Assembly (NCBI GenBank): GCA_027489175.1
Contig: JAIYAE010000023.1
Span: forward strand, 1 to 64,000
DNA length: 64,000 nucleotides
From: Rhodobacter sp.
GTDB lineage: Bacteria > Pseudomonadota > Alphaproteobacteria > Rhodobacterales > Rhodobacteraceae
Reading direction: 5' to 3'
A program made the translations under genes and the position numbers. The notes beneath the pieces were generated by a model that had not been told where the DNA came from, did not search any database, and was given only the letters and a program-made list of their open reading frames with translations. Shown here piece by piece: positions 1 to 64,000 of this stretch (position 1 is the first letter of the stretch; every line of letters begins with the position of its first letter).

Positions 1-131
1 CCCCAGTACTCGTTTTCAACGACTTTGCCGCCGTTGTCCGCAAGGACGGTCGAGAAGTGTTCGATAAGGCCTTCGGCTTGCGCGTTGGACAGGTCCTGAC
101 GCGAAATGAAGACATGCTCATACAGAGGCAT
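1..131 (-). CDS. rpsF: 30S ribosomal protein S6, N-terminal part (cut by window edge)
   Basis: The first 43 codons of ribosomal protein S6, a small-subunit protein that contacts S18 and 16S rRNA, read leftwards off the window. The visible protein begins MPLYEHVFISRQDLSNAQAE, the typical S6 opening, followed by the helix region ending VVENEYWG. The ATG at 131 is preceded by AAGGA at a normal distance. In related genomes rpsF is followed by rpsR and rplI, so those are expected to the left, outside the window. Confidence 0.93.
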   Translation of the reverse strand, partial: MPLYEHVFISRQDLSNAQAEGLIEHFSTVLADNGGKVVENEYW

Positions 132-438
132 GCAGGTATCCTTCGTCTCGGGGCGGCTTCAAAGGACGGGCAAACTTCCCTGCGGCCCGTCCACGAGAGG
201 CATCGCCGTTGCATGGAAATGCAGGGAAGATGCGGCCTTATACAGAGGTTTGCTGCAGGCGCAAGGGAAATGGCCGTCCCGGCACCTGGCCCGGGGCCAC
301 ACAAGTCACAACCCAGCGGGGTTCTGTTCGCTGATGAACAGTCAGCCTCCCATGGTGCAGAATTGCCGCACCGCAGCGTCCCTGCGCATCTTGCCACCTG
401 TCAACCGGGCCGATGCGCCCCCGATCCTCAGGTGATGA
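132..438. other. divergent intergenic region rpsF / yceI
   Basis: About 307 bases between divergent genes. Apart from the candidate rpsF promoter nothing specific is seen. Reading frames across it look like GC-rich noise: no recognisable domain and no good ribosome-binding site. Confidence 0.6.
237..264 (-). promoter_or_regulatory. candidate sigma-70 promoter for rpsF
   Basis: On the minus strand TTGCGC (264-259) and TATAAG (242-237) are separated by 16 bases, pointing at rpsF and leaving a leader of about 100 bases. This is a visual match only. Confidence 0.35.
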
Positions 439-1023
439 ATGACCCGTTTCGCAACTCTCGCAGCCGTGGCTGCCCTGTTCACTGCCCCGGCCTTTGCCGC
501 GCCCGTGACTTATACCATTGACAGCAGCCACGCCCAGATCGTGTTCTCCTATGACCACGTCGGCTATTCCACCGGCTTCGGCATGTTCTCGGGCTTTGGC
601 GGTGAGGTCGTGTTCGACGCCGAAGCGCCTGCCGCCTCGACGGTGTCGGTCTCCTTCCCCGTCCGCTCGATGCTGACCGGCTGGGAAGCCCGGTTTGAAC
701 ACTTCATGTCCCCTGATTTCTTCGACGCTGCCGAAGATGAGATGGTGACCTTCACCTCGACCGCCGTCGAAGTGACCGGCGACAACACCGGCAAGATCAC
801 TGGCGATCTGACGCTGAACGGCGTAACCAAGTCGGTCGTTCTGGACGCCAAGCTGAACAAGTCCGAACCCTACCCCTTCCCGCCCTTCGAAGGCAAACCG
901 GCTGTCGGCTTCACCGCCACCACCACCGTCCTGCGGTCGGATTTCAACGTGGGCGCCTTCGCCCCCTTCGTTAGCGACGAAGTGCAGATCCAGATCAGCT
1001 TCGAGGCAATGGCAGCCGAGTGA
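439..1023 (+). CDS. secreted YceI-family protein
   Basis: A 194-residue periplasmic protein of the YceI family, a lipocalin-like beta-barrel that binds polyisoprenoid chains. Residues 1-20 form a signal peptide (hydrophobic core LAAVAALFTAPAFA, cleavage after AFA). The mature part begins with the family's opening (TYTIDSSHAQIVFSYDHVG) and keeps the late LTLNGVTKSVVLDAKL strand and the GFTATTTVLRSDFNVG region. Length matches single-domain YceI proteins. The ATG at 439 has AGGTGATGA just upstream. It converges on a cytochrome b561-YceI fusion, so two YceI paralogues sit tail to tail. The exact ligand is unknown. Confidence 0.9.
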   Translation: MTRFATLAAVAALFTAPAFAAPVTYTIDSSHAQIVFSYDHVGYSTGFGMFSGFGGEVVFDAEAPAASTVSVSFPVRSMLTGWEARFEHFMSPDFFDAAEDEMVTFTSTAVEVTGDNTGKITGDLTLNGVTKSVVLDAKLNKSEPYPFPPFEGKPAVGFTATTTVLRSDFNVGAFAPFVSDEVQIQISFEAMAAE

Positions 1024-1064
1024 TCGGCTCCCGAACCTGACCGCGCAACGCGCAGGAAAAAGCA

Positions 1065-1092
1065 AAGGCCGCCCGGGGAACCGGGCGGCCTT
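1065..1092. terminator. bidirectional terminator hairpin between convergent genes
   Basis: A perfect 12-bp stem (1065-1076 with 1081-1092) closed by a GGAA tetraloop lies between the stops of the two convergent YceI genes. A/T-rich bases flank it on both sides, so it could serve both directions. Confidence 0.75.
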
Positions 1093-1121
1093 AGTCATGG
1101 GCAAGGCTGCGGTGGGACGCC

Positions 1122-2363
1122 TTATTCAATCCGTTCCGCCACCAGATCCACCGCGACCACGACCCCGAACCCGACCGAGGCTTCGTCGCCATAGCTGGCC
1201 CCCATCCCGAAGTCGCGGCGGTCAAGCGTCACTGTCCCCGCCATCCGCGCCTGAGTGCCGGTGATCTCCAGTGTGAAGGGCAACTCAATCGGCTTGGTCA
1301 TGCCGCGCAGGGTCAGCTCGCCCTTGGCAATGTACCCCCCAGTTCCCGGCAGGATATCCGCAGTGAAGGTGGCTGTCGGATGGGTCGCCACGTCAAAGAA
1401 CTCAGCCTCCAGCGCCTGTTTCGTCACGCTACCAAGGGTCAGGCTCGCCGTGTCGATGGTCACCATCACCGTGCCATGGCTTCCATCCACCGCGACATCG
1501 TCAAAGCGGATGTCAGCTGACCAAGTCGCAAAGCTGCCGCTGACATCCGCGCCCATCTGCTTGACCGAAAAGCCCAGCGTGCCCTCAACCACGCGCCAGT
1601 TGCCCGTTGTCTCGGCCTGAACGGGCGCCTCAGCCGCACCGGCAACCTCATTGGCCGCAACTGCAGCCGGCGTATCGGCTGCAATCGCCTCACCATTCGG
1701 CACCAGCAAGGCCGCAATCCCGGCCCCGGCCGCATAAAGGACGAACGCCACCAGCACCGGCAGGCTGCCCTTTCGCACCGCTTCGGGGCGCGCAGGTGCG
1801 GGCACGCCGCGCAGCATCCGCAGCAAGGTGGCGTCCTTGTCGATCAGGTGGTGCTTCAAGGCCCCTGCGATGTGCAAAAGGATCGCCAGCCCCAAAAGTT
1901 TGGTGAACACCCAGTGCGCGGCTCCAGCGGCTGATCCCACCGCCTCAGACTGCGGCACGAAGGGCAGGGTCTGCCCGAACGGCCACAGGATCGGCGCAAA
2001 GCCGGTGACCGCGGCATGGTGGACCCAGCCCGACAACGGCACTGCGACCAGCGAGATATAGAGCAGCCAATGCACGGCACTGGCCAATGTCAACTCGGCC
2101 CGGCGTTCGGGGTGCAAGGGGGCAGGGTGACGCTCGAACAGCGCCCAAAGGATGCGGCCCAGTCCCAAAAGGAACGCTGCAACGCCCAGCGTCTTGTGGA
2201 CCGAAAAGAGCTGCGCCTTGACCGCCAGCGCCTCAGACGTGTCATAGGGCAGCTGGTTTGCGATCACCCCCAACGGGATGGCCGTCAGGATCAACAGCGC
2301 CGTCAACCAGTGAAAGACGCGGGTCACGGTGCCAAAGCTGCGGTCGCTGTTGCGGGCTGGCAT
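1122..2363 (-). CDS. cytochrome b561 fused to a YceI domain
   Basis: A 413-residue inner-membrane protein. Residues about 10-190 are a di-heme cytochrome b561 (Ni/Fe-hydrogenase-type b subunit fold): VFHW with His18, SVHKTLG with His56, and later LLHIAGALKHH supply heme ligands in four hydrophobic helices. A fifth membrane segment near 205-225 leads through an Ala/Pro/Glu linker to a C-terminal YceI domain (about 255-413) on the periplasmic side. The chosen ATG has AGGAG upstream; an ATG nine codons earlier lacks one. Fusions of this kind suggest electron transfer coupled to a hydrophobic quinone-like ligand, which is inference. Confidence 0.88.
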   Translation of the reverse strand: MPARNSDRSFGTVTRVFHWLTALLILTAIPLGVIANQLPYDTSEALAVKAQLFSVHKTLGVAAFLLGLGRILWALFERHPAPLHPERRAELTLASAVHWLLYISLVAVPLSGWVHHAAVTGFAPILWPFGQTLPFVPQSEAVGSAAGAAHWVFTKLLGLAILLHIAGALKHHLIDKDATLLRMLRGVPAPARPEAVRKGSLPVLVAFVLYAAGAGIAALLVPNGEAIAADTPAAVAANEVAGAAEAPVQAETTGNWRVVEGTLGFSVKQMGADVSGSFATWSADIRFDDVAVDGSHGTVMVTIDTASLTLGSVTKQALEAEFFDVATHPTATFTADILPGTGGYIAKGELTLRGMTKPIELPFTLEITGTQARMAGTVTLDRRDFGMGASYGDEASVGFGVVVAVDLVAERIE

Positions 2364-2517
2364 GGGATACTCCTGTAATGCACTGTGCATCTTAGCGGTC
2401 CTGCCGCCGCCGCACAGCCCGCCCGTTGCACATCGGCTGTGCAGGTCTGACGTGCGGGTGATTGCAAGGCCGCGCGCCTCAGGCTATCCCGAAAGGCCAA
2501 AGCAAGGGGGCAACAGC

Positions 2518-3447
2518 ATGAGCCGCGCATTCGTCTTTCCGGGGCAGGGCGCCCAGACCATCGGCATGGGCCGCGCCCTCGCCGAAGCCTATCCCGCCGC
2601 CAAAGCCGTGTTCGATGAGGTGGACAGCGCCTTGGGCGAAAACCTCTCGGCCCTGATCTGGGAGGGGGATATAGCTGACCTGACCCTGACCAAAAACGCC
2701 CAGCCCGCGCTGATGGCCACCTCTATCGCCGCCCTCCGCGCGCTTGAAGCGGAAGGTTTCGGCCTTGATCACGCCGCCTTCGTCGCCGGGCACAGCTTGG
2801 GTGAATACTCCGCCCTCTGCGCCGCTGGCTCCCTCACCCTGTCCGACACCGCCCGCCTTCTGCGCATCCGCGGACAGGCCATGCAAGAGGCCGTCCCCGT
2901 GGGCGTCGGCGCAATGGCCGCCCTCCTCGGCCTCGACTTTGAGACCGCCACCGCCGTCGCCGCCGAAGCCGCCCAGGGCGAGGTCTGCCAGGCCGCCAAC
3001 GACAACGACCCCGCCCAGGTTGTCGTCTCCGGCCACAAGGCCGCCGTCGAACGCGCGGTCGAAATCGCCAAGGCCCGCGGCGCCAAACGCGCCCTGATCC
3101 TGCCCGTCTCCGCACCCTTCCACTGCGCCCTGATGCAGCCCGCCGCCCATGTGATGGCCGAAGCCCTTGCCGCCACCCCGATCCTCGCCCCCAAGGTCCC
3201 CGTCGTCGTCAACGTCCGCGCCGAGGCCGTCACCGAACCCGACCGCATCCTTGACCTTCTGATCGCCCAGGTCACCGGCTCCGTCCGCTGGCGCGAAAGC
3301 GTTCTTTGGATGGGCACCGCCGGCGTGACCGAGTTCTGGGAGATTGGCGCCGGCAAGGCCCTCTCCGGCATGATCCGCCGCATCGCGCCCGAGGCCACAA
3401 CCCGCGCCATCGGCACCCCCGAAGACATCGCCGCCCTCAAGGCCTGA
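2518..3447 (+). CDS. fabD: malonyl-CoA:ACP transacylase
   Basis: FabD moves malonate from CoA to acyl carrier protein, supplying elongation units for type II fatty-acid synthesis in the cytosol. The 309-residue protein has the PGQGAQ opening, the nucleophile motif GHSLGEYSAL with catalytic Ser93, and the later SAPFHCALM motif with the partner His. Length is normal. The ATG at 2518 follows AGGGGG; a longer in-frame upstream extension has no family similarity and was discarded. It begins the fabD-fabG-acpP run that continues with fabF after an interposed gene. Confidence 0.97.
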   Translation: MSRAFVFPGQGAQTIGMGRALAEAYPAAKAVFDEVDSALGENLSALIWEGDIADLTLTKNAQPALMATSIAALRALEAEGFGLDHAAFVAGHSLGEYSALCAAGSLTLSDTARLLRIRGQAMQEAVPVGVGAMAALLGLDFETATAVAAEAAQGEVCQAANDNDPAQVVVSGHKAAVERAVEIAKARGAKRALILPVSAPFHCALMQPAAHVMAEALAATPILAPKVPVVVNVRAEAVTEPDRILDLLIAQVTGSVRWRESVLWMGTAGVTEFWEIGAGKALSGMIRRIAPEATTRAIGTPEDIAALKA

Positions 3448-3458
3448 AGGAGACCCCC

Positions 3459-4196
3459 ATGTTCGACCTTACCGGCAAAGCCGCCCTCGTCACCGGCGCC
3501 TCAGGCGGCATCGGCGCCGACATCGCCCGCGCCCTCCACGCCGCCGGCGCCACCGTCGGCCTTTCGGGCACCCGCGTTGAACCGCTTGAGGCCCTGGCCA
3601 AGGACCTCGGCCCCCGCGCCCATGTCCTGCCCTGCAACCTCTCCAACCCTGAAGACGTCGAAACTCTGGTCAAACGCGCCACCGAAGCGATGGGCGCGGT
3701 CGACATTCTGGTGAACAACGCCGGCATCACCAAGGACGGCCTTGCCATGCGCATGTCCGATGACGACTGGCAGTCGGTGATCGACGTCAACCTCACCGCC
3801 ACCTTCCGCCTCTGCCGCGCCGCGATCCGCGGCATGATGAAGGCCCGCCAAGGCCGGATCATCAACATCTCCTCGGTCGTCGGCACCACGGGGAACGCGG
3901 GGCAGGTTAACTATGCCGCCTCCAAGGCCGGGATGGTCGGCCTTTCCAAATCCCTCGCGGCCGAGGTGGCCAGCCGCGGCATCACCGTCAACTGCGTCGC
4001 TCCCGGCTTCATCGAAACTGCGATGACCGACAAGCTGAACGACACCCAGCGCGCCGCCATCCTGACCGCCGTCCCCGCCGGGCGCATGGGCACCCCGGCG
4101 GAAATCGCCGCCGCCGTCCTTTACCTCGCCTCCGCTGAGGCGGCGTATGTCACCGGCGCCACCCTCCACGTGAACGGCGGCATGGCGATGGTGTGA
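3459..4196 (+). CDS. fabG: 3-oxoacyl-ACP reductase
   Basis: A 245-residue NADPH-dependent short-chain dehydrogenase that reduces beta-ketoacyl-ACP in fatty-acid elongation. The Rossmann motif GASGGIG is near residue 13, NNAG near 87, catalytic Ser in NISSVVG near 138, and YAASK near 151. The C-terminal GATLHVNGGMAMV is typical of FabG. The ATG is 11 bases after fabD's stop and preceded by AAGGAGA, so the two are co-transcribed. Confidence 0.97.
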   Translation: MFDLTGKAALVTGASGGIGADIARALHAAGATVGLSGTRVEPLEALAKDLGPRAHVLPCNLSNPEDVETLVKRATEAMGAVDILVNNAGITKDGLAMRMSDDDWQSVIDVNLTATFRLCRAAIRGMMKARQGRIINISSVVGTTGNAGQVNYAASKAGMVGLSKSLAAEVASRGITVNCVAPGFIETAMTDKLNDTQRAAILTAVPAGRMGTPAEIAAAVLYLASAEAAYVTGATLHVNGGMAMV

Positions 4197-4250
4197 CCGC
4201 CGCAAGCACCCGCTCTGCGACCCCATGCCGCGCAACTCTGGTTAAAGGGT

Positions 4251-4279
4251 TTGCCATGCGCGCATCCCCTTGCTATAGG
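4251..4279 (+). promoter_or_regulatory. candidate sigma-70 promoter for acpP
   Basis: TTGCCA (4251-4256) and TATAGG (4274-4279) are spaced by exactly 17 bases and lie about 100 bases before the acpP start. acpP is usually expressed far above its neighbours, so an own promoter is expected. Confidence 0.5.
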
Positions 4280-4380
4280 CGCGCAGGATTCCGGCCGGGC
4301 CACACCCCGGGTGGCAACCGCCCCTTGTCGGGCAGATCAGAAAGTGGCCGGGACAGTCCCGCCAAGATAGAGGAACGGAC

Positions 4381-4614
4381 ATGAGCGACATCGCTGATCG
4401 CGTTAAGAAGATCGTCGTCGAGCATCTGGGCGTCGAAGAGGACAAGGTGACCGAATCCGCCTCGTTCATCGACGATCTCGGCGCTGACTCGCTGGACACT
4501 GTCGAGCTGGTTATGGCCTTCGAAGAAGAATTCGGGATCGAGATTCCCGATGACGCTGCCGAAACCATCCAGACATTCGGCGACGCGGTAAAGTTCATCT
4601 CCGAAGCCGCCTAA
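4381..4614 (+). CDS. acpP: acyl carrier protein
   Basis: A 77-residue acidic carrier protein that holds growing acyl chains on a phosphopantetheine arm. The arm attaches to Ser37 in the diagnostic [10 protein letters not shown] motif. Length and four-helix layout match bacterial AcpP. GAGGAACGG precedes the ATG. It follows fabG with a 184-base gap that contains a likely promoter, and a strong terminator follows, so much of its mRNA is probably monocistronic. Confidence 0.98.
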
Positions 4615-4640
4615 GCGCTTTTCGTCCCTCGCGGACCCTC

Positions 4641-4664
4641 AAGGCACCCCCCGGGGTGCCTTTT
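4641..4664 (+). terminator. intrinsic terminator after acpP
   Basis: AAGGCACCCC pairs with GGGGTGCCTT around a two-base centre and is followed directly by TTTT, a standard rho-independent terminator 27 bases after the acpP stop. Confidence 0.85.
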
Positions 4665-5247
4665 GCGTTTTGATCTGCGCGCGGTCAGGGTGACGCCTTC
4701 ACCTGCGCAGCGCCGCCCGTTCCCAGTGCGGGTCGCCAAGCGCCGACGCCCAAGCCCGATGGCCAGCGTTCTCCGCTCCAGCGGGACTACCTGGCAGCGC
4801 ACGCGTCACCCCCTGCCGTGCCCTGCACCTGACGCCGGTGGGCGCTGCGGCCCCCACCCGCTCAGTAGCGGCCAACAGCGCCGCCTCCCCGCCCAGCAAC
4901 CACCTGCCAACCCCAATGGGTGACCGCGCAACGCACCCGCACTCCTTTGCGCCAGATCTCACAGCCTCCGCCTCAAAACCGCATTTGCTCTTTTGAAAAA
5001 TACTCCCGCCGGAGGCTCCGACCGCGGGCCCCGCACCAGCCTGTCCGGCCCATCCCCCGGCAGCGCCGCCAAGCGGGGGCTCGATGCCCCCCGCGGCGGC
5101 TCTCCCGTTCGGAAAAACGCTCCCCCGGGCGGTCTGCCGCCGCCCTCTTCGGCCGCCGCTTGCCAAGCCCGCGCCGCGCGCGCCAGTCTGCGCCAGCTTG
5201 CAAGACGTCCCCGCCCACAAAAGACCCCCTTCCAGGAAAGGCCCGCC
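4665..5247. other. 583-base gap with a dispersed hairpin repeat
   Basis: No supported gene. The sequence is GC-rich and low in structure except for one copy of repeat family A at 4981-5020. Long frames on both strands here are Arg/Pro/Gly-rich without recognisable domains. Confidence 0.6.
4981..5020 (+). repeat. dispersed repeat family A, copy 1
   Basis: A 40-base unit beginning GCATTTGCTCTTTT and ending CTCCCGCCGGAGGCTCCG. It matches 37 of 40 bases at 40079-40118 without gaps and is recognisable in reverse at 59708-59749. The CTCCCGCCGGAG part is self-complementary. Confidence 0.85.
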
Positions 5248-6195
5248 ATGACCGGCAATTCCGCCCTCGGCTCGATGTTTGGCGCAGGTGCCGTCGATAC
5301 CTTCCTCGGCCTGCCACGCCTGCGTGATCTCTCGCGTGTCTCATCGCAGATGGTCCTCCTTGGCGCCGACGGCTGCACGCCCTATCCCAGCGTCGGATTT
5401 TACTGCGCCGGCGGGCCAGCCGCGATCCGCGCTGCCGGGGCGGCCTATGCGGCCAACCTTGGCCACATGAACTTTGACCTTGGCGGCCCGGTCTTTCCCG
5501 CCGGCATTTCCGCCGTCGATGCCGGTGACCTGCCGCAAACCGAAGCGGACCCCGAAGGCAACCGCGCCCGGATTTTCGGCGCGGTCAGTCAGGTGCTCGA
5601 CCGGGGCGCTGTCCCGATCCTGATCGGCGGCGATGACAGCCTGCCGATCCCGATGCTTGAGGCTTATGGCGCCCGGCGCCGGTCCATCACCATCCTCCAG
5701 ATCGACGCCCATATCGACTGGCGGGAGGAGGTGGGCGGCGAAAGCCTCGGCCTCTCTTCCACCATGCGCCGCGCCTCCGAGATGGCTCATGTCGAGGCGA
5801 TCATTCAGGTTGGCCAACGCGGCATTGGTTCCGCCCGGATGCAGGACGTGGCCGATGCGCAAGACTGGGGCGTCAACTTCGTCCCAGCAGGTGAGGTGGC
5901 GCGGTCCGGCCTTGGCCGCGCCATCGACCTGATCCCTGCCGGGGCCGAGGTCGTTATCTGCCTTGACCTTGATGCCCTCGACCCCTCGATCATGCCTGCC
6001 GTGATCGGCCGCACTGCCGGAGGCCTTGGCTACTGGCAGGTGCTGGAACTGATCGGCGGAGTTGCCGAAAAGGCCCGGATCGCGGGCCTCGACATGGTGG
6101 AATTCATGCCCTCCCGCGATGTGGACGGGCAGGGGGCGGCGGTCGCGGCCCAACTCCTTGCTGCCGCCATGGGCATCATCGCGCGGCAGGGTTAG
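5248..6195 (+). CDS. agmatinase/arginase-family ureohydrolase with altered first metal motif
   Basis: A 315-residue member of the arginase/agmatinase/formiminoglutamase superfamily, Mn-dependent enzymes that hydrolyse guanidino compounds to urea and an amine or acid. DAHID at residues 153-157 and DLDALDPS further on carry most of the metal ligands. The first ligand motif, normally GGDHS, reads GGDDS here (Asp130 in place of the His). The C-terminal GLDMVEFMPSRDVDGQGA is typical of the agmatinase branch. The ATG follows AGGAAAGG; an upstream TTG-initiated extension crosses the repeat and looks spurious. Substrate (agmatine, guanidinobutyrate or other) cannot be told from sequence. It sits oddly between fab genes. 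Confidence 0.85.
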   Translation: MTGNSALGSMFGAGAVDTFLGLPRLRDLSRVSSQMVLLGADGCTPYPSVGFYCAGGPAAIRAAGAAYAANLGHMNFDLGGPVFPAGISAVDAGDLPQTEADPEGNRARIFGAVSQVLDRGAVPILIGGDDSLPIPMLEAYGARRRSITILQIDAHIDWREEVGGESLGLSSTMRRASEMAHVEAIIQVGQRGIGSARMQDVADAQDWGVNFVPAGEVARSGLGRAIDLIPAGAEVVICLDLDALDPSIMPAVIGRTAGGLGYWQVLELIGGVAEKARIAGLDMVEFMPSRDVDGQGAAVAAQLLAAAMGIIARQG

Positions 6196-6442
6196 GCCAT
6201 CTGTCTTGAACCGGGCTTGGGCCCGGCGGCGCGTCAGGCCGTGTCGGGGCAGAACCTTCGGGCTGGGCAGATGTTAACACTTCCTGAACTCGCGCCCCTA
6301 ACTCACTGATTTTCCTATGGTGGACCAGGTGTCGCTGCCCGGGACACCCCGTCAACCCGCCCATGCCCACCCCGCAAGGTTGCGTGGGCAAAGGGGGCCG
6401 TGTATCACCCACAAAAAGCCTAGCCTTGCGGGAGAGAGCAGC

Positions 6443-7702
6443 ATGCGTCGCGTCGTGGTCACCGGTCTGGGAATGGTCACCCCCCTTGCCTGCGGGGTCG
6501 AAGAAACCTGGAGCCGGCTTCTCGCCGGCCAATCCGGGGCAGGCCCCATCACCCGCTTCGATGCCTCGAATGTGGTCACCCAATACGCCTGCGAAATCCC
6601 GCGGGGCGATGGATCGGACGGAACCTTCAACCCCGACGACTGGATGGAACCGAAAGACCAGCGCAAGGTCGATGACTTCATCCTCTACGGCATGGCTGCC
6701 GCAGTGCAAGCCGTGCGGGATGCGGGCTGGGATGACATTTCCGAAGATGAAAAGCTGCGGACCGGGGTGATGATCGGCTCCGGCATCGGCGGGCTGACCT
6801 CGATCGCCGAGACGGCGGTTCTCATCAAGGAAAAGGGGCCAAAGCGGGTCTCGCCCTTCTTCATCCCCGGCGCGCTGATCAACCTTGTGTCGGGGCAGGT
6901 CTCGATCCGCTTCGGCTTTAAGGGCCCGAACCACGCCGTCGTCACCGCCTGCTCGACCGGGGCGCATGCCATCGGCGACGCGGCCCGGCTGATCCAGTGG
7001 GGCGACGCCGATGTGATGGTGGCCGGCGGGGCGGAAAGCCCGATCTCGGAAATCGGCATCGCAGGCTTCAACGCCTGCAAGGCCCTCTCGACCAAGCGCG
7101 CCGATGACCCGACCAAGGCCAGCCGTCCCTACGACGCCGACCGTGACGGCTTTGTCATGGGAGAGGGGGCCGGAGTTGTGGTCCTTGAGGAATATGAACA
7201 TGCCAAGGCCCGCGGCGCGAAGATTTACGCCGAGGTTCTGGGCTATGGGCTGTCCGGCGACGCCTACCACATCACCGCCCCGTCCGAGGATGGTGATGGC
7301 GGCTACCGCAGCATGGCGGCGGCCTTGAAGCGGGCGGGCCTGCAGCCTTCCGACATCCACTACATCAACGCGCATGGCACCAGCACCATGGCCGACACGA
7401 TCGAACTTGGCGCGGTGGAGCGGCTGATGGGCGACGCGGCGGCGGGGGCGACGATGTCCTCGACCAAGTCGAGCATCGGGCATCTTCTGGGGGCCGCGGG
7501 CGCGGTGGAGGCGATCTTCTGCATCCTTGCCCTGCGCGATCAGGTGGCCCCGCCGACGATCAACCTGGACAATCCGGCCGTCACGCCGAAGCTGGATCTG
7601 GCCCCGAACAAGGCAGTTCGGCGCAAGATCGACGTGGCCCTATCCAACTCCTTCGGGTTTGGTGGCACCAATGCCAGCCTGGTCGTCGGCAAGGTGCGCT
7701 AG
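6443..7702 (+). CDS. fabF: 3-oxoacyl-ACP synthase II
   Basis: A 419-residue condensing enzyme that elongates acyl-ACP with malonyl-ACP. It begins MRRVVVTGLGMVTPL; Cys170 in TACSTGAHAIG is the nucleophile, and His residues lie in NAHGTSTMAD and SSIGHLLGAAGAVEA. The end is NSFGFGGTNASLVVGK. The ATG has GGGAGAG upstream; an extended upstream frame was rejected. mltG starts two bases after its stop, so the two are co-transcribed. Confidence 0.97.
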   Translation: MRRVVVTGLGMVTPLACGVEETWSRLLAGQSGAGPITRFDASNVVTQYACEIPRGDGSDGTFNPDDWMEPKDQRKVDDFILYGMAAAVQAVRDAGWDDISEDEKLRTGVMIGSGIGGLTSIAETAVLIKEKGPKRVSPFFIPGALINLVSGQVSIRFGFKGPNHAVVTACSTGAHAIGDAARLIQWGDADVMVAGGAESPISEIGIAGFNACKALSTKRADDPTKASRPYDADRDGFVMGEGAGVVVLEEYEHAKARGAKIYAEVLGYGLSGDAYHITAPSEDGDGGYRSMAAALKRAGLQPSDIHYINAHGTSTMADTIELGAVERLMGDAAAGATMSSTKSSIGHLLGAAGAVEAIFCILALRDQVAPPTINLDNPAVTPKLDLAPNKAVRRKIDVALSNSFGFGGTNASLVVGKVR

Positions 7703-7704
7703 GG

Positions 7705-8883
7705 ATGTGGAAGGGCATCGCCTCGAACGCGCTGACGCTGTTCATCCTGATCCTGGTCGCCGTCGCGGCGCTGGTCGCCTGGGGGCGGAACGAGTTCGTG
7801 TCCCCCGGGCCGCTGACCGCGCCGATCTGCCTGCAGGTAGAGAGGGGGGCATCGTTCAGTGCGGTGAGCCGGATCCTGGAAGAGCGCGGCGCGGTCACCG
7901 ATGCCCGGATCTTCCGGGTCGGGGCGGACTATTCGAACAAGGCCGATGCGCTGAAGTTTGGCAGCTACCTGATCCCGGCCAATGCCTCGATGGTGCAGGT
8001 GCTTGAGGCGATCACGGCGGGCGGGCGGTCGACCTGCGGGCGCGATCTCAACTTCCGGATCGGGGTGACGCGTAGCGATGTGGTGCTGAGCGAGCTTGAC
8101 CTTTCCACCAACGAGTTCACTGAGGTGGCCCGCTTTGACGCAGGGGCCGAGGCCCCGCCGGCGGAGTATCTTGAAGTCGCCGATGACGCAGATCTGCGGT
8201 TCCGGATCACGGTGGCTGAAGGGGTTACCAGCTGGCAAGTGGTTGATGCACTTAAGAAAGCTGACTTTCTGACGGGCTCGCTGGAAACGGTTCCGGCGGA
8301 GGGCACTTTGGCGCCGGACAGCTATGAGGTGGAGCGTGGCACCGAACGTGGGGCGATCATTGCGGAAATGACCCGCCGTCAGGATGTCCGCCTTGCCGAG
8401 GCCTGGGAAAACCGGGTGGAGGGCCTGCCCTATGACACGCCGGAAGAGGCGCTGATCATGGCTTCGATCATCGAGAAGGAGACCGGGGTGCCGGAAGAGC
8501 GCCGTCAGGTGGCCAGCGTCTTCGTCAACCGGCTGCGCCAGGGGATGCGGCTGCAGACCGACCCGACGGTGATCTATGGCATCACCAAGGGCGAAGGCGT
8601 GCTGGGCCGCGGCCTGCGGCAAAGTGAGCTTCGCCGTGAAACCCCTTGGAATACATATGTGATTGACGGATTGCCTCCGACGCCGATCGCCAACCCAGGG
8701 CTTTTGTCGATCGAGGCGGCGCTGGACCCGGACACGACCGACTTTATCTTCTTCGTCGCGGATGGCACCGGCGGCCATGCCTTTGCCGAAACCCTGGATG
8801 AGCACAATGAGAACGTCGCCCGCTGGCGCGCGATCGAGGCCGCGCAGGGCACCGAGGGCGAGACCGGCGTGCAGGGCGAGTGA
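7705..8883 (+). CDS. mltG: endolytic peptidoglycan transglycosylase MltG
   Basis: A 392-residue inner-membrane enzyme that cuts nascent glycan strands and sets their length. One N-terminal transmembrane segment (about 8-27) is followed by a LysM-like region and the YceG catalytic domain. IMASIIEKETG carries the catalytic Glu, and VFVNRLRQGMRLQTDPTVIYG and YVIDGLPPTPIANPG are hallmark motifs. The start overlaps no coding sequence but uses AAGGTG at the end of fabF as ribosome-binding site. The fabF-mltG pairing is widespread in alphaproteobacteria. Confidence 0.95.
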   Translation: MWKGIASNALTLFILILVAVAALVAWGRNEFVSPGPLTAPICLQVERGASFSAVSRILEERGAVTDARIFRVGADYSNKADALKFGSYLIPANASMVQVLEAITAGGRSTCGRDLNFRIGVTRSDVVLSELDLSTNEFTEVARFDAGAEAPPAEYLEVADDADLRFRITVAEGVTSWQVVDALKKADFLTGSLETVPAEGTLAPDSYEVERGTERGAIIAEMTRRQDVRLAEAWENRVEGLPYDTPEEALIMASIIEKETGVPEERRQVASVFVNRLRQGMRLQTDPTVIYGITKGEGVLGRGLRQSELRRETPWNTYVIDGLPPTPIANPGLLSIEAALDPDTTDFIFFVADGTGGHAFAETLDEHNENVARWRAIEAAQGTEGETGVQGE

Positions 8884-8923
8884 TCCCTCTGCAATTCTGA
8901 CCCGTTGACAGGTGGTTAACGCA

Positions 8924-8947
8924 ACACCCCGGCCCCAGCCGGGGTGT
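8924..8947 (+). terminator. hairpin after mltG
   Basis: ACACCCCGGC pairs with GCCGGGGTGT around a four-base loop 41 bases after the mltG stop. There is no U-run after it, so it may be a weak terminator or an RNA 3'-end stabiliser. Confidence 0.45.
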
Positions 8948-9015
8948 GCTGGAGCTTTGCGCCGCAAGCCTTTCAGAACGCTGTGTTAATTGGGGCAAGA
9001 AAGGCCCTTCTTGGC

Positions 9016-9082
9016 GTCTTCCTTTTGTCTTCCTTCTGTCTTCCTTCCGTCTCTACGTGCGCTGGGGAGAAGGGCCGTTAAC
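9016..9082 (+). repeat. 67-bp element, copy 1 (three 11-bp tandem units plus GTTAAC)
   Basis: Three head-to-tail 11-bp units GTCTTCCTTNN at 9016-9026, 9027-9037 and 9038-9048, then GTCTCTACG, then GTTAAC at 9077-9082. The same arrangement, ungapped and with a continuous identical 19-base core, occurs inverted at 32063-32129. Confidence 0.85.
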
Positions 9083-9297
9083 CATGTGCTGCGAATCAAA
9101 GCGGTGGCCTTTCGCGGGGCCAATCCGCGCTGAAGTCATGGGCCGCGGCTGAGCTGACGGTCTGGCTAGTGGGACAAAGTCCTGAAGAGCGATGATGGCG
9201 TGCGCCTTCCTTTGCCAAGTGGCCCAGCCGCGCCGTGGCATGACCAGATTGCCGGGGCCACTGAACTGCGGCCCTGCGGGCGCGCGTGGCCGGGTTG

Positions 9298-9312
9298 TTA
9301 ACAGGGGGTTAA
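9298..9312 (+). promoter_or_regulatory. candidate CtrA binding site upstream of the GTA cluster
   Basis: A perfect TTAA-N7-TTAA, the consensus of the CtrA response regulator of alphaproteobacteria. CtrA is required for RcGTA production in Rhodobacter capsulatus. The box lies 41 bases before the candidate -35 element. Binding has not been shown here. Confidence 0.5.
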
Positions 9313-9353
9313 AGGTGCGTTCGGTAAGCCGTTGATTGTATTGCGTTTTGTCC

Positions 9354-9382
9354 TTGACTTTGCGGGCGGTCCAGTGTAGTGA
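9354..9382 (+). promoter_or_regulatory. candidate promoter of the GTA cluster
   Basis: TTGACT (9354-9359) and TAGTGA (9377-9382) with a 17-base spacer. The predicted start point, about 9389, coincides with an ATG at 9390, so the first message could be leaderless. Confidence 0.45.
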
Positions 9383-9389
9383 TTTGGGC

Positions 9390-9470
9390 ATGCTAGAAGA
9401 AGTGTCGAAGCGGCCCGGGGGCATCCCCGTTGGCCGCTTTTTCATTTCGCCCGGGCAATGGGCAGCATGA
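9390..9470 (+). CDS. possible 26-residue leader peptide of the GTA operon
   Basis: A short frame starting at the predicted transcription start and ending 17 bases before GTA gene 1. It encodes 26 residues beginning MLEEVSKRPGGIPVG. It has no ribosome-binding site, so only leaderless translation would express it. Its codons span the terminator-like hairpin at 9408-9442. There is no run of one amino acid as in classical attenuators. It may be fortuitous. Confidence 0.3.
   Translation: MLEEVSKRPGGIPVGRFFISPGQWAA
9408..9442 (+). terminator. intrinsic-terminator-like hairpin in the GTA leader
   Basis: AAGCGGCC (9408-9415) pairs with GGCCGCTT (9432-9439), with an inner GGGG/CCCC stem, followed by a run of T to 9442. 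It lies between the candidate promoter and gene 1, so it could attenuate the operon or end a short leader RNA. Confidence 0.55.
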
Positions 9471-9487
9471 GGGGTGGGTGGTCCTGA

Positions 9488-9817
9488 ATGACAGTTTGGA
9501 TGGGGAACGGCGGCACGGGTCCCGAGGACGTGCTGGCCGTTGCGGAAGGGTTGTATCGGGAAGCAGCGGTAGAGCTTTACCGCGTGATCGAGGCGCTGCG
9601 GGCCGGCGAGATGGCAGAGATCAAGGCCGCGCAGGCCGCGATCCGCGATTTGCGGGCGACGGCGCTGCATGTGTTGGATGAAAGGGGCAAAGTTGACAAA
9701 CTCCGCAAGCAGATTGCCGGCCAAGTTGGGGCCGGGGGCGCCCTTGATTTCGACGGGGCAAGGGCTGAAATCGGGCGCCGCCTGGCTTGCCTCCGCGACG
9801 CCGGAGGAAGTGGATGA
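9488..9817 (+). CDS. GTA gene 1, small terminase subunit
   Basis: A 109-residue, mostly helical protein in the place of RcGTA g1, the small terminase (TerS) that works with the large subunit in DNA packaging. Residues about 15-80 form a predicted long helical hairpin with many Ala/Glu/Arg. The ATG at 9488 is used; a second ATG at 9500 is also possible. Its 3' end overlaps the proposed start region of the large terminase. Assignment rests mainly on position and helical character. Confidence 0.8.
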   Translation: MTVWMGNGGTGPEDVLAVAEGLYREAAVELYRVIEALRAGEMAEIKAAQAAIRDLRATALHVLDERGKVDKLRKQIAGQVGAGGALDFDGARAEIGRRLACLRDAGGSG

Positions 9818-11108
9818 GTTTCTCGCAGGACTGAGCGAGAACGCGCTTTTGTCCCTGCCGTGGCTGTTCGAGTTCTGGGCGCTGCCGCACCAGCTTCCGC
9901 CGCGTGGCGACTGGAAGACCTGGGTGATCATGGGGGGGCGCGGCGCGGGCAAGACGCGCGCCGGGGCCGAATGGGTCCGGGCCGAAGTGGAAGGGCCCGG
10001 GCCGAACGATCCTGGCCGGTCACGCCGGGTGGCGTTGGTCGGCGACACGGTTGATCAGGTGCGCGATGTGATGGTGCTGGGAGAAAGCGGGATTGTGGCG
10101 TGCTCCCCCCCCGACCGGCGGCCGGAATGGCAGGCCTCGCGGCATCAGCTGGTCTGGCCGAACGGGGCCATTGCGCAGGTCTTTTCGGCGCACGACCCCG
10201 AGTCGATGCGCGGTCCGCAATTCGATGCGGCCTGGGCGGATGAGCTGGGCAAGTGGAAGAAGGGCAACGAGGCCTGGAACCAGCTGCAGTTCGCGCTGCG
10301 GCTGGGGAAAGCTCCCCGGACCGTGGTGACGACGACGCCGCGCAACGTGGCGGTGCTGAAGGCGATCCTGAAGAACCCGTCAACCGTGATCACCCATGCG
10401 CCGACCGAGGCGAACCGGGCCTATCTGGCGGAAAGCTTCCTCTTGGAGGTGCAGGAACGCTATGGCGGCACGCGGATCGGCCGGCAAGAGCTTGAGGGCG
10501 TGCTGGTCGAGGATGAGGAAGGCGCGCTCTGGACGCCGGAAATGCTGGAGCGGGCGCATGCGGGTGACCGGCCAACCTTCAGCCGGATCGTGGTGGCGGT
10601 GGACCCGCCGGTGACCGCGACCAAGCAAAGCGACGAATGCGGGATTGTGGTGGTGGGCGCGGACACGCGGGGTGATCCGAAGGATTGGCGCGCAGTGGTG
10701 CTGGAGGATGCCAGCGTCAAGGGCGCCTCACCCGAAGGGTGGGCCAGGGCGGCGCTGGCGGCGATGGAGCGGCACGGGGCGGACCGGATGGTGGCCGAGG
10801 TGAACCAGGGCGGCGACCTTGTGGAGCGGGTGGTGCGGATGATTGACCCGCAGGTGCCGTTCCGCGCAGTGCATGCCACGCGGTCCAAGATGCTGCGGGC
10901 GGAGCCGGTGGCGGCGTTGTACGAGCAGGGCCGGGTGGCGCATGTGCGTGGGCTGGCGCAGCTGGAAGAGCAGATGTGCCAGATGGCGGTGACGGGCTGG
11001 CGGGGCAAAGGATCGCCGGACCGGCTGGATGCGCTGGTCTGGGCGCTGACCGAGTTGATGGTCAACCCGGTCGGACGGGGCGGGCGACCCACCGTACGGT
11101 CGCTTTAG
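9693..11108 (+). CDS. GTA gene 2, large terminase subunit
   Basis: The packaging motor ATPase and nuclease. Walker A GGRGAGKT places Lys near residue 87; the Walker B region is DAAWADELGKW; the C-terminal RNase H-like nuclease has acidic residues in VVAVDPPVT, AEVNQGG and RLDALVWAL. The sequence FLAGLSENALLSLPWLFEFW is typical of GTA terminases. The start is uncertain: TTG at 9693 has AAAGGGG upstream and keeps the conserved N-terminal residues, but overlaps gene 1 by 125 bases; GTG at 9810 would give a shorter protein. Confidence 0.93.
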   Translation: MTNSASRLPAKLGPGAPLISTGQGLKSGAAWLASATPEEVDEFLAGLSENALLSLPWLFEFWALPHQLPPRGDWKTWVIMGGRGAGKTRAGAEWVRAEVEGPGPNDPGRSRRVALVGDTVDQVRDVMVLGESGIVACSPPDRRPEWQASRHQLVWPNGAIAQVFSAHDPESMRGPQFDAAWADELGKWKKGNEAWNQLQFALRLGKAPRTVVTTTPRNVAVLKAILKNPSTVITHAPTEANRAYLAESFLLEVQERYGGTRIGRQELEGVLVEDEEGALWTPEMLERAHAGDRPTFSRIVVAVDPPVTATKQSDECGIVVVGADTRGDPKDWRAVVLEDASVKGASPEGWARAALAAMERHGADRMVAEVNQGGDLVERVVRMIDPQVPFRAVHATRSKMLRAEPVAALYEQGRVAHVRGLAQLEEQMCQMAVTGWRGKGSPDRLDALVWALTELMVNPVGRGGRPTVRSL

Positions 11109-11239
11109 GGTTTGGCAGCCCGGGGCAGGGATACTGCCCGAGAAGAAATGAAATCACGACAGCCCCGCGGGGCGCTGGGTCAGGCCGGTTCGGCAGGGCG
11201 CGGATGAGATTTGCCCAAGCGGCATGAAGGAGCGGCGAG

Positions 11240-12430
11240 ATGGTGTTCGATTTTCTGCGAAAAGCGCCGCTGGCGTCTGGCGGGCTGGCGATGCCGGAGC
11301 GCAAGGCAAGTGCGGCCAGCCGTGTGATGGCCTGGGGCACGGGGGGCCGCGTGGCCTGGAGCCCGCGAGATGCGGTGTCGCTGGCGCGGACCGGGTATCA
11401 GGGCAACCCGATCGGCTTCCGCGCGGTCCGGCTGATTGCCGAAGCCGCCGCCGCCCTGCCGCTGGTCTGCCAGGACGCCGAGCGCCGCTATGAGACGCAT
11501 CCGCTTTTGGACCTGATGAAGCGCCCGAACGGCGCGCAGGGCCGGGCCGAGTTTCTGGAGGCGGTCTATGGCTACATGCTCTTGTCGGGCAACGCCTATG
11601 TCGAGGCGGTGCCGGGCGAGGGCCTTTTGCCGGGTGAGCTGCATGTGCTGCGGTCGGACCGGATCAGCCTGGTGCCCGGCACGGACGGTTGGCCGGTGGC
11701 TTATGACTATACCGTCAGCGGCCGGACGCATCGCTATCAGATGAACGGGGCGGCCAGCCCGATCTGCCATCTGCGCAGCTTTCATCCGCAGGATGACCAC
11801 TATGGCTTTTCGCCCCTGCAGGCGGCGGCCACGGCGATCGACGTCCACACCAGCGCCAGCGCCTGGTCCAAGGCGCTTTTGGACAATGCGGCGCGGCCGT
11901 CTGGCGCGATTGTCTACAAGGGGGCGGATGGGCAGTCGAGCTTGAGCTCGGACCAATACGACCGGCTGGTGAGCGAGATGGAAAGCCACCATCAGGGCGC
12001 ACGGAATGCCGGGCGGCCGATGCTGCTGGAAGGCGGGTTGGACTGGAAGCCGATGGGCTTCAGCCCCAGCGACATGGAGTTCCAGAAGACCAAGGAAGCC
12101 GCGGCGCGCGAGATTGCCATCGCTTTCGGTATTCCGCCGATGCTGATGGGGATCCCGGGGGATGCGACCTATGCCAATTATCAGGAGGCGAACCGGGCGT
12201 TCTACCGTCTGACGGTCTTGCCGCTGGCATCGAAGGTTTTGGCCGATCTGGCGCACTGGTTGTCGGTCTTTGCGGGCGCCGAGGTCGACTTGCGGCCCGA
12301 CCTTGACCAGGTCCCGGCCTTGGCGGCGGAGCGTGACCAGCAATGGACACGCGTTGGCGCGGCCGATTTTCTGACGGTGGCAGAGAAGCGCATGCTTCTG
12401 GGGCTGCCCAAGCTGGCGGACGAAGAATGA
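11240..12430 (+). CDS. GTA gene 3, portal protein
   Basis: A 396-residue HK97-type portal protein that forms the ring at one capsid vertex through which DNA passes. It has the conserved GNPIGFRAVRLIAEA and the QEANRAFYRLTVLPL region near the end. The ATG at 11240 has AAGGAGCGGCGAG upstream. Its stop overlaps the start of the next gene (ATGA). Confidence 0.95.
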   Translation: MVFDFLRKAPLASGGLAMPERKASAASRVMAWGTGGRVAWSPRDAVSLARTGYQGNPIGFRAVRLIAEAAAALPLVCQDAERRYETHPLLDLMKRPNGAQGRAEFLEAVYGYMLLSGNAYVEAVPGEGLLPGELHVLRSDRISLVPGTDGWPVAYDYTVSGRTHRYQMNGAASPICHLRSFHPQDDHYGFSPLQAAATAIDVHTSASAWSKALLDNAARPSGAIVYKGADGQSSLSSDQYDRLVSEMESHHQGARNAGRPMLLEGGLDWKPMGFSPSDMEFQKTKEAAAREIAIAFGIPPMLMGIPGDATYANYQEANRAFYRLTVLPLASKVLADLAHWLSVFAGAEVDLRPDLDQVPALAAERDQQWTRVGAADFLTVAEKRMLLGLPKLADEE

Positions 12431-12672
12431 CGGTGCGCAAGGCGGAAGTTGGCACCCGGATGCTGCACGACAACCTGTCGGTTGCAGCGGCGCGGATCGA
12501 GGCCAATGAGCGGGTGGCCGAGGAGCGGTGGACTGCCCTCGACTACCGGCTGGGGCGCATCGAAGGGATGCTGGAGCAGCTGGAAAAGCGGATCTGGCTG
12601 GGGGTTTACGGGGTGGCGGCATTCCTGCTGACGCAGATGGCCGAAGCGGTGATCCATGTTGCAACGAGGTGA
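12427..12672 (+). CDS. GTA gene 3.5, small membrane-type protein
   Basis: An 81-residue protein in the position of RcGTA g3.5, whose role is not known. Residues 10-55 are charged and predicted to be a coiled coil (RIEGMLEQLEKRIW); residues 56-72 are hydrophobic and may span a membrane. It starts in an ATGA overlap with the portal gene. A spanin or scaffold-like role would be a guess. Confidence 0.8.
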   Translation: MTVRKAEVGTRMLHDNLSVAAARIEANERVAEERWTALDYRLGRIEGMLEQLEKRIWLGVYGVAAFLLTQMAEAVIHVATR

Positions 12673-12676
12673 AGCA

Positions 12677-13231
12677 ATGACAGGCGAATATGGCGCGCCG
12701 GAACGGAAATACACCCGCCCGGAGGCAGGTCTGACCGTGACCGACGGGCATGTCGTGGCGGGCTATGCCTCGCTGTTCGGCAAAAAGGACCAGGGCGGCG
12801 ATGTGGTGCAGAAGGGGGCCTATGCGGCCAGCCTGAAGCGACTTGCCGCGAGCGGGGGCCGGGTCAAGATGCTGTGGCAGCACGACCCGGCCCAGCCGAT
12901 CGGCATCTGGGACGAGGTGCGCGAGGATGCGGCCGGCCTTTGGGTCAAGGGTCGCATCCTGATGGAGGTCGAGAAGGGCCGCGAAGCCGCCGCCCTTCTG
13001 CAAGCCGGGGCGATCGATGGGCTGTCCATCGGCTATCGCACGGTGAAGGCGGAACGCGACGGCAAGGGGCATCGCCTGTTGTCGGAGCTGGAGCTTTGGG
13101 AAGTGTCCCTGGTGACCTTCCCGATGCTTCCCGAGGCGCGGGTCGCGGCCAAGGCAAGCGCCTCGGACGATGACTGGCGCGACATGGCGGCGGTCTTCGA
13201 GGACGCGCGCCGCACTTTGGCCGGGCTTTAG
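12677..13231 (+). CDS. GTA gene 4, prohead protease
   Basis: A 184-residue HK97-family (U35) maturation protease that trims the capsid protein during head assembly. LWQHDPAQPIG holds the catalytic His and GLSIGYR the Ser; ELWEVSLVTFPMLPEARV is a family hallmark. The ATG at 12677 follows GAGGTGAAG; the upstream ATG at 12656 is less well placed. Confidence 0.94.
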   Translation: MTGEYGAPERKYTRPEAGLTVTDGHVVAGYASLFGKKDQGGDVVQKGAYAASLKRLAASGGRVKMLWQHDPAQPIGIWDEVREDAAGLWVKGRILMEVEKGREAAALLQAGAIDGLSIGYRTVKAERDGKGHRLLSELELWEVSLVTFPMLPEARVAAKASASDDDWRDMAAVFEDARRTLAGL

Positions 13232-13263
13232 CGCGCGGCGTCCGATCAGCAACGAAAAGGACA

Positions 13264-14463
13264 ATGACGATGACCGAGATCAAGTCTCGGGCCGGGGAAG
13301 CTATGACCCCGGCCGCACCACCGGCTGCGGAGGCAAAGGCCGCCATGACCGGATTTCTGAAAGAATTCAGCACCTTTCAGGAAGACGTGAAATCCACGCT
13401 GAAACATCAGGAAGAGCGACTGACCATGCTGAACGCAAAGACGATGTCCTATGGCCGCCCGGCGCTTTCGGCCCGCGCGGAAAGCGAAGCCCCGCACCAG
13501 AAGGCGTTCAACGCCTATCTGCGGTCGGGTGATGACGATGGCCTGCGCGGCCTGGCCCTTGAGGGCAAGGCGCTGTCGACCAACGTGGTGGCCGATGGCG
13601 GTGTGCTGGTCGACCCCCAGACTGCGGACCGCATCCGCTCCATGCTGCTGGCGACCTCGTCGCTGCGGACCGTGGCGAATGTCGTGCAGGTCGATGCGAT
13701 CTCGTATGACGTGCTGATCGACCGCAGCGAAATCGGCTCGGGCTGGGCGCAGGAAACCCCGGCGACGGTCGAAACCGCGACCCCGCAGCTAGAGCGGATC
13801 TCGATCCGTCTGCATGAACTGGCCGCGATGCCGAAAGCAAGCCAGCGCATCCTGGACGACAGCGCTTTCGATATCGAGGGCTGGCTGGCCCAGAAGATCG
13901 CCACGCGCTTCATCCGCGCCGAGGCGGCCGCCTTCATCAACGGTGACGGCGTGGACAAGCCGAAGGGCATCCTGCTGCCGCCGAAGGTTGCGAACGCCTC
14001 GTGGACCTGGGGCAACCTGGGCTTTGTGACGACCGGCGCGGCGGCGGACTTTGCCACCACGAACCCGGCGGACTGCCTGATCAACCTGGTCTATGCGCTG
14101 GGTGCAGACTATCGCGCCAATGCGACGTTCCTGATGAACTCGCGCACCACGGCTGCGGTGCGCCGTCTGAAGGACTCGACCGGTCGGTTCCTGTGGGTCG
14201 ATGGCCTGCAGGAAGGTGAGCCTGCCCGTCTGATGGGCTACCGGGTGCTGATTGCCGAAGACATGCCCGATATCGCGGCAAACGCCTTCCCGATCGCCTT
14301 CGGCGATTTCAACGCTGGCTACACGATCGCGGAACGTCCGGACCTGCGCATCCTGCGCGACCCGTTCTCGGCCAAGCCGCATGTGCTGTTCTATGCCAAC
14401 AAGCGTGTTGGCGGCGATGTCACCGACTTCTCGGCGATCAAGCTTCTGCGCGTGTCGGTCTAA
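13264..14463 (+). CDS. GTA gene 5, major capsid protein
   Basis: A 399-residue HK97-fold capsid protein. The first about 100 residues look like the Delta/scaffold domain, helical and charged, which the prohead protease removes. The rest carries GWAQETPATVETATPQ, KASQRILDDSAFDIEGWL and the C-terminal YTIAERPDLRILRDPFS typical of the family. AAAGGAC lies before the ATG. Confidence 0.96.
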   Translation: MTMTEIKSRAGEAMTPAAPPAAEAKAAMTGFLKEFSTFQEDVKSTLKHQEERLTMLNAKTMSYGRPALSARAESEAPHQKAFNAYLRSGDDDGLRGLALEGKALSTNVVADGGVLVDPQTADRIRSMLLATSSLRTVANVVQVDAISYDVLIDRSEIGSGWAQETPATVETATPQLERISIRLHELAAMPKASQRILDDSAFDIEGWLAQKIATRFIRAEAAAFINGDGVDKPKGILLPPKVANASWTWGNLGFVTTGAAADFATTNPADCLINLVYALGADYRANATFLMNSRTTAAVRRLKDSTGRFLWVDGLQEGEPARLMGYRVLIAEDMPDIAANAFPIAFGDFNAGYTIAERPDLRILRDPFSAKPHVLFYANKRVGGDVTDFSAIKLLRVSV

Positions 14464-14551
14464 GTCACCGACGGCCCGGTCCCGCGATTGGGGCCGGGCC
14501 CTTTCGTCCCTGCAATTCGCAACAGGCCCGGCAGCGGGCGGAGCTCTCACC

Positions 14552-15148
14552 ATGATGTTGACCGAAGAGACCCCGGTGCCGACAGCGGCGCTGCCGGTGG
14601 AGGAATTCAAGGACCATTTGCGCCTTGGCAGCGGTTTTGCCGATGACGGGATGCAGGATGGTCTGATCGAGACCTACCTTCGCGCCGCCATGGCAGCGAT
14701 CGAAGGGCGGATCGGCAAGATGCTGTACCGGCGCCGGTTCCTGTGGGTGCTGGAATGCTGGCGGGATGACGAGCAGGCTCTGCCTGTGGCGCCCGTCGCG
14801 GGGTTGGTCAGCCTGACGCTGGTCAATGCCGAAGGCGGCGAGACGCTGGTGCCGGCCACCAATTACCGGCTGATCCCCGACCTGCACCGCCCGCGTCTGG
14901 TTGGAAAGGGCACATCCCTGCCGACCATTCCGTCGGATGGGTTTGCAAAGGTGGTCTTTGACGCGGGCTTTGGCCCGGGTTGGACGGATGTTCCCGTGGA
15001 CTTGCGCCAGGCCGTGCTGCTTTTGGCAAGCGAGTACTACGAGCACCGTCATGACGACGCCGCGCAGTCGGCCGGGTTGCCGTTTGGCGTAGTCACGCTG
15101 ATCGAACGCTGGCGGACGGTCCGCATCCTGGGTGGGGGGCGGTCATGA
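14552..15148 (+). CDS. GTA gene 6, head-tail adaptor
   Basis: A 198-residue protein of the phage gp6-like head-tail connector family, the ring attached under the portal. Residues 15-50 (VEEFKDHLRLGSGFADD) and the YLRAAMAAIEGRIGK helix are typical. The ATG at 14552 opens the family-like part; an upstream extension in the same frame overlaps the capsid gene and was rejected. Confidence 0.9.
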   Translation: MMLTEETPVPTAALPVEEFKDHLRLGSGFADDGMQDGLIETYLRAAMAAIEGRIGKMLYRRRFLWVLECWRDDEQALPVAPVAGLVSLTLVNAEGGETLVPATNYRLIPDLHRPRLVGKGTSLPTIPSDGFAKVVFDAGFGPGWTDVPVDLRQAVLLLASEYYEHRHDDAAQSAGLPFGVVTLIERWRTVRILGGGRS

Positions 15149-15483
15149 CGGCGCCGCATCTGAACCGGGCGCTGGTACTGGAGGGGGTGGTCCGCACGTC
15201 GGATGGCGCGGGTGGCTATACCGAAACCTGGGCGGCGTTGGGCACCCTTTGGGCGGCCTTCCGACCGGGGACCGGCAGCGATGTTCCGGGCGAAGAGCAG
15301 ATCCTGGCGGCGGTGCCCTACCGGATCACCGTGCGCGCTGCCCCCGCCGGTGCCGTCTCACGCCCCAAGGCGGGGCAGCGGTTTCGTGAAGGCACGCGGT
15401 TGTTCCCGATCCTGGCGGTGACCGAGGCTGACCCTTACGGCCGCTTTCTGACCTGTTTTGCCCGCGAGGAGGTCGCGACATGA
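15145..15483 (+). CDS. GTA gene 7, head closure (stopper) protein
   Basis: A 112-residue small beta-rich protein of the phage head-tail joining family (SPP1 gp16 / HK97 gp10-like). YTETWAALGTLWAAFRPGTG is a recognisable family stretch. It begins in an ATGA overlap with gene 6 and ends in an ATGA overlap with gene 8. Confidence 0.88.
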   Translation: MTAPHLNRALVLEGVVRTSDGAGGYTETWAALGTLWAAFRPGTGSDVPGEEQILAAVPYRITVRAAPAGAVSRPKAGQRFREGTRLFPILAVTEADPYGRFLTCFAREEVAT

Positions 15484-15875
15484 GCTATGCAGCAGCTGCA
15501 GCCTTGCAGTCCGCGATCTTTCAGCGGCTGTCGACCTTTCCGGCGCTGGCCAGTGTCGCGATCTATGACGCGGTCCCACCGAATGCGACCGGCACTTTCG
15601 TGCTGATCGGCCCCGAAGAGGCGCGGGACCAGTCCGACAAGAGCGGCGCAGGCGCGGATCATCAACTGGTCATCAGCGTGATCACCGATGCGACCGGGTT
15701 CCTGCCGATCAAGACCATCGCGGCAGACATCTCGGACGCGTTGATCGGGGTGCCGCTGACGCTGACCCGCGGCGTCCTTGTCCAACTTCTGTTCCTGCGC
15801 GCCTCGGCGCGGCGGATTTCCGAGGGCGAGACGCGGCGGATCGACCTGACCTTCCGCGCGCGGGTTCAGCTTTAG
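15480..15875 (+). CDS. GTA gene 8, tail terminator (DUF3168)
   Basis: A 131-residue DUF3168 protein that caps the tail tube at the head side. VAIYDAVPPNATGTFVLIG and the final RRIDLTFRARVQL fit the family. It starts in an ATGA overlap with gene 7. Confidence 0.88.
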   Translation: MSYAAAAALQSAIFQRLSTFPALASVAIYDAVPPNATGTFVLIGPEEARDQSDKSGAGADHQLVISVITDATGFLPIKTIAADISDALIGVPLTLTRGVLVQLLFLRASARRISEGETRRIDLTFRARVQL

Positions 15876-15908
15876 CGCTTTTCAATCATCTCAAGACGGA
15901 GAACGGAC

Positions 15909-16322
15909 ATGGCTGTGCAAAGCGGCAAGGACTTGCTGATCAAGATCGACCAGACCGGGGATGGCCAGTTCGTGACCATCGCGGGTTTGCGGGCAACGCG
16001 GATCAGCTTCAACACGGAATCGGTGGACGTCACCAGCCTGGAAAGCCAGGGCGGCTGGCGCGAGCTTCTGGCCGGGGCAGGGGTCAGATCCGCCTCGATC
16101 TCGGGCTCGGGCGTGTTCCGGGATGAAAACACCGACGAGCGCGCGCGCCAGGTGTTCTTCAACGGCGAGATCCCGGACTTTCAGGTGGTGATCCCCAGTT
16201 TCGGGGTGATCGAAGGCGCGTTCCAGATCACGTCGATCGAATACGCCGGGAGCCACAATGACGAGGCGACCTATGAGATGTCCATGGCCTCGGCCGGGGC
16301 GCTGACCTTCACGGCGCTTTGA
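15909..16322 (+). CDS. GTA gene 9, major tail (tube) protein
   Basis: A 137-residue phage major tail protein of the TP901-1 type, building the tail tube. Family features are the AVQSGKDLLIKID opening, VDVTSLESQGGWRELL and the final ATYEMSMASAGALTFTAL. AGACGGAGAACGG precedes the ATG. Its stop is immediately followed by the next start (TGATG). Confidence 0.92.
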   Translation: MAVQSGKDLLIKIDQTGDGQFVTIAGLRATRISFNTESVDVTSLESQGGWRELLAGAGVRSASISGSGVFRDENTDERARQVFFNGEIPDFQVVIPSFGVIEGAFQITSIEYAGSHNDEATYEMSMASAGALTFTAL

Positions 16323-16642
16323 TGGCCAATCCCTGGACAGGCGAGGTCGCGATCTGGCTGGACGGCCAGCGGCACGTGGCCAAGCTGACGCTTGGCGCAT
16401 TGGCCGAGCTTGAGGACGCGCTGGAGACCGGATCGCTGGTTGACCTGGTGGAACGGTTTGAAAGCCAGCGGTTCCGCACCCGCGATGTTCTGGCACTGAT
16501 CGTCGCGGGCTTGCGGGGCGGCGGCTGGCAGGGCACGGCGGCTGATCTTTTGCGCGTGGAAATTGGCGGTGGGCCGGTTGAGGCAGCACGGGCGGCGGCA
16601 GAGCTTCTTGCGCGGGCTTTCTCACTGCCGGGCGAGCCATGA
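16322..16642 (+). CDS. GTA gene 10, tail assembly protein (GTA gp10 family)
   Basis: A 106-residue protein of the GTA_gp10 family, thought to be a tail assembly chaperone. ANPWTGEVAIWLDGQRHVAK and LTLGALAELEDALE are characteristic. It overlaps gene 9 by one base and gene 10.1 by four. Confidence 0.88.
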   Translation: MANPWTGEVAIWLDGQRHVAKLTLGALAELEDALETGSLVDLVERFESQRFRTRDVLALIVAGLRGGGWQGTAADLLRVEIGGGPVEAARAAAELLARAFSLPGEP

Positions 16643-16920
16643 GCGGGATCGACTGGCGGGGCCTTTTGCAGGCGGGACTGCATGACCTGCGGCTGGAGCC
16701 GGCGGTCTTCTGGCGGCTGACCCCAGTCGAATTGAGAATCATGCTGGGGCGGGAACAGATTGTCCCGCCTCTGACACGCGCGCGGCTGGCGGAACTTGCC
16801 GCCGCGTTCCCCGATACACGGAAGGATCTGGGCGATGGCGGATATCGGAACGATGCAGGAGCAACTCGAGGCGCTGGAAGCGCAGCTGGGGTCATCCGTG
16901 TCGATGGTAGCGGCGTTTGA
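16639..16920 (+). CDS. GTA gene 10.1, phage tail assembly chaperone
   Basis: A 93-residue protein resembling the short rcc01693-type chaperone that follows g10 in RcGTA. Residues 1-60 (MSGIDWRGLLQAGL, FWRLTPVELRIMLG, ARLAELAAAFPDTRK) are family-like. The last 30 residues are low-complexity and read through the start of gene 11 in another frame, an 86-base overlap, so the functional part is probably the first 60-65 residues. Confidence 0.85.
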   Translation: MSGIDWRGLLQAGLHDLRLEPAVFWRLTPVELRIMLGREQIVPPLTRARLAELAAAFPDTRKDLGDGGYRNDAGATRGAGSAAGVIRVDGSGV

Positions 16921-17485
16921 TGGCGAGTTGGCCAGAATGCGCGAGACGATGATTTTCACCGGGCGTGAGGTGAACACGCTGTCCGGCGGGATCAGCGGCG
17001 GTTTGCGCAAGGCCTTCGATGGGCTGATCTTCGACGGGATGAAGCTGAATGACGCGCTGAAGACCGTCGCGAACACCATCGTCGACAGCGTCTATTCCAT
17101 TGCAATGAAGCCGGTGACCAATGCGCTGGGCGGCCTTTTGGCACAGGGCGTCTCGGGCCTGATGGGGGCGGGCATGCCCTTCGCTGCGGGCGGAGCGTTT
17201 TCCCAAGGCAAGGTGATGCCCTTCGCAAGGGGGGGCGTCGTGTCCTCTCCGACCACCTTCCCGATGCGCGGAGGCCGCGGTCTGATGGGGGAAGCCGGGC
17301 CGGAGGCCATCATGCCGTTGGCGCGGGGGCCAGACGGGCGGCTGGGCGTGCAGGCAGGCGGCGGGCGGGCGGTAAACGTCGTGATGAACATCACCACGCC
17401 GGACGTTCAAGGGTTCCAACGCAGCCAAAGCCAGGTAGCTGCCCAAGTCAGCCGCGCACTGGCGCGCGGCCAGCGCAATCGGTGA
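16835..17485 (+). CDS. GTA gene 11, short tape measure protein
   Basis: A 216-residue tail length (tape measure) protein. GTA tails are short, and so is this protein compared with phage tape measures. The first 60 residues are helical; the middle has GGLLAQGVSGLMGAGMPF, the end MGEAGPEAIMPLARGPDG, a hallmark of lambda-type tape measures. GGAAGGATCT precedes the ATG at 16835; an upstream in-frame start was rejected. Confidence 0.9.
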   Translation: MADIGTMQEQLEALEAQLGSSVSMVAAFDGELARMRETMIFTGREVNTLSGGISGGLRKAFDGLIFDGMKLNDALKTVANTIVDSVYSIAMKPVTNALGGLLAQGVSGLMGAGMPFAAGGAFSQGKVMPFARGGVVSSPTTFPMRGGRGLMGEAGPEAIMPLARGPDGRLGVQAGGGRAVNVVMNITTPDVQGFQRSQSQVAAQVSRALARGQRNR

Positions 17486-17494
17486 GGACGGATC

Positions 17495-18127
17495 ATGGCT
17501 TTTCACGAGATACGCTTTCCGACCAATGTCAGCTTTGGCTCGGTCGGCGGACCGGAGCGCCGGACAGAGATTGTCACCCTGGCCAATGGCTTTGAAGAGC
17601 GCAACAGCCCATGGGCCCAGTCGCGCCGCCGCTATGACGCGGGTCTTGGACTGCGGTCGCTGGACGATGTTGAAACGCTGATCGCGTTTTTCGAAGCGCG
17701 CATGGGCCAGTTGCACGGATTTCGCTGGAAGGACTGGTCTGACTACAAGTCCTGCGCGCCATCATCGGTTCCGGCACCGGATGACCAGGACATTGCCATC
17801 GGCGACGGGGTCAGGACAGTTTTCCAGTTGCAGAAGACCTATGTCTCGGGCCTGCAAACCTATGTCCGGCCAATTCTGAAGCCGGTTGCCGGCAGCGTGC
17901 GGATCGCCTTGGCGGGCGATCCGAAGGTGGAAGGCCTGGAGTATTCGGTCAACGTCGAGACGGGGGAAGTCACCTTTGTGCTGCCGCCGGCTTTGGGTGC
18001 CAGGATCCAGGCCGGGTTCGAGTTTGATGTCCCTGTGCGGTTTGACACGGACGTCATCCAGACCTCGGTCGCGTCGTTTCAGGCGGGGGATGTGCCTTCG
18101 GTTCCGATCGTGGAGGTGCGGCTATGA
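17495..18127 (+). CDS. GTA gene 12, distal tail protein (DUF2460)
   Basis: A 210-residue DUF2460 (TIGR02217) protein forming the distal end of the tail. The opening MAFHEIRFPTNVSFGSVGGP and GFRWKDWSDYKSCAPS are diagnostic. GGACGGATC lies before the ATG. The stop overlaps gene 13 (ATGA). Confidence 0.95.
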   Translation: MAFHEIRFPTNVSFGSVGGPERRTEIVTLANGFEERNSPWAQSRRRYDAGLGLRSLDDVETLIAFFEARMGQLHGFRWKDWSDYKSCAPSSVPAPDDQDIAIGDGVRTVFQLQKTYVSGLQTYVRPILKPVAGSVRIALAGDPKVEGLEYSVNVETGEVTFVLPPALGARIQAGFEFDVPVRFDTDVIQTSVASFQAGDVPSVPIVEVRL

Positions 18128-19020
18128 CGGGCGAAGCGCTTTACGCGCACCTTGAAAGCGGCGCGACAACGGTTTGCCGGGCCTGGACGGTGCGGCGGAC
18201 CGATGGGCTGGTGCTGGGCTTCACCGATCACGACCGCGACCTGACGGTGGATGGGGTGGTGTGCCGGGCTGACACCGGTCTGACGGCGCGGGCCTTGCAG
18301 CAGACCACGGGCCTGTCGGTCGACAACTCGGAAGCCGCTGGTGCGTTGAGTGACGCCTCGATCCGTGAGGCTGATCTGTTGGCCGGTCGGTTCGATGGTG
18401 CAGAGGTACGATCCTATCTGGTCAACTGGGCCTCACCAGGGGACTGGATCGAACAGTTCCGGGGCACATTTGGCGAGATCACCCGTGCGGGCGGTGCGTT
18501 TCGTGCCGAATTGCGCGGTTTGACCGAAGCATTGAACCGTCCGCAAGGCTTTGCATATCTGCCAGCCTGTTCCGCCGTTCTGGGCGATGCGCGCTGCCGG
18601 TTTGATACCGGCCTTCCTGGCTACTTCCATGAGGGCATCGTCCTGGCTGTCGAAGATGCCCGCATCTTTACCTGCGCATCGCTGCCGGGCTTTGACGAAA
18701 GGTGGTTTGAACACGGACGGTTCGAAATGCTGACCGGGGCGGCCGCTGGCCTGGTTGGTGCCATCAAGAACGACCGGAACCGCGCGTCCGGCCGCGAGTT
18801 GGAGCTTTGGCAATCGCTGGGTGCTGATGTCCTGCCCGGCGACAGCTTTCGCATGATCGCCGGTTGCGACAAGGCCGCGGCGACGTGCCGGACAAAATTC
18901 GCCAACTTTCTGAATTACCGCGGTTTCCCGCATATTCCCGGCGAGGATTGGCTGGCCTCTTACCCGGGACCTGACCGCCCCAGCACGGGAGGCGCCCGGC
19001 TGCCGGCGAGCGGAGCGTGA
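18124..19020 (+). CDS. GTA gene 13, baseplate hub protein (DUF2163)
   Basis: A 298-residue DUF2163 (TIGR02218) protein of the tail hub. LVLGFTDHDRDLTVDGVV and the C-terminal Cys-rich part (GCDKAAATCRTKFANFLNYRG) are characteristic; in RcGTA this hub is reported to hold an iron-sulfur cluster. It starts in an ATGA overlap with gene 12. Confidence 0.95.
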   Translation: MTGEALYAHLESGATTVCRAWTVRRTDGLVLGFTDHDRDLTVDGVVCRADTGLTARALQQTTGLSVDNSEAAGALSDASIREADLLAGRFDGAEVRSYLVNWASPGDWIEQFRGTFGEITRAGGAFRAELRGLTEALNRPQGFAYLPACSAVLGDARCRFDTGLPGYFHEGIVLAVEDARIFTCASLPGFDERWFEHGRFEMLTGAAAGLVGAIKNDRNRASGRELELWQSLGADVLPGDSFRMIAGCDKAAATCRTKFANFLNYRGFPHIPGEDWLASYPGPDRPSTGGARLPASGA

Positions 19021-19460
19021 GCCAGGCTGAGCGGGTGGTCCACGAAGCGCGTCAATGGATCGGCACGCCCTATTTGCACCAAGCCTCGGTCAAGGGTGCG
19101 GGAACGGATTGCTTGGGTCTTTTGCGCGGCGTGTGGCGCGCAGTCTTCACAAAAGAGCCCGAGATCGTTCCGCCCTACACCGAGGATTGGGCCGAGCCGT
19201 CACGACGCGAAGTGCTCTTGGAGGCGGCCCATCGCTGGCTGGTGTGCAAACGGCTTTCCGATGCCGCCCCCGGTGATGTGCTCTTGTTTCGGATGCGCGA
19301 GGGCAGCATCGCCAAACATCTTGGGATCCAGTCTGAAACTGGCCCGGCCCCACGCTTTGTGCACGCCTATACGGGCCATGGCGTCCTTGAGAGTTCCCTG
19401 TCGCAACCCTGGCAGCGCCGTATCGCGGCGCGCTTTGCCTTTCCTGAAGGACCCAACTGA
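19017..19460 (+). CDS. GTA gene 14, NlpC/P60 peptidase
   Basis: A 147-residue NlpC/P60 cell-wall peptidase (TIGR02219) at the tail tip, thought to help DNA cross the recipient wall. GAGTDCLGLL carries the catalytic Cys and AKHLGIQS the His. It starts with GTG in a GTGA overlap with gene 13, where no ATG is available. Confidence 0.94.
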   Translation: MSQAERVVHEARQWIGTPYLHQASVKGAGTDCLGLLRGVWRAVFTKEPEIVPPYTEDWAEPSRREVLLEAAHRWLVCKRLSDAAPGDVLLFRMREGSIAKHLGIQSETGPAPRFVHAYTGHGVLESSLSQPWQRRIAARFAFPEGPN

Positions 19461-22400
19461 ATGGCAACGCTTCTTCTTTCTGCGGCCGGAGCCGCGATTG
19501 GTGCCGGGTTTGGTGGCACTGTCCTGGGTCTTTCTGGCGCCGTCATCGGGCGGGCCGTCGGTGCGACTTTGGGCCGGGTGATCGATCAGCGCTTGCTTGG
19601 GGCGGGATCGGACCCTGTCGATGTTGGCCGCATTGATCGCCTGCGCCTGTCTGCAGCTGGCGAAGGTGCTGGAATTGGCCAGCTTTGGGGGCGGATGCGG
19701 GTTGGCGGACAGGTGATCTGGGCAACCCCCTTCACCGAAACGGTCCAGCGCCGCCGTTCCGGCAAAGGTGCGCCAAAACCGAAGGTCAATGAATACAGCT
19801 ACTCGATCAGTCTGGCGGTTGCGCTTTGCGAAGGTGAGATCTTGCGCGTCGGGCGGATCTGGGCTGACGGCAACGAAATCTCGCCCCGGGATCTGAACCT
19901 TCGGGTTTACTCGGGTAGCGAAACGCAGCTTCCCGATCCGAAGATGGAGGCGGTCGAGGGCACCGGGCGCGTTCCGGCCTATCGTGGCCTGGCCTATGTC
20001 GTGATCGAAGATCTGGAGTTGGCACCCTATGGCAACCGCGTGCCGCAATTCAGCTTTGAAGTTGTCCGCGCGGCGCAAGGTCCGGGCGTTGATGCCACAA
20101 AGACGCTTGGGGGGGCCATCCGCGGCGTTGCGCTGATCCCCGGAACCGGCGAGTACGGTCTTGCAACCACGCCCGTCCATTATGCTGAAGGCTTTGGCCG
20201 CAACCGGACAGCGAATGTGCATTCGCCGTCTGGCTTGACCGATTTTGCGACGAGCTTCAGCCAACTGACCGAAGAACTTCCGGCGGTCAATTCGGTGTCG
20301 ATGGTCGTCTCATGGTTTGGCAATGACTTGCGCTGCGCGAGCTGCGAGGTGCGGCCAAAGGTCGAGCAGTCACAACTTGACGGCGTGGGCATGCCATGGC
20401 GAGCGGGCGGGATCGCGCGGTCGGCCGCAGCTGAAGTTCCGCAGGTTGACGGCGCCTCAATCTACGGTGGCACGCCAGCCGATGCGTCAGTGATTGAGGC
20501 GATCCGTGCGATCCGTGCCGCAGGAAAAGAGGTCGTCTTTTACCCGTTCATTCTGATGGATCAGTTGGAAGGCAATACCCTTCCGGATCCATGGACTAGC
20601 GCGATTGGTCAGCCCAAATTGCCATGGCGTGGACGCATCACGCTGACGGTCGCCCCGGGGCAGGATGGATCACCCGACAGAACCGCATCGGCTGAAGCAG
20701 AGGTGCTTGCCTTCTTCGGGACCGCCAGCCCAAGTGATTTCTCGACTTCAGGTGAAACGGTCACCTATTCCGGTCCGTCGGCCTGGGGATACCGGCGCTT
20801 TATCCTTCACTACGCAAGGCTTTGTGCGGTTGCGGGTGGGGTCGATGCGTTCTGTATCGGATCCGAGATGCGGTCGTTGACGCAAATTCGCGGGGCGGGC
20901 GACAGTTTCCCGGCGGTCGATGCCATGCGTGCTTTGGCGGCTGATGTCAGGTCGATCCTTGGTCCGACCACCAAGATCGGCTACGCGGCTGACTGGTCCG
21001 AGTATTTTGGCTATCAGGCCAGTGGAAACCTGTACTTTCACCTCGATCCTCTTTGGGCGGACAGCAACGTCGATTTCATCGGGATCGACAACTACATGCC
21101 CCTGTCGGATTGGCGCGACGGAGAGGACCATGCGGATGCCGACTGGGGGTCGGTCTATAACGTTGACTATCTGAGAAGCAACGTTGCGGGCGGCGAGGGC
21201 TTTGACTGGTATTATGACAGTCCCGAGGGGGCTTTGGCCCAACGGCGCCTGCCGATCACTGATGGCGCTTTCAACGAGCCGTGGGTTTTCCGCTACAAGG
21301 ACCTGAAATCATGGTGGTCGAACCTGCACCATGAGCGGGTTGAAGGGATCAGGGCGGTCAATCCCACAGCTTGGGTCCCGGGGTCAAAGCCGATCTGGTT
21401 CACAGAATACGGTTGCCCCGCAGTGGACAAGGGCACCAACCAGCCGAACAAGTTTGTCGATGCCAAATCGTCGGAATCTGCTCTGCCGCTGTGGTCGAAT
21501 GGCAGCCGGGATGACCTCATCCAGATGCAATATCTGTTGGCTGTGGCGTCCTTCTGGTCCGATCCGCAGAATAACCCTGTGTCGGCCTTGTACGGCGGCA
21601 GCATGGTTGATTTCGATCATGCCCATGTCTGGGCCTGGGATGCCCGGCCGTTTCCAGAGTTTCCAGGCCAGATCGGGATCTGGAACGATGGCGGAAACTA
21701 CGGGCGTGGCCATTGGCTGAATGGCAGGTCCACCAATCAGCCGCTTGCCGCGGTCATTGCCGAACTCTGTGAAGAAGCTGGCTTGACGGCCATTGATACG
21801 TCAGGTCTTTACGGGCTGGTCCGCGGTTTCGTGCAGCCCGACGTGTCAACCGTGCGCGCAACCTTGCAGCCCTTGCTGCTGGCCTACGGGTTTGATGTGA
21901 TGGAGCGCGACGGGAAGTTGATCTTCCGAAGTCGCAGCGGCCGCGCGATCGCGCAAATTGACCTTGATGCGCTTGCCATGCTGCCGGATATCGACGGCAG
22001 CATCGAAACCAGTCGTGCCCCCGAAGCCGATACTGCCGGACAGGTCCGGCTTGGCTTTGTCGACTCGCAGTCGAGCTATGAAATTCGCGGCGTGGAAGCC
22101 CGATTCCCGGACAGCGAAGCGCGGGGTGTGTCGCAGACGGATCTTCCCTTGGCTTTGACCGTTTCGGAGGGCCAGGCCACTGCCGAGCGCTGGCTGGCAG
22201 AGGCGCGCATTGCCCGGGACGCTGCCAGGTTTGCGCTGCCAAAGTCAAAGCTGCGTCTTGGGGCCGGCGACGTCGTCAGCCTGCAGAACAAACGCTACCG
22301 GATTGACCGGGTCGATCAGGCCGAAGCGCAAATGATGGAGGCGGTGCGGGTGGAAGCGGGGGTTTACGATTCCCCCGACGGCGACGACGAGGTGATTTCT

Positions 22401-23357
22401 ATCCGGCCATATACCCCAACGGTTCCGGTTTTCCCGGTCTTCCTTGATCTGCCGCTATTGACCGGTGAGGAAGTTCCGCATGCACCCTACATTGCGGTTG
22501 CAAGTGAACCTTGGCCGGGCTCGGTTGCGCTATGGTCGTCCAGTCAGGATACTGGATACGAAATCAATCGCCTGATCCCTGCTCCGGCTGTTGTCGGCTT
22601 GACCGAGACAGCCCTTGTCAAAGCGCAGCCCGGCGTTTGGGATCGTGGTTCGCCATTGCGTGTCAGAGTAGCCTCAGGTGAGTTCGCTTCGGCGGACATG
22701 CTTGCGGTGCTGAACGGTGCCAATGCCATGGCCATCGGGGATGGCAGTGCCGGAACCTGGGAAGTGTTTCAGTTTGCCCAGGCTGACGCCATCGCGCCGG
22801 ACGTTTTTGACCTTTCCATGCGATTGCGGGGACAACTTGGCACCGACGGCTTGATGCCTGAGGTCTGGCCGATCGGAAGCACCGTGGTTCTGCTCGATCT
22901 TTCCCTGCTTCAGATTGATCTTCCGCTGTCGGCCCGTGGTCTGGCCCGCTACTACCGGGTTGGTGCGGCAGCGCGGGGCTTCGACGACCCCAACACTGTC
23001 TTGCGGGTCGAGGCCTTTGACGGTGCCGGCCTTCGCCCGTATCCGGTGTCCCATCTGCGCGGATCTTCCGACGGGTCGGGTAGCAGCGCGTTCAATTGGA
23101 AGCGCAGGACACGGATCGACGGCGATACTTGGCAAACGGTCGAGGTTCCACTGGGTGAGGATGCGGAGGTCTACTCAGTCCGCATCTATCAGGGTCTCAG
23201 CCAGATGGCGGAGTATAGCGCAACCCAACCTCAGTTCACCTACACCGCAGGCATGAAGGTGGCCGATGGGGTTGTCGGTGCCTTCCGTGTCGAGGTGGCG
23301 CAGGTTTCGGCGCAGTTTGGCGCGGGACCGTACCGATCGATTGACCACGCCGGTTGA
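19461..23357 (+). CDS. GTA gene 15, host-specificity / megatron protein
   Basis: A 1298-residue tail-tip protein that binds the recipient cell. Residues 1-60 are hydrophobic and Gly/Ala-rich. About residues 210-560 form a TIM-barrel glycosidase-like domain (VDFIGIDNYMPLSDW, PIWFTEYGCPAVDKG), followed by phage-tail fibronectin-like domains. The size matches RcGTA g15. Its ATG directly follows the stop of gene 14. The gene is intact over 3.9 kb, which argues that the cluster is under selection. Confidence 0.95.
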   Translation: MATLLLSAAGAAIGAGFGGTVLGLSGAVIGRAVGATLGRVIDQRLLGAGSDPVDVGRIDRLRLSAAGEGAGIGQLWGRMRVGGQVIWATPFTETVQRRRSGKGAPKPKVNEYSYSISLAVALCEGEILRVGRIWADGNEISPRDLNLRVYSGSETQLPDPKMEAVEGTGRVPAYRGLAYVVIEDLELAPYGNRVPQFSFEVVRAAQGPGVDATKTLGGAIRGVALIPGTGEYGLATTPVHYAEGFGRNRTANVHSPSGLTDFATSFSQLTEELPAVNSVSMVVSWFGNDLRCASCEVRPKVEQSQLDGVGMPWRAGGIARSAAAEVPQVDGASIYGGTPADASVIEAIRAIRAAGKEVVFYPFILMDQLEGNTLPDPWTSAIGQPKLPWRGRITLTVAPGQDGSPDRTASAEAEVLAFFGTASPSDFSTSGETVTYSGPSAWGYRRFILHYARLCAVAGGVDAFCIGSEMRSLTQIRGAGDSFPAVDAMRALAADVRSILGPTTKIGYAADWSEYFGYQASGNLYFHLDPLWADSNVDFIGIDNYMPLSDWRDGEDHADADWGSVYNVDYLRSNVAGGEGFDWYYDSPEGALAQRRLPITDGAFNEPWVFRYKDLKSWWSNLHHERVEGIRAVNPTAWVPGSKPIWFTEYGCPAVDKGTNQPNKFVDAKSSESALPLWSNGSRDDLIQMQYLLAVASFWSDPQNNPVSALYGGSMVDFDHAHVWAWDARPFPEFPGQIGIWNDGGNYGRGHWLNGRSTNQPLAAVIAELCEEAGLTAIDTSGLYGLVRGFVQPDVSTVRATLQPLLLAYGFDVMERDGKLIFRSRSGRAIAQIDLDALAMLPDIDGSIETSRAPEADTAGQVRLGFVDSQSSYEIRGVEARFPDSEARGVSQTDLPLALTVSEGQATAERWLAEARIARDAARFALPKSKLRLGAGDVVSLQNKRYRIDRVDQAEAQMMEAVRVEAGVYDSPDGDDEVISIRPYTPTVPVFPVFLDLPLLTGEEVPHAPYIAVASEPWPGSVALWSSSQDTGYEINRLIPAPAVVGLTETALVKAQPGVWDRGSPLRVRVASGEFASADMLAVLNGANAMAIGDGSAGTWEVFQFAQADAIAPDVFDLSMRLRGQLGTDGLMPEVWPIGSTVVLLDLSLLQIDLPLSARGLARYYRVGAAARGFDDPNTVLRVEAFDGAGLRPYPVSHLRGSSDGSGSSAFNWKRRTRIDGDTWQTVEVPLGEDAEVYSVRIYQGLSQMAEYSATQPQFTYTAGMKVADGVVGAFRVEVAQVSAQFGAGPYRSIDHAG

Positions 23358-23358
23358 C

Positions 23359-23643
23359 ATGCGTGACCCAAGCGGCCCTGAACTTCTGTTATTCGCCCGC
23401 GCGCTTTTGCCAATTGCACCAGAAGCGCGCGGGCGGACCGCTGCCCGCATCCTCCAAGAGGTCGAAGTGGCTGATCGCCACTTTCAAAGCTTTGGCGGCA
23501 GCCATCCGAACTTCGGGGATGGAAGCCTCATGGCGCGGTGTCTTTTGCTTTCGCCATCGGCCGAACCTTTGGCGCGTGACCCAGAGTTCCTGGCCGCTAC
23601 CATGATTGCCTGCAAGGCGTTGCTTCATCATTTCGAGGCGTGA
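23359..23643 (+). CDS. small GTA-linked protein of unknown function
   Basis: A 94-residue protein starting one base after the gene 15 stop, with no further ribosome-binding site, so it is probably translationally coupled. It is helical, with no motif I can name. Similar small genes follow g15 in several Rhodobacterales GTA clusters, which suggests a GTA-related role. Confidence 0.75.
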   Translation: MRDPSGPELLLFARALLPIAPEARGRTAARILQEVEVADRHFQSFGGSHPNFGDGSLMARCLLLSPSAEPLARDPEFLAATMIACKALLHHFEA

Positions 23644-23718
23644 TGGTAAGGATCACAAACTTGCCTGTCGCCTGGCAGTGCATTTATGCTATGGAATGCT
23701 GGAAATGGAGGCATGGCC

Positions 23719-24525
23719 ATGTTGGAAACCCGGGCAAAACTGACCACCGTCGATCCCGTCTGGTCCCGCGTTTGCGACGAAGCCGTCGAGGCGATCCGCA
23801 GCGAACCGCTGTTGGGCGGCCTCATCCATTCGGGCCTTCTTCACCATGCCACCATGGAGCGGGCGCTCGCGTACCGCTTCTCGCTCAAACTTGCCTCGGG
23901 TGAGATGAGCGAGCAGATCCTGCGAGAGATTGCAGACCAGGCGTTCGAACAGGACGCTTCGCTGGGGGCCGCTGCCCGGGCGGACTTGATGGCCGTCTAC
24001 GAACGTGACCCCGCCTGCCACCGTTTCCTGCAGCCGATCCTCTTCTTCAAGGGCTATCAGGCCATGCAGGCCTACCGGGTCGGCCATTGGCTTTGGCGGT
24101 CCGGACGCATTGATCTGGCCTATTTTGTGCAGATGCGTGTCTCGGAAGTGTTCGGTGTCGACATTCATCCCGCTGCCCGTGTTGGAAAGGGGATCATGAT
24201 TGATCATGCCCATTCCATCGTCATCGGCGAAACCGCGGTTGTCGGCGACAATGTCTCGATGCTCCACTCCGTGACGCTTGGCGGAACCGGCAAGGAAGAT
24301 GGGGACCGCCACCCGAAGATCGGTGACGGCGTCCTGATCGGGGCAGGGGCCAAAGTCCTCGGCAACATTAGCGTCGGACGCTGCTCACGCGTGGCTGCCG
24401 GGTCTGTGGTGCTTGAGGATGTTCCCCCCAATACGACCGTTGCCGGCGTTCCGGCCCGGGTTGTCGGCAAGGCGGGATGCGCCCAACCGGCGTTGACCAT
24501 GGATCAGATCCTGAAGGCCGAATGA
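23719..24525 (+). CDS. cysE: serine O-acetyltransferase
   Basis: A 268-residue enzyme acetylating serine with acetyl-CoA, the first step of cysteine synthesis. The helical N-terminal half (VDPVWSRVCDEAVEAIRSEP) is followed by a left-handed beta-helix of hexapeptide repeats with VDIHPAARVGKGIMIDHA, and HSVTLGGTGK. The ATG at 23719 lies seven bases after GGAGG; two upstream in-frame ATGs are too close to or before that site. It is the usual right-hand neighbour of GTA clusters. Confidence 0.95.
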   Translation: MLETRAKLTTVDPVWSRVCDEAVEAIRSEPLLGGLIHSGLLHHATMERALAYRFSLKLASGEMSEQILREIADQAFEQDASLGAAARADLMAVYERDPACHRFLQPILFFKGYQAMQAYRVGHWLWRSGRIDLAYFVQMRVSEVFGVDIHPAARVGKGIMIDHAHSIVIGETAVVGDNVSMLHSVTLGGTGKEDGDRHPKIGDGVLIGAGAKVLGNISVGRCSRVAAGSVVLEDVPPNTTVAGVPARVVGKAGCAQPALTMDQILKAE

Positions 24526-24535
24526 CATCCGGAAG

Positions 24536-25183
24536 ATGAGCCTTCGCGTCCGCTCTCTTGCTGCCTCGTTGACGGGGCAGGCCATTTCGGTGTTCGCCCG
24601 CTTCATGACCGCACCGCGCGCGATCTGGCAGGGAATCGAGCCGGTTCCCCGCCAGCGCGTCTATTTCGCCAACCACAGCTCCAACGGCGATTTCGTGCTG
24701 CTCTGGACCGTCCTTCCCCCAAATCTGAGGCGTCAGACCCGGCCCGTGGCCGCTTTGGACTACTGGCTGAAGTCTCCCCTGCGGGCCTTCATCGGGCGCG
24801 AGGTTTTCAATGCGGTTCTGATTGACCGCCGTCCCGAAGCGCGGGTTGCAGATCCTGTGGCCCAGATGGTCGAGGCGCTGGATCAACACGCCTCCCTGAT
24901 CCTGTTCCCGGAAGGCCAGCGCAACAGCTCTGACGCAGTGCTCTTGCCCTTCAAGTCCGGACTTTATCACCTTGCCAAGTCCCAGCCCGAGGTTGACCTT
25001 GTGCCCGTCTGGATCGCCAACCTGAACAAGGTCATGCCCAAAGGTGAGATCATCCCCGTTCCCCTGATCTGCACCCTGACCTTCGGCGCCCCCCTGCACC
25101 TTTCGGCGGATGAGGCGAAGGATGCCTTCCTTGCCCGCGCCAGCTCTGCCCTCCTGGCGCTTGCCCCGGGCAATCCGGCATGA
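24536..25183 (+). CDS. 1-acyl-sn-glycerol-3-phosphate acyltransferase-like (PlsC family)
   Basis: A 215-residue acyltransferase that should add an acyl chain to a lysophospholipid. The catalytic HX4D box is NHSSNGD and the substrate motif FPEGQR lies near residue 125. One hydrophobic N-terminal stretch suggests membrane association. It begins an operon of three overlapping genes that together could build a phospholipid from lysophosphatidate. GGAAG lies close before the ATG. Confidence 0.88.
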   Translation: MSLRVRSLAASLTGQAISVFARFMTAPRAIWQGIEPVPRQRVYFANHSSNGDFVLLWTVLPPNLRRQTRPVAALDYWLKSPLRAFIGREVFNAVLIDRRPEARVADPVAQMVEALDQHASLILFPEGQRNSSDAVLLPFKSGLYHLAKSQPEVDLVPVWIANLNKVMPKGEIIPVPLICTLTFGAPLHLSADEAKDAFLARASSALLALAPGNPA

Positions 25184-26124
25184 GCAGCCCGCATCTTCTG
25201 TGGCTTTTATCTGGTGTCGGCGGCATCCTCGTTCTGGCCTCGATCCTTGGCGAGATCCTGCGCCAGCGTCTTTCCCCAGATGGCACCAACCCGGTCATCG
25301 AAAACCTCAACGCCCGGATCGCCGCCTGGTGGGTCATGGTCATCCTGCTTGCCATCGCGTTTCTTGCGGGCAAGACCGGCGTCGTTCTCCTCTTCGCGCT
25401 TTGCTCTTTTGCCGCGCTGCGCGAGTTTCTGACCCTGACCACCCATAACCGTGGCGATCATTGGTCGCTGGTGGCCTGCTTCTTTCTGGTACTGCCGTTG
25501 CAGTACTACTTCGTGCTGATCGACTGGTATGGGATGTATGCGGTCTTCGTCCCGGTCTATGTCTTCCTTCTCCTCCCGGTCCTGTCCGCGCTTCGCGGCA
25601 GCACCAAGGATTTCCTCGTCCGCGTCTCGGAAACCCAATGGGCGCTGATGATCTGCGTCTATTGCATCAGCCATGTCCCGGCGCTCCTCTATCTCCAGAT
25701 CCCTGGGTTCGAGGGGCGCAATGTCATCCTGATCGCGTATCTGATCTTCGTCGTTCAGCTGTCCGACGTGATGCAATATGTCTGGGGCAAGCTCTTGGGA
25801 CGCACGAAGATTGCCCCGACCCTGTCCCCCTCCAAAACGTGGGAGGGGTTCATCGGCGGCTCTCTCACCGCCATTGCCGTCGGCACTTCGCTGTGGTGGA
25901 TGACCCCCTTCACCATGGCGCAGGCGGCGGGCATGTGCCTGATCCTGACGCTGATGGGCTTCTTCGGCGGCCTTGTCATGTCGGCCATCAAGCGCGACCG
26001 GGGGGTCAAGGACTGGGGTCACCTGATCGCGGGCCATGGTGGCTTCATCGACCGGCTGGATTCGGTGATCTTCGCCGCCCCGATCTTCTTCCACGTCACC
26101 CGCTACTACTGGTCCCTGACATGA
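25180..26124 (+). CDS. phosphatidate cytidylyltransferase, YnbB-like
   Basis: A 314-residue multi-pass membrane enzyme that makes CDP-diacylglycerol from phosphatidate and CTP. The C-terminal signature is intact (SAIKRDRGVKDWG followed by HGGFIDRLDS), and SPSKTWEGFIGG is a CdsA-family motif. About eight hydrophobic helices are visible. It starts in an ATGA overlap with the acyltransferase. The partnership with a YnbA-like transferase resembles the E. coli ynbA-ynbB pair, so this is likely a second, dedicated CDP-lipid synthase and not the housekeeping cdsA. Confidence 0.9.
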   Translation: MSSPHLLWLLSGVGGILVLASILGEILRQRLSPDGTNPVIENLNARIAAWWVMVILLAIAFLAGKTGVVLLFALCSFAALREFLTLTTHNRGDHWSLVACFFLVLPLQYYFVLIDWYGMYAVFVPVYVFLLLPVLSALRGSTKDFLVRVSETQWALMICVYCISHVPALLYLQIPGFEGRNVILIAYLIFVVQLSDVMQYVWGKLLGRTKIAPTLSPSKTWEGFIGGSLTAIAVGTSLWWMTPFTMAQAAGMCLILTLMGFFGGLVMSAIKRDRGVKDWGHLIAGHGGFIDRLDSVIFAAPIFFHVTRYYWSLT

Positions 26125-26750
26125 GCGAGCCCGAAAACCGCCGCCCGCTCGCCTCACGCCAGTCGGCCTGGGCCGGGCGGCTGGCCACAAAGGCCGTGCA
26201 GCGGGGCATCACGCCGAACCAGATTTCGCAAGCCTCGGTCGGCTTTGCCGCCATCGGCCTTGCGGCCTACATGCTGACGCCACTCGTGCCCGGCCTTGTC
26301 CAATGGCTGATGCTGATCCTCGCCGCTGCCACCATCCAGGCCCGCCTCGTCTGCAACCTGATCGACGGCATGGTCGCAGTTGAAGGCGGGCAAGGCACCA
26401 AGGACGGCCCGTTCTGGAACGAAGCGCCGGACCGCGCCTCTGACCTCCTCTTCTTCCTCGGTGCCGGCATCGCCGCCGGCAATCCGGCCCTTGGCGCCCT
26501 TGCCGCCGCCCTCGCCATCGCCACGGCCTACATCCGCGAGCTAGGCCGCGCCGAAGGCTTCCCCCCCGATTTCTCCGGCCCAATGGCCAAGCCGCAGCGC
26601 ATGGCCGCGCTGACCCTCGGCACCGTGATCGCGGCTTTTGTCGCAACCGAATGGGTGCTGAACCTCACGCTCTGGATCATCCTTGCAGGCACGGCGCTTA
26701 CGATCCTGCGGCGCTCGCTCCGCCTGATCAAAGCACTCAAGACCAAATAG
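26121..26750 (+). CDS. CDP-alcohol phosphatidyltransferase, YnbA-like
   Basis: A 209-residue membrane enzyme of the CDP-alcohol phosphotransferase family, which swaps CMP on a CDP-lipid for an alcohol. The usual D-x2-DG-x2-AR-x8-G-x3-D-x3-D signature is modified: it reads NLIDGMVAV, then GPFWNEAPDRASD. The Asn-for-Asp changes resemble the YnbA branch, but AR has become AV, which is unusual. It starts in an ATGA overlap with the cytidylyltransferase. The acceptor alcohol is unknown. Confidence 0.83.
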   Translation: MSEPENRRPLASRQSAWAGRLATKAVQRGITPNQISQASVGFAAIGLAAYMLTPLVPGLVQWLMLILAAATIQARLVCNLIDGMVAVEGGQGTKDGPFWNEAPDRASDLLFFLGAGIAAGNPALGALAAALAIATAYIRELGRAEGFPPDFSGPMAKPQRMAALTLGTVIAAFVATEWVLNLTLWIILAGTALTILRRSLRLIKALKTK

Positions 26751-26775
26751 AATAGGGACCCGAAGGCCCCTTTCA

Positions 26776-26826
26776 CATTTGCACAAGTATCCTGCGGGGT
26801 TCGGGGGGCGCGAAGCCCCCCGTTCC
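26776..26826. repeat. dispersed repeat family B, copy 1, with terminator-like hairpin
   Basis: Begins with an ATTTGCACAAGTATCC-type block and ends in a perfect 8-bp GC stem (26802-26809 with 26815-26822). It sits between the convergent ynbA-like and pdhC genes and may terminate both. Related copies lie near 50131-50195 and 58134-58181. Confidence 0.6.
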
Positions 26827-26832
26827 CACAAA

Positions 26833-28143
26833 TCAGGCAAGCATCGCCACCGGGTTTTCCAGTCCTTCAACGATCGCCTTCAGGAACTCGGCCCCCAAAG
26901 CCCCATCGATCACCCGGTGATCGACCGACAGCGTCATCGACATCACCGTCGCCACGCCAATCGTCCCATCCGCCAGTACCACCGGCTTCTTGATCCCCGC
27001 GCCGACGGCGAGGATCGACCCATGCGGCGGGTTGATGACGGCGTCGAAGTTCTCTATCCCCATCATCCCAAGGTTGGAGATCGCGAACGACCCGCCCTGA
27101 TACTCCTGCGGCGCCAGCTTCTTCGACTTCGCCCGCGCGGCAAGGTCCTTCATCTCGGCCGACAGGGCTGAAAGCGACTTCTTGTCCGCATCGCGCAGGA
27201 CGGGCGTGAAGAGGCCCCCCTCCACCGCAACCGCCACCGCCACATCCGACGGCTTCAGCCGCAGCATCCGGTCGCCTGCCCAGACGGCATTGGCATTCGG
27301 CACCGCCTGCAGCGCCATCGCGCAGGCCTTGATGATGAAGTCGTTGACCGACAACTTCACGCCACGCCCTTCCAGCTGCTTGTTCAGCGTCTCGCGGAAT
27401 ACCATCAGCGCATCCAGCCGAACCTCGCGGCGCAGATAGAAATGCGGGATGGTCTGCTTGGCCTCGGTCAACCGCGCCGCAATCGTCCGGCGCATGCCGT
27501 CCAGTGGCACTTCCTCATACTGGCGATCCGCATACATCTTCAGCACGGTTTCGGTCGCCATGCCGGTCGGCATCGCCGCCGCCGCAGGCTTGGGCGAAGC
27601 CGGGGCAGGGGCCGCACTTGCCGCCGCCGCAACCGCGGCAACGGGGGCCGCCGCCACCGGCTTCGCCCCCTCGACATCGGCGCGCACGATCCGGCCATGT
27701 GGACCGGACCCCTTGACCGAGGTCAGGTCCAACCCCTTCTCCGCCGCGATCCGCCGCGCCAAGGGCGAGGCAAAGACCCGCGCGCCACCCGAGATCGGGG
27801 CCGCCACAGGTGCCACCGCCGCCGCTACAGGGGCCGCCACCGCCGCAGGAGCCGCCGCAACCGGAGCCGCCGCTTTCGGCGCAGCCGCCGAAGCATCCTC
27901 CCCCTCGTCCAGCATCACCGCAATCGGCGTGTTGACCTTCACCCCTGCGGTGCCTTCGGCGATCAGCAGCTTCCCGACGATCCCCTCGTCAACAGCCTCG
28001 AACTCCATCGTGGCCTTGTCGGTCTCGATCTCGGCCAGGATCTGGCCTGACTTGACCGCATCCCCCTCCTTGACCAGCCATTTCGCAAGCGTCCCCTCTT
28101 CCATGGTCGGGGACAGCGCGGGCATCAGAATTTGAACAGCCAT
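26833..28143 (-). CDS. pdhC: pyruvate dehydrogenase E2, dihydrolipoamide acetyltransferase
   Basis: A 436-residue E2 core subunit transferring acetyl groups from lipoate to CoA. Residues 1-78 are a lipoyl domain (lipoylated Lys in ETDKATMEF); an Ala/Pro linker follows, then an E3-binding domain ([27 protein letters not shown]) and the catalytic domain ending [14 protein letters not shown] with its active His. AGGAGGGGAAA precedes the ATG. It is the last gene of pdhA-pdhB-pdhC. Confidence 0.97.
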
Positions 28144-28152
28144 TTTCCCCTC

Positions 28153-29523
28153 CTACCGGTAGCAGACGGATTTGACGGCGGTCACGACTTCCGCAGGCGT
28201 GATCAGGGCGAACTTTTCCAGGTTCGCGGCGTAGGGCATCGGCACATCCTTGCCCGTGCAGGTGATCACCGGCGCGTCCAGATAGTCGAACGCCTTCTGC
28301 ATGATCGTGCTGGCGATGTGGTCGCCAATTGACCCCACCGGGAAGCCCTCTTCCACCGTGACACAGCGGTTGGTCTTCATGACTGAGGCCAGAACTGTGT
28401 CATAGTCGATGGGCCGCAGGGTGCGCAGGTTGATGATCTCGGCGCTGATCCCTTCGCCCGCCAGCGTCTCCGCCGCCGCCAGCGCATGGGAACAGCCGAT
28501 GCCGAAGCTGACAATCGTCACATCCTTGCCCTCGCGCAGGATGCTGGCCTTGCCGAAAGGCACGGTGAAATCGGGATCGACCGGCACCTCGAAGGACCGC
28601 CCGTACATGATCTCGTTTTCCAGGAACACCACCGGGTTCGGATCGCGGATCGCCGACTTGAGCAAGCCCTTCGCATCCGCCGCCGAATAGGGGATGCAAA
28701 CCCGCAGCCCCGGGATCGCGGCATACCAGGCCGAATAGTCCTGGGAATGCTGCGCCCCAACCCGCGCCGCCGCGCCATTCGGGCCACGGAACACCATCGG
28801 TGACCCCATTTGCCCGCCCGACATGTACAGCGTCTTGGCCGCCGAATTCAGAATGTGGTCAATGGCTTGCATCGAGAAGTTGAACGTCATGAACTCCACG
28901 ATCGGCTTGAGGCCCCCCCAGGACGCGCCAACCCCGATCCCGGCAAAGCCCATCTCGGTGATTGGCGTATCGACCACCCGGCGCGGCCCGAACTCATCCA
29001 GCAGGCCTTGGGAGATTTTGTAGGCCCCCTGATACTCGCCGACTTCTTCGCCCATCAGGAACACCGTCGGATCGGCGCGCATTTCCTCGGCCATCGCCTC
29101 GCGCAGGGCTTCCCGCACTGTCATCGTCTTGGTCGGGCCGTCCGGCAGGTCGGTATGCGGCCAGCCTTTCGCGGCAACCACCGGGGCAGGGGCTGCAACC
29201 GCCGCAGGCACCGCAACCGGGGCTTCAACCGCTGCCACCGCCGCCACGACTGCCGGCTTCGGGGCCTCGCTCACGCTCTCGCCGTCTTCCACCAGCACCG
29301 CAATCGGCGTGTTCACCTTCACGCCCGCCGTGCCTTCCGCGACCAGCAGCTTGCCGACCACGCCTTCATCGACCGCCTCGAATTCCATCGTGGCCTTGTC
29401 GGTCTCGATCTCCGCCAGGATTTGCCCCGACTTGACCGTATCGCCTTCCTTCACCAGCCATTTGGCCAGCGTGCCTTCCTCCATGGTCGGAGAAAGCGCG
29501 GGCATCAGAATTTGCGTTGCCAT
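28153..29523 (-). CDS. pdhB: pyruvate dehydrogenase E1 beta with N-terminal lipoyl domain
   Basis: A 456-residue E1 beta subunit. Residues 1-78 are a lipoyl domain nearly identical to that of the neighbouring E2 ([27 protein letters not shown]), joined by an Ala/Pro/Val linker to the transketolase-like beta domain ([18 protein letters not shown]). Lipoylated E1 beta is a known alphaproteobacterial feature. It lies between pdhA and pdhC with gaps of about 10 bases. Confidence 0.97.
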
Positions 29524-29536
29524 GATTTCCCCTCCC

Positions 29537-30523
29537 TCAGGCGTAAATGTCGGTCCAAAGCTCGCTCAGCGGCGGCTCCGGGCTTTCTTTGGAGAATTCT
29601 GCCGCCTCGTTCACCGTGGCCTTGATCTCCTTGTCGATGGCCTTCAACTCCTCGTCCGAGGCAAGGCCGCCTTGCGTCAGAAGGTCCCGCACATGTTCAA
29701 TGCAGTCCTTCTCGGTGCGGATTTTCTCCACTTCTTCGCGGGTCCGGTATTTCGCTGGGTCCGACATCGAATGCCCGCGGTAGCGGTAGGTCATCATCTC
29801 AAGGATGTATGGCCCATTCCCCGCCCGGCAGTGCGCAATCGCCTTTTCGCCGGCCGCTTTCACCGCCAGCACGTCCATCCCATCCACCTGCTCACCAGGG
29901 ATGCCATAAGCCAGCCCGCGCCCGAAATAGGTGGTGGATTTGGTGGACCGCTTCACAGAAGTCCCCATGGCATAGCCGTTGTTTTCAATGACGAAAATCA
30001 CCGGCAGCGCCCAAAGTTCCGCCATGTTGTAGGTCTCGTAGACCTGGCCCTGGTTCGCCGCACCATCGCCAAAATAGGTGAAGGTCACGTTGTCATTGCC
30101 AAGGTATTTGTCCGCAAAGGCCAACCCGGCCCCCAATGGTACCTGCGCGCCAACAATCCCGTGCCCGCCGTAGAAATGTTTCTCTTTCGAGAACATGTGC
30201 ATCGACCCGCCCTTGCCCTTGGAGTAGCCCCCAATCCGCCCGGTGAGTTCCGCCATCACGCCCTTGGGGTCCATCCCGCAAGCCAGCATGTGGCCATGGT
30301 CGCGGTAGCTGGTCACCCGCTTGTCGCCTTCCTTGGTCGCGGCCTCCAGGCCCACAACCACCGCTTCCTGCCCGATGTACAGGTGACAGAAGCCGCCGAT
30401 CAGGCCCATGCCATAAAGCTGGCCCGCCTTTTCCTCGAACCGGCGGATCAACAGCATCTCGCGATAATACTTCAGCAGGTCTTCCTTCGAGACGTTAGGT
30501 CTCGCGTCCGGCTTCTTGGCCAT
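29537..30523 (-). CDS. pdhA: pyruvate dehydrogenase E1 alpha
   Basis: A 328-residue thiamine-diphosphate subunit that decarboxylates pyruvate. The TPP-binding motif starts [12 protein letters not shown] and ends in [10 protein letters not shown]; the phosphorylation-loop-like [16 protein letters not shown] is also present. The ATG at 30523 follows GGGAGGAGC; an ATG 16 codons upstream lies next to a palindrome that is probably regulatory. Confidence 0.96.
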
Positions 30524-30547
30524 CGGGGCTCCTCCCAGGGGCTTGGA

Positions 30548-30567
30548 ATGGTTTAGCGTTAAACCAT
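30548..30567. promoter_or_regulatory. 20-bp perfect inverted repeat upstream of pdhA
   Basis: ATGGTTTA and TAAACCAT flank GCGT, 25 bases upstream of the pdhA start. The size and symmetry suit a dimeric repressor such as a GntR-type pyruvate-sensing regulator. The regulator is not in this window. Confidence 0.5.
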
Positions 30568-30655
30568 CCATACAACATCGGTGTTTATTGGGTCAAAACA
30601 AATCTCCCCCCGTGCCATGCACCGGTGGAATGACCCCATGCGCGCCGGGAAAGCC

Positions 30656-31045
30656 TTACAGCCCGTGCCGCCGCCGCAGGTCGCCCAGGTCCAGCCCGTC
30701 TCCTGCGGCCGCCAGCCCCGCATCGCCCCCGCAATGCTCCAGCCCGAACTCCGCCAGCGCAAAGATTACCGGCAGCAGCGCCAGGCCCTTCTCCGTCAGG
30801 CTATACCGCGCGGTCTGTCCCGCGGTTCGCCCCTCTTCGCGCGTGATCAGCCCCGCCGCCTGCATCCGCTTCAGCCGGTCCGACAGCACGGCGGGTGAGA
30901 TCCCCTCAGCCGTCCCGGTCAGGAATTCGCGAAACTGCCGCCGGTCGGCAAAGATCATGTCGCGCAGAAGCACCAGCGTCCACGGATCGCCCACCATCTC
31001 TACCGCCAGATTGATCGGGCACATCGACCGCGCTGTCAGAACCAT
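30656..31045 (-). CDS. HxlR-family transcriptional regulator
   Basis: A 129-residue winged-helix regulator. It has the family Cys and motif CPINLAVEMVGDPWTLVLLRD, ISPAVLSDRLKRMQAAGLITR as the recognition helix region, and YSLTEKGLALLPVI as the wing. The ATG at 31045 has GGGAG five bases upstream; a TTG six codons earlier is possible. It is divergent from the hydrolase gene across 64 bases and may control it; HxlR proteins often respond to redox or electrophile signals. Confidence 0.9.
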   Translation of the reverse strand: MVLTARSMCPINLAVEMVGDPWTLVLLRDMIFADRRQFREFLTGTAEGISPAVLSDRLKRMQAAGLITREEGRTAGQTARYSLTEKGLALLPVIFALAEFGLEHCGGDAGLAAAGDGLDLGDLRRRHGL

Positions 31046-31109
31046 GTTGACTCCCAAAGGCAATATGAAAAAGGTAGCAGTATGGAAATAGAATCACAAG
31101 GGGCCTGCC

Positions 31110-31664
31110 ATGCCGACCATCTTCCTTCACGGCGCCGGGGTGATCCCAGACCGCGACCGCCCGCAGGATTACCCACTCCTCGCTACGCTCCTCGACCTTT
31201 GCCCTGACCTGATCGTTCCCGTCATGCCCACCGCGATGGACCCGACGCCGGAAGGCTGGATGCAGGGGATGGAGGCCGCCCTGCGCCCCCTTGGGCCAGA
31301 CACGGTGATCATCGGCCATTCGCTCGGCGGCTCCTCCGTGCTGAAATGGATTGCCGAACATGCGCCCGGCTTTCGCGCGCAAACTTTCCTTGGCCTCGCC
31401 ATCCCGCATTGGGGGCCAAAGGGCTGGAACTACCCCGACTTCGGCCCGCCCGAAGGCTTCGGCCCCGCCACCGCTGGCCTTGGCCGCATCCTTCTGGCGA
31501 CGGCAGAGGATGACGATACGGTCGCACCCACGCACCTTGACCTTTACGCCCGTGACCTGCCGCAGGCGCAGCTGTTCCGCCTGGCGGACGGCGGGCACGA
31601 CCTCTCCACACCCAGCGTGATCCCGCTTCTCCGCGCCGTGCTTGCTGGCACCCCCGCGCCTTAG
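31110..31664 (+). CDS. small alpha/beta hydrolase, RBBP9/YdeN-like
   Basis: A 184-residue cytosolic hydrolase. The nucleophile elbow is GHSLGG, the acid lies in TAEDDDTV and the His in GGHDLS near the end, a complete triad. The length and absence of a cap domain fit the RBBP9/YdeN group. AAGGGGCCTGCC precedes the ATG. Substrate unknown; its regulator is probably the divergent HxlR gene. Confidence 0.85.
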   Translation: MPTIFLHGAGVIPDRDRPQDYPLLATLLDLCPDLIVPVMPTAMDPTPEGWMQGMEAALRPLGPDTVIIGHSLGGSSVLKWIAEHAPGFRAQTFLGLAIPHWGPKGWNYPDFGPPEGFGPATAGLGRILLATAEDDDTVAPTHLDLYARDLPQAQLFRLADGGHDLSTPSVIPLLRAVLAGTPAP

Positions 31665-31738
31665 CGGCCGTCGAACGCCGCCCGCGCCGCCTCGACCCGG
31701 TCCATATGGTCCTCGGCCCAGGTCCAGACGCCGCAGAA
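31661..31738 (-). pseudogene. possible C-terminal remnant of a minus-strand gene
   Basis: Reading leftwards, 25 codons ending in TAA give a plausible protein end (FCGVWTWAEDHMDRVEAARA and a few more residues). It has no start and no upstream continuation, because the SDR remnant begins where it breaks off. Family not recognised; it may be chance. Confidence 0.3.
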
Positions 31739-32060
31739 CGCCACCAAGACCGCGATCTATTCCTGGACGCAAAGCCTGCGCTTTTAGCTGGAAGGGACGG
31801 GCGTGACCGTCCACGACCTGGCCCCGCCCGGCGTGGAGACCAGTCTGATGCCCGGCCACCGCACCAGCGCGCATGCCATGACGTTTGATGCCTTCATTGA
31901 CGAGGTGATGGCGATCCTGGCGCAAGACCCGGTCCCCGATGAAATCCTGGTTGAGCGGGTAAAGCCTTTCTGCAACGCCGAAGGCGGGGGCCGCCACGCC
32001 CAGACGTTCGAAGCGTTGAACCGCAACTACCGCCCCTTGGACCAGGCGATTCGAAGGCAA
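31737..32060 (+). pseudogene. decayed DltE-like short-chain dehydrogenase, C-terminal part
   Basis: Two segments in one frame resemble the C-terminal third of DltE/YvaG-type SDR oxidoreductases: ATKTAIYSWTQSLRF, then after an in-frame TAG at 31785, VTVHDLAPPGVETSLMPGH and PDEILVERVKPF. The Rossmann half and catalytic Tyr region are missing. The remnant is bounded by another gene fragment on the left and by the 67-bp element on the right, consistent with a deletion or rearrangement. Confidence 0.7.
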
Positions 32061-32062
32061 GC

Positions 32063-32129
32063 GTTAACAACCTTCCGTCTCTCCGCGCGTAGAGACGGAA
32101 GGAAGATCAAGGGAAGACGGAAGGAAGAC
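32063..32129 (-). repeat. 67-bp element, copy 2 (inverted relative to copy 1)
   Basis: On the minus strand it has three 11-bp units (32129-32119, 32118-32108, 32107-32097), then GTCTCTACG, then GTTAAC at 32068-32063: the same layout and length as 9016-9082. In this copy CCTTCCGTCTCT (32071-32082) and its exact complement (32091-32102) form a perfect 12-bp hairpin with an 8-base loop; in copy 1 that stem is degenerate. Confidence 0.85.
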
Positions 32130-32177
32130 GCAGAAAAGACCGTCGGAACATGGCGATACCGTACAGTCCTCATGTGG

Positions 32178-32492
32178 TTAGCGAATGGCGATTTCGTCTG
32201 CCCGCATATACCCCAGCACGTCGCGGGTCTGCTGGTCCAGAAGGTCGAGGTCCAGGAAACTGTCTGACAACCGCCGCGTCAGGTTCTGCATCTCGGCCAG
32301 CTCAGCGGCCAGCCGGTCGCGCTCGGCGGTCAAGGTCGCGGCTTCGGCATTGATCGCCACCCGGCGGAACATGCCATAGTCGCCCTGCACGGCCGCAAAG
32401 GTGAAATAGACCCCCAGCGCAAAGGCGAGCGCGAGGTAGATCAACCCCCCCAACCCCCGCCGTGCCTCTGACCGTGAATGCGCAGTGCTCAT
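32178..32492 (-). CDS. FtsB/DivIC-like septum formation protein
   Basis: A 104-residue bitopic membrane protein: a short cytoplasmic N-terminus, one transmembrane segment (about 15-36), then a periplasmic coiled coil (NAEAATLTAERDRLAAELAE) with a conserved-type end, DQQTRDVLGYMRADEI. This matches FtsB, which links division proteins FtsL and FtsQ. GAGG precedes the ATG. A gene of this kind is commonly found near pdhA in Rhodobacterales. Confidence 0.85.
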   Translation of the reverse strand: MSTAHSRSEARRGLGGLIYLALAFALGVYFTFAAVQGDYGMFRRVAINAEAATLTAERDRLAAELAEMQNLTRRLSDSFLDLDLLDQQTRDVLGYMRADEIAIR

Positions 32493-32500
32493 GCTTGCCT

Positions 32501-32528
32501 CAAGGGCCCCTCTTCTTCGGGGGCCTTG
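32501..32528 (-). terminator. hairpin between aldolase and ftsB-like genes
   Basis: CAAGGGCCCC pairs with GGGGGCCTTG with one mismatch and an 8-base loop. There is no clear U-run, so termination is only possible. Confidence 0.35.
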
Positions 32529-32599
32529 GGCGAATCATGGCATATCGAGACTCGGTTGTGAATCCCGAAAATGCACCACTCTCAAAGACTTGGGGTCTC

Positions 32600-33484
32600 T
32601 CAGGTGATCGATGCCGCATGAATGCTGTCGATCGCGCCTTTCAGCACCGCATCAAACTCGGCATCCGTTTGCTGGGCGCTCAGCCCCTCGCTCAGGGCGC
32701 GGCTGAAGCTGGCGATGATCGCGTGGTTCTGCGCCAGGATCTCGTTCGCCTTGTCACGGGAATGCCCGCCCGACAGCGCCACGACCTTCAAGACCTTCGG
32801 GTGCTTCACTAGCGGCTGGTAGAAATCCGGGATCGTCGGCAACGACAGCTTCAGCATGACTTGCCCCTCAAGCCCCTGCAGATGCTTGAGAATTTCGTCT
32901 TGCAGCATCGCCTCGGCCTGCGGCTTGTCAGCGATGGAGATGGTGACCTCCGGCTCCAGGATCGGCATCAGCCCATGGCTTGCGACCTGACGGCCAATCT
33001 CGAACTGCTGCGCCACGATGGCGGCAATCCCCTTGGCATTGGCGGCATTGACGACGGACCGTTCCTTGGTCCCGTAGATTCCCGCCTTCGCCGCCCGGGC
33101 CAGAAGATCATCCAGCCCCGGGATCGGCTTCATCAGCTGAACGCCATCCGCTTCGGCCTCCAACCCCTTGTCGATCTTCAGAAAAGGCACCACGCCGCGC
33201 TTTTCCCACAGGTAGGTGGCGGTTGGGATGCCGTCGATCGTGCGGTCCATGGTCTGCTCGAACAGGATCGCGCCCACGACCTTGTCACCGGTGAAAGCGG
33301 GCGACTTGATGATCCGCGCCCGCATGGCGTGGATCATGTCGAACATCGCCTCTTCGCCAGAGTATTCGCTTTCCGAAACCCCGTACAATTTCAAGGCCTT
33401 GGGGGTCGAACCGCCCGACTGGTCAAGGGCTGCGATAAAGCCCCGGCCATTGCGCACCTGTTCGGTCATCTTCGCGTTGGTCAT
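32600..33484 (-). CDS. fructose-bisphosphate aldolase class I
   Basis: A 294-residue Schiff-base aldolase cleaving fructose-1,6-bisphosphate to triose phosphates. Family features are GRGFIAALDQSGGSTPKAL near the N-terminus, ILEPEV (a catalytic Glu region) and VMLKLSLPTIPDFY with the Schiff-base Lys; VVALSGGHSRDKAN binds phosphate. GGGAGACGG precedes the ATG at 33484. Its neighbour pgk gives a glycolysis/Calvin-cycle context. Confidence 0.92.
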   Translation of the reverse strand: MTNAKMTEQVRNGRGFIAALDQSGGSTPKALKLYGVSESEYSGEEAMFDMIHAMRARIIKSPAFTGDKVVGAILFEQTMDRTIDGIPTATYLWEKRGVVPFLKIDKGLEAEADGVQLMKPIPGLDDLLARAAKAGIYGTKERSVVNAANAKGIAAIVAQQFEIGRQVASHGLMPILEPEVTISIADKPQAEAMLQDEILKHLQGLEGQVMLKLSLPTIPDFYQPLVKHPKVLKVVALSGGHSRDKANEILAQNHAIIASFSRALSEGLSAQQTDAEFDAVLKGAIDSIHAASIT

Positions 33485-33533
33485 GTCCGTCTCCCACTGG
33501 TCGCCCAAGGCATAGCCGCTGGTCGCCTGCCGC

Positions 33534-34724
33534 TCAACCCATCAGCGCCTGAACACCGGGCAATTCCTTGCCTTCCATCCATTCCAGGAACGCCCCGCCC
33601 GCGGTGGAGATAAAGGTGAAATCCTCCGCCGCCCCCGCCGCGTTCAGCGCCGCCACCGTATCACCCCCACCGGCGACCGAGATAAGCCCCCCCGCCTTCG
33701 TCAGCCGCGCGGCTGCAAGGGCCGCCGCATTGGTCGCCCTGTTGAAGGGCTCAATTTCGAAAGCACCCAAAGGACCGTTCCAGATCAAGGTCTTGGCCGA
33801 GGCGAACACCGCCTCCAGCGCCGCCACCGTCTTTGGGCCTGCGTCCAGGATCATCGCATCCGGCGGGCAGTCGCGCACGGCCAAGGTCTGGCTTTCGGCC
33901 CCCGCCTTGAACTCTCGCGCCACGACAATATCCACCGGCAGATGGATCTGGCAGCCCGATTTCTGCGCCCGGTGCCGGATTTCGCGGGCGGTTTCGGCCA
34001 TGTCGCGTTCCGCCAAGGATTTTCCGACCTCAATCCCCTCGGCCACAAGGAACGTGTTCGCCATGCCGCCGCCGATCACCAGATGGTCGACCTTGGTCAC
34101 AAGGTTCGCCAGAAGCTCGATCTTGGTCGAAACCTTCGCCCCGCCAACCACCGCCACCACCGGCCGCTTTGGCGCACCCAGTGCGGCTTCCAGCGCGCGA
34201 AGCTCCGCCTCCATCAACCGCCCCGCTGCGGCAGGCAACAACCGCGCCAGCCCTTCGGTTGAGGCATGGGCCCGATGGGCCGCAGAAAACGCGTCATTTA
34301 CAAAGACATCGCCCAAGGCAGCCATCGCCTTGGCAAGGTCTGCGTCGTTCTTTTCCTCGCCCGGTTGGAAGCGGGTGTTTTCCAGCAGGACCACATCCCC
34401 GGCACCCGCCTTGGCAATCGCCGCCGCGGCCACAGGACCGATACACTCAGCCCCAAACACCACCTTGCGGCCCAAGGACCCCGCCAGCGCGTCCACCAGC
34501 CGGCCAAGGCTCATCTCCGGCACGACCTTGCCTTTGGGCCGGTCGAAATGCGCCAGAAGAACCACCTTGCCGCCCTTGGCGATGATATCCTCGACCGTTG
34601 GCTTGATCTTGTCGATCCGGGTCATGTCGGTGACCACGGCGCCCTCCATCGGCACGTTGATATCCACCCGCACCAGCACGACCTTGCCAGCCAGCGCCAC
34701 GTCATCCAGCGTTTTCCAGGGCAT
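33534..34724 (-). CDS. pgk: phosphoglycerate kinase
   Basis: A 396-residue enzyme transferring phosphate between 1,3-bisphosphoglycerate and [17 protein letters not shown] near the N-terminus is the PGK signature; the C-terminal [13 protein letters not shown] binds nucleotide. Several ATGs cluster at the start (34739-34724); 34724 is best placed behind GGAG. The gene is 49 bases before the aldolase on the same strand. Confidence 0.96.
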
Positions 34725-34862
34725 CGACATCTCCATCATGAAAGCTTTCCCGCTTTAGGCCCCCAGATCACGCGCCCGTCAACCGCTTCCATCGCTTTGC
34801 CCTTTCCTTGGGCGGAAGCCGCCATTACGGTCCCGCCCGACCGAAACCGTGGGAGAGGCACA

Positions 34863-35378
34863 ATGCCCGACATCAAGGACCCCGAAAACACCATCATCCT
34901 GACGCTGAAGGACGGCGAAGTGGTGATCGAGCTTCTGGCCGACGTGGCCCCGAAGCATGCCGAGCGGATGAAGCAGTTGGCCCGTGACATGGCCTATGAC
35001 AATGTGGCCTTCCACCGGGTGATCGGCGGCTTCATGGCCCAGACCGGCGACGTGGAAAACGCCAATATGGAAAGCCCCAGCTACAACCCGCGCCGCGCGG
35101 GCACGGGCGGGTCAAAGTACCCTGATCTGCCGGCGGAATTCTCCAAACTTCCGCATGACCGGGGCACCCTTGGCGCGGCCCGTTCGCAAAACCCGAACAG
35201 TGCTAACAGCCAGTTCTTCATCAATTTCAACGACAACCACTTCCTGAACGGCCAATACACTGTCTACGGCCGCGTGATTTCCGGGATGGAGCATGTCGAC
35301 AAGATCACCAAGGGTGAGCCGCCGGCCAACCCTGACCGCATGATTACCGTAAGGGTGGCTGCCGATGTCCAGGTCTGA
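34863..35378 (+). CDS. ppiB: cytosolic peptidyl-prolyl isomerase (cyclophilin)
   Basis: A 171-residue cyclophilin without signal peptide that speeds cis-trans isomerisation of Xaa-Pro bonds. FHRVIGGFMAQTGD holds the catalytic Arg and Phe, NSANSQFFINFNDN the other binding residues. GGGAGAGGCAC precedes the ATG. It overlaps by 14 bases with a second cyclophilin gene carrying a signal peptide. Confidence 0.93.
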   Translation: MPDIKDPENTIILTLKDGEVVIELLADVAPKHAERMKQLARDMAYDNVAFHRVIGGFMAQTGDVENANMESPSYNPRRAGTGGSKYPDLPAEFSKLPHDRGTLGAARSQNPNSANSQFFINFNDNHFLNGQYTVYGRVISGMEHVDKITKGEPPANPDRMITVRVAADVQV

Positions 35379-35964
35379 CAATTTCCTCGCGGCAGGGATT
35401 TTTGCCGCCGGTCTCGCCATTGTCGGGGGCTACGGCCTCAGCCAGTCAGCCCAGGCGCAAGAGGCGGTGGATGGCCCCGGCCCGAACCTGGTGATCGAGG
35501 TCGCGGGTGCGGCCAACGGCACCGTGGTGATCGACCTTTTGCCCGATGTCGCCCCTTTGCATGTGGCCCAGATTACCGCGCTCGCGACCGAAGGCGCCTA
35601 TGACAACGTGGTCTTTCACCGAGTGATCGACGGTTTCATGGCCCAGACCGGTGACGTGTCGAACGGCAAGGCCGGGGGTGATCTCTCGATGGCGGGCATG
35701 GGCGGGTCGACCCTGCCCAATATCCCGGCTGAGTTCACCACTGACCTGTCGTTCCAGCGCGGTGTCGTCGGCATGGCGCGTGCGCAAGACCCCAACAGCG
35801 CCAACAGCCAGTTCTTCATCATGTTCGCCCCGGGTGAGTTTCTGGACGGCCAGTACACCATCGTCGGCAACGTGATTTCCGGCATGGACGTGGTGGACGC
35901 CATCCAGCGCGGTGAGCCACCAGCCACCCCGGACGTGATGACCAAGGTCACCGTCCAGCAGTAA
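35365..35964 (+). CDS. periplasmic peptidyl-prolyl isomerase (cyclophilin)
   Basis: A 199-residue cyclophilin with an N-terminal signal peptide (hydrophobic FLAAGIFAAGLAIVGGYGL, cleavage near AQAQEA). The catalytic FHRVIDGFMAQTGD and NSANSQFFIMFAP motifs are kept. It starts inside the end of the cytosolic paralogue. The pair looks like a tandem duplication with the second copy sent to the periplasm. Confidence 0.93.
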   Translation: MSRSDNFLAAGIFAAGLAIVGGYGLSQSAQAQEAVDGPGPNLVIEVAGAANGTVVIDLLPDVAPLHVAQITALATEGAYDNVVFHRVIDGFMAQTGDVSNGKAGGDLSMAGMGGSTLPNIPAEFTTDLSFQRGVVGMARAQDPNSANSQFFIMFAPGEFLDGQYTIVGNVISGMDVVDAIQRGEPPATPDVMTKVTVQQ

Positions 35965-35981
35965 CCGTGCTGTGACGCGGC

Positions 35982-36010
35982 AAAAGGGGGCCGTCAGGGC
36001 CCCCTTTTTT
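35982..36010. terminator. intrinsic terminator after the cyclophilin pair
   Basis: AAAAGGGGGCC pairs with GGCCCCCTTTT around a short loop and ends in six T. The A-run on the other side also allows it to serve the converging gene. Confidence 0.88.
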
Positions 36011-36012
36011 CG

Positions 36013-36552
36013 TCAGTCCAGAACCACGTCGGCCACTTTGTCCCGGTAATCTTCCTGCGGCTTGGCGCCGAACAGCGCCTTGATCCCGACCATCAGAGAC
36101 GACGCGTTCTCCCAGATCCGGGCACTTTCCAGATCCAGGCGCAGCAAAGCGATGTCGGGGTCATTCTTGCCGTCGTACCAGGCTGCCACAAAGGGGTTCC
36201 ACAGCTTTTCGATCATCACAGGGTCGGTCGCGTCGCTCAGATGCCCTTCGATCCGGGCAAAAAGGTCATGGCCCTTGGCGACAAAAGTAGCTGTCGCGGG
36301 GCCTTCCCCTGCGCGGACCAGATGGCTGTCCTTGCTGGTGAAGAACCACAAAGGCCCGCGATCTTCATCGCTTTCGAACATCGCTGTCATCGGCCGTGCC
36401 GACTGTTCGCCATCTTCCGCAGCCTGACCGACCGCATCCGCCGTGATCTGACCGCGTCCCCCGGTTCCATGGCTGTCACGCCCAAGCATGACCGTCATGT
36501 CCGAGCGCAGGCCCGCCCAAAGTTTTGCTTCCAGCTCTTGTGGTGTCGGCAT
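36013..36552 (-). CDS. pyridoxamine 5'-phosphate oxidase-like (general stress) protein
   Basis: A 179-residue split-barrel flavin-binding protein of the general stress protein 26 type. PMTAMFESDEDRGPLWFFTSKDSHLV and KLWNPFVAAWYDGKNDPDIALLRLD are typical. The ATG at 36552 follows GGGAG; upstream in-frame ATGs are less likely. These proteins bind FMN or F420; the biological role is unclear. Confidence 0.88.
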   Translation of the reverse strand: MPTPQELEAKLWAGLRSDMTVMLGRDSHGTGGRGQITADAVGQAAEDGEQSARPMTAMFESDEDRGPLWFFTSKDSHLVRAGEGPATATFVAKGHDLFARIEGHLSDATDPVMIEKLWNPFVAAWYDGKNDPDIALLRLDLESARIWENASSLMVGIKALFGAKPQEDYRDKVADVVLD

Positions 36553-36627
36553 TGCTGTATCTCCCATCCGGTTAGGACAGGGAAACACCGGCGCCAGGGA
36601 ACGAGTTCCCTTGACGCCTGCGACCAA

Positions 36628-37890
36628 TCACCCCAGCACGACCAAAGCGTGCCGTTTCTTGCCAGCGGTCAGTTTCAGCGGCTCGGCCAGATGCCCCGCA
36701 CCGTAGCGCAAGGCGACATCGGTGATGATCTCGTCATTCACCTTCGCCCCGCCTTCCTGGATCAGGCGTTTGGCGTCCTTGCCGCTCGCCGCAAGGCCCG
36801 CGCGCACGAACAGCTGCACGATCCCCACGCCATCGGACAGTTCTTCCGGCTGCAGGGTCACGGTGGGCAGATCGTCGCCAATCCCGCCCTTTTCAAACAC
36901 TTCGCGTGCAGTCGCTTCTGCCGCTGCCGCGGCTTCAGCCCCATGCAGCAGCGTGGTTACGGCATTGGCCAGCACGATCTTCGCCCCGTTAATCTCTGAT
37001 CCCCCAAGCGCGCCCAGACGGTCGCACTCAGCCACCGGCAGATCGGTGTAAAGCTTCAGGAACCGGCCCACATCGGCATCGGTCACATTGCGCCAGTACT
37101 GCCAGAACTCATAGGCGCTGAACATGTCGCCGTTCAGCCAGACCGCGCCACCCGCCGTCTTGCCCATCTTCTTGCCATCGGACGTGGTCAGAAGATGCGA
37201 GGTCAGACCGAACACCTCACCCGCCCCTTGCGTGGCGATCACCCGGCGCGTCAGGTCCACGCCGTTGACGATGTTGCCCCACTGGTCGCTGCCGCCCATC
37301 TGCAGAAGGCAGCCATAGCGGCGGTGAAGCTCAAGAAAATCATAGGCCTGCAGGATCATGTAGTTGAATTCCAGGAAGGACAGCGATTGTTCGCGGTCCA
37401 GCCGGGACTTCACCGATTCAAACGACAGCATCCGGTTGACGCTGAAATGCCGCCCGATGTCGCGCAGAAAGCCGATGTAGTTCAGCGCATCCAGCCATTC
37501 GGCGTTGTTGACCATGATCGCATCGGTCGGGCCGTCGCCAAAGCTGACATAGGGCGCAAAGGCCCGCTTGATGCCCTCGATATTGCTGTTGATCTGGGCA
37601 TCCGTCAGCAGCGGGCGCTCTTCAGCCCGGAAACTTGGGTCGCCGATCTTGGTCGTGCCCCCGCCCATCAGCACGATCGGCTTGCCACCGCATTTCTGCA
37701 GCCAGCGCAGCATCATGATCTGGATCAGGCTGCCGACATGCAGGCTTGTCGCGGTTGCATCAAATCCGATGTATCCCGGCACCACGCCCTTCACAAATGC
37801 CTCGTCAAGCGCCTGATAATCCGTGCAATCGGCAACAAAGCCGCGCTCGAACATCACGCGCATGAAGTCAGATTTCGGATGGTAGTTCAT
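36628..37890 (-). CDS. tyrS: tyrosyl-tRNA synthetase
   Basis: A 420-residue class I synthetase charging tRNA-Tyr. The HIGH-equivalent is SLHVGSL, the KMSKS-equivalent GKKMGKT, and the C-terminal S4-like RNA-binding domain includes [24 protein letters not shown] precedes the ATG. It is divergent from anmK across 57 bases. Confidence 0.97.
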
Positions 37891-37947
37891 GGCGACCTCG
37901 GTCTAGGATGTGGCGGCGGTATAGCTATCCACGGGGCACAAGGGAAG

Positions 37948-39066
37948 ATGCGGAAGGCCATGGCGAAGGAGGGCCCGATCTGGGCGCTGGGTGCAATGTC
38001 CGGGACCTCCCTGGACGGGGTCGATGCCGCGATGATCCTGACCGACGGCGTGACGGTTGACAGTTTCGGACCCTCGGCCTTCCGGCCCTACAGCGCTGCG
38101 GAACAGGACACCCTGCGCGCAGCCCTTGGCCAGTGGCCCGGTGGTCCCGCGGTCGCCGCCGCCGCCGAAGTGGTGGAGAACGCCCATGCCGAAGTCCTCA
38201 GCCGCTTCACCGGAGCCGAGGTTCTGGGCTTTCACGGCCAGACCCTGGCACATGACCCGGGCGATCTTGGCACCCATCAATGCGGCAATGGGGCGCTTTT
38301 GGCCCAGGTGCTTGACCTGCCCACCGTCTGGGATTTCCGCTCGGCCGATGTGACGATGGGCGGGCAGGGCGCGCCTTTGGCCCCGTTCTACCACTTCGCC
38401 CTTGCCCGCCACATCGGCGCGACCGAACCCCTTGCCTTCCTGAACCTTGGCGGGGTCGGCAACCTGACCTGGGTGAACCCCGCCGCCGACGGACCCGAAA
38501 CCCCCGGCGCGCTTTTCGCCTTCGACACCGGCCCCGCCAACGCCCCCTTGAATGACCTGATGCGCGCCCGGCTTGGCCTTGCCCATGACACAGGCGGTGC
38601 CCTCGCCGCCAAGGGCAAGTTGGATGAAGAGTTCGTCACCATGGTCATGACCGACCCCTGGTTCGACCTCGCCCCGCCCAAATCCCTGGACAGAAACGAC
38701 TTCGCGGGCCTCCTTGACCATCTTGACATGATGTCCGACGCCGATGCCGCCGCCACCCTGACGGCCATTGCCGCCGCTGCCGTGGCCACCGGGCAGATCC
38801 ATTTCCCAAAGCCGGTGTCGCGCATCCTGGTCACCGGCGGCGGGCGGCACAACCCCACGCTAATGGCCGAACTTCGCCGCCGCATCCCTGCGACCATCAT
38901 GCCGGTTGAGGATGTGGGCCTTGACGGTGACATGCTGGAAGCCCAGGCCTTCGCCTTTCTTGCCGTGCGCGTCCTGCGCAAGCTGCCAACCTCGGCCCCC
39001 GGCACCACGGGCACGCCTGCGCTGGTCGGCGGCGGGCAGATCAGCCGACCTGACCCGAAGGTTTAG
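37948..39066 (+). CDS. anmK: anhydro-N-acetylmuramic acid kinase
   Basis: A 372-residue kinase that phosphorylates and opens 1,6-anhydro-MurNAc during wall recycling. The N-terminal ATPase motif [30 protein letters not shown] and the C-terminal [12 protein letters not shown] are all present. Two starts are possible, 37948 and 37960. Divergent with tyrS, a common arrangement. Its stop overlaps that of the converging rarD-like gene by a few bases. Confidence 0.95.
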
Positions 39067-40004
39067 GCCCGGGCAGGCTCATCCTTGGTGCGTCCTGTCA
39101 GCATTGGCAGCGAATAGACCACCAGCGCCGCCCAGATCAGCGCGAAAGCGGCCAGCTTCACGGTGCTGAACGGCTCGTCAAAGATGAAGACCGCCGTCAG
39201 GAAGATCATCGTCGGCGCGATGTATTGCATGATGGCGATGGTGGACAGCCGCAACCGCTTGGCCCCATTGGCATAAATCATCAAGGGCCCCGCCGTGACG
39301 ATGCCGCAACCGACCAGCAGCGCATCATCCCAAGGAACGCCTTGCAGGAAATGCCCCGTGCCCGCGCCCCAAAGCCACAGCATATAGCCCAAGGCCAGCG
39401 GCAAGAGGATCAACACCTCCAGCGCAAAGCCCTGGTTCGGGCCGATCGGCAGCCATTTCTTCAGGAAGGCGTAGAAGCCCCAGGTCAACGTCAGGGCCAG
39501 CGCCACCACCGGCAACCGGCCTGCATCCCAGGTCAGCACCGCCACCGCGATCACCGCCAGCGCAATCGCCACCGCCTGCCAGCGGCCAATCCGCTCGCGC
39601 AGCAGCACGGCGCCCAGGAAGATCGAGAAAAGCGGATTGATGTAATAGCCAAGGGCTGCATCCAGCGCATGCCCCGACCCAATGGCCCAGACATAGATCC
39701 CCCAGTTCACCGAAATCAGCGCCGCCGTCACCGCGCCCATCCCCAGCATCCGGGGCTGGCGGAAGGCAGCCCGCAAATCGCCCGTCCGCCCCAGCACCCA
39801 CAGCACAGCCAGCGCCACCGGCACCGACCAGACCACCCGATGCGCAATCACCTCGACCGGCGGGATATGGGCCAAAGCCTTCATGTAAAGCGGCAGAAAG
39901 CCCCAAAGCAGATAAGCCGTCAGCGCGAAGAGAAACCCCGAAAGGCTGTCTTCATTCGCGGCTGGCAGGGCAGGGGCTGGTGCTGAGGGTTCGGCATCAT
40001 TCAT
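39063..40004 (-). CDS. rarD: RarD-type EamA/DMT transporter
   Basis: A 313-residue inner-membrane protein with ten predicted helices, a member of the drug/metabolite transporter family. [26 protein letters not shown] and [13 protein letters not shown] are typical of the RarD (chloramphenicol-sensitive protein) branch. AGGTGGGG precedes the ATG at 40004; a GTG three codons earlier is possible. Substrate unknown. Confidence 0.9.
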
Positions 40005-40078
40005 CCGCCCCACCTACCCAAACCGCGCCCGCCCCACCACGCCAATCTTGTGCCCCGCACAATTCCCGCATGCCCCCC

Positions 40079-40118
40079 GCATTTGCTCTTTTTCCAAATA
40101 CTCCCGCCGGAGGCTCCG
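40079..40118 (+). repeat. dispersed repeat family A, copy 2
   Basis: Same 40-base unit as at 4981-5020 (37 of 40 identical, no gap), between the rarD-like gene and a small membrane-protein gene. Confidence 0.85.
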
Positions 40119-40234
40119 CCCGATGCGCCACGCACCCCCTGTCACTACCCCGCAAAACGCCAAGGCCAGGAACCGCGGAGCCAAGCGGCAGCAGGCCGCG
40201 CAGGCGACCCCAAAGGCTCGCGGCGGCACGCCGC

Positions 40235-40564
40235 TCAATCTGGTAACCGCCCTTCAGGCTGACCGACATTTGCACAGCCAGTGTTCGAAACCAGTCTAAG
40301 GGCCAGGTAACCGGTCCAGCTTTCCGCCACTTCGACGCAAAGCATATCTCCCGCCTCTGCCGTACCCTCTGAAAAGCCGATCTCGAACCGCTCGATGCGC
40401 CCATCTGGCAGCTCCACTTCGACGACTGTCGAAGGCCCGTTCACCTGCGCTTTCATGCCTGCACTGACAACCGTCACCCATTGCCTCTCGATCGTCCGGG
40501 GCCAAAAGCTCAACGCCGCCCAGAGGACGCCAACCAAGGCTGCCGCCAGGCCAAGCCGCCTCAC
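40235..40564 (-). CDS. small membrane-anchored protein, unknown function
   Basis: A 109-residue protein with a single N-terminal transmembrane segment (LGLAAALVGVLWAALSFW) and a soluble beta-rich domain (QWVTVVSAGMKAQVNGPS, VEVELPDGRIERFEIGF). It starts with GTG in a GTGA overlap with the desaturase gene, so it is the last member of the rluE-cupin-desaturase operon. No family recognised. Confidence 0.7.
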   Translation of the reverse strand: MRRLGLAAALVGVLWAALSFWPRTIERQWVTVVSAGMKAQVNGPSTVVEVELPDGRIERFEIGFSEGTAEAGDMLCVEVAESWTGYLALRLVSNTGCANVGQPEGRLPD

Positions 40565-41445
40565 CGCCGCCGCTCCAGATAGTCCCTCGTGAAGGCCGCA
40601 TAGCCCGCCGCCGTCACCCGCAACTCGTCCCGCATCATCCCATGGACCTTTGGCAGCCGGTGAAACGGCACGGCGGGCCAGACATGGTGTTCCACATGAT
40701 AGGGCATGTTCCAGGCCAGGGCCCGCATCACCCGGTTGGTGAACGTCGTCCGGGTGTTTTCGAACATGTTGGCCACTGTCGGACAATCGCCATGCTCGGC
40801 CAAAAGGTAAAGGCGCAGGAAGGGTTGCCCCAGCACCACCGGCACGATCCAGACCCACAGAAGGACGGGCGACCACAGCAGCGTCAGCGCCGCCAGAAAA
40901 TACCCCGCCGCCATGACCCGCGCCTCGCGCACCACGCGGCCCCGCGCGCCCTCGGCCACGAAATCATCGCTGACCCGGCCCCGGACCAGCGCCAGCATCA
41001 ACCGCAGTTCCGCGATCCAGTAAGGCAGACCACACACATGCCAGATCCAGTCGCGTCGCGTCAGGATCGGCTTGCCTGCAAGTTCGGGGTCCTTGCCGAG
41101 CAGATTGGTCCAGCGGTGATGCGCCAGGTGAAAGGCGCGGAACCACTCGAAGGGCAGCAGCAGAAACCCGGCAAGACGCCCCGCCCAGTCGTTCAGCCAG
41201 AGGCTGCGAAAGGGCGTGCGATGCGTCGCCTCATGCTCCAGCGTGAAGAGAAAGACCAAAAGCACCCCTTGCACCGGTAGAAGGGCCCACCACCCCGGCA
41301 CCCCCGCCGCGATCAGGCCACCAAGGGCCAGAATGGCACCAAGATGCAGCCCCAGATGCTGCAGCCCCGGCCCATTCGACCGTTCCACCATCGCCTCGCG
41401 CACGGCAGGGGGCAGGGCGGCCAGGAACGTCCGGTGATCGGTCAT
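40561..41445 (-). CDS. membrane fatty-acid desaturase
   Basis: A 294-residue di-iron membrane desaturase/hydroxylase. All three histidine boxes are present: HEATH, HLAHH and HVEHH. Four hydrophobic segments surround them. It starts in an ATGA overlap with the cupin gene; a longer upstream frame was rejected. Substrate unknown; acyl lipids or carotenoid-like compounds are both possible. Confidence 0.88.
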   Translation of the reverse strand: MTDHRTFLAALPPAVREAMVERSNGPGLQHLGLHLGAILALGGLIAAGVPGWWALLPVQGVLLVFLFTLEHEATHRTPFRSLWLNDWAGRLAGFLLLPFEWFRAFHLAHHRWTNLLGKDPELAGKPILTRRDWIWHVCGLPYWIAELRLMLALVRGRVSDDFVAEGARGRVVREARVMAAGYFLAALTLLWSPVLLWVWIVPVVLGQPFLRLYLLAEHGDCPTVANMFENTRTTFTNRVMRALAWNMPYHVEHHVWPAVPFHRLPKVHGMMRDELRVTAAGYAAFTRDYLERRR

Positions 41446-41858
41446 GCCCTTGGCAACTCCCATCCCGGTGGGGCCAGCTCGAACCCCTCGAACCGGAACC
41501 CGGGGCTGACTGTGCAACTGACCAGCGTCCATTCCCCCGTCGACCGCGCCGCCTGCCACCAGCCTGCGGGAACCACGGCCTGCACGATCTCGCCCCCCAG
41601 CACATCCGGCCCCAGCCGCAGATCCTCAGCCGCACGCTCGCCCAGCGACAGCACGAGCGGCGCCCCCGCATGCCATAGCCAGATCTCATCGGCATCGACC
41701 CGGTGCCAATGGCTACGCTCCCCCGCCCGCAGGAGGAACAGGATCGCCGTCCCGCTGGCCCGCTCGCCGACCATCGGGCCGACCCAGGTCTGCCGGTACC
41801 AGCCCCCCTCAGGATGCGGCTTGAGCTCCAGCTTCCGGATGATCTCCTCGGCGTTCAT
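41442..41858 (-). CDS. cupin protein (DUF985)
   Basis: A 138-residue single-domain cupin of the DUF985 family. Family marks are [31 protein letters not shown] and [26 protein letters not shown] precedes the ATG, which sits in an ATGA overlap with the upstream pseudouridine synthase gene. Reaction unknown. Confidence 0.9.
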
Positions 41859-42385
41859 GCCTCTCTCCATTCCCCCGGCATAAGGCCGTCCAGCGTCCAG
41901 TCCCCCACCCGCCAGCGGATCAGCCGCAGGCAGGGCAGCCCCACCGCCGCACACATCCGCCGCACCTGCCGGTTCCGCCCTTCGCGGATGGTCATCTCAA
42001 TCCACCCATCCGGCACCGACTTTCGCACCCGGATCGGCGGGGTCCGGGGCCAAAGCCAGTCCGGTTTCGCCACAGCCCGCGCCTTGGCGGGCAGGGTGGG
42101 GCCGTCGTTCAACTCCACCCCCGCCCGCAACCGCTCCAGCGCTTGCGCGGAAACCACGCCCTCAACCTGCGCCAGATAGACCTTCTCCAGCTTGAACTTA
42201 GGGTCGGCAATCCGCCCCTGCAGCTTGCCATCATCGGTCAGGACCACCAGCCCCTCCGAATCCCGATCCAGCCGCCCCGCCGGATAGACCCCTTTGACCG
42301 GCACGAAATCCGCCAGCGTCTGCCGCCCCTCACCATCGGTGAATTGGCAAAGCACGTCATAGGGTTTGTTCAGCAGGATCAGCAT
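41855..42385 (-). CDS. rluE: 23S rRNA pseudouridine synthase, RluE-like
   Basis: A 176-residue pseudouridine synthase of the RsuA/RluE family without an S4 domain. [17 protein letters not shown] has the catalytic Asp, and [18 protein letters not shown] is typical of the family. The short form and the [13 protein letters not shown] opening match RluE, which modifies 23S rRNA. First gene of the four-gene overlapping operon. Confidence 0.9.
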
Positions 42386-42450
42386 CGCACTTGTCTAGCC
42401 CAGCCAAACCGCTCCGGAAAGGGCGGCGCTGGCTTCGTGGCATCGGGTGC

Positions 42451-43098
42451 CTAGCCGCGCACCGGCGCTGGCCGTGGCGAAAACCGGGGGTGCCTTTCGC
42501 TGCGGGGGGGCAGCCCGGCGGCCCGCAACGCGCGTTTGAACTCCCAGTCGCAGTCCTCGAAATAGGTTTCGCCCCCGATCCGGACCGAAGCCCACCGCTC
42601 GGCCCCCTTGTAAGAGGTCAGAAGGAAGCAATAGCTGTCAGATCCGTCATTGATCGACAGGATGCGCAGCTTGTTGGCATCCGCCAGCTTGCGAAAGGCC
42701 ACATAAACCAAGCCTGCCGCCTCGCCGCGGTCTGGTTCGGGCTGATCGGCAAGGGCTGCAAGGGTTGTCTCAACGCTCACGCCATGTCGGCGGAAGAGAT
42801 TTGCAAAGGCCCGGCTGCACCAGGCAGCATCTGCCGCCCAGTCCAAAAGCGCCGCCCGGCGCGTTTCGTAAAGCGCCGACTGAAGTGCGACACTGACCGG
42901 GACGGTAGGTCCTGAGACTTCGATGGGGCTGCCCTTGGGCAGGACCCCGGCAATCGCCGCGTCATAAAGGCGGGCTGCCTCCTTGTCCCCTCCGGTCAGA
43001 TCACCCAGCGCGATCCGCCCCTGCCTGGCCGTCAGCCCGGCCAGGCCATCCCTAGCCGCCCCGCCGAACAGCGCCCGAAAGAACGGAGAAAGAGCCAT
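42451..43098 (-). CDS. conserved protein of unknown function
   Basis: A 215-residue soluble protein. AGGGGAC lies before the ATG at 43098; the upstream extension is spurious. The N-terminal half is helical; the end (WASVRIGGETYFEDCDWEFK) looks like a small beta domain. No family recognised, no signal peptide or membrane segment. Confidence 0.7.
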   Translation of the reverse strand: MALSPFFRALFGGAARDGLAGLTARQGRIALGDLTGGDKEAARLYDAAIAGVLPKGSPIEVSGPTVPVSVALQSALYETRRAALLDWAADAAWCSRAFANLFRRHGVSVETTLAALADQPEPDRGEAAGLVYVAFRKLADANKLRILSINDGSDSYCFLLTSYKGAERWASVRIGGETYFEDCDWEFKRALRAAGLPPRSERHPRFSPRPAPVRG

Positions 43099-43181
43099 GC
43101 ATGTCCCCTGAAAACCGTGACCGTTCGGGACGCTACAAGATTGCGGCGAGCGAACAAAAGTCAGGCATCCCGGACGCAAAA

Positions 43182-43205
43182 CGGGCGACCCCCAAGGGCC
43201 GCCCG
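43182..43205 (-). terminator. terminator after eno
   Basis: CGGGCGGCCC pairs with GGGTCGCCCG (one mismatch) around TTGG on the minus strand, followed by TTTT. It lies 54 bases beyond the eno stop. Confidence 0.6.
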
Positions 43206-43228
43206 CTGTTTTCCGCAAGGAAATCGGT

Positions 43229-43250
43229 CCGGAGTTTTGCAAAACTCCGG
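43229..43250. repeat. 22-bp perfect palindrome after eno
   Basis: CCGGAGTTTTG followed by its exact complement CAAAACTCCGG with no spacer, nine bases past the eno stop codon. It may be part of the terminator, a protein site or a dispersed palindrome. Confidence 0.7.
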
Positions 43251-43259
43251 CTCCCGACG

Positions 43260-44567
<1,308 letters not shown>

Positions 44568-44690
44568 TCAGCCGCCCGTTTACTCTGCCTGCGGCCACAG
44601 GGGAAGCCGCTTTGACAGCCGCTTTCACCCGGGCCCGGCCTTGCCCTTCCCCCGCCGCCCATGCACAACTGCGCCCAACAGGGGGACCAG

Positions 44691-45581
44691 ATGCACCGCA
44701 AGGACCGGCTTGACCTATTCGGAGGCTCTGTCCTTCTGGGTGTCACCCTCTTATTGTCCTTCAACCAGGTCATCGTAAAGCTGGTCAATGACGGGTTGCA
44801 GCCGGTGTTCTTTGCCGGATTGCGGTCATTCCTTGCGATCTTTTTCGTCTGGGCCTGGCTGGTCTACAAGGGCCGCCCGCCGCGCCTGAACCGCGCGGCC
44901 ATCGGGCCCGGCCTTCTGATGGGCGCGGTCTTTGCGGCAGAATTCCTGTGCCTTTTCCTCGCGTTGGACCTGACGAGCGTCGGTCGCGCCTCGGTCATCA
45001 TGTATTCGATGCCGGTCTGGTTCGCGATCATGGCGCATTTCGGTCTGGGCGAACCGATCAGCCCGAAAAAAGCCGCCGGCCTTGCCCTTGCCTTTTCGGG
45101 ATGCGCCCTGGCGATCTTCAGCCGCCCCGACACCGGAGAGGCCAGCCTTGCCGGAGACCTTTTGGCGCTTGGCGCCGCACTTGGCTGGGCGGGGACGGCC
45201 TTCGTCGCGCGCCGCCCGGTGATGCGCGCCGAAGGGCCGGAAATGCAGCTTTTCTGGATGGTGCTGGTGTCGGGCCCGATCCTCCTCCTTGCGGCGCCGC
45301 TCTTCGGCCCGCTGATCCGCGACCTGCAACCGATCCACCTTGTCGGGCTATTGTTCCAGTCTTCGGTCGTGGTGGCGGGCGGATTCATCGCTTGGCTGTG
45401 GCTTATGTCGGTCTATCCCTCGTCCACGGTCGCGTCGTTTTCCTTCCTGACGCCGATCTTCGCGATCTGCCTGGGTGCCTTAATCTTTGGCGAATCCATC
45501 ACTTGGCCGATTCTCGGCGCGGCCGCGCTGGTCGCGGCAGGGATCGTTCTGATCAACCGGCCGACCCGCCCGCGCCCCTAA
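44691..45581 (+). CDS. EamA-family (DMT) transporter
   Basis: A 296-residue inner-membrane protein with ten predicted helices and two EamA repeats (LSFNQVIVKLVNDGLQP; GWAGTAFVARRPVMR). AGGGGGACCAG precedes the ATG at 44691; an earlier ATG at 44661 is less likely. Probable metabolite exporter, substrate unknown. Confidence 0.88.
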   Translation: MHRKDRLDLFGGSVLLGVTLLLSFNQVIVKLVNDGLQPVFFAGLRSFLAIFFVWAWLVYKGRPPRLNRAAIGPGLLMGAVFAAEFLCLFLALDLTSVGRASVIMYSMPVWFAIMAHFGLGEPISPKKAAGLALAFSGCALAIFSRPDTGEASLAGDLLALGAALGWAGTAFVARRPVMRAEGPEMQLFWMVLVSGPILLLAAPLFGPLIRDLQPIHLVGLLFQSSVVVAGGFIAWLWLMSVYPSSTVASFSFLTPIFAICLGALIFGESITWPILGAAALVAAGIVLINRPTRPRP

Positions 45582-45993
45582 GGCCGGGTGAGGGAATCGC
45601 CCGGACCGGCGCTGCCGGCTTCGGCCCCCATGGCAGCAGTGTCCGGCAAACGGGCCAGAAGCCTTGCAAATCCGGCCCTCTTCACAAACTGCGCGAAGTC
45701 TGTCCCCAGACCTGTCCACATCCGGGCCGGAAAAACGATGACAGTTCCGTGACTGCGGCCTTTTCGCGTCAAGCCGGAAAATCCGCATCTCGTGCAAATA
45801 AATCCGTTGAACGGCCCCGGCGAATACGACACTTTGACAAAGCGGCCGGGGTCAACACCATATCTAGTGCCGACGAGCGGGACAGGACGACAGCAGCGAA
45901 AGGCACCGGGTTTACCGGGCGAACGCATGTCGTGCGGTTTCCTCGCAGTTCAATTTCGGCCAGTGGCCACATAAAAAACGGGAGTTCAGGGGC
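45582..45993. other. upstream region of nrdJ
   Basis: A 412-base gap. Apart from a candidate NrdR box (45855-45870) no structure stands out. I looked for a cobalamin riboswitch and did not see one. Confidence 0.55.
45855..45870 (+). promoter_or_regulatory. candidate NrdR box upstream of nrdJ
   Basis: ACACCATATCTAGTGC matches 13 of 16 positions of the NrdR consensus (ACACWATATATWGTGT). NrdR represses ribonucleotide reductase genes in most bacteria and usually binds two boxes; only one convincing box is seen. Confidence 0.45.
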
Positions 45994-48900
45994 ATGAAGA
46001 TCGAGCGGAAGTTCACCACCGAAGCCACCGGCGCCTATGGTGCCTTGGCCTTTACCACCACCGTTTCCGAAATCCGCAACCCGGACGGCACGGTCGTCTT
46101 CCGCAATGACGCGGTCGAGATCCCCGAAGGCTGGAGCCAGGTCGCCTCGGACGTTCTGGCGCAGAAGTATTTCCGCAAGGCCGGCGTCCCCGGTGCCCTG
46201 AAGCGCGTCAAGGAAAAGGGCGTGCCTGAATTCCTGTGGCGCTCGGTCCCCGATGAAGAGGCGCTGGCCAAGCTGCCGGCCGATGCCCGCAACGTGGGTG
46301 AGACGTCCGCCAAGCAGGTCTTTGACCGTCTGGCCGGGGCCTGGGCCTACTGGGGCTGGAAGGGTGGCTATTTCACCACCGAGGCCGACGCCTCCGCCTA
46401 TTATGACGAAATGCGCTTCATGCTGGCCCGCCAGATGGCCGCCCCGAACTCGCCCCAGTGGTTCAACACCGGCCTGCACTGGGCCTACGGCATCGACGGC
46501 CCGTCGCAGGGTCACTTCTATGTCGACCACCAGACCGGCAAGCTGACCAAATCCACCAGCGCCTACGAACACCCGCAGCCCCACGCCTGCTTCATCCAGT
46601 CGGTTAAGGATGACCTAGTGGGTGACGGCGGCATCATGGACCTCTGGGTGCGTGAAGCACGGCTCTTCAAATACGGCTCGGGCACCGGCACCAACTTCTC
46701 CTCGCTGCGGGGCGAGGGCGAGAAACTCTCGGGCGGCGGCAAATCCTCGGGCCTGATGGGCTTCCTCAAGATCGGTGACCGCGCCGCTGGCGCGATCAAG
46801 TCCGGCGGCACCACCCGCCGTGCGGCCAAGATGGTCATCATCGACATGGACCACCCGGATGTTGAGGACTTCATCAACTGGAAGGTCATCGAAGAGCAGA
46901 AGGTCGCCTCGCTGGTGGCCGGATCCAAGATGCATGAGGCCCGCCTCAACGACATCTTCGCTGCGATCAAATCCTTCGATGGCAGCATGGAGGGTGCTAC
47001 CGACGCCGCCAAGAATCCGGCGCTGAAGGCCGCGATCAAGGCCGCCAAGAAGGCGATGATCCCCGACACCTACACCAACCGCATCCTGCAATACGCGCGT
47101 CAGGGCTTCACCTCGATCGAATTCCCCACCTACGACACCGACTGGGATTCCGAGGCCTACATCTCCGTCTCCGGCCAGAACTCCAACAACTCCGTCCGCG
47201 TGACCGACGCTTTCCTGACCGCCGTTAAGGAAGACAAACCGTGGGAGTTGATCCGCCGCACCGACGGCAAGGTCGCCAAGACCGTCTCCGCGCGTGAGCT
47301 TTGGGACCAGATCGGCCACGCCGCCTGGGCCTGCGCCGACCCGGGCATCCAGTTCCACGACACCGTCAACGCTTGGCACACCTGCCCCGAAGACGGCGCG
47401 ATCCGGGGCTCGAACCCCTGCTCGGAATACATGTTCCTTGACGACACCGCCTGCAACCTCGCGTCGATGAACCTGCTGACCTTCTTCCGCGACGGCAAGT
47501 TTGACGCCGACGCCTATGTCCACGCCTCGCGCCTCTGGACAGTGACGCTGGAAATCTCGGTGATGATGGCGCAGTTCCCCTCAAAGGAAATCGCCCAGCT
47601 GTCCTTCGACTTCCGCACCCTTGGTCTGGGATACGCCAACATCGGCGGCCTTCTGATGAACATGGGCCTCGGCTATGACAGCAAGGAAGGCCGCGCGCTC
47701 TGCGGTGCCCTGACCGCGATCATGACCGGCGTTTCCTACGCCACCTCGGCCGAAATCGCCAAGGAACTTGGCCCCTTCGCAGGCTATGCCCGCAACCGTG
47801 ACCACATGCTGCGCGTCATCCGCAACCACCGCGCCGCCGCCCATTCGACCGGCGTCTATGAAGGCCTGAACGTGCCCGCCGTCGCCCTTGACCACGCGAA
47901 CTGCCCGGACCAATCGCTTGTTTCCCTTGCGAAATCCGCCTGGGATGAGGCGCTGAAACTCGGCGAAGCCCACGGCTTCCGCAACGCGCAAACCACCGTC
48001 ATCGCCCCCACCGGCACCATCGGCCTGGTGATGGACTGCGACACCACCGGGATCGAGCCTGACTTCGCCCTGGTCAAATTCAAGAAACTCGCCGGCGGCG
48101 GTTACTTCAAGATCATCAACCAGTCGGTTCCGGCTGCCCTTGAAAAGCTGGGCTACTCCACCGCCCAGGCGGCTGAGATCGTCGCCCATGCCGTTGGTCA
48201 CGGCTCGCTCGGCCAGGCCCCGGCGATCAACCACACCTCGCTTCTCGGCCACGGCTTCGGCCCGCGCGAGATTGAGAAGATCGAGGCCGCACTCCCCTCC
48301 GCCTTCGACATCAAGTTCGTCTTCAACCAGTGGACCCTTGGCGCCGATTTCTGCAAAGGCACCCTTGGCATCCCGGAAGAAAAGCTGAACGACCCGACCT
48401 TCGACCTTCTGCGCCACCTTGGCTTTACCAAGGCCCAGATCGACGCAGCCAATGACCATGTCTGCGGCACGATGACCCTGGAAAACGCGCCGCACCTGAA
48501 GCCCGAACACTACTCGGTCTTCGACTGCGCCAACCCCTGCGGCAAGACCGGCAAGCGCTATCTTTCGGTCGAAAGCCATATCCACATGATGGCCGCGGCC
48601 CAGTCCTTCATCTCGGGCGCGATCTCGAAGACGATCAACATGCCGAACAACGCCACCATCGCCGAAACGCTGGCGGCCTATGAACTTTCCCACTCGCTCG
48701 GCATCAAGGCCAACGCGCTTTACCGCGACGGTTCCAAACTCAGCCAACCCCTCGCCAGCGCGCTGATCGAGGATGATGAGGACGCCGAAGAGATCTTGAC
48801 CAACGGCTCGGTGATGGAAAAAGCCCAGGTCATCGCCGAAAAGATCGTCGAAAAGGTCATCATCAAGGAAATCGTCCGCTCCAACCGCGAAAAGCTGCCG

Positions 48901-49689
48901 GAACGCCGCAAGGGCTATACCCAGAAGGCCATCGTCGGCGGCCACAAGGTCTATCTCCGCACCGGCGAATACCAGGACGGCTCCTTGGGCGAAATCTTCA
49001 TCGACATGCACAAGGAAGGGGCCGGCTTCCGCGCGATGATGAACAACTTCGCCATCGCCGTTTCGGTCGGCCTGCAATATGGCGTCCCGCTGGAAGAGTT
49101 TGTGGAGGCCTTCACCTTCACCCGCTTTGAACCCGCGGGCATGGTGCAGGGCAACGACAGCATCAAGAACGCAACCTCGATCCTTGACTACATCTTCCGC
49201 GAACTGGCGGTCAGCTACCTTGACCGCACCGATCTTGCGCATGTCGCCCCGAAGGGCGCCAGCTTCGACGACCTCGGTCGCGGGGAAGAGGAAGGCAAGC
49301 GCAACATCTCCGAAGTCAGCGACGCCGCTGCCACCCGCGGGCTTGAGGTGCTGAAGCAAATCAGCTCCACCGGCTATCTGCGCAAACGCCTGCCGCAAGA
49401 GCTTGTGGTCCTGCAAGGCGGCATGGGCGTCTCGGCGCTGGCGAACGGGACGGACCCGGTCTCCACCCTGAACATGCTGGTCCCCGAAGGCCGGATGGCA
49501 GGCTTCTCGGAAAGCGTGTCCAGCTTCGCCATCACCTCCGCCACCGCCAGCGCGACCGACGCGCGGTCCAAGGCTAAGCTGCAAGGCTACACCGGCGACA
49601 GCTGCGGCGAGTGCGGCAACTACACAATGGTCAGGAACGGCTCCTGCCTCAAGTGCAACAGCTGTGGCGCAACGACTGGGTGCAGCTGA
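45994..49689 (+). CDS. nrdJ: class II (B12-dependent) ribonucleotide reductase
   Basis: A 1231-residue adenosylcobalamin-dependent reductase making deoxynucleotides with or without oxygen. [11 protein letters not shown] includes an active-site Cys; [19 protein letters not shown] and the barrel motifs are typical. The C-terminal tail has Cys pairs ([19 protein letters not shown] and two later Cys) that recharge the active site or bind zinc. GGGAG precedes the ATG. Monocistronic, with a terminator downstream. Confidence 0.97.
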
Positions 49690-49708
49690 ACTCTCGTCCA
49701 GAAACCAG

Positions 49709-49733
49709 AACGGCGGGCCTAGTGCCCGCCGTT
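49709..49733 (+). terminator. intrinsic terminator after nrdJ
   Basis: AACGGCGGGC pairs perfectly with GCCCGCCGTT around a five-base loop, followed by T-rich sequence, 20 bases after the stop. Confidence 0.85.
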
Positions 49734-49740
49734 TCTATTT

Positions 49741-50182
49741 TGGGGTTCGCTACAAGCGTGAACCCCAATCTGTGACTCCCCAGTTATCCCACTGGTAACC
49801 GGGCGGGTGAAGTACCCGGTCTGCCAGCCAAAAGAAGCCAACTCAGTGTTCTCGACCGACTTGTCCGTCGACAAATCGGGCCGCGCCTGCCCCGGGCAGG
49901 CGCGTTTCCGCGCCGCGCGGCCCCGCCCGCCCACGCGGCGGGTGTTCGATCGGGAAACGGTCCAATGGACCGTTTCTGATCCGGTCTCACCCCAGTCAGT
50001 CGTGCCCCGATTTCCAACCGTCCAGGATGGCCGAAAACCCCTTGCCCTCCGGCTTGCGCCTCCGGGCAATCGGCCCGGTCGACTGTCCACTGGACAGTCG
50101 CCTGATCGGCCCGAAGGGATCGCCCCCAGCTTTCCCTCTCCAAATATCCCACGGGAGGTCCGGAGGGTGTGAAACCCTCCGG
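49741..50182. repeat. palindrome-rich intergenic region
   Basis: Six hairpins in about 440 bases: 49741-49767, 49856-49879 (one mismatch), 49882-49904, 49954-49976 (GAAACGGTCC arm), 50080-50100 (CGACTGTCC arm) and 50160-50182 (CCGGAGGGT arm). Several have three-base loops. No gene is supported between nrdJ and the fur-like gene (49690-50322). Confidence 0.75.
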
Positions 50183-50195
50183 GGGCCAGCCCCAA
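50131..50195 (+). repeat. dispersed repeat family B, copy 2
   Basis: Contains CAAATATCCCACGGGAGGTC followed by the CCGGAGGGT hairpin and GGGGGCCAGCCCC. It resembles 58134-58181 (CAAATATCCCGGGGGTCC, then CCGGGGGC/GCCCCCGG) and, more weakly, 26776-26826. Confidence 0.65.
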
Positions 50196-50322
50196 GCGCT
50201 CCCATCCGTTAACAAATCCTGAAAACGAAATCCTAACCCCTTGGAATCCCTTGCGGCGCAAGATGTCCCTGCCCGGGACACCTCTGTTTGACCAGAACCC
50301 CGCCAAGGGCTACCATGCTGCC

Positions 50323-50742
50323 ATGACATCCGATCCCGCCCGCCAGATGACCCAGGCCCTCCGCGATACCGGGGTCCGTGTGACCCGTCAGCGGCAGACC
50401 CTTCTCAAGGTCCTGACCGAGGCCGAGGATCACCCCGACGCGGCCGAGCTTCACCGCCGGGCCCGCACCCTCGATGACAGCCTGTCGCTCGCCACCGTCT
50501 ACCGCACGCTTTCCGTGCTGGAGCGGGAGGGGGTCGTCCTGCGGCTGGCGCTGGAAAACGGCGGGGCCCGGTATGAGGTGGCGGACGCCCCGCATCACGA
50601 CCACATCATCGACCTCGACACCGGCCAGATCACCGAGTTCCGGTCCGAAAAGATCGAGCAGCTGCAACGCGAAATCGCGGCCGAGATGGGGTATGACATC
50701 GTCCACCACCGGCTGGAACTGTACTGCCGGAAGAAAGACTAG
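50323..50742 (+). CDS. Fur-family (Fur/Mur-like) metalloregulator
   Basis: A 139-residue winged-helix metalloregulator. VTRQRQTLLKVLTEAEDHPDA and SLATVYRTLSVLEREGVV form the DNA-binding domain; the regulatory metal site is the HHDH cluster (APHHDHIIDLDTG). The CxxC zinc pair of many Fur proteins is absent, as in alphaproteobacterial Fur/Mur. The ATG at 50323 is used; earlier in-frame starts (50251, 50263) lie in the hairpin-rich gap. Whether it senses iron or manganese is not decided by the sequence. Confidence 0.88.
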   Translation: MTSDPARQMTQALRDTGVRVTRQRQTLLKVLTEAEDHPDAAELHRRARTLDDSLSLATVYRTLSVLEREGVVLRLALENGGARYEVADAPHHDHIIDLDTGQITEFRSEKIEQLQREIAAEMGYDIVHHRLELYCRKKD

Positions 50743-51230
50743 CCCTCAAACCGCCCATAGCGGCCTTGGCTGAACACCAAGGGTTCCCCGTCACGGAAGC
50801 TGGCCCGAAGCACCCGCCCCACCAGGATCGCATGGTCCCCGCCGTCATGGGTGGCATGGGCGGCGCAGTCGAACCGGGCCAGGGCGGTGCGCAGGGTCGG
50901 CACGCCTTCCGCGTTCAGGGGCGCATCAAGGCCCGCGAAGCCTTCCCCGGTGCGGGCAAAGCGGGGGATCCAGTCGGCCTGGTCAAGGCCCAGCACATGG
51001 ATCGCATAGTGTGGCGCCGCGACAAAGACCCCGAACCGCCGCGAGGCGCGGGCCGGGGACCACAGCACCAGCGGCGGGTCGAGCGACACAGATGAAAAGC
51101 TGTTGGCGGTGAACCCAACCGGCCCCTCCGGTCCCATCGTCGTCACCAGACAGACCCCGGTCGCAAAGCGGCCAAACGCGTCGCGCAGGTTACGGGTGTC
51201 GTCGTCGGTCAGCGGTGTTCCGTCTGGCAT
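50739..51230 (-). CDS. flavin reductase-like FMN-binding protein
   Basis: A 163-residue flavin reductase domain protein, the small component that supplies reduced flavin to two-component monooxygenases. FGRFATGVCLVTTMGPEGPV and FTANSFSSVSLDPPLVLW are the family motifs, and GDHAILVGRVL follows. AAGGGAAGACC precedes the ATG at 51230. Its end overlaps the fur-like stop by four bases. No partner oxygenase is adjacent. Confidence 0.9.
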   Translation of the reverse strand: MPDGTPLTDDDTRNLRDAFGRFATGVCLVTTMGPEGPVGFTANSFSSVSLDPPLVLWSPARASRRFGVFVAAPHYAIHVLGLDQADWIPRFARTGEGFAGLDAPLNAEGVPTLRTALARFDCAAHATHDGGDHAILVGRVLRASFRDGEPLVFSQGRYGRFEG

Positions 51231-51298
51231 GGTCTTCCCTTGAACGCTCACGCTCAGATATTCCGATGCGGCAGAGATTCAACGGCAAAAGCAACCTT

Positions 51299-53329
51299 TC
51301 AGACCTGCCGCACAAGGCGCAGCGCATCATAAATCGCGGCATGGGTGTTGCGCGCTGCCACCGCATCGCCGATCCGGTAGAGCGCAAAGCCAGCACCAGC
51401 AGGCTGTGGGTGCCCGGCCACCAGTGCCTCGTGATCCAAGGCGCCAAGATTGGCTGACAAGGGTTTGAGATCAAAGTAGATATCGGCCAAGGGCTGGGTG
51501 CCGTGGTTCACGACGATCTGGTCATAATCGGCCGTCCGGGTCTGGCTGCCGTAGTCGGTGCCGATCACCGCGCGCAGGCGGTTTCCGGCGCGCTCTGCCG
51601 CCAGAAGCCGCCACATTACGGTAAAGGTCACGTCGCGCGCCTGCATGGCCCGCACATAAGGCACAAGGTTCATCCCCATGACATCAGGCGCAAAGGTCCG
51701 GTCGGGGGTCATCACCTCGACCTTGGCCCCGCTGTCGGCCAGCATCTGCGCCGCCTGCATCGCCACATGGTCGCCCGCATCGTCAAAGAGAAGGACATTT
51801 GCGCCCGGCTTGACGTCGCCCGAGAGGATGTCCCAGGCGGTGACCACAAGGTCATTACCCTCGCGCAGCACATCGCGGGTTGGCAGGCCACCGGTGGCGA
51901 CGACAACGACATCCGGCTTTTCTGACAGGATGTCAGAAGCTTCCGCGAAGGTATTGAAGTGAAATTCCACCCCATGCCGCGCGCATTGCGCGATGCGCCA
52001 GTCGATGATCCCGATCATCTCGCGGCGACGGACGCTGCGGGCCGTCAACAAGACCTGCCCACCGGGCTGGGCAGCGGCCTCGAACACCACCACGCTGTGT
52101 CCGCGTTCGCCTGCCACGCGCGCGGCCTCCAGCCCCGCAGGGCCGGCCCCCACGATCACCACTTTCTTCGCAACCGGTGCCGGGGGGATGGCATGCGGCT
52201 GTTCGCCCTCGCGCCCGGTGGAGGGGTTGTGGATGCACAGCGCCATGCCGCCTTGGTAAATGCGGTCGAGGCAGTAGGTGGCCCCCACACAAGGACGGAT
52301 CGTATCCTCTTGGCCTGCCAAGATTTTCTGCACGATGTGCGGGTCAGCCATATGGGCGCGGGTCATGCCGACCATGTCCAGCCGCCCTGTTGCCACGGCA
52401 TGCCGGGCGGTTGCCACATCGGGGATGCGGGCGGCGTGAAAGGTCGGCAGACCGCTGGCCGCGCGCACCTGGCCGGCATAGTCCAGATGCGGGGCAGACG
52501 GCATGCCCTGGACCGGAATCACCCCGGTCAATGCAGCATCGGTATGGATCCGCCCCCGGATCACGTTCAGGAAATCCACGAGGCCCGAGGCGTTGAAGCG
52601 GCGGGCCATGTCCAGCCCATCCTCCGCCGGGATGCCGCCATCCTCCATCTCATCGCCAACAAAGCGCAGGCCCAGCAGGAACCCCGGCCCCACCCGGTCA
52701 CGGCAGGCCTGCAGCACCTCCATCGTGAAGCGCAGGCGGTTTTCCAGCGTCGTGGCATCATAGGGGCCGGGGGGCATGCCGTTCGTCAGCGGGCTGATGA
52801 ACTGGTCCATCAAATGGCCATAGCATTCAAACTCTACCCCATCGAGGCCCGCCGCCTGCATCCGTTCAGCCGCGTCGGCGTAGTCCTTGATAATGCGAGA
52901 GATATCCCAGTCTTCAATGATCTTCGGAAAAGCCCGGTGTGCGGGTTCACGGCTTGGGCCAGCGCCTAGAACCGGCAGCCAATCCCCTTTGTCCCAGCGG
53001 GTGCGGCGGCCAAGGTGGCTGATCTGGATCATCACCGCTGCCCCCGCCTCATGGCAGTCATCGGCCAGGCGGCGCATCCATGGCACCACCTCATCCTTCC
53101 AGACCAACACATTGCCAAAGGCGGGCGGGCTGTCGCGCGACACGCTTGCCGACCCCGCCGTCATCACCATGGCGACGCCGCCCTTCGCCCGTTCAAGGTG
53201 GTAAAGACGGTAGCGGTCCTTGGGCATCCCATCGTCGGTGTAGGCCGGTTCGTGGCTGGTGGTCATGATCCGGTTGCGCAGGGTCAGATGCTTCAGCTGA
53301 TAGGGCTGGAGAAGCGGATCGGATGACAT
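51299..53329 (-). CDS. NADH:flavin oxidoreductase / N-methylproline demethylase-like FeS flavoenzyme
   Basis: A 676-residue two-part enzyme of the 2,4-dienoyl-CoA reductase / trimethylamine dehydrogenase group. Residues 1-370 are an Old Yellow Enzyme barrel with FMN; a Cys-rich segment (CVGATYCLDR, ALCIHNP) binds a 4Fe-4S cluster; the rest has an FAD/NADH Rossmann region (VVIVGAGPAGLEAARVAGER). The size and the motif order resemble N-methylproline (stachydrine pathway) demethylases, but other demethylase or enoate reductase roles are possible. GAGG precedes the ATG at 53329. Divergent from tetR. Confidence 0.83.
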   Translation of the reverse strand: MSSDPLLQPYQLKHLTLRNRIMTTSHEPAYTDDGMPKDRYRLYHLERAKGGVAMVMTAGSASVSRDSPPAFGNVLVWKDEVVPWMRRLADDCHEAGAAVMIQISHLGRRTRWDKGDWLPVLGAGPSREPAHRAFPKIIEDWDISRIIKDYADAAERMQAAGLDGVEFECYGHLMDQFISPLTNGMPPGPYDATTLENRLRFTMEVLQACRDRVGPGFLLGLRFVGDEMEDGGIPAEDGLDMARRFNASGLVDFLNVIRGRIHTDAALTGVIPVQGMPSAPHLDYAGQVRAASGLPTFHAARIPDVATARHAVATGRLDMVGMTRAHMADPHIVQKILAGQEDTIRPCVGATYCLDRIYQGGMALCIHNPSTGREGEQPHAIPPAPVAKKVVIVGAGPAGLEAARVAGERGHSVVVFEAAAQPGGQVLLTARSVRRREMIGIIDWRIAQCARHGVEFHFNTFAEASDILSEKPDVVVVATGGLPTRDVLREGNDLVVTAWDILSGDVKPGANVLLFDDAGDHVAMQAAQMLADSGAKVEVMTPDRTFAPDVMGMNLVPYVRAMQARDVTFTVMWRLLAAERAGNRLRAVIGTDYGSQTRTADYDQIVVNHGTQPLADIYFDLKPLSANLGALDHEALVAGHPQPAGAGFALYRIGDAVAARNTHAAIYDALRLVRQV

Positions 53330-53389
53330 GGCGGCCTCATGGTCGGACAGGGGCAGGGTAGCGGGCGCTCTGACCCCTCTCAAGAAAAA

Positions 53390-53405
53390 TCGACATATGT
53401 GTCGA
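53390..53405. promoter_or_regulatory. candidate TetR operator
   Basis: TCGACA-TATG-TGTCGA, a perfect 6-bp inverted repeat in the 122-base gap between the flavoenzyme gene and the divergent tetR gene, 47 bases before the tetR start. Confidence 0.5.
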
Positions 53406-53451
53406 GTTTCCGGCATTGTGCGGGACAGGGGCGCAAGGCTAGGCTTTCGGG

Positions 53452-54120
53452 ATGAGCAGGGACCGGACAGAGCGGGGGTGGCGCGGCACGCCGGAGGGGT
53501 GGCTGGATGCGGCCTATGATCTTCTGGTGGAAAGCGGTGTCGACGCGGTCAAGGTGATGCCGCTTGCGCAGCGGCTGGGGCTGTCGCGCACCAGTTTCTA
53601 CTGGCATTTCGCCGATCGTGAGGCGCTTTTGGCCGGGCTGGTGGCGCGGTGGCGGGCGCAGAACACCGGCAACCTTGTGGCCCGCTGTGAGGCCCCGGCC
53701 ACGACGATTGCCGAGGCGATGCTGAACCTGATCGACTGCTGGGTTGACCCGCAGCTTTTTGACAGCCGGTTGGAATTTGCCATGCGGACCTGGGCCTTGA
53801 CCGACCCCGGGGTCGATGCCGCGCTGGTTGAGGCGGACGCGCAGCGGCTGGCGGCGATTACCGCGCTCTTCCAGCGTTTCGGCTATGGCGCGACCGAGGC
53901 CGATACCCGGGCACGGACGCTGTATCTGACGCAGGTCGGCTATATCGCCTTGCGCTCGGACGAAAGTTTTGCGGTGCGGATGGGGCGGATCCCGGCCTAT
54001 GTGCTGACGTTTTCCGGTGTGGCCCCGTCAGAGGCCGAGGTCGCGGCATTCCGCGCCCGGCATCTGGTCAGGTCAGACGGGCAAGCAGGGCCAGAAGATG
54101 CGCTTGTTCGGCAGGGGTAA
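53452..54120 (+). CDS. TetR-family regulator
   Basis: A 222-residue TetR-type repressor. The N-terminal helix-turn-helix includes GVDAVKVMPLAQRLGLSRTS and FYWHFADREALL. The C-terminal ligand domain is not recognised. It is divergent from the flavoenzyme gene, with a palindrome between, so it probably controls that gene. Its 3' end overlaps the converging marR gene by 53 bases. Confidence 0.88.
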   Translation: MSRDRTERGWRGTPEGWLDAAYDLLVESGVDAVKVMPLAQRLGLSRTSFYWHFADREALLAGLVARWRAQNTGNLVARCEAPATTIAEAMLNLIDCWVDPQLFDSRLEFAMRTWALTDPGVDAALVEADAQRLAAITALFQRFGYGATEADTRARTLYLTQVGYIALRSDESFAVRMGRIPAYVLTFSGVAPSEAEVAAFRARHLVRSDGQAGPEDALVRQG

Positions 54121-54490
54121 GCGGGGCCAGCGTCTCGGCCGAGACCGCCAGCGCCGTTGCAGTGCGGGCAGAGAACAGGGCCGCCCCGCTGTCGGTCAGG
54201 GTGACGGTCAGGCGGCGGCGGTCTTCGGGGTCGGCAGCGGTGGCGGCGTAGCCAAGGCGCACCAGCCGGTCCACCACGCCCTTGATCGTGGCCGCATCCA
54301 TGGCCGTCGCGCGGCCAAGCTGGTTTTGCGACATGGGGCCGACCTCGGCCAGCCGGGCAAGGACGGCGAACTGGGTGGTCGTGACCTCGGGGATCTGGGC
54401 GGCAAAGATTGCCAAATGCCGCTGCGTCACACGGCGCAGGACATAGCCGATCTGGTCATCAAGGCTGTAAGGTTTGGGTGTGTCACTCAT
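54068..54490 (-). CDS. MarR-family regulator
   Basis: A 140-residue winged-helix regulator. VTTTQFAVLARLAEVGPMSQ, LGRATAMDAATIKGVVDRL and the wing DPEDRRRLTVTLTDSG are standard MarR. The ATG at 54490 has AAGG upstream; an earlier ATG at 54568 would overlap the operator-like repeat. Divergent from the molybdenum hydroxylase operon, which it likely controls in response to the operon's substrate. Confidence 0.88.
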   Translation of the reverse strand: MSDTPKPYSLDDQIGYVLRRVTQRHLAIFAAQIPEVTTTQFAVLARLAEVGPMSQNQLGRATAMDAATIKGVVDRLVRLGYAATAADPEDRRRLTVTLTDSGAALFSARTATALAVSAETLAPLTPAEQAHLLALLARLT

Positions 54491-54558
54491 CGCCTTGCGA
54501 TACGCGCTGGACCGCAGGCGCGCAAGACGGTTGACAGGGGCAGGCTTGGGTCGCAAAC

Positions 54559-54572
54559 TTGTTATCATACAA
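54559..54572. promoter_or_regulatory. candidate MarR operator
   Basis: TTGT-TATCAT-ACAA, an inverted repeat of the MarR type, between the divergent marR gene and the hydroxylase operon. Confidence 0.5.
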
Positions 54573-54596
54573 ACGAAATGCCGGGATGAACCGCCC

Positions 54597-55445
54597 GTGA
54601 CACTGCCTTTGACCCAGCAAGCCTATGCCCGGCCTGACAGCTTGCCACAGGCGCTTGGCCTGCTGGCAGAGGGGGGCTGGCGGGTGCTGGCCGGGGGAAC
54701 GGACCTTTACCCCGGGGCCGGGGCGCAACTGGCGGGGCCGGTGCTGGACCTGACGGGTCTGGCCGGGTTTGCCGGGATCAGCGCCGACGGGCAGGGGCTG
54801 CGGATCGGGGCGGGCACGACCTGGGCGACCCTCGCCGATGCTGCGGTGCCGGATGCCCTTCGCGCCTTGCAGCAGGCGGCGCGGCAGGTGGGGGGGCGGC
54901 AGGTGCAGGTGGCGGGCACGATTGGCGGCAACCTCTGCAACGCTTCACCCGCCGCCGATGGGGTGCCGCCGCTTCTTGCGCTTGGCGCGGAGGTAGAGCT
55001 TGCCTCGGCCACCGGCCTGCGTCGACTGCCCTTGCAGGACTTCCTGCGCGGCCCGCGCCAGACCGCCCTGCAACCGGGCGAGGTGATGACCGCGGTGTGG
55101 ATCCCGGCCACGGGTCTGCAGGGGCGGTCGGCCTTTGAAAAGCTGGGCGCGCGGCGGCATCTGGTGATTTCCATCGCCATGGTTGCGGCGCGGCTTGTGG
55201 TTGCCAAGGGGCGGCTGGTCGATGTGGCCATCGCCGCAGGTTCCTGTTCCGCCGTGGCGACCCGTCTGCCGCTGGTTGAGGCCGCGCTGACCGGGGCGCT
55301 GGTGGATCAAGCGCCGGACCGGATTCGCGCGGCAGACGTCAACGCCGCCCTGTCGCCGATTGACGACGTCCGGGCCAGTGCGGACTATCGCGCCCATGCC
55401 GCTACCGAACTGGTCCGCCGCGCCCTGGCCGGGGCGCTGGCATGA
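54597..55445 (+). CDS. molybdenum hydroxylase FAD subunit
   Basis: A 282-residue FAD-binding subunit of the xanthine dehydrogenase / CO dehydrogenase family. AGGTDLYPG and TIGGNLCNASPAAD are the two FAD motifs. The likely start is GTG at 54597 with GGGATGA upstream; an earlier in-frame ATG overlaps the marR side. It overlaps the next gene in ATGA. It should pass electrons from the FeS/Mo subunit to NAD or another acceptor. Confidence 0.9.
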   Translation: MTLPLTQQAYARPDSLPQALGLLAEGGWRVLAGGTDLYPGAGAQLAGPVLDLTGLAGFAGISADGQGLRIGAGTTWATLADAAVPDALRALQQAARQVGGRQVQVAGTIGGNLCNASPAADGVPPLLALGAEVELASATGLRRLPLQDFLRGPRQTALQPGEVMTAVWIPATGLQGRSAFEKLGARRHLVISIAMVAARLVVAKGRLVDVAIAAGSCSAVATRLPLVEAALTGALVDQAPDRIRAADVNAALSPIDDVRASADYRAHAATELVRRALAGALA

Positions 55446-58111
55446 TCGCCTTCACCCTGAACGGCAGCCCCGCCCAGACCGACGCCCCCCCGACCGAACG
55501 GCTGTCCGAGACCCTGCGTGAACGCCTTGGGCTGGTTGGCACCAAGGTCGGCTGCGACGCGGGCGATTGCGGGGCTTGCACCGTTCTGCTGGATGGTGAG
55601 GCCATCTGCGCCTGCCTGACCCCCGCCGCGCGGGTAGCGGGGCGCCAAGTCACGACAATTGAAGGGACGACCCCCGAACTCACCCGCCTGCGCGCCGCCT
55701 TTCTGGCCGAAGGGGCGGCGCAATGCGGCATCTGTACGCCCGGAATGCTGTTGACGGCGGCCGAGCTTTTGACCCTCACCCCCGAGCCTTCCGCCGAGCA
55801 GGTGGAGGAGGCGCTTGGCGGCGTCCTCTGCCGCTGCACCGGTTATCGCAGCATCATCGCGGCCGTGGTCGCGGCCGGGCGGGGCAGCACGACCCCGGTC
55901 ACCGAAGGGCCGGTCGGCGCGGCAGTGCAGCGCCTGGACGGCGCGGCCAAGGTGGCGGGCGACAGCTTTGGCGCGGACGTGTGGCCTGCTGGCGCGCTGG
56001 TGGTCAAGGCGGTCCGCTCACCGCATCCGCATGCCGAGTTCCAGATCGGCGATCTTGCCGCCTTCCGCGCGCAGCCCGGCGTTGTGGCCGTCTTGGCCGC
56101 TGCGGATATCCCCGGTCGCAATGCGTTCTCCGTCATTCCACCCTTTGCCGATCAACCCGCCATCGCCACGTCTCCTGCCCGGTTCCGGGGCGAATGCGTG
56201 GCGTTGGTCGCGTTTGACCCCGGTTCCGACCCTGACCTGACAAAGTTTCCCATCACCTGGACCGTGCTGCCCGCGCTTTCCTCACCAGAGGAGGCCGAGA
56301 CCGGCCCCCTGATCCACGCCACCCGCCCGGGCAACCTTCTGGTCGAAGGCCGCGTGGTCAAAGGCGATGCCGCCGCCGCGCTGTCCCGCAGCGCCCATGT
56401 CGTGGAAGGCTGCATGACCACCGCCTTCGTCGAACACGCCTATATCGAGCCTGAGGCCGGTGTCGCCTGGCTGGAGGGCGATACCCTGGTGATCCGTGCC
56501 TGCACCCAAGCCCCCGGGATGGACCGTGAAGACACTGCCCGCATCCTCCGTCTGCCCATCGACCGGGTCAGGATCATCCCCTCGGCTGTCGGTGGGGGGT
56601 TCGGCTCAAAGCTGGACCTCTCGCTCCAGCCGCTGATCGGGCTGGTGACGCTGAAGACCGGGCGGCCCTGCCGGATGACTTACAGCCGCGGCGAAAGCAT
56701 GACCTCTACCACCAAGCGCCACCCGGCTGAGATGTCGGGCCGCATCGGCTGCGATGCCAGTGGCCGGATCACGGGGGTGGAGTTTACCGGGCGTTTCAAC
56801 ACCGGCGCCTATTCCAGCTGGGGGCCAACGGTGGCGAACCGGGTTCCGGTCCATGTCTCGGGCCCCTATCTGACGCCAGCGATCACTGCCAAGGCGAGGG
56901 CAATCCATACCCACGGGCCGGTGTCGGGCGCGTTCCGGGGCTTTGGCGTGCCGCAAGGGGCGCTGTGGCAGGAAACGCTGTATGACCGGCTGGCCGACAA
57001 GGCCGGGATCGACCGGCTGGAGTTTCGCATACTGAACGCCTTGGCGGACGGTGATGCCAGCGCCACCGGGCAGGTTCTGCGCGCCGTGGGCATCCGCGAT
57101 TGCCTGACCGCGCTCAAGCCGCATTGGACCCGTGCGCTGCGGGACGCCGCAAGCCAGCCGGGTCGCGGAGTGGGGGTTGCCGCCTGCTGGTACGGCTGCG
57201 GCAACACCGCGCTGCCGAACCCCTCGACCATCCGCATTGGCCTGTCGCCTGACGGTGCGGTGGTCCTGCACCAAGGGGCGACCGATATTGGCCAAGGCTC
57301 CAACACCGTCATCGCCCAGATCGCGGCCGAGGCGTTGGGTCTGCCCTTGCAGGCTTTCCGGCTGATCGGCCCGGATACCGCCTTGACTCCGGATGCAGGC
57401 AAGACCTCGGCCAGCCGACAGACCTTCGTCACCGGGCGCGCCGCGAAGGCCGCTGCCGAAGCCTTGCGGGCCGAGGTTTTGCGCCGCGCCAATGCCGGGC
57501 AGGGGGCACGGCTGACGTTAGAGAGGACCTGCGTCGTCGTCCGCGATACGGGCATTGTCACCCGGATCGACCTTGCCGCGCTGCCCCCAGACGCGCAGGG
57601 CCATGCGCTGACGGCCGAAGCGACCTACGACCCTCCGACCTCGCCCCTGGATGGGGACGGGCAGGGCACGCCCTATGCCCTTTACGGCTATGGCGCGCAG
57701 ATGGTCGAACTGGCGGTGGATGCGGCCCTTGGGACGGTGAAGCTTATAAAGATCACCGCTGCGCATGACCTTGGCCAGGTCATCAACCCGACGCTGGCGC
57801 GTGGTCAGATCGAGGGGGGGATTGCCCAGGGCATCGGCCTTGCGCTGATGGAGGAATACCTGCCGGGCCGGACCGAGAACCTGCATGACTACCTGATCCC
57901 GACTTTCGGCGATGTGCCCCCCATCGAAAGCCTGCTGATCGAGGTGCCCGATCCTGAAGGCCCCTATGGCGCAAAGGGCCTGGGGGAACATGTGCTGATC
58001 CCGACCGCCCCCGCCATCCTGAACGCGATCCGCCATGCGACCGGCGCCACGATCACCTGGGTGCCGGCACTTCCGCACCGGGTGCTGGCTGCCATGGAGG
58101 GGCCGCAATGA
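55442..58111 (+). CDS. molybdenum hydroxylase, fused 2Fe-2S and molybdopterin subunit
   Basis: An 889-residue fusion of the small and large subunits of a xanthine-dehydrogenase-type enzyme, which hydroxylates N-heterocycles or aldehydes with water. Residues 1-80 have a plant-type 2Fe-2S site (Cys38, 43, 46, 58); 85-145 the second cluster (QCGICTPGM, VLCRCTGY); the remainder binds molybdopterin (GGGFGSKLDLSL, SGAFRGFGVPQ). KGLGEHVL near the end holds the catalytic Glu (usually GEPP). The substrate is unknown; the operon suggests an N-heterocycle. Confidence 0.9.
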   Translation: MIAFTLNGSPAQTDAPPTERLSETLRERLGLVGTKVGCDAGDCGACTVLLDGEAICACLTPAARVAGRQVTTIEGTTPELTRLRAAFLAEGAAQCGICTPGMLLTAAELLTLTPEPSAEQVEEALGGVLCRCTGYRSIIAAVVAAGRGSTTPVTEGPVGAAVQRLDGAAKVAGDSFGADVWPAGALVVKAVRSPHPHAEFQIGDLAAFRAQPGVVAVLAAADIPGRNAFSVIPPFADQPAIATSPARFRGECVALVAFDPGSDPDLTKFPITWTVLPALSSPEEAETGPLIHATRPGNLLVEGRVVKGDAAAALSRSAHVVEGCMTTAFVEHAYIEPEAGVAWLEGDTLVIRACTQAPGMDREDTARILRLPIDRVRIIPSAVGGGFGSKLDLSLQPLIGLVTLKTGRPCRMTYSRGESMTSTTKRHPAEMSGRIGCDASGRITGVEFTGRFNTGAYSSWGPTVANRVPVHVSGPYLTPAITAKARAIHTHGPVSGAFRGFGVPQGALWQETLYDRLADKAGIDRLEFRILNALADGDASATGQVLRAVGIRDCLTALKPHWTRALRDAASQPGRGVGVAACWYGCGNTALPNPSTIRIGLSPDGAVVLHQGATDIGQGSNTVIAQIAAEALGLPLQAFRLIGPDTALTPDAGKTSASRQTFVTGRAAKAAAEALRAEVLRRANAGQGARLTLERTCVVVRDTGIVTRIDLAALPPDAQGHALTAEATYDPPTSPLDGDGQGTPYALYGYGAQMVELAVDAALGTVKLIKITAAHDLGQVINPTLARGQIEGGIAQGIGLALMEEYLPGRTENLHDYLIPTFGDVPPIESLLIEVPDPEGPYGAKGLGEHVLIPTAPAILNAIRHATGATITWVPALPHRVLAAMEGPQ

Positions 58112-58133
58112 CCGCCTGCTACGGCTTTCATCT

Positions 58134-58181
58134 GTCCTCAAATATCCCGGGGGTCCGGGGGCTGGCCCCCGGTGGGTGGCC
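58134..58181 (+). repeat. dispersed repeat family B, copy 3, inside an operon
   Basis: CTCAAATATCCCGGGGGTCC followed by a CCGGGGGC/GCCCCCGG hairpin, between the Mo-hydroxylase stop and the next start at 58185. A 26-codon frame begins at 58108 (ATGA overlap) and reads through it. Confidence 0.65.
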
Positions 58182-58184
58182 CAG

Positions 58185-59621
58185 ATGACCGACACCCCCG
58201 AAAAGCTGCGCTGCGACGCCTGCCCGGTGATGTGCTACATCGCCCCGGGTCAGACCGGGGCCTGCGACCGTTATGCCAATGAGGGCGGAAAGATCGTGCG
58301 AACCGATCCCGTGGTGCTGCTGTCGCAAACGGTTGAGGCGGGTGGTCGCGTCGTGCCCTTTGCGGCGCGGGACTGGGATGGCACGCTCGTCCCGGCAGAT
58401 GCCGTGGTCACCGGGATCGGGTCGGGCACGACCTATCCCGACTACAAGCCCGCGCCTTTCATCATCGCCAGCAAGATCGATGGCGCCGATATGGTCACTG
58501 TCGTGACCGAGGCGATCTTTTCCTACGCGGGCGTCAAGGTGAAGATCGACACCGACCGTTTTCTTGGCCCGGAAGCTGCCGTGGTCCGGGTGGAGGGCGA
58601 GGCGATTGGCCATGTGACCACCGCCGAATACGGCAGCCAGATGCTGTCGCTTGGCGGGGTGCATCACCTGACAGGGGGCGAGAAGGCCGAAGGTCGGGTG
58701 ACCTGCGCCGCCCTGCTGGCGCTGTGCAACGGCGAGGCGGTCGAGATGACGATCGACGGCGGCAGCCGCGTGGTTGTGCAGGCAGGCGAGGCCCCCATCG
58801 TGGATGGCCAGCGCGAGCGGCGGATGCGCGTCGGCTGCGGGTCGGCCACCATCGGGATGTTCGCGGTGCAGTGGCAGGGGCTCGTTGATGAGGTGGTGGT
58901 GGTCGATGACCACATCACCGGCGTGGTCAGCGAACATCAGGCGGGCCGCGTGCTGGGCTGGCAACCGACGGGCATCAAGATCAAGGGCCACCGGTCAACC
59001 CCAGGGCGTTACTTCCGGGTTTCGGAACCGGGCCTCGGCTGGGGCGGCACGCGGCTGACCGACCCGCTGGACATCCTGGGGGATTGGAACCCGAAGAAGG
59101 GGGCAAGGCCGGGGCTGACGCTGCTCATGGTCTCTACCACGGGCGAAGATCACGGCTACTACGTTCTGGATGAGGCACTGCGCCCCGTGGCGCAGCCGCT
59201 GCCAGCCACCTTGCAAGCCAGCGTCGACCTGATTGCTGAAAACTGCGAGCCGTCGCTTTGTACCGTTCTGTTTATGGCCGGGGCGGGCGGGTCGCTGCGG
59301 GCCGGGGTGGCTAAGAACCCGGTGCGACTGACCCGGTCGGTGCAGGTGGGGGTGACGCGTCTGACCGCAGGCGGGGCGGAAACCTATGTCTGGCCGGGCG
59401 GTGGGATCACCTTCATGGTCGATGTAACGCGTCTGCCGCCCGGGGCCTTCGGCTATGTCCCGACACCTGCGCTGGTCGCGCCATTGGAGTTCACCTTGCC
59501 CCGTGCCGCCTATCTGGCCATGGGCGGGCATGAAGACAGCATCCGCTCGCTGGACGCCACAATGGCCGAAGGCGGCGAATACCCCATAGCCGCGCGGGTC
59601 CTGCCGTGGCCCGCCCAATGA
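58185..59621 (+). CDS. 6-hydroxynicotinate-reductase-like iron-sulfur protein
   Basis: A 478-residue protein resembling 6-hydroxynicotinate reductase. Residues Cys10, 13, 17 and 27 (C-x2-C-x3-C-x9-C in RCDACPVMCYIAPGQTGACD) look like a 4Fe-4S site. The middle has GGVHHLTGGEKAEGRVTCAAL and VGCGSATIGMFA. No signal peptide. The ATG at 58185 follows GGTGGGTGG; an upstream extension is repeat-derived. In the anaerobic nicotinate route the enzyme saturates the hydroxylated ring with ferredoxin; the substrate here is unknown. Confidence 0.8.
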   Translation: MTDTPEKLRCDACPVMCYIAPGQTGACDRYANEGGKIVRTDPVVLLSQTVEAGGRVVPFAARDWDGTLVPADAVVTGIGSGTTYPDYKPAPFIIASKIDGADMVTVVTEAIFSYAGVKVKIDTDRFLGPEAAVVRVEGEAIGHVTTAEYGSQMLSLGGVHHLTGGEKAEGRVTCAALLALCNGEAVEMTIDGGSRVVVQAGEAPIVDGQRERRMRVGCGSATIGMFAVQWQGLVDEVVVVDDHITGVVSEHQAGRVLGWQPTGIKIKGHRSTPGRYFRVSEPGLGWGGTRLTDPLDILGDWNPKKGARPGLTLLMVSTTGEDHGYYVLDEALRPVAQPLPATLQASVDLIAENCEPSLCTVLFMAGAGGSLRAGVAKNPVRLTRSVQVGVTRLTAGGAETYVWPGGGITFMVDVTRLPPGAFGYVPTPALVAPLEFTLPRAAYLAMGGHEDSIRSLDATMAEGGEYPIAARVLPWPAQ

Positions 59622-60586
59622 CCGGCGCGTTGCAAATGGAGCAGCCGCGCACGCGCGCGCGGCTGCACGAGCCTGTCTCGCCTCTGGCCGTTCCGGCCAA
59701 CCGGCTCGGGGTTGCCTCCGGCGGGCGTATTTTTGAAAAGAGCAAGTCGGTCGGTGGGGGATGGGCGGCGGCGGCGGCGGTTTTGCCGGATGGGCGGCTG
59801 CATCTGCAGCAAGGGCCGATCGACATTGTGGCTGAGGCTTTCGGTCCGGCAGAGGCCGTGGCGGCTGCCTATCACCGGGCGGTGCGGCGCTTTGCGACGG
59901 TGCTGGAGGAGTTGGTGGCGGAACTGCCGGCGCTGCGGTCGGAAGACCGGCCGCTGCAGGGGGAAATTGCTGTCGCCATGTCCGCCGCCGTGGCCCCGTT
60001 CCGACCGGCCTTCATCACCCCGATGGCCGCCGTGGCCGGGGCGGTGGCGGACCGGGTGGTCGCGGCCATGGCGGGGCCGGAGATCACCCACGCCTATGCC
60101 AACAACGGTGGCGACATCGCCCTGTTGCTTACGCCCGGGGCAGAGCTAACAGCGGCACTGGCGGTGACGGGCGGGCTTGACCGGGTGACCATTCGCGCGG
60201 CGGATGGGGTGCGCGGCATCGCCACCTCTGGCTGGCGGGGGCGCAGCTTCTCGCTTGGGATTGCCGATGCGGTGACGGTGCTTGCCCCAACGGCGGCGAT
60301 GGCGGATGCAGCGGCGACGATGATCGCCAATGCGGTCGATCTGCCCGGGCATGACGGCATCCGCCGCCGCCCGGCGCGCGACTGTCAGGCCGACAGTGAC
60401 CTGGGCGACCGTCTGGTCACGGTCGCGGTGGCCCCCTTGACCGCGTCGGACCGGGCCAGTGCCCTGGACCGGGGTCTGGCCGCCGCCGAAGGCTTTCTGG
60501 CAAGGCGGCTGATTGTCGGGGCCGCGCTTTACCTCCAGGGTGAGGCGCGGCTGACCGGCCGGATGAAAGAGGTGAGGCATGACTGA
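59618..60586 (+). CDS. UPF0280 (ApbE-superfamily) protein with a repeat-encoded N-terminal insert
   Basis: A 322-residue protein of the UPF0280 family, related in fold to ApbE flavin transferases. From about residue 52 it is normal: LPDGRLHLQQGPIDIVAEAFG, AMAGPEITHAYANNGGDIAL, AADGVRGIATSGWRGRSFSLG. The first 50 residues are unusual: a GC hairpin (59641-59666) and an in-frame copy of repeat family A encode part of them (GVASGGRIFEKSKS at about 33-46). It starts in an ATGA overlap with the previous gene. Function unknown; it may act on flavins. Confidence 0.82.
   Translation: MTGALQMEQPRTRARLHEPVSPLAVPANRLGVASGGRIFEKSKSVGGGWAAAAAVLPDGRLHLQQGPIDIVAEAFGPAEAVAAAYHRAVRRFATVLEELVAELPALRSEDRPLQGEIAVAMSAAVAPFRPAFITPMAAVAGAVADRVVAAMAGPEITHAYANNGGDIALLLTPGAELTAALAVTGGLDRVTIRAADGVRGIATSGWRGRSFSLGIADAVTVLAPTAAMADAAATMIANAVDLPGHDGIRRRPARDCQADSDLGDRLVTVAVAPLTASDRASALDRGLAAAEGFLARRLIVGAALYLQGEARLTGRMKEVRHD
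59708..59749 (-). repeat. dispersed repeat family A, copy 3, inside a coding region
   Basis: Reverse-oriented copy of the family A unit (GCCTCCGGCGGG, GTATTTTT, AAAAGAGCAA), translated in frame near the N-terminus of the UPF0280 protein. Confidence 0.75.
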
Positions 60587-61160
60587 ATTCACGCTGCGCA
60601 AAATCGTGCTGCAGATCGAGGAGATCCGGCACGAAGGCGGCCCTCCTGCCAGCCCGCCCCCCCTGCGGGGCGCCGTCTTTGCCATCTGCCGCAACCCATT
60701 TGCCGGGGCCTATGTCGCGGACCTGCAGCCCGCGATGGAGGCGCTGAAACCCCTCGCCCTTGACCTTACCGACCGTCTGGTCGCTGCCCTTGGTGGGCGG
60801 GATGGCATTGATGCCTATGGCAAGGGGGCCATCGTCGGTGAAGGCGGCGAAAGCGAACATGGCGCGCTGTGGCATGTGGCGGGTGGCTACGGGATGCGCG
60901 ACCGCTTGGGGGACTGCCGCGCCATTGTGCCATCGGCGATGAAGGTGGGCGGGATGGGGGCGACGCTCGACATCCCGATTGGCCATCTCAACGCGGCCTA
61001 TGTCCGGTCACGCTTTGACGTCATCACCGTCGCCTGCGCCGATGCCCCTCGTGCGGGGGAGGTCCTTTTCGCCCTTGCCATGGCACGGGGCGGGCGGGTC
61101 CACAGCCGGATGGGCGGGCTTGAGGTGGATCAGGTCACCGGCCTTGACGGGCTGCGCTAG
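60579..61160 (+). CDS. DUF1185 (amino acid synthesis) family protein
   Basis: A 193-residue DUF1185 protein. Family marks are FAICRNPFAGAYVADLQP, GKGAIVGEGGESEHGALWHV and MGATLDIPIGHLNAAYVRS. It overlaps the UPF0280 gene by eight bases and abuts the hydantoinase A gene. The reaction is not known; the association with the hydroxylase, reductase and hydantoinase genes suggests a step in the same catabolic route. Confidence 0.88.
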   Translation: MTEFTLRKIVLQIEEIRHEGGPPASPPPLRGAVFAICRNPFAGAYVADLQPAMEALKPLALDLTDRLVAALGGRDGIDAYGKGAIVGEGGESEHGALWHVAGGYGMRDRLGDCRAIVPSAMKVGGMGATLDIPIGHLNAAYVRSRFDVITVACADAPRAGEVLFALAMARGGRVHSRMGGLEVDQVTGLDGLR

Positions 61161-63191
61161 ATGGATCGCACAGCGACGGGTCTGGTCGCCGGGGTTGATG
61201 TCGGCGGCACTTTCACCGACCTTGTGATCCTTGATCCAACCTCGGGTGCGGTGCGGCTGGCCAAGGTGCCGACCACGCTGCCTAACCAGGCCGAGGGCGT
61301 GCTGAATGCCTTCGCGGCGGCAAAGGCGGACCTGTCAGAGATTGACCTGATCGTGCATGGCACGACCACCACCACCAATGCGGTCCTTGAACGCCAGCTC
61401 GCGCGGACCGGCATGATCACCACCCAAGGCTTCCGCGACGTGCTGGAGCTTGGCCGCCGCACCCGCCCGCAAGCTTACGGGATGCACGGCAGCTTCATCC
61501 CGGTCATCCCCCGGGACCTGCGGCTTGAGGTTCCGGAACGGATGGACGCGCGGGGCCAGGTGCTGACCCCCTTGGATGAGAGCGCGCTGGAGGCGGCTAT
61601 CGGCCAGCTGCTGGAGCAGGGCTGCGAAAGCCTGGTGATCCATTTCCTGCATGCCTATGCCAACCCCGCGCATGAACTTCGGGCAGGTGAGGTTGCGGCG
61701 CGCCTTTGGCCGAATGCGCATATCACCCTTGGCCATGCGCTTCTGTCGGAAAGCCGGGAATATGAGCGGGGGGTGACGGCGGCGGTAAACGCCTCGGTCC
61801 AGCCCTTGCTGGAGCGTTATGTATCTCGGCTGGCCGATCAACTGGCCGCCAAAGGCTACAGGCGCGACCTTCTGGTGATGAACGGCAATGGCGGGATGGT
61901 CACCGCCCGCGATGTCGGGCGTGAGGCGGTCAAGACCGTGATGTCGGGCCCCGCCTCGGGCGTGATGGCGGCGGTGGCCACCGGGCGGCGGGCCGGGATG
62001 CTGGACCTTCTGACCTATGACATGGGGGGCACCAGCACGGATGTGGCGATGATCCGGGGCGGGGTGGCGCCGGTGTCGAACGAGATCGAGGTCGAATATG
62101 CCATGCCGATCCATGTGCCGATGGTCGATGTGCGTACTGTCGGGGCAGGGGGTGGCAGCATCGCACGGGTGGATGCGGGCGGCATGCTGCGGGTCGGGCC
62201 GGAAAGCGCTGGCTCTTATCCCGGGCCAGTCTGCTATGGCCGGGGGGGGACGCGCGTAACCAATTCGGACGCAAACCTGATCCTGGGGCGATTGCCCGCC
62301 AGCCGCTTCGGTCAGGCGGCCGACGCAGCGCGGCAGGCGATGGCCGACCAGATCGGCACGCCGCTTGGTCTGTCGGTTGAGGCTGCCGCCGAAGCGGTGA
62401 TCCGCATCGCCAATACCCATATGGCCGGGGCGACCCGCATGGTCTCAATCTCGCTGGGCGCTGACCCGCGCGACTTTGCGCTGTTCGCCTTTGGGGGCGC
62501 GGGGCCGTTGCATGCCGTGGCTTTGGCGCGCGAGTTGAACGTGCCGAAGGTGCTGATCCCGGCGCGCCCCGGCATCACCAATGCGCTGGGCTGTGTAGTG
62601 GCCGACCTGCGTCATGATTTCGTGCGCACGCTGAACCGCCCGCTGGACGCGGTGGACATGGATGAGGTGCACGCCATTCTGGCCGGGCAAGAGGCTTCCG
62701 GTCGTCGCCTTGTTGGCGCCGAACGGATCGCCCTGCAGGGCACAAGTGCCGTCTTTTCCGCCGACATGCAGTTCGTCGGCCAGACCCACCTCTTGCGCGT
62801 GCCACTCGCGACCTCCACCCCCAGCCGCGCCGATCTGCAGGCGGGGTTTGAGGCCGCCTATCACGCGCGGTTCCGGGTCGACCTGCCGACGATCCGGGCC
62901 AATCTGGTGAACCTGAACTGTTCGGTGATCGGAGAACGCCCGGCCTTTGACCTGTCGCGCCTGATTGATCCCGCTGACCGCAAGCCAAAGGCCGCGCCCT
63001 CAACCACCCGCCCGGTCTGGTTCGGCCAATGGATCGATACCCCGGTCTACTGGCGCGATCACCTGCCGCTGGACCTTCACCTGCAAGGCCCGGCGATCAT
63101 TGAACAAATGGATACCACCAGTGTGATTGATCCCGGCTGCACCGTCACGTCTGATGCGGATGGCAATCTGATCGTCGAGGTGTCGTCATGA
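61161..63191 (+). CDS. hydantoinase A / 5-oxoprolinase-type subunit
   Basis: A 676-residue subunit of the HyuA/oxoprolinase family, ATP-dependent cyclic-amide hydrolases. GVDVGGTFTDLVILD at the N-terminus is the nucleotide-binding motif, HGTTTTTNAVLER follows, and DMGGTSTDVAMIRGG and FGGAGPLHAVALARELNV are later marks. The ATG directly follows the DUF1185 stop. With HyuB it should hydrolyse a lactam or imide; the ring may be the product of the upstream reductase. Confidence 0.92.
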   Translation: MDRTATGLVAGVDVGGTFTDLVILDPTSGAVRLAKVPTTLPNQAEGVLNAFAAAKADLSEIDLIVHGTTTTTNAVLERQLARTGMITTQGFRDVLELGRRTRPQAYGMHGSFIPVIPRDLRLEVPERMDARGQVLTPLDESALEAAIGQLLEQGCESLVIHFLHAYANPAHELRAGEVAARLWPNAHITLGHALLSESREYERGVTAAVNASVQPLLERYVSRLADQLAAKGYRRDLLVMNGNGGMVTARDVGREAVKTVMSGPASGVMAAVATGRRAGMLDLLTYDMGGTSTDVAMIRGGVAPVSNEIEVEYAMPIHVPMVDVRTVGAGGGSIARVDAGGMLRVGPESAGSYPGPVCYGRGGTRVTNSDANLILGRLPASRFGQAADAARQAMADQIGTPLGLSVEAAAEAVIRIANTHMAGATRMVSISLGADPRDFALFAFGGAGPLHAVALARELNVPKVLIPARPGITNALGCVVADLRHDFVRTLNRPLDAVDMDEVHAILAGQEASGRRLVGAERIALQGTSAVFSADMQFVGQTHLLRVPLATSTPSRADLQAGFEAAYHARFRVDLPTIRANLVNLNCSVIGERPAFDLSRLIDPADRKPKAAPSTTRPVWFGQWIDTPVYWRDHLPLDLHLQGPAIIEQMDTTSVIDPGCTVTSDADGNLIVEVSS

Positions 63192-64000
63192 TCGACCCCG
63201 TCACCCTTGCCGTCATTCAGGCCGGCCTCCAGCAGGTCTGCGACGAGATGGACCTGACCTTTTCCCGCGCGGCCTTTTCCCCGGTGATCGCCGAGGCCGA
63301 TGACCGGTCGGATGGCATCTATGCCGCCGATGATGGCAGCCTGATCGCTCAAGGCGCAAAGGGCTTGCCGGTCTTTGTTGGCGTGATGCAGTTTTCCACC
63401 CGCACCATCCTTGACCGTATCGCCAAAGGCCTGACCGCCCCACCCGAGCCGGGCGACATCTACATCGTCAACGACCCCTACCTTGGCGGCACGCATCTGA
63501 TGGACGTGCGCTTTGCCATGCCGGTCTGGCGCGATGGGCGCATCTTCTGCTGGCTGTCCAACACTGGCCACTGGCCTGATACCGGCGGCGCGGTGCCCGG
63601 CGGCTTCAGCGCCAGCGCGATCAGCGCCGAACAGGAGGGGCTGCGCCTGCCGCCCGTGAAGCTGTTCAAGAAAGGTGTGCTCGATACCGAGATCTACCAG
63701 ATCATCTGCTCCAACATCCGGGTATCGGAACAACGGATCGGCGATGTAAAGGCGCAGGCTTCGGCGCTTCTGGTCGGGGCAGACCGGCTGGCGGCCCTTC
63801 TTGACCGCTACGGCGATGCCACGGTGACCGAAGCCATCGCCGCCATGCGGGCGCTTGCGGCTCAGCAGATGCGGGCGCTGATCGGGCTGATCCCGCCCGG
63901 CACCTATAACAGTGCCGCGATTGTGGACAGCGACGGCGTGGTCAACCAGCCGCTGACCATCGCCCTTGCCGTCACCACCACTCCCGAAGGGCTGATCTTC
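63188..64000 (+). CDS. hydantoinase B / 5-oxoprolinase-type subunit, N-terminal part (cut by window edge)
   Basis: The first 271 codons of a HyuB-type subunit, starting in an ATGA overlap with the A subunit. MIDPVTLAVIQAGLQQVCDE, IYIVNDPYLGGTHLMDVRF and WLSNTGHWPDTGG are typical. It runs off the window. Confidence 0.92.
   Translation, partial: MIDPVTLAVIQAGLQQVCDEMDLTFSRAAFSPVIAEADDRSDGIYAADDGSLIAQGAKGLPVFVGVMQFSTRTILDRIAKGLTAPPEPGDIYIVNDPYLGGTHLMDVRFAMPVWRDGRIFCWLSNTGHWPDTGGAVPGGFSASAISAEQEGLRLPPVKLFKKGVLDTEIYQIICSNIRVSEQRIGDVKAQASALLVGADRLAALLDRYGDATVTEAIAAMRALAAQQMRALIGLIPPGTYNSAAIVDSDGVVNQPLTIALAVTTTPEGLIF

Follow-up and report, generated by a model that had tools for sequence, protein, structure and literature searches.

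Organization of the operon

The window, a 64,000-nucleotide stretch from Rhodobacter sp., ends inside a gene cluster that an earlier note had read as an operon for N-heterocycle breakdown with a divergent MarR gene. ORF and domain searches bore this layout out: each of the named genes was found, reads in frame and lies on the plus strand, with the MarR gene divergent. The operon comprises seven plus-strand genes from 54597 to 64867, the last of which runs past the end of the window. Its features, in order, are:

54068–54568 (ORF; likely start 54490, chosen by reading the sequence), minus strand: MarR-family regulator (PF12802/PF01047)
54531–54536, plus strand: TTGACA, candidate −35 box of the operon promoter (read in the sequence)
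54559–54572, no strand: predicted operator TTGT-N6-ACAA, TTGTTATCATACAA (read in the sequence)
54597–55445, plus strand: FAD subunit of a molybdenum hydroxylase, probable nicotinate dehydrogenase (Pfam FAD_binding_5, CO_deh_flav_C; GTG start picked by reading the sequence)
55442–58111, plus strand: fused 2Fe-2S/molybdopterin subunit of the probable nicotinate dehydrogenase (Pfam Fer2, Fer2_2, MoCoBD_1, MoCoBD_2)
58185–59621, plus strand: 6-hydroxynicotinate reductase-like protein, Hnr (alignments; names of plasmid homologues)
59606–60586 (ORF; start uncertain, conserved part from about 59768), plus strand: UPF0280 protein, ApbE homologue (NF003322)
60579–61160, plus strand: DUF1185/AA_synth protein, TgnF family (PF06684; PDB 3byq, 2qtp)
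61161–63191, plus strand: HyuA, ATP-binding subunit of the proposed THON lactamase (Pfam Hydantoinase_A, Hydant_A_N)
63188–64867 (in the window to 64000), plus strand: HyuB, metal-site subunit (Pfam Hydantoinase_B; full ORF on the contig)

The earlier note had pointed past position 64000 for a transporter. Reading the ORFs there, we found RND-like efflux genes on the opposite strand after HyuB, and no transporter fitting the pathway was seen among the ORFs in this extension of the contig. Many relatives of the window's cluster carry an ABC transporter, as in the known route described below, whereas the window has none; an orthologue of the usual binding protein, SBP1, is also absent from the window's genome (best match 32% over 99 aa). 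No nicotinamidase gene occurs in the window's cluster.

The MarR regulator and its operator

Among PDB structures, the MarR protein matches 2nnn (129 bits) and BpsR (6pcp/6pco, 93 bits). Like BpsR (PMC6837509), it is a MarR-family protein with equivalents of Tyr15, Arg26 and His32 of the 6-HNA site, and this Tyr, Arg and His are conserved in the MarR proteins of 69 of 71 loci. Unlike BpsR, the window protein has a tyrosine in place of the fourth ligand, His23, a position that is mostly Phe or Tyr in its relatives; three of the four ligand residues are thus kept in the window's regulator, not the full set. From these residues, the protein is likely to be a 6-hydroxynicotinate-sensing repressor.

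The MarR-type operator proposed earlier corresponds to the palindrome at 54559–54572, which recurs in the MarR/FAD intergenic regions of relatives. The exact TTGT-N6-ACAA pattern is found in 15 of 37 such regions, where mononucleotide shuffles give 0.03 to 0.06 on average, and TTGACA occurs in all 37 (the window plus 36 relatives); these regions are related sequences and hence not independent observations.

Hnr and the substrate of the pathway

Searches of Pfam and NCBIfam at E 0.001 gave no match for Hnr. An hmmsearch of its profile against the PDB gave no matches at E 1, and Foldseek with its model (pLDDT 76) returned a best E of only 0.28. Most of its annotated plasmid homologues bear the name "6-hydroxynicotinate reductase", and residues Cys10, Cys13, Cys17 and Cys27 are invariant in both Hnr alignments (A1, A3). 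A homologue from a Bradyrhizobiaceae strain is reported, in the available part of PMC3511419, to share 42% identity with the Hnr of Eubacterium barkeri. We collected 100 Hnr loci (L053–L152, one a duplicate), in which neighbouring genes were typed by marker searches, since clustering split the Hnr family.

Nicotinate dehydrogenase 3hrd is among the PDB homologues of the fused FeS/Mo subunit, yet it is outscored by both aldehyde oxidoreductase and 4-hydroxybenzoyl-CoA reductase. The subunit is therefore not diagnostic, and the case for nicotinate comes from context. Of 99 distinct loci, 28 have a nicotinamidase gene next to Hnr (the L148 copy scores above the NF008623 cut-off; the remaining copies are its tblastn relatives). 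Genes that depositors named nicA and nicB occur in clusters with Hnr and HyuAB, and the NicB of one of these, L184, is a molybdenum protein with a C-terminal cytochrome c domain. Nicotinamidase, enamidase or a NicAB-type nicotinate dehydrogenase is encoded in one or another of the related clusters, and both kinds of first-step enzyme were observed with both kinds of ring opener, in all four combinations. Because relatives carry these genes, we rejected purines, pyrimidines and hydantoins as likely substrates.

Together with the MarR pocket, the related clusters make nicotinate a fairly evident substrate, where the earlier note had treated it as only one option; the likely intermediates are 6-hydroxynicotinate and 1,4,5,6-tetrahydro-6-oxonicotinate (THON). 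Nor is the pathway uncharacterised, as had been supposed: the route from nicotinate through 6-hydroxynicotinate to THON is described for E. barkeri, Azorhizobium caulinodans and Bradyrhizobiaceae clusters in the part of PMC3511419 available to us. Like the 6-hydroxynicotinate-reduction clusters covered there, the window has a molybdenum hydroxylase, Hnr and conserved proteins of unknown function. Other clusters of this type have NicAB-type genes, in contrast to the fused XDH-type molybdenum hydroxylase of the window.

A different hydroxypyridine or pyridine carboxylate could be degraded by the same reduce-and-open chemistry; 6-chloronicotinate, for example, is channelled into the route by a Bradyrhizobiaceae strain (PMC3511419, available part). 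The undiagnostic molybdenum subunit and the lack of a transporter and a nicotinamidase in the window's cluster would fit such a substrate. Against this, the window's Hnr is 83–86% identical to that of clusters of the usual order in nearby genera, it shares one tree with clusters bearing NicAB, nicotinamidase or enamidase, and the 6-HNA pocket of the MarR protein is conserved. We consider a different substrate quite improbable.

Enamidase and HyuAB in the ring-opening step

In the known route, enamidase converts 6-oxo-1,4,5,6-tetrahydronicotinate to 2-formylglutarate (PMC7356986 and PMC9304392, each as far as available). Related Hnr clusters encode an amidohydrolase matching the enamidase of E. 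barkeri, 2vun, at E 7e-109. No enamidase was found at E 1e-60 in the window's genome, which is 94% complete; HyuAB stands in that place, and in this the window differs from known 6-hydroxynicotinate-reduction clusters.

This substitution extends across genomes. In the family sample, 79 of 198 genomes carry Hnr: 35 have enamidase only, 41 a HyuA orthologue only, none both and three neither. A further 30 genomes with Hnr from the phylum divided into 15 with enamidase only, 13 with HyuA only, two with both and none with neither. Over all 109 Hnr genomes, enamidase alone occurs in 50, a HyuA orthologue alone in 54, both in two (G318, G387) and neither in three. Of the last three, G014 has stop codons in its Hnr, G029 has just a HyuA relative at 44%, and G147 is 73% complete; they were re-searched in the second sample and counted once. 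HyuA orthologues were called at E ≤ 1e-190 in the family sample and at ≥60% identity in the second, a threshold set after noticing a gap between 60% and 50% and under which matches of 44–47% were dropped. The enamidase threshold of E ≤ 1e-60 takes in G109 (50% identity, counted) and G048 (46%, no Hnr).

Hnr trees were built with 88 and 95 labelled rows, omitting duplicates and rows without a known enamidase or HyuA. The 95-row tree requires at least three exchanges between enamidase and HyuAB. Since few independent events (three tree changes) underlie the pattern, the Fisher value overstates the exclusivity. The one-or-other pattern in 109 genomes and the repeated exchanges argue that HyuAB most likely replaces enamidase.

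HyuA contains the motifs DVGGTFTD, DMGGTSTD and GSYPGP. In HyuB, Asp42, His103, Asp106 and His128 lie in motifs resembling the metal-ligand motifs of CapB, by a motif search against residues named in the available part of PMC8453981 and not by formal alignment. In its two subunits, ATP motifs and metal-ligand motifs, HyuAB resembles CapAB, 5-oxoprolinase and N-methylhydantoinase as described there. It differs from caprolactamase in scoring below the cut-off of model NF050156 (HyuA, 472 bits against 1000), by which it is not a caprolactamase, and in its proposed substrate, a six-membered enamide acid. HyuAB is thus most likely an ATP-dependent THON lactamase that takes the place of enamidase; literature searches returned no earlier report of this activity. 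The logic of hydroxylation, ring reduction and ATP-driven lactam opening put forward in the earlier note is supported.

HyuAB might instead act on a later or side metabolite, with another hydrolase opening THON in these genomes. Of the 41 family-sample genomes with HyuA, 16 have it on a different contig from Hnr, some of them in fragmented assemblies, and enamidase couples ring opening to deamination (PMC9304392, available part), so the swap would not be one-for-one. Yet the either/or pattern is near-complete across 109 genomes and three exchanges, and caprolactamase and related enzymes do open lactams using ATP (PMC8453981, available part). We regard a side-metabolite role as unlikely and favor HyuAB as the THON-opening enzyme.

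UPF0280, a homologue of ApbE flavin transferases

The UPF0280 protein scores 346.9 bits against NF003322 (cut-off 290). It follows Hnr closely: the 32 of 398 phylum genomes in which UPF0280 exceeds its family cut-off are exactly those with Hnr, UPF0280 is present in 78 of the 79 Hnr genomes of the family sample, and in 94 of 97 distinct loci its gene is the next one 3′ of Hnr. The earlier note had made its proposal depend on co-occurrence in relatives, and the genes do co-occur.

UPF0280 has no Pfam match at E 0.001, and no PF02424 match was found in the window's genome. With an AlphaFold2 model (pLDDT 88), every Foldseek match at E < 0.06 was to 2o34 or an ApbE-type structure. Local hhalign against ApbE, run with negative controls, gave P 1.4e-6 (the ApbE profile used the 16 of 25 ApbE loci that passed a motif filter), whereas global mode gave nothing (P 0.77). 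Residues S198 and D224 (A2 numbering) are invariant and, through the ATSG and ADxxxT motifs, are the presumed equivalents of ApbE Ser241 and Asp285. Listed in the earlier note among proteins with no assigned reaction, UPF0280 is not a blank. Its fold and its ATSG, ADxxxT and GGD motifs are like those of ApbE flavin transferases (PMC12052999). Unlike ApbE, it has no PF02424 match, no His257-type loop in the alignment and nothing in its sequence, read by eye, that points to export, and its proposed target lacks DxxSGAT: this motif occurs in none of 158 Hnr rows and bare [ST]GA[ST] in nine, in a scan that covered Hnr alone among the operon proteins. With both target motif and histidine loop absent, we rejected canonical ApbE-type flavinylation of Hnr.

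ApbE homology and the genome set shared with Hnr suggest that UPF0280 is likely a flavin-handling partner of Hnr. As to flavin loading itself, UPF0280 could instead belong to Hnr as a subunit, either structural or catalytic, such as one that binds FAD. Strict co-occurrence and adjacency would suit a subunit, as would an ApbE fold that binds FAD but lacks the catalytic-histidine loop, next to an Hnr lacking the canonical target motif. Sub-cut-off UPF0280 relatives in Methanocaldococcus jannaschii and Methanosarcina acetivorans (control matches of a search for UPF0280 alone) speak against it. The subunit reading is a serious contender, if somewhat short of an even chance, and we retain supplying or holding the flavin as the working role.

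DUF1185

The DUF1185 protein matches PF06684 at 212 bits (cut-off 27). It is linked to Hnr more loosely than UPF0280 and is also found in clusters resembling those for trigonelline breakdown (44 genomes had DUF1185 without Hnr, and 20 of these neighbourhoods were examined). The available part of PMC7913881 places DUF1185 in one family with TgnF, a protein of trigonelline catabolism. Like TgnF and HcdD, which are described there for trigonelline and 7-hydroxycoumarin breakdown, the window protein is a PF06684 member in a ring-cleavage pathway, but its partner genes differ. Its authors were unable to demonstrate the HcdD effect, and no reaction is assigned. The earlier statement that DUF1185 lacks an assigned reaction thus stands, with the addition of its kinship to TgnF.

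If DUF1185 were a deaminase and HyuAB only opened the ring, DUF1185 should be commoner with HyuAB. This was not so: a PF06684 match is absent from four of 41 HyuA genomes (G110, G113, G143, G162) and from two of 35 enamidase genomes (G008, G132). In G162 the UPF0280 match ends near a contig start, so the absence may be an assembly gap. Given the four HyuA genomes, we rejected the idea that the HyuAB branch depends on DUF1185 for deamination.

A model for nicotinate breakdown

Taken together, the locus is probably an operon under MarR control that breaks nicotinate down aerobically by way of ring reduction, and in which HyuAB has replaced enamidase; we infer its reactions from gene content, co-occurrence, near-exclusivity, ApbE kinship and the MarR ligand residues. 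The molybdenum hydroxylase (FAD and fused FeS/Mo subunits) would convert nicotinate to 6-hydroxynicotinate, which Hnr, an iron-sulfur enzyme, would reduce to THON. HyuAB would then use ATP to activate the lactam and open the ring, a step for which other Hnr carriers have the ATP-free enamidase. UPF0280 may supply or hold a flavin required by Hnr. DUF1185 may be a helper that is not always needed and might hasten the hydrolysis or tautomerisation of the ring-opening product, an enamine or formyl acid, and 6-hydroxynicotinate would release the MarR repressor.

A more specific combination is possible but doubtful. Here UPF0280 would found a branch of its own, non-canonical, within the ApbE superfamily, flavinylating or loading Hnr alone at a novel target site and with no histidine base; DUF1185 would act on the 2-(aminomethylene) or 2-formyl dicarboxylates common to nicotinate and trigonelline breakdown; and HyuAB would represent a new enamide specificity among ATP-dependent lactamases.

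The operon ties two proteins of unknown function, UPF0280 and DUF1185, to a probable nicotinate pathway. If the model is right, these widespread families gain testable roles, in providing flavin to Hnr and in handling the products of nicotinate and trigonelline ring opening, respectively. It would also present a clear case of a single pathway step performed by either an ATP-free amidohydrolase or an ATP-driven lactamase. A large set of Hnr clusters could then be read as vitamin B3 catabolism; a single contig scan found Hnr relatives encoded in at least 591 stretches. The E. barkeri and Azorhizobium loci are not among the best 80 of these; those 80 are Alphaproteobacteria or unplaced Pseudomonadota records, including many Rhodobacter-type bacteria and Mesorhizobium.

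Operon layout and control region

The gene set proposed in the earlier note is borne out: seven forward-strand genes run from the FAD subunit to HyuB, with a divergent MarR gene upstream of the former.

54597-55445, +, FAD subunit of molybdenum hydroxylase
55442-58111, +, fused FeS/Mo subunit
58185-59621, +, Hnr-like protein
59606-60586 (start uncertain), +, UPF0280
60579-61160, +, DUF1185
61161-63191, +, HyuA
63188-64867 (end beyond the window), +, HyuB

The MarR-type operator that it also proposed is TTGTTATCATACAA at 54559-54572, behind TTGACA. This hexamer is present in all 37 MarR/FAD intergenic regions, and TTGT-N6-ACAA occurs exactly in 15 of the 37; shuffled sequences gave 0.03 to 0.06. 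A transporter past position 64000, which the earlier note had looked to, did not materialise; the contig 3′ of HyuB carries RND-efflux-like genes on the opposite strand, so the operon ends at HyuB without one. In most close relatives (among loci L073-L092), DUF1185 and HyuA are separated by genes for a BCAA-type ABC transporter and a 448-aa protein. These are absent near 61160 in the window, likewise in loci L054, L055 and L090, and no orthologue of the transporter's binding protein was found in the window's genome. The 448-aa protein (L080:12835-14178), present in many Hnr clusters, matched no Pfam or NCBIfam family at the limits used.

A TetR gene (53452-54120, +) and a 705-aa old-yellow-enzyme-type reductase (51299-53416, -) lie beside the MarR gene. 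Among 93 other distinct loci at least 9 kb long, 13, all from close relatives, also have the reductase close to the Hnr cluster; it might be part of the pathway.

Nicotinate markers

Among annotated homologues of the third protein on plasmids, most are called 6-hydroxynicotinate reductase. A nicotinate cluster with Hnr is described in Azorhizobium, Bradyrhizobium, Rhodopseudomonas and strain SG-6C, whose Hnr shares 42% identity with the E. barkeri enzyme (PMC3511419). Three kinds of nicotinate marker occur in related Hnr loci: nicotinamidase, NicAB-type genes and an amidohydrolase similar to E. barkeri enamidase (2vun, E 7e-109). Nicotinamidase is found in 28 of 99 distinct loci (the L148 copy by NF008623, 217 bits against a cut-off of 174; its relatives by tblastn). 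The Neorhizobium cluster L184 comprises nicA, nicB, a ferredoxin reductase, an ABC transporter, MarR, hnr, UPF0280, two DUF1185 genes, hyuA and hyuB, and a similar Paracoccaceae cluster (L186) has a gene named nicR; these nic names were given by depositors. In the L184 NicB, Mo-binding domains are followed by a cytochrome c domain at the C terminus. Counting against nicotinate, the top PDB matches of the window's Mo subunit are aldehyde oxidoreductases, not nicotinate dehydrogenase.

The window's MarR protein aligns to BpsR (6pcp) with 93 bits. BpsR binds 6-hydroxynicotinate through Tyr15, His23, Arg26 and His32 (PMC6837509); the window's protein keeps the Tyr, Arg and His equivalents, but has Tyr in place of His23. 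The three-residue pattern holds in 69 of 71 loci, with Phe (47), Tyr (19) or His (3) at the His23 position.

Ring opening by enamidase or, probably, HyuAB

Enamidase converts 1,4,5,6-tetrahydro-6-oxonicotinate to 2-formylglutarate (PMC7356986, PMC9304392). Hnr occurs in 79 of 198 genomes of the window's family, of which 35 have only enamidase, 41 only a HyuA orthologue, none both and three neither: G014 (stop codons in Hnr), G029 and G147 (73% complete). Among 30 further Hnr genomes in the phylum sample of 398, with HyuA counted at 60% identity or more, 15 have only enamidase, 13 only HyuA, two both (G318, G387) and none neither. At least three changes of the enamidase label are needed on the 95-row Hnr tree, and the well-supported branches alone force as many; the either/or pattern thus reflects few exchanges, not 109 independent cases. 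Sixteen of the 41 HyuA genomes have HyuA and Hnr on different contigs, which argues for a link beyond operon proximity, with the caveat that some of these assemblies are fragmented. Either type of first-step enzyme (XDH or NicAB) is found with either ring opener (enamidase or, putatively, HyuAB), the four combinations being seen in the window and in loci L065, L184 and L066/L185. Motif searches found ATP motifs in HyuA and, in HyuB, metal-ligand motifs resembling those essential in caprolactamase (PMC8453981).

The pathway, Hnr and the unknown genes adjoining it are already known; the probable swap of enamidase for HyuAB is new as far as our searches of open-licence papers go.

One family genome, G022, has HyuA without Hnr, and its DUF1185 match begins 163 bases away from a contig end. 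Another, G048, has a 46% enamidase relative next to a DUF1185 gene (L166:6881-8699) and no Hnr match, perhaps representing another enamide-opening pathway.

Hnr and UPF0280

No Pfam or NCBIfam family matched Hnr, a profile search found no relative in the PDB, and the model (pLDDT 76) gave no fold match; the enzyme family is conserved but has no known structural relative. The Hnr match is split in two at G213:C1:2969820-2971252 and G399:C2:210117-211589, where the gene may be broken or misassembled.

UPF0280 scores above the cut-off of its family in 32 of 398 phylum genomes, exactly the 32 with Hnr; two more gave weak matches below it. Within the family sample the two occur together in 78 genomes; G008 has a partial Hnr and no UPF0280, and G155 has no Hnr and a UPF0280 match that is partial and lies where a contig begins. 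Of the 97 distinct fetched loci that hold both genes, 94 have UPF0280 as the immediate 3′ neighbour of Hnr. Useful exceptions for testing its role are the 21-kb locus L111 of Acidisphaera sp. L21, where no UPF0280 was found with Hnr, and the SAR116 locus L113, where a divergent UPF0280 (33% identical) accompanies it.

The Hnr of E. barkeri holds a covalent flavin. The AlphaFold2 model of UPF0280 (pLDDT 88) best matched DVU1097 (2o34, E 7e-9) by Foldseek, followed only by ApbE-type flavin transferases (E 4e-4 to 6e-2) before the next match at E 0.35. Profile alignment of UPF0280 to 16 ApbE proteins gave P 1.4e-6 over 109 columns in local mode (P 0.77 in global mode), against P 0.09 to 0.2 for Hnr, DUF1185 and MarR control alignments; the motifs aligned are GGD/GGE, ATSG and ADAAAT. 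The segment that carries the ApbE histidine (His257 in V. cholerae; PMC12052999) is missing from UPF0280 in the alignment, and the DxxSGAT target motif occurs in 0 of 158 Hnr rows. UPF0280 is thus an ApbE homologue, but it does not pass as an ordinary ApbE by these tests. The window's genome has no PF02424 match. Within the open-licence papers searched, neither the family's ApbE kinship nor its strict tie to Hnr is reported.

DUF1185

Of the 79 Hnr genomes 72 have PF06684, as do 44 of the 119 other family genomes, a looser tie to Hnr than that of UPF0280. Of the 44, we read 20 neighbourhoods, grouping neighbours by BLAST, with Pfam/NCBIfam identification for locus L172. A luciferase-type monooxygenase and an aldehyde dehydrogenase are common to 17 of them, and most of these have an alpha/beta hydrolase and a flavin reductase as well; we take this gene set to resemble the trigonelline (N-methylnicotinate) cluster. 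TgnF of that pathway is a homologue of the DUF1185 protein HcdD, for which attempts to see an effect failed (PMC7913881); structures of the family exist (PMC2954203). Our guess is that DUF1185 is a helper acting on the ring-opening product. Locus L171, from a genome (G091) with no Hnr or UPF0280 match, carries a window-like DUF1185 and the cluster's ABC transporter genes and is a cluster decayed or cut off.
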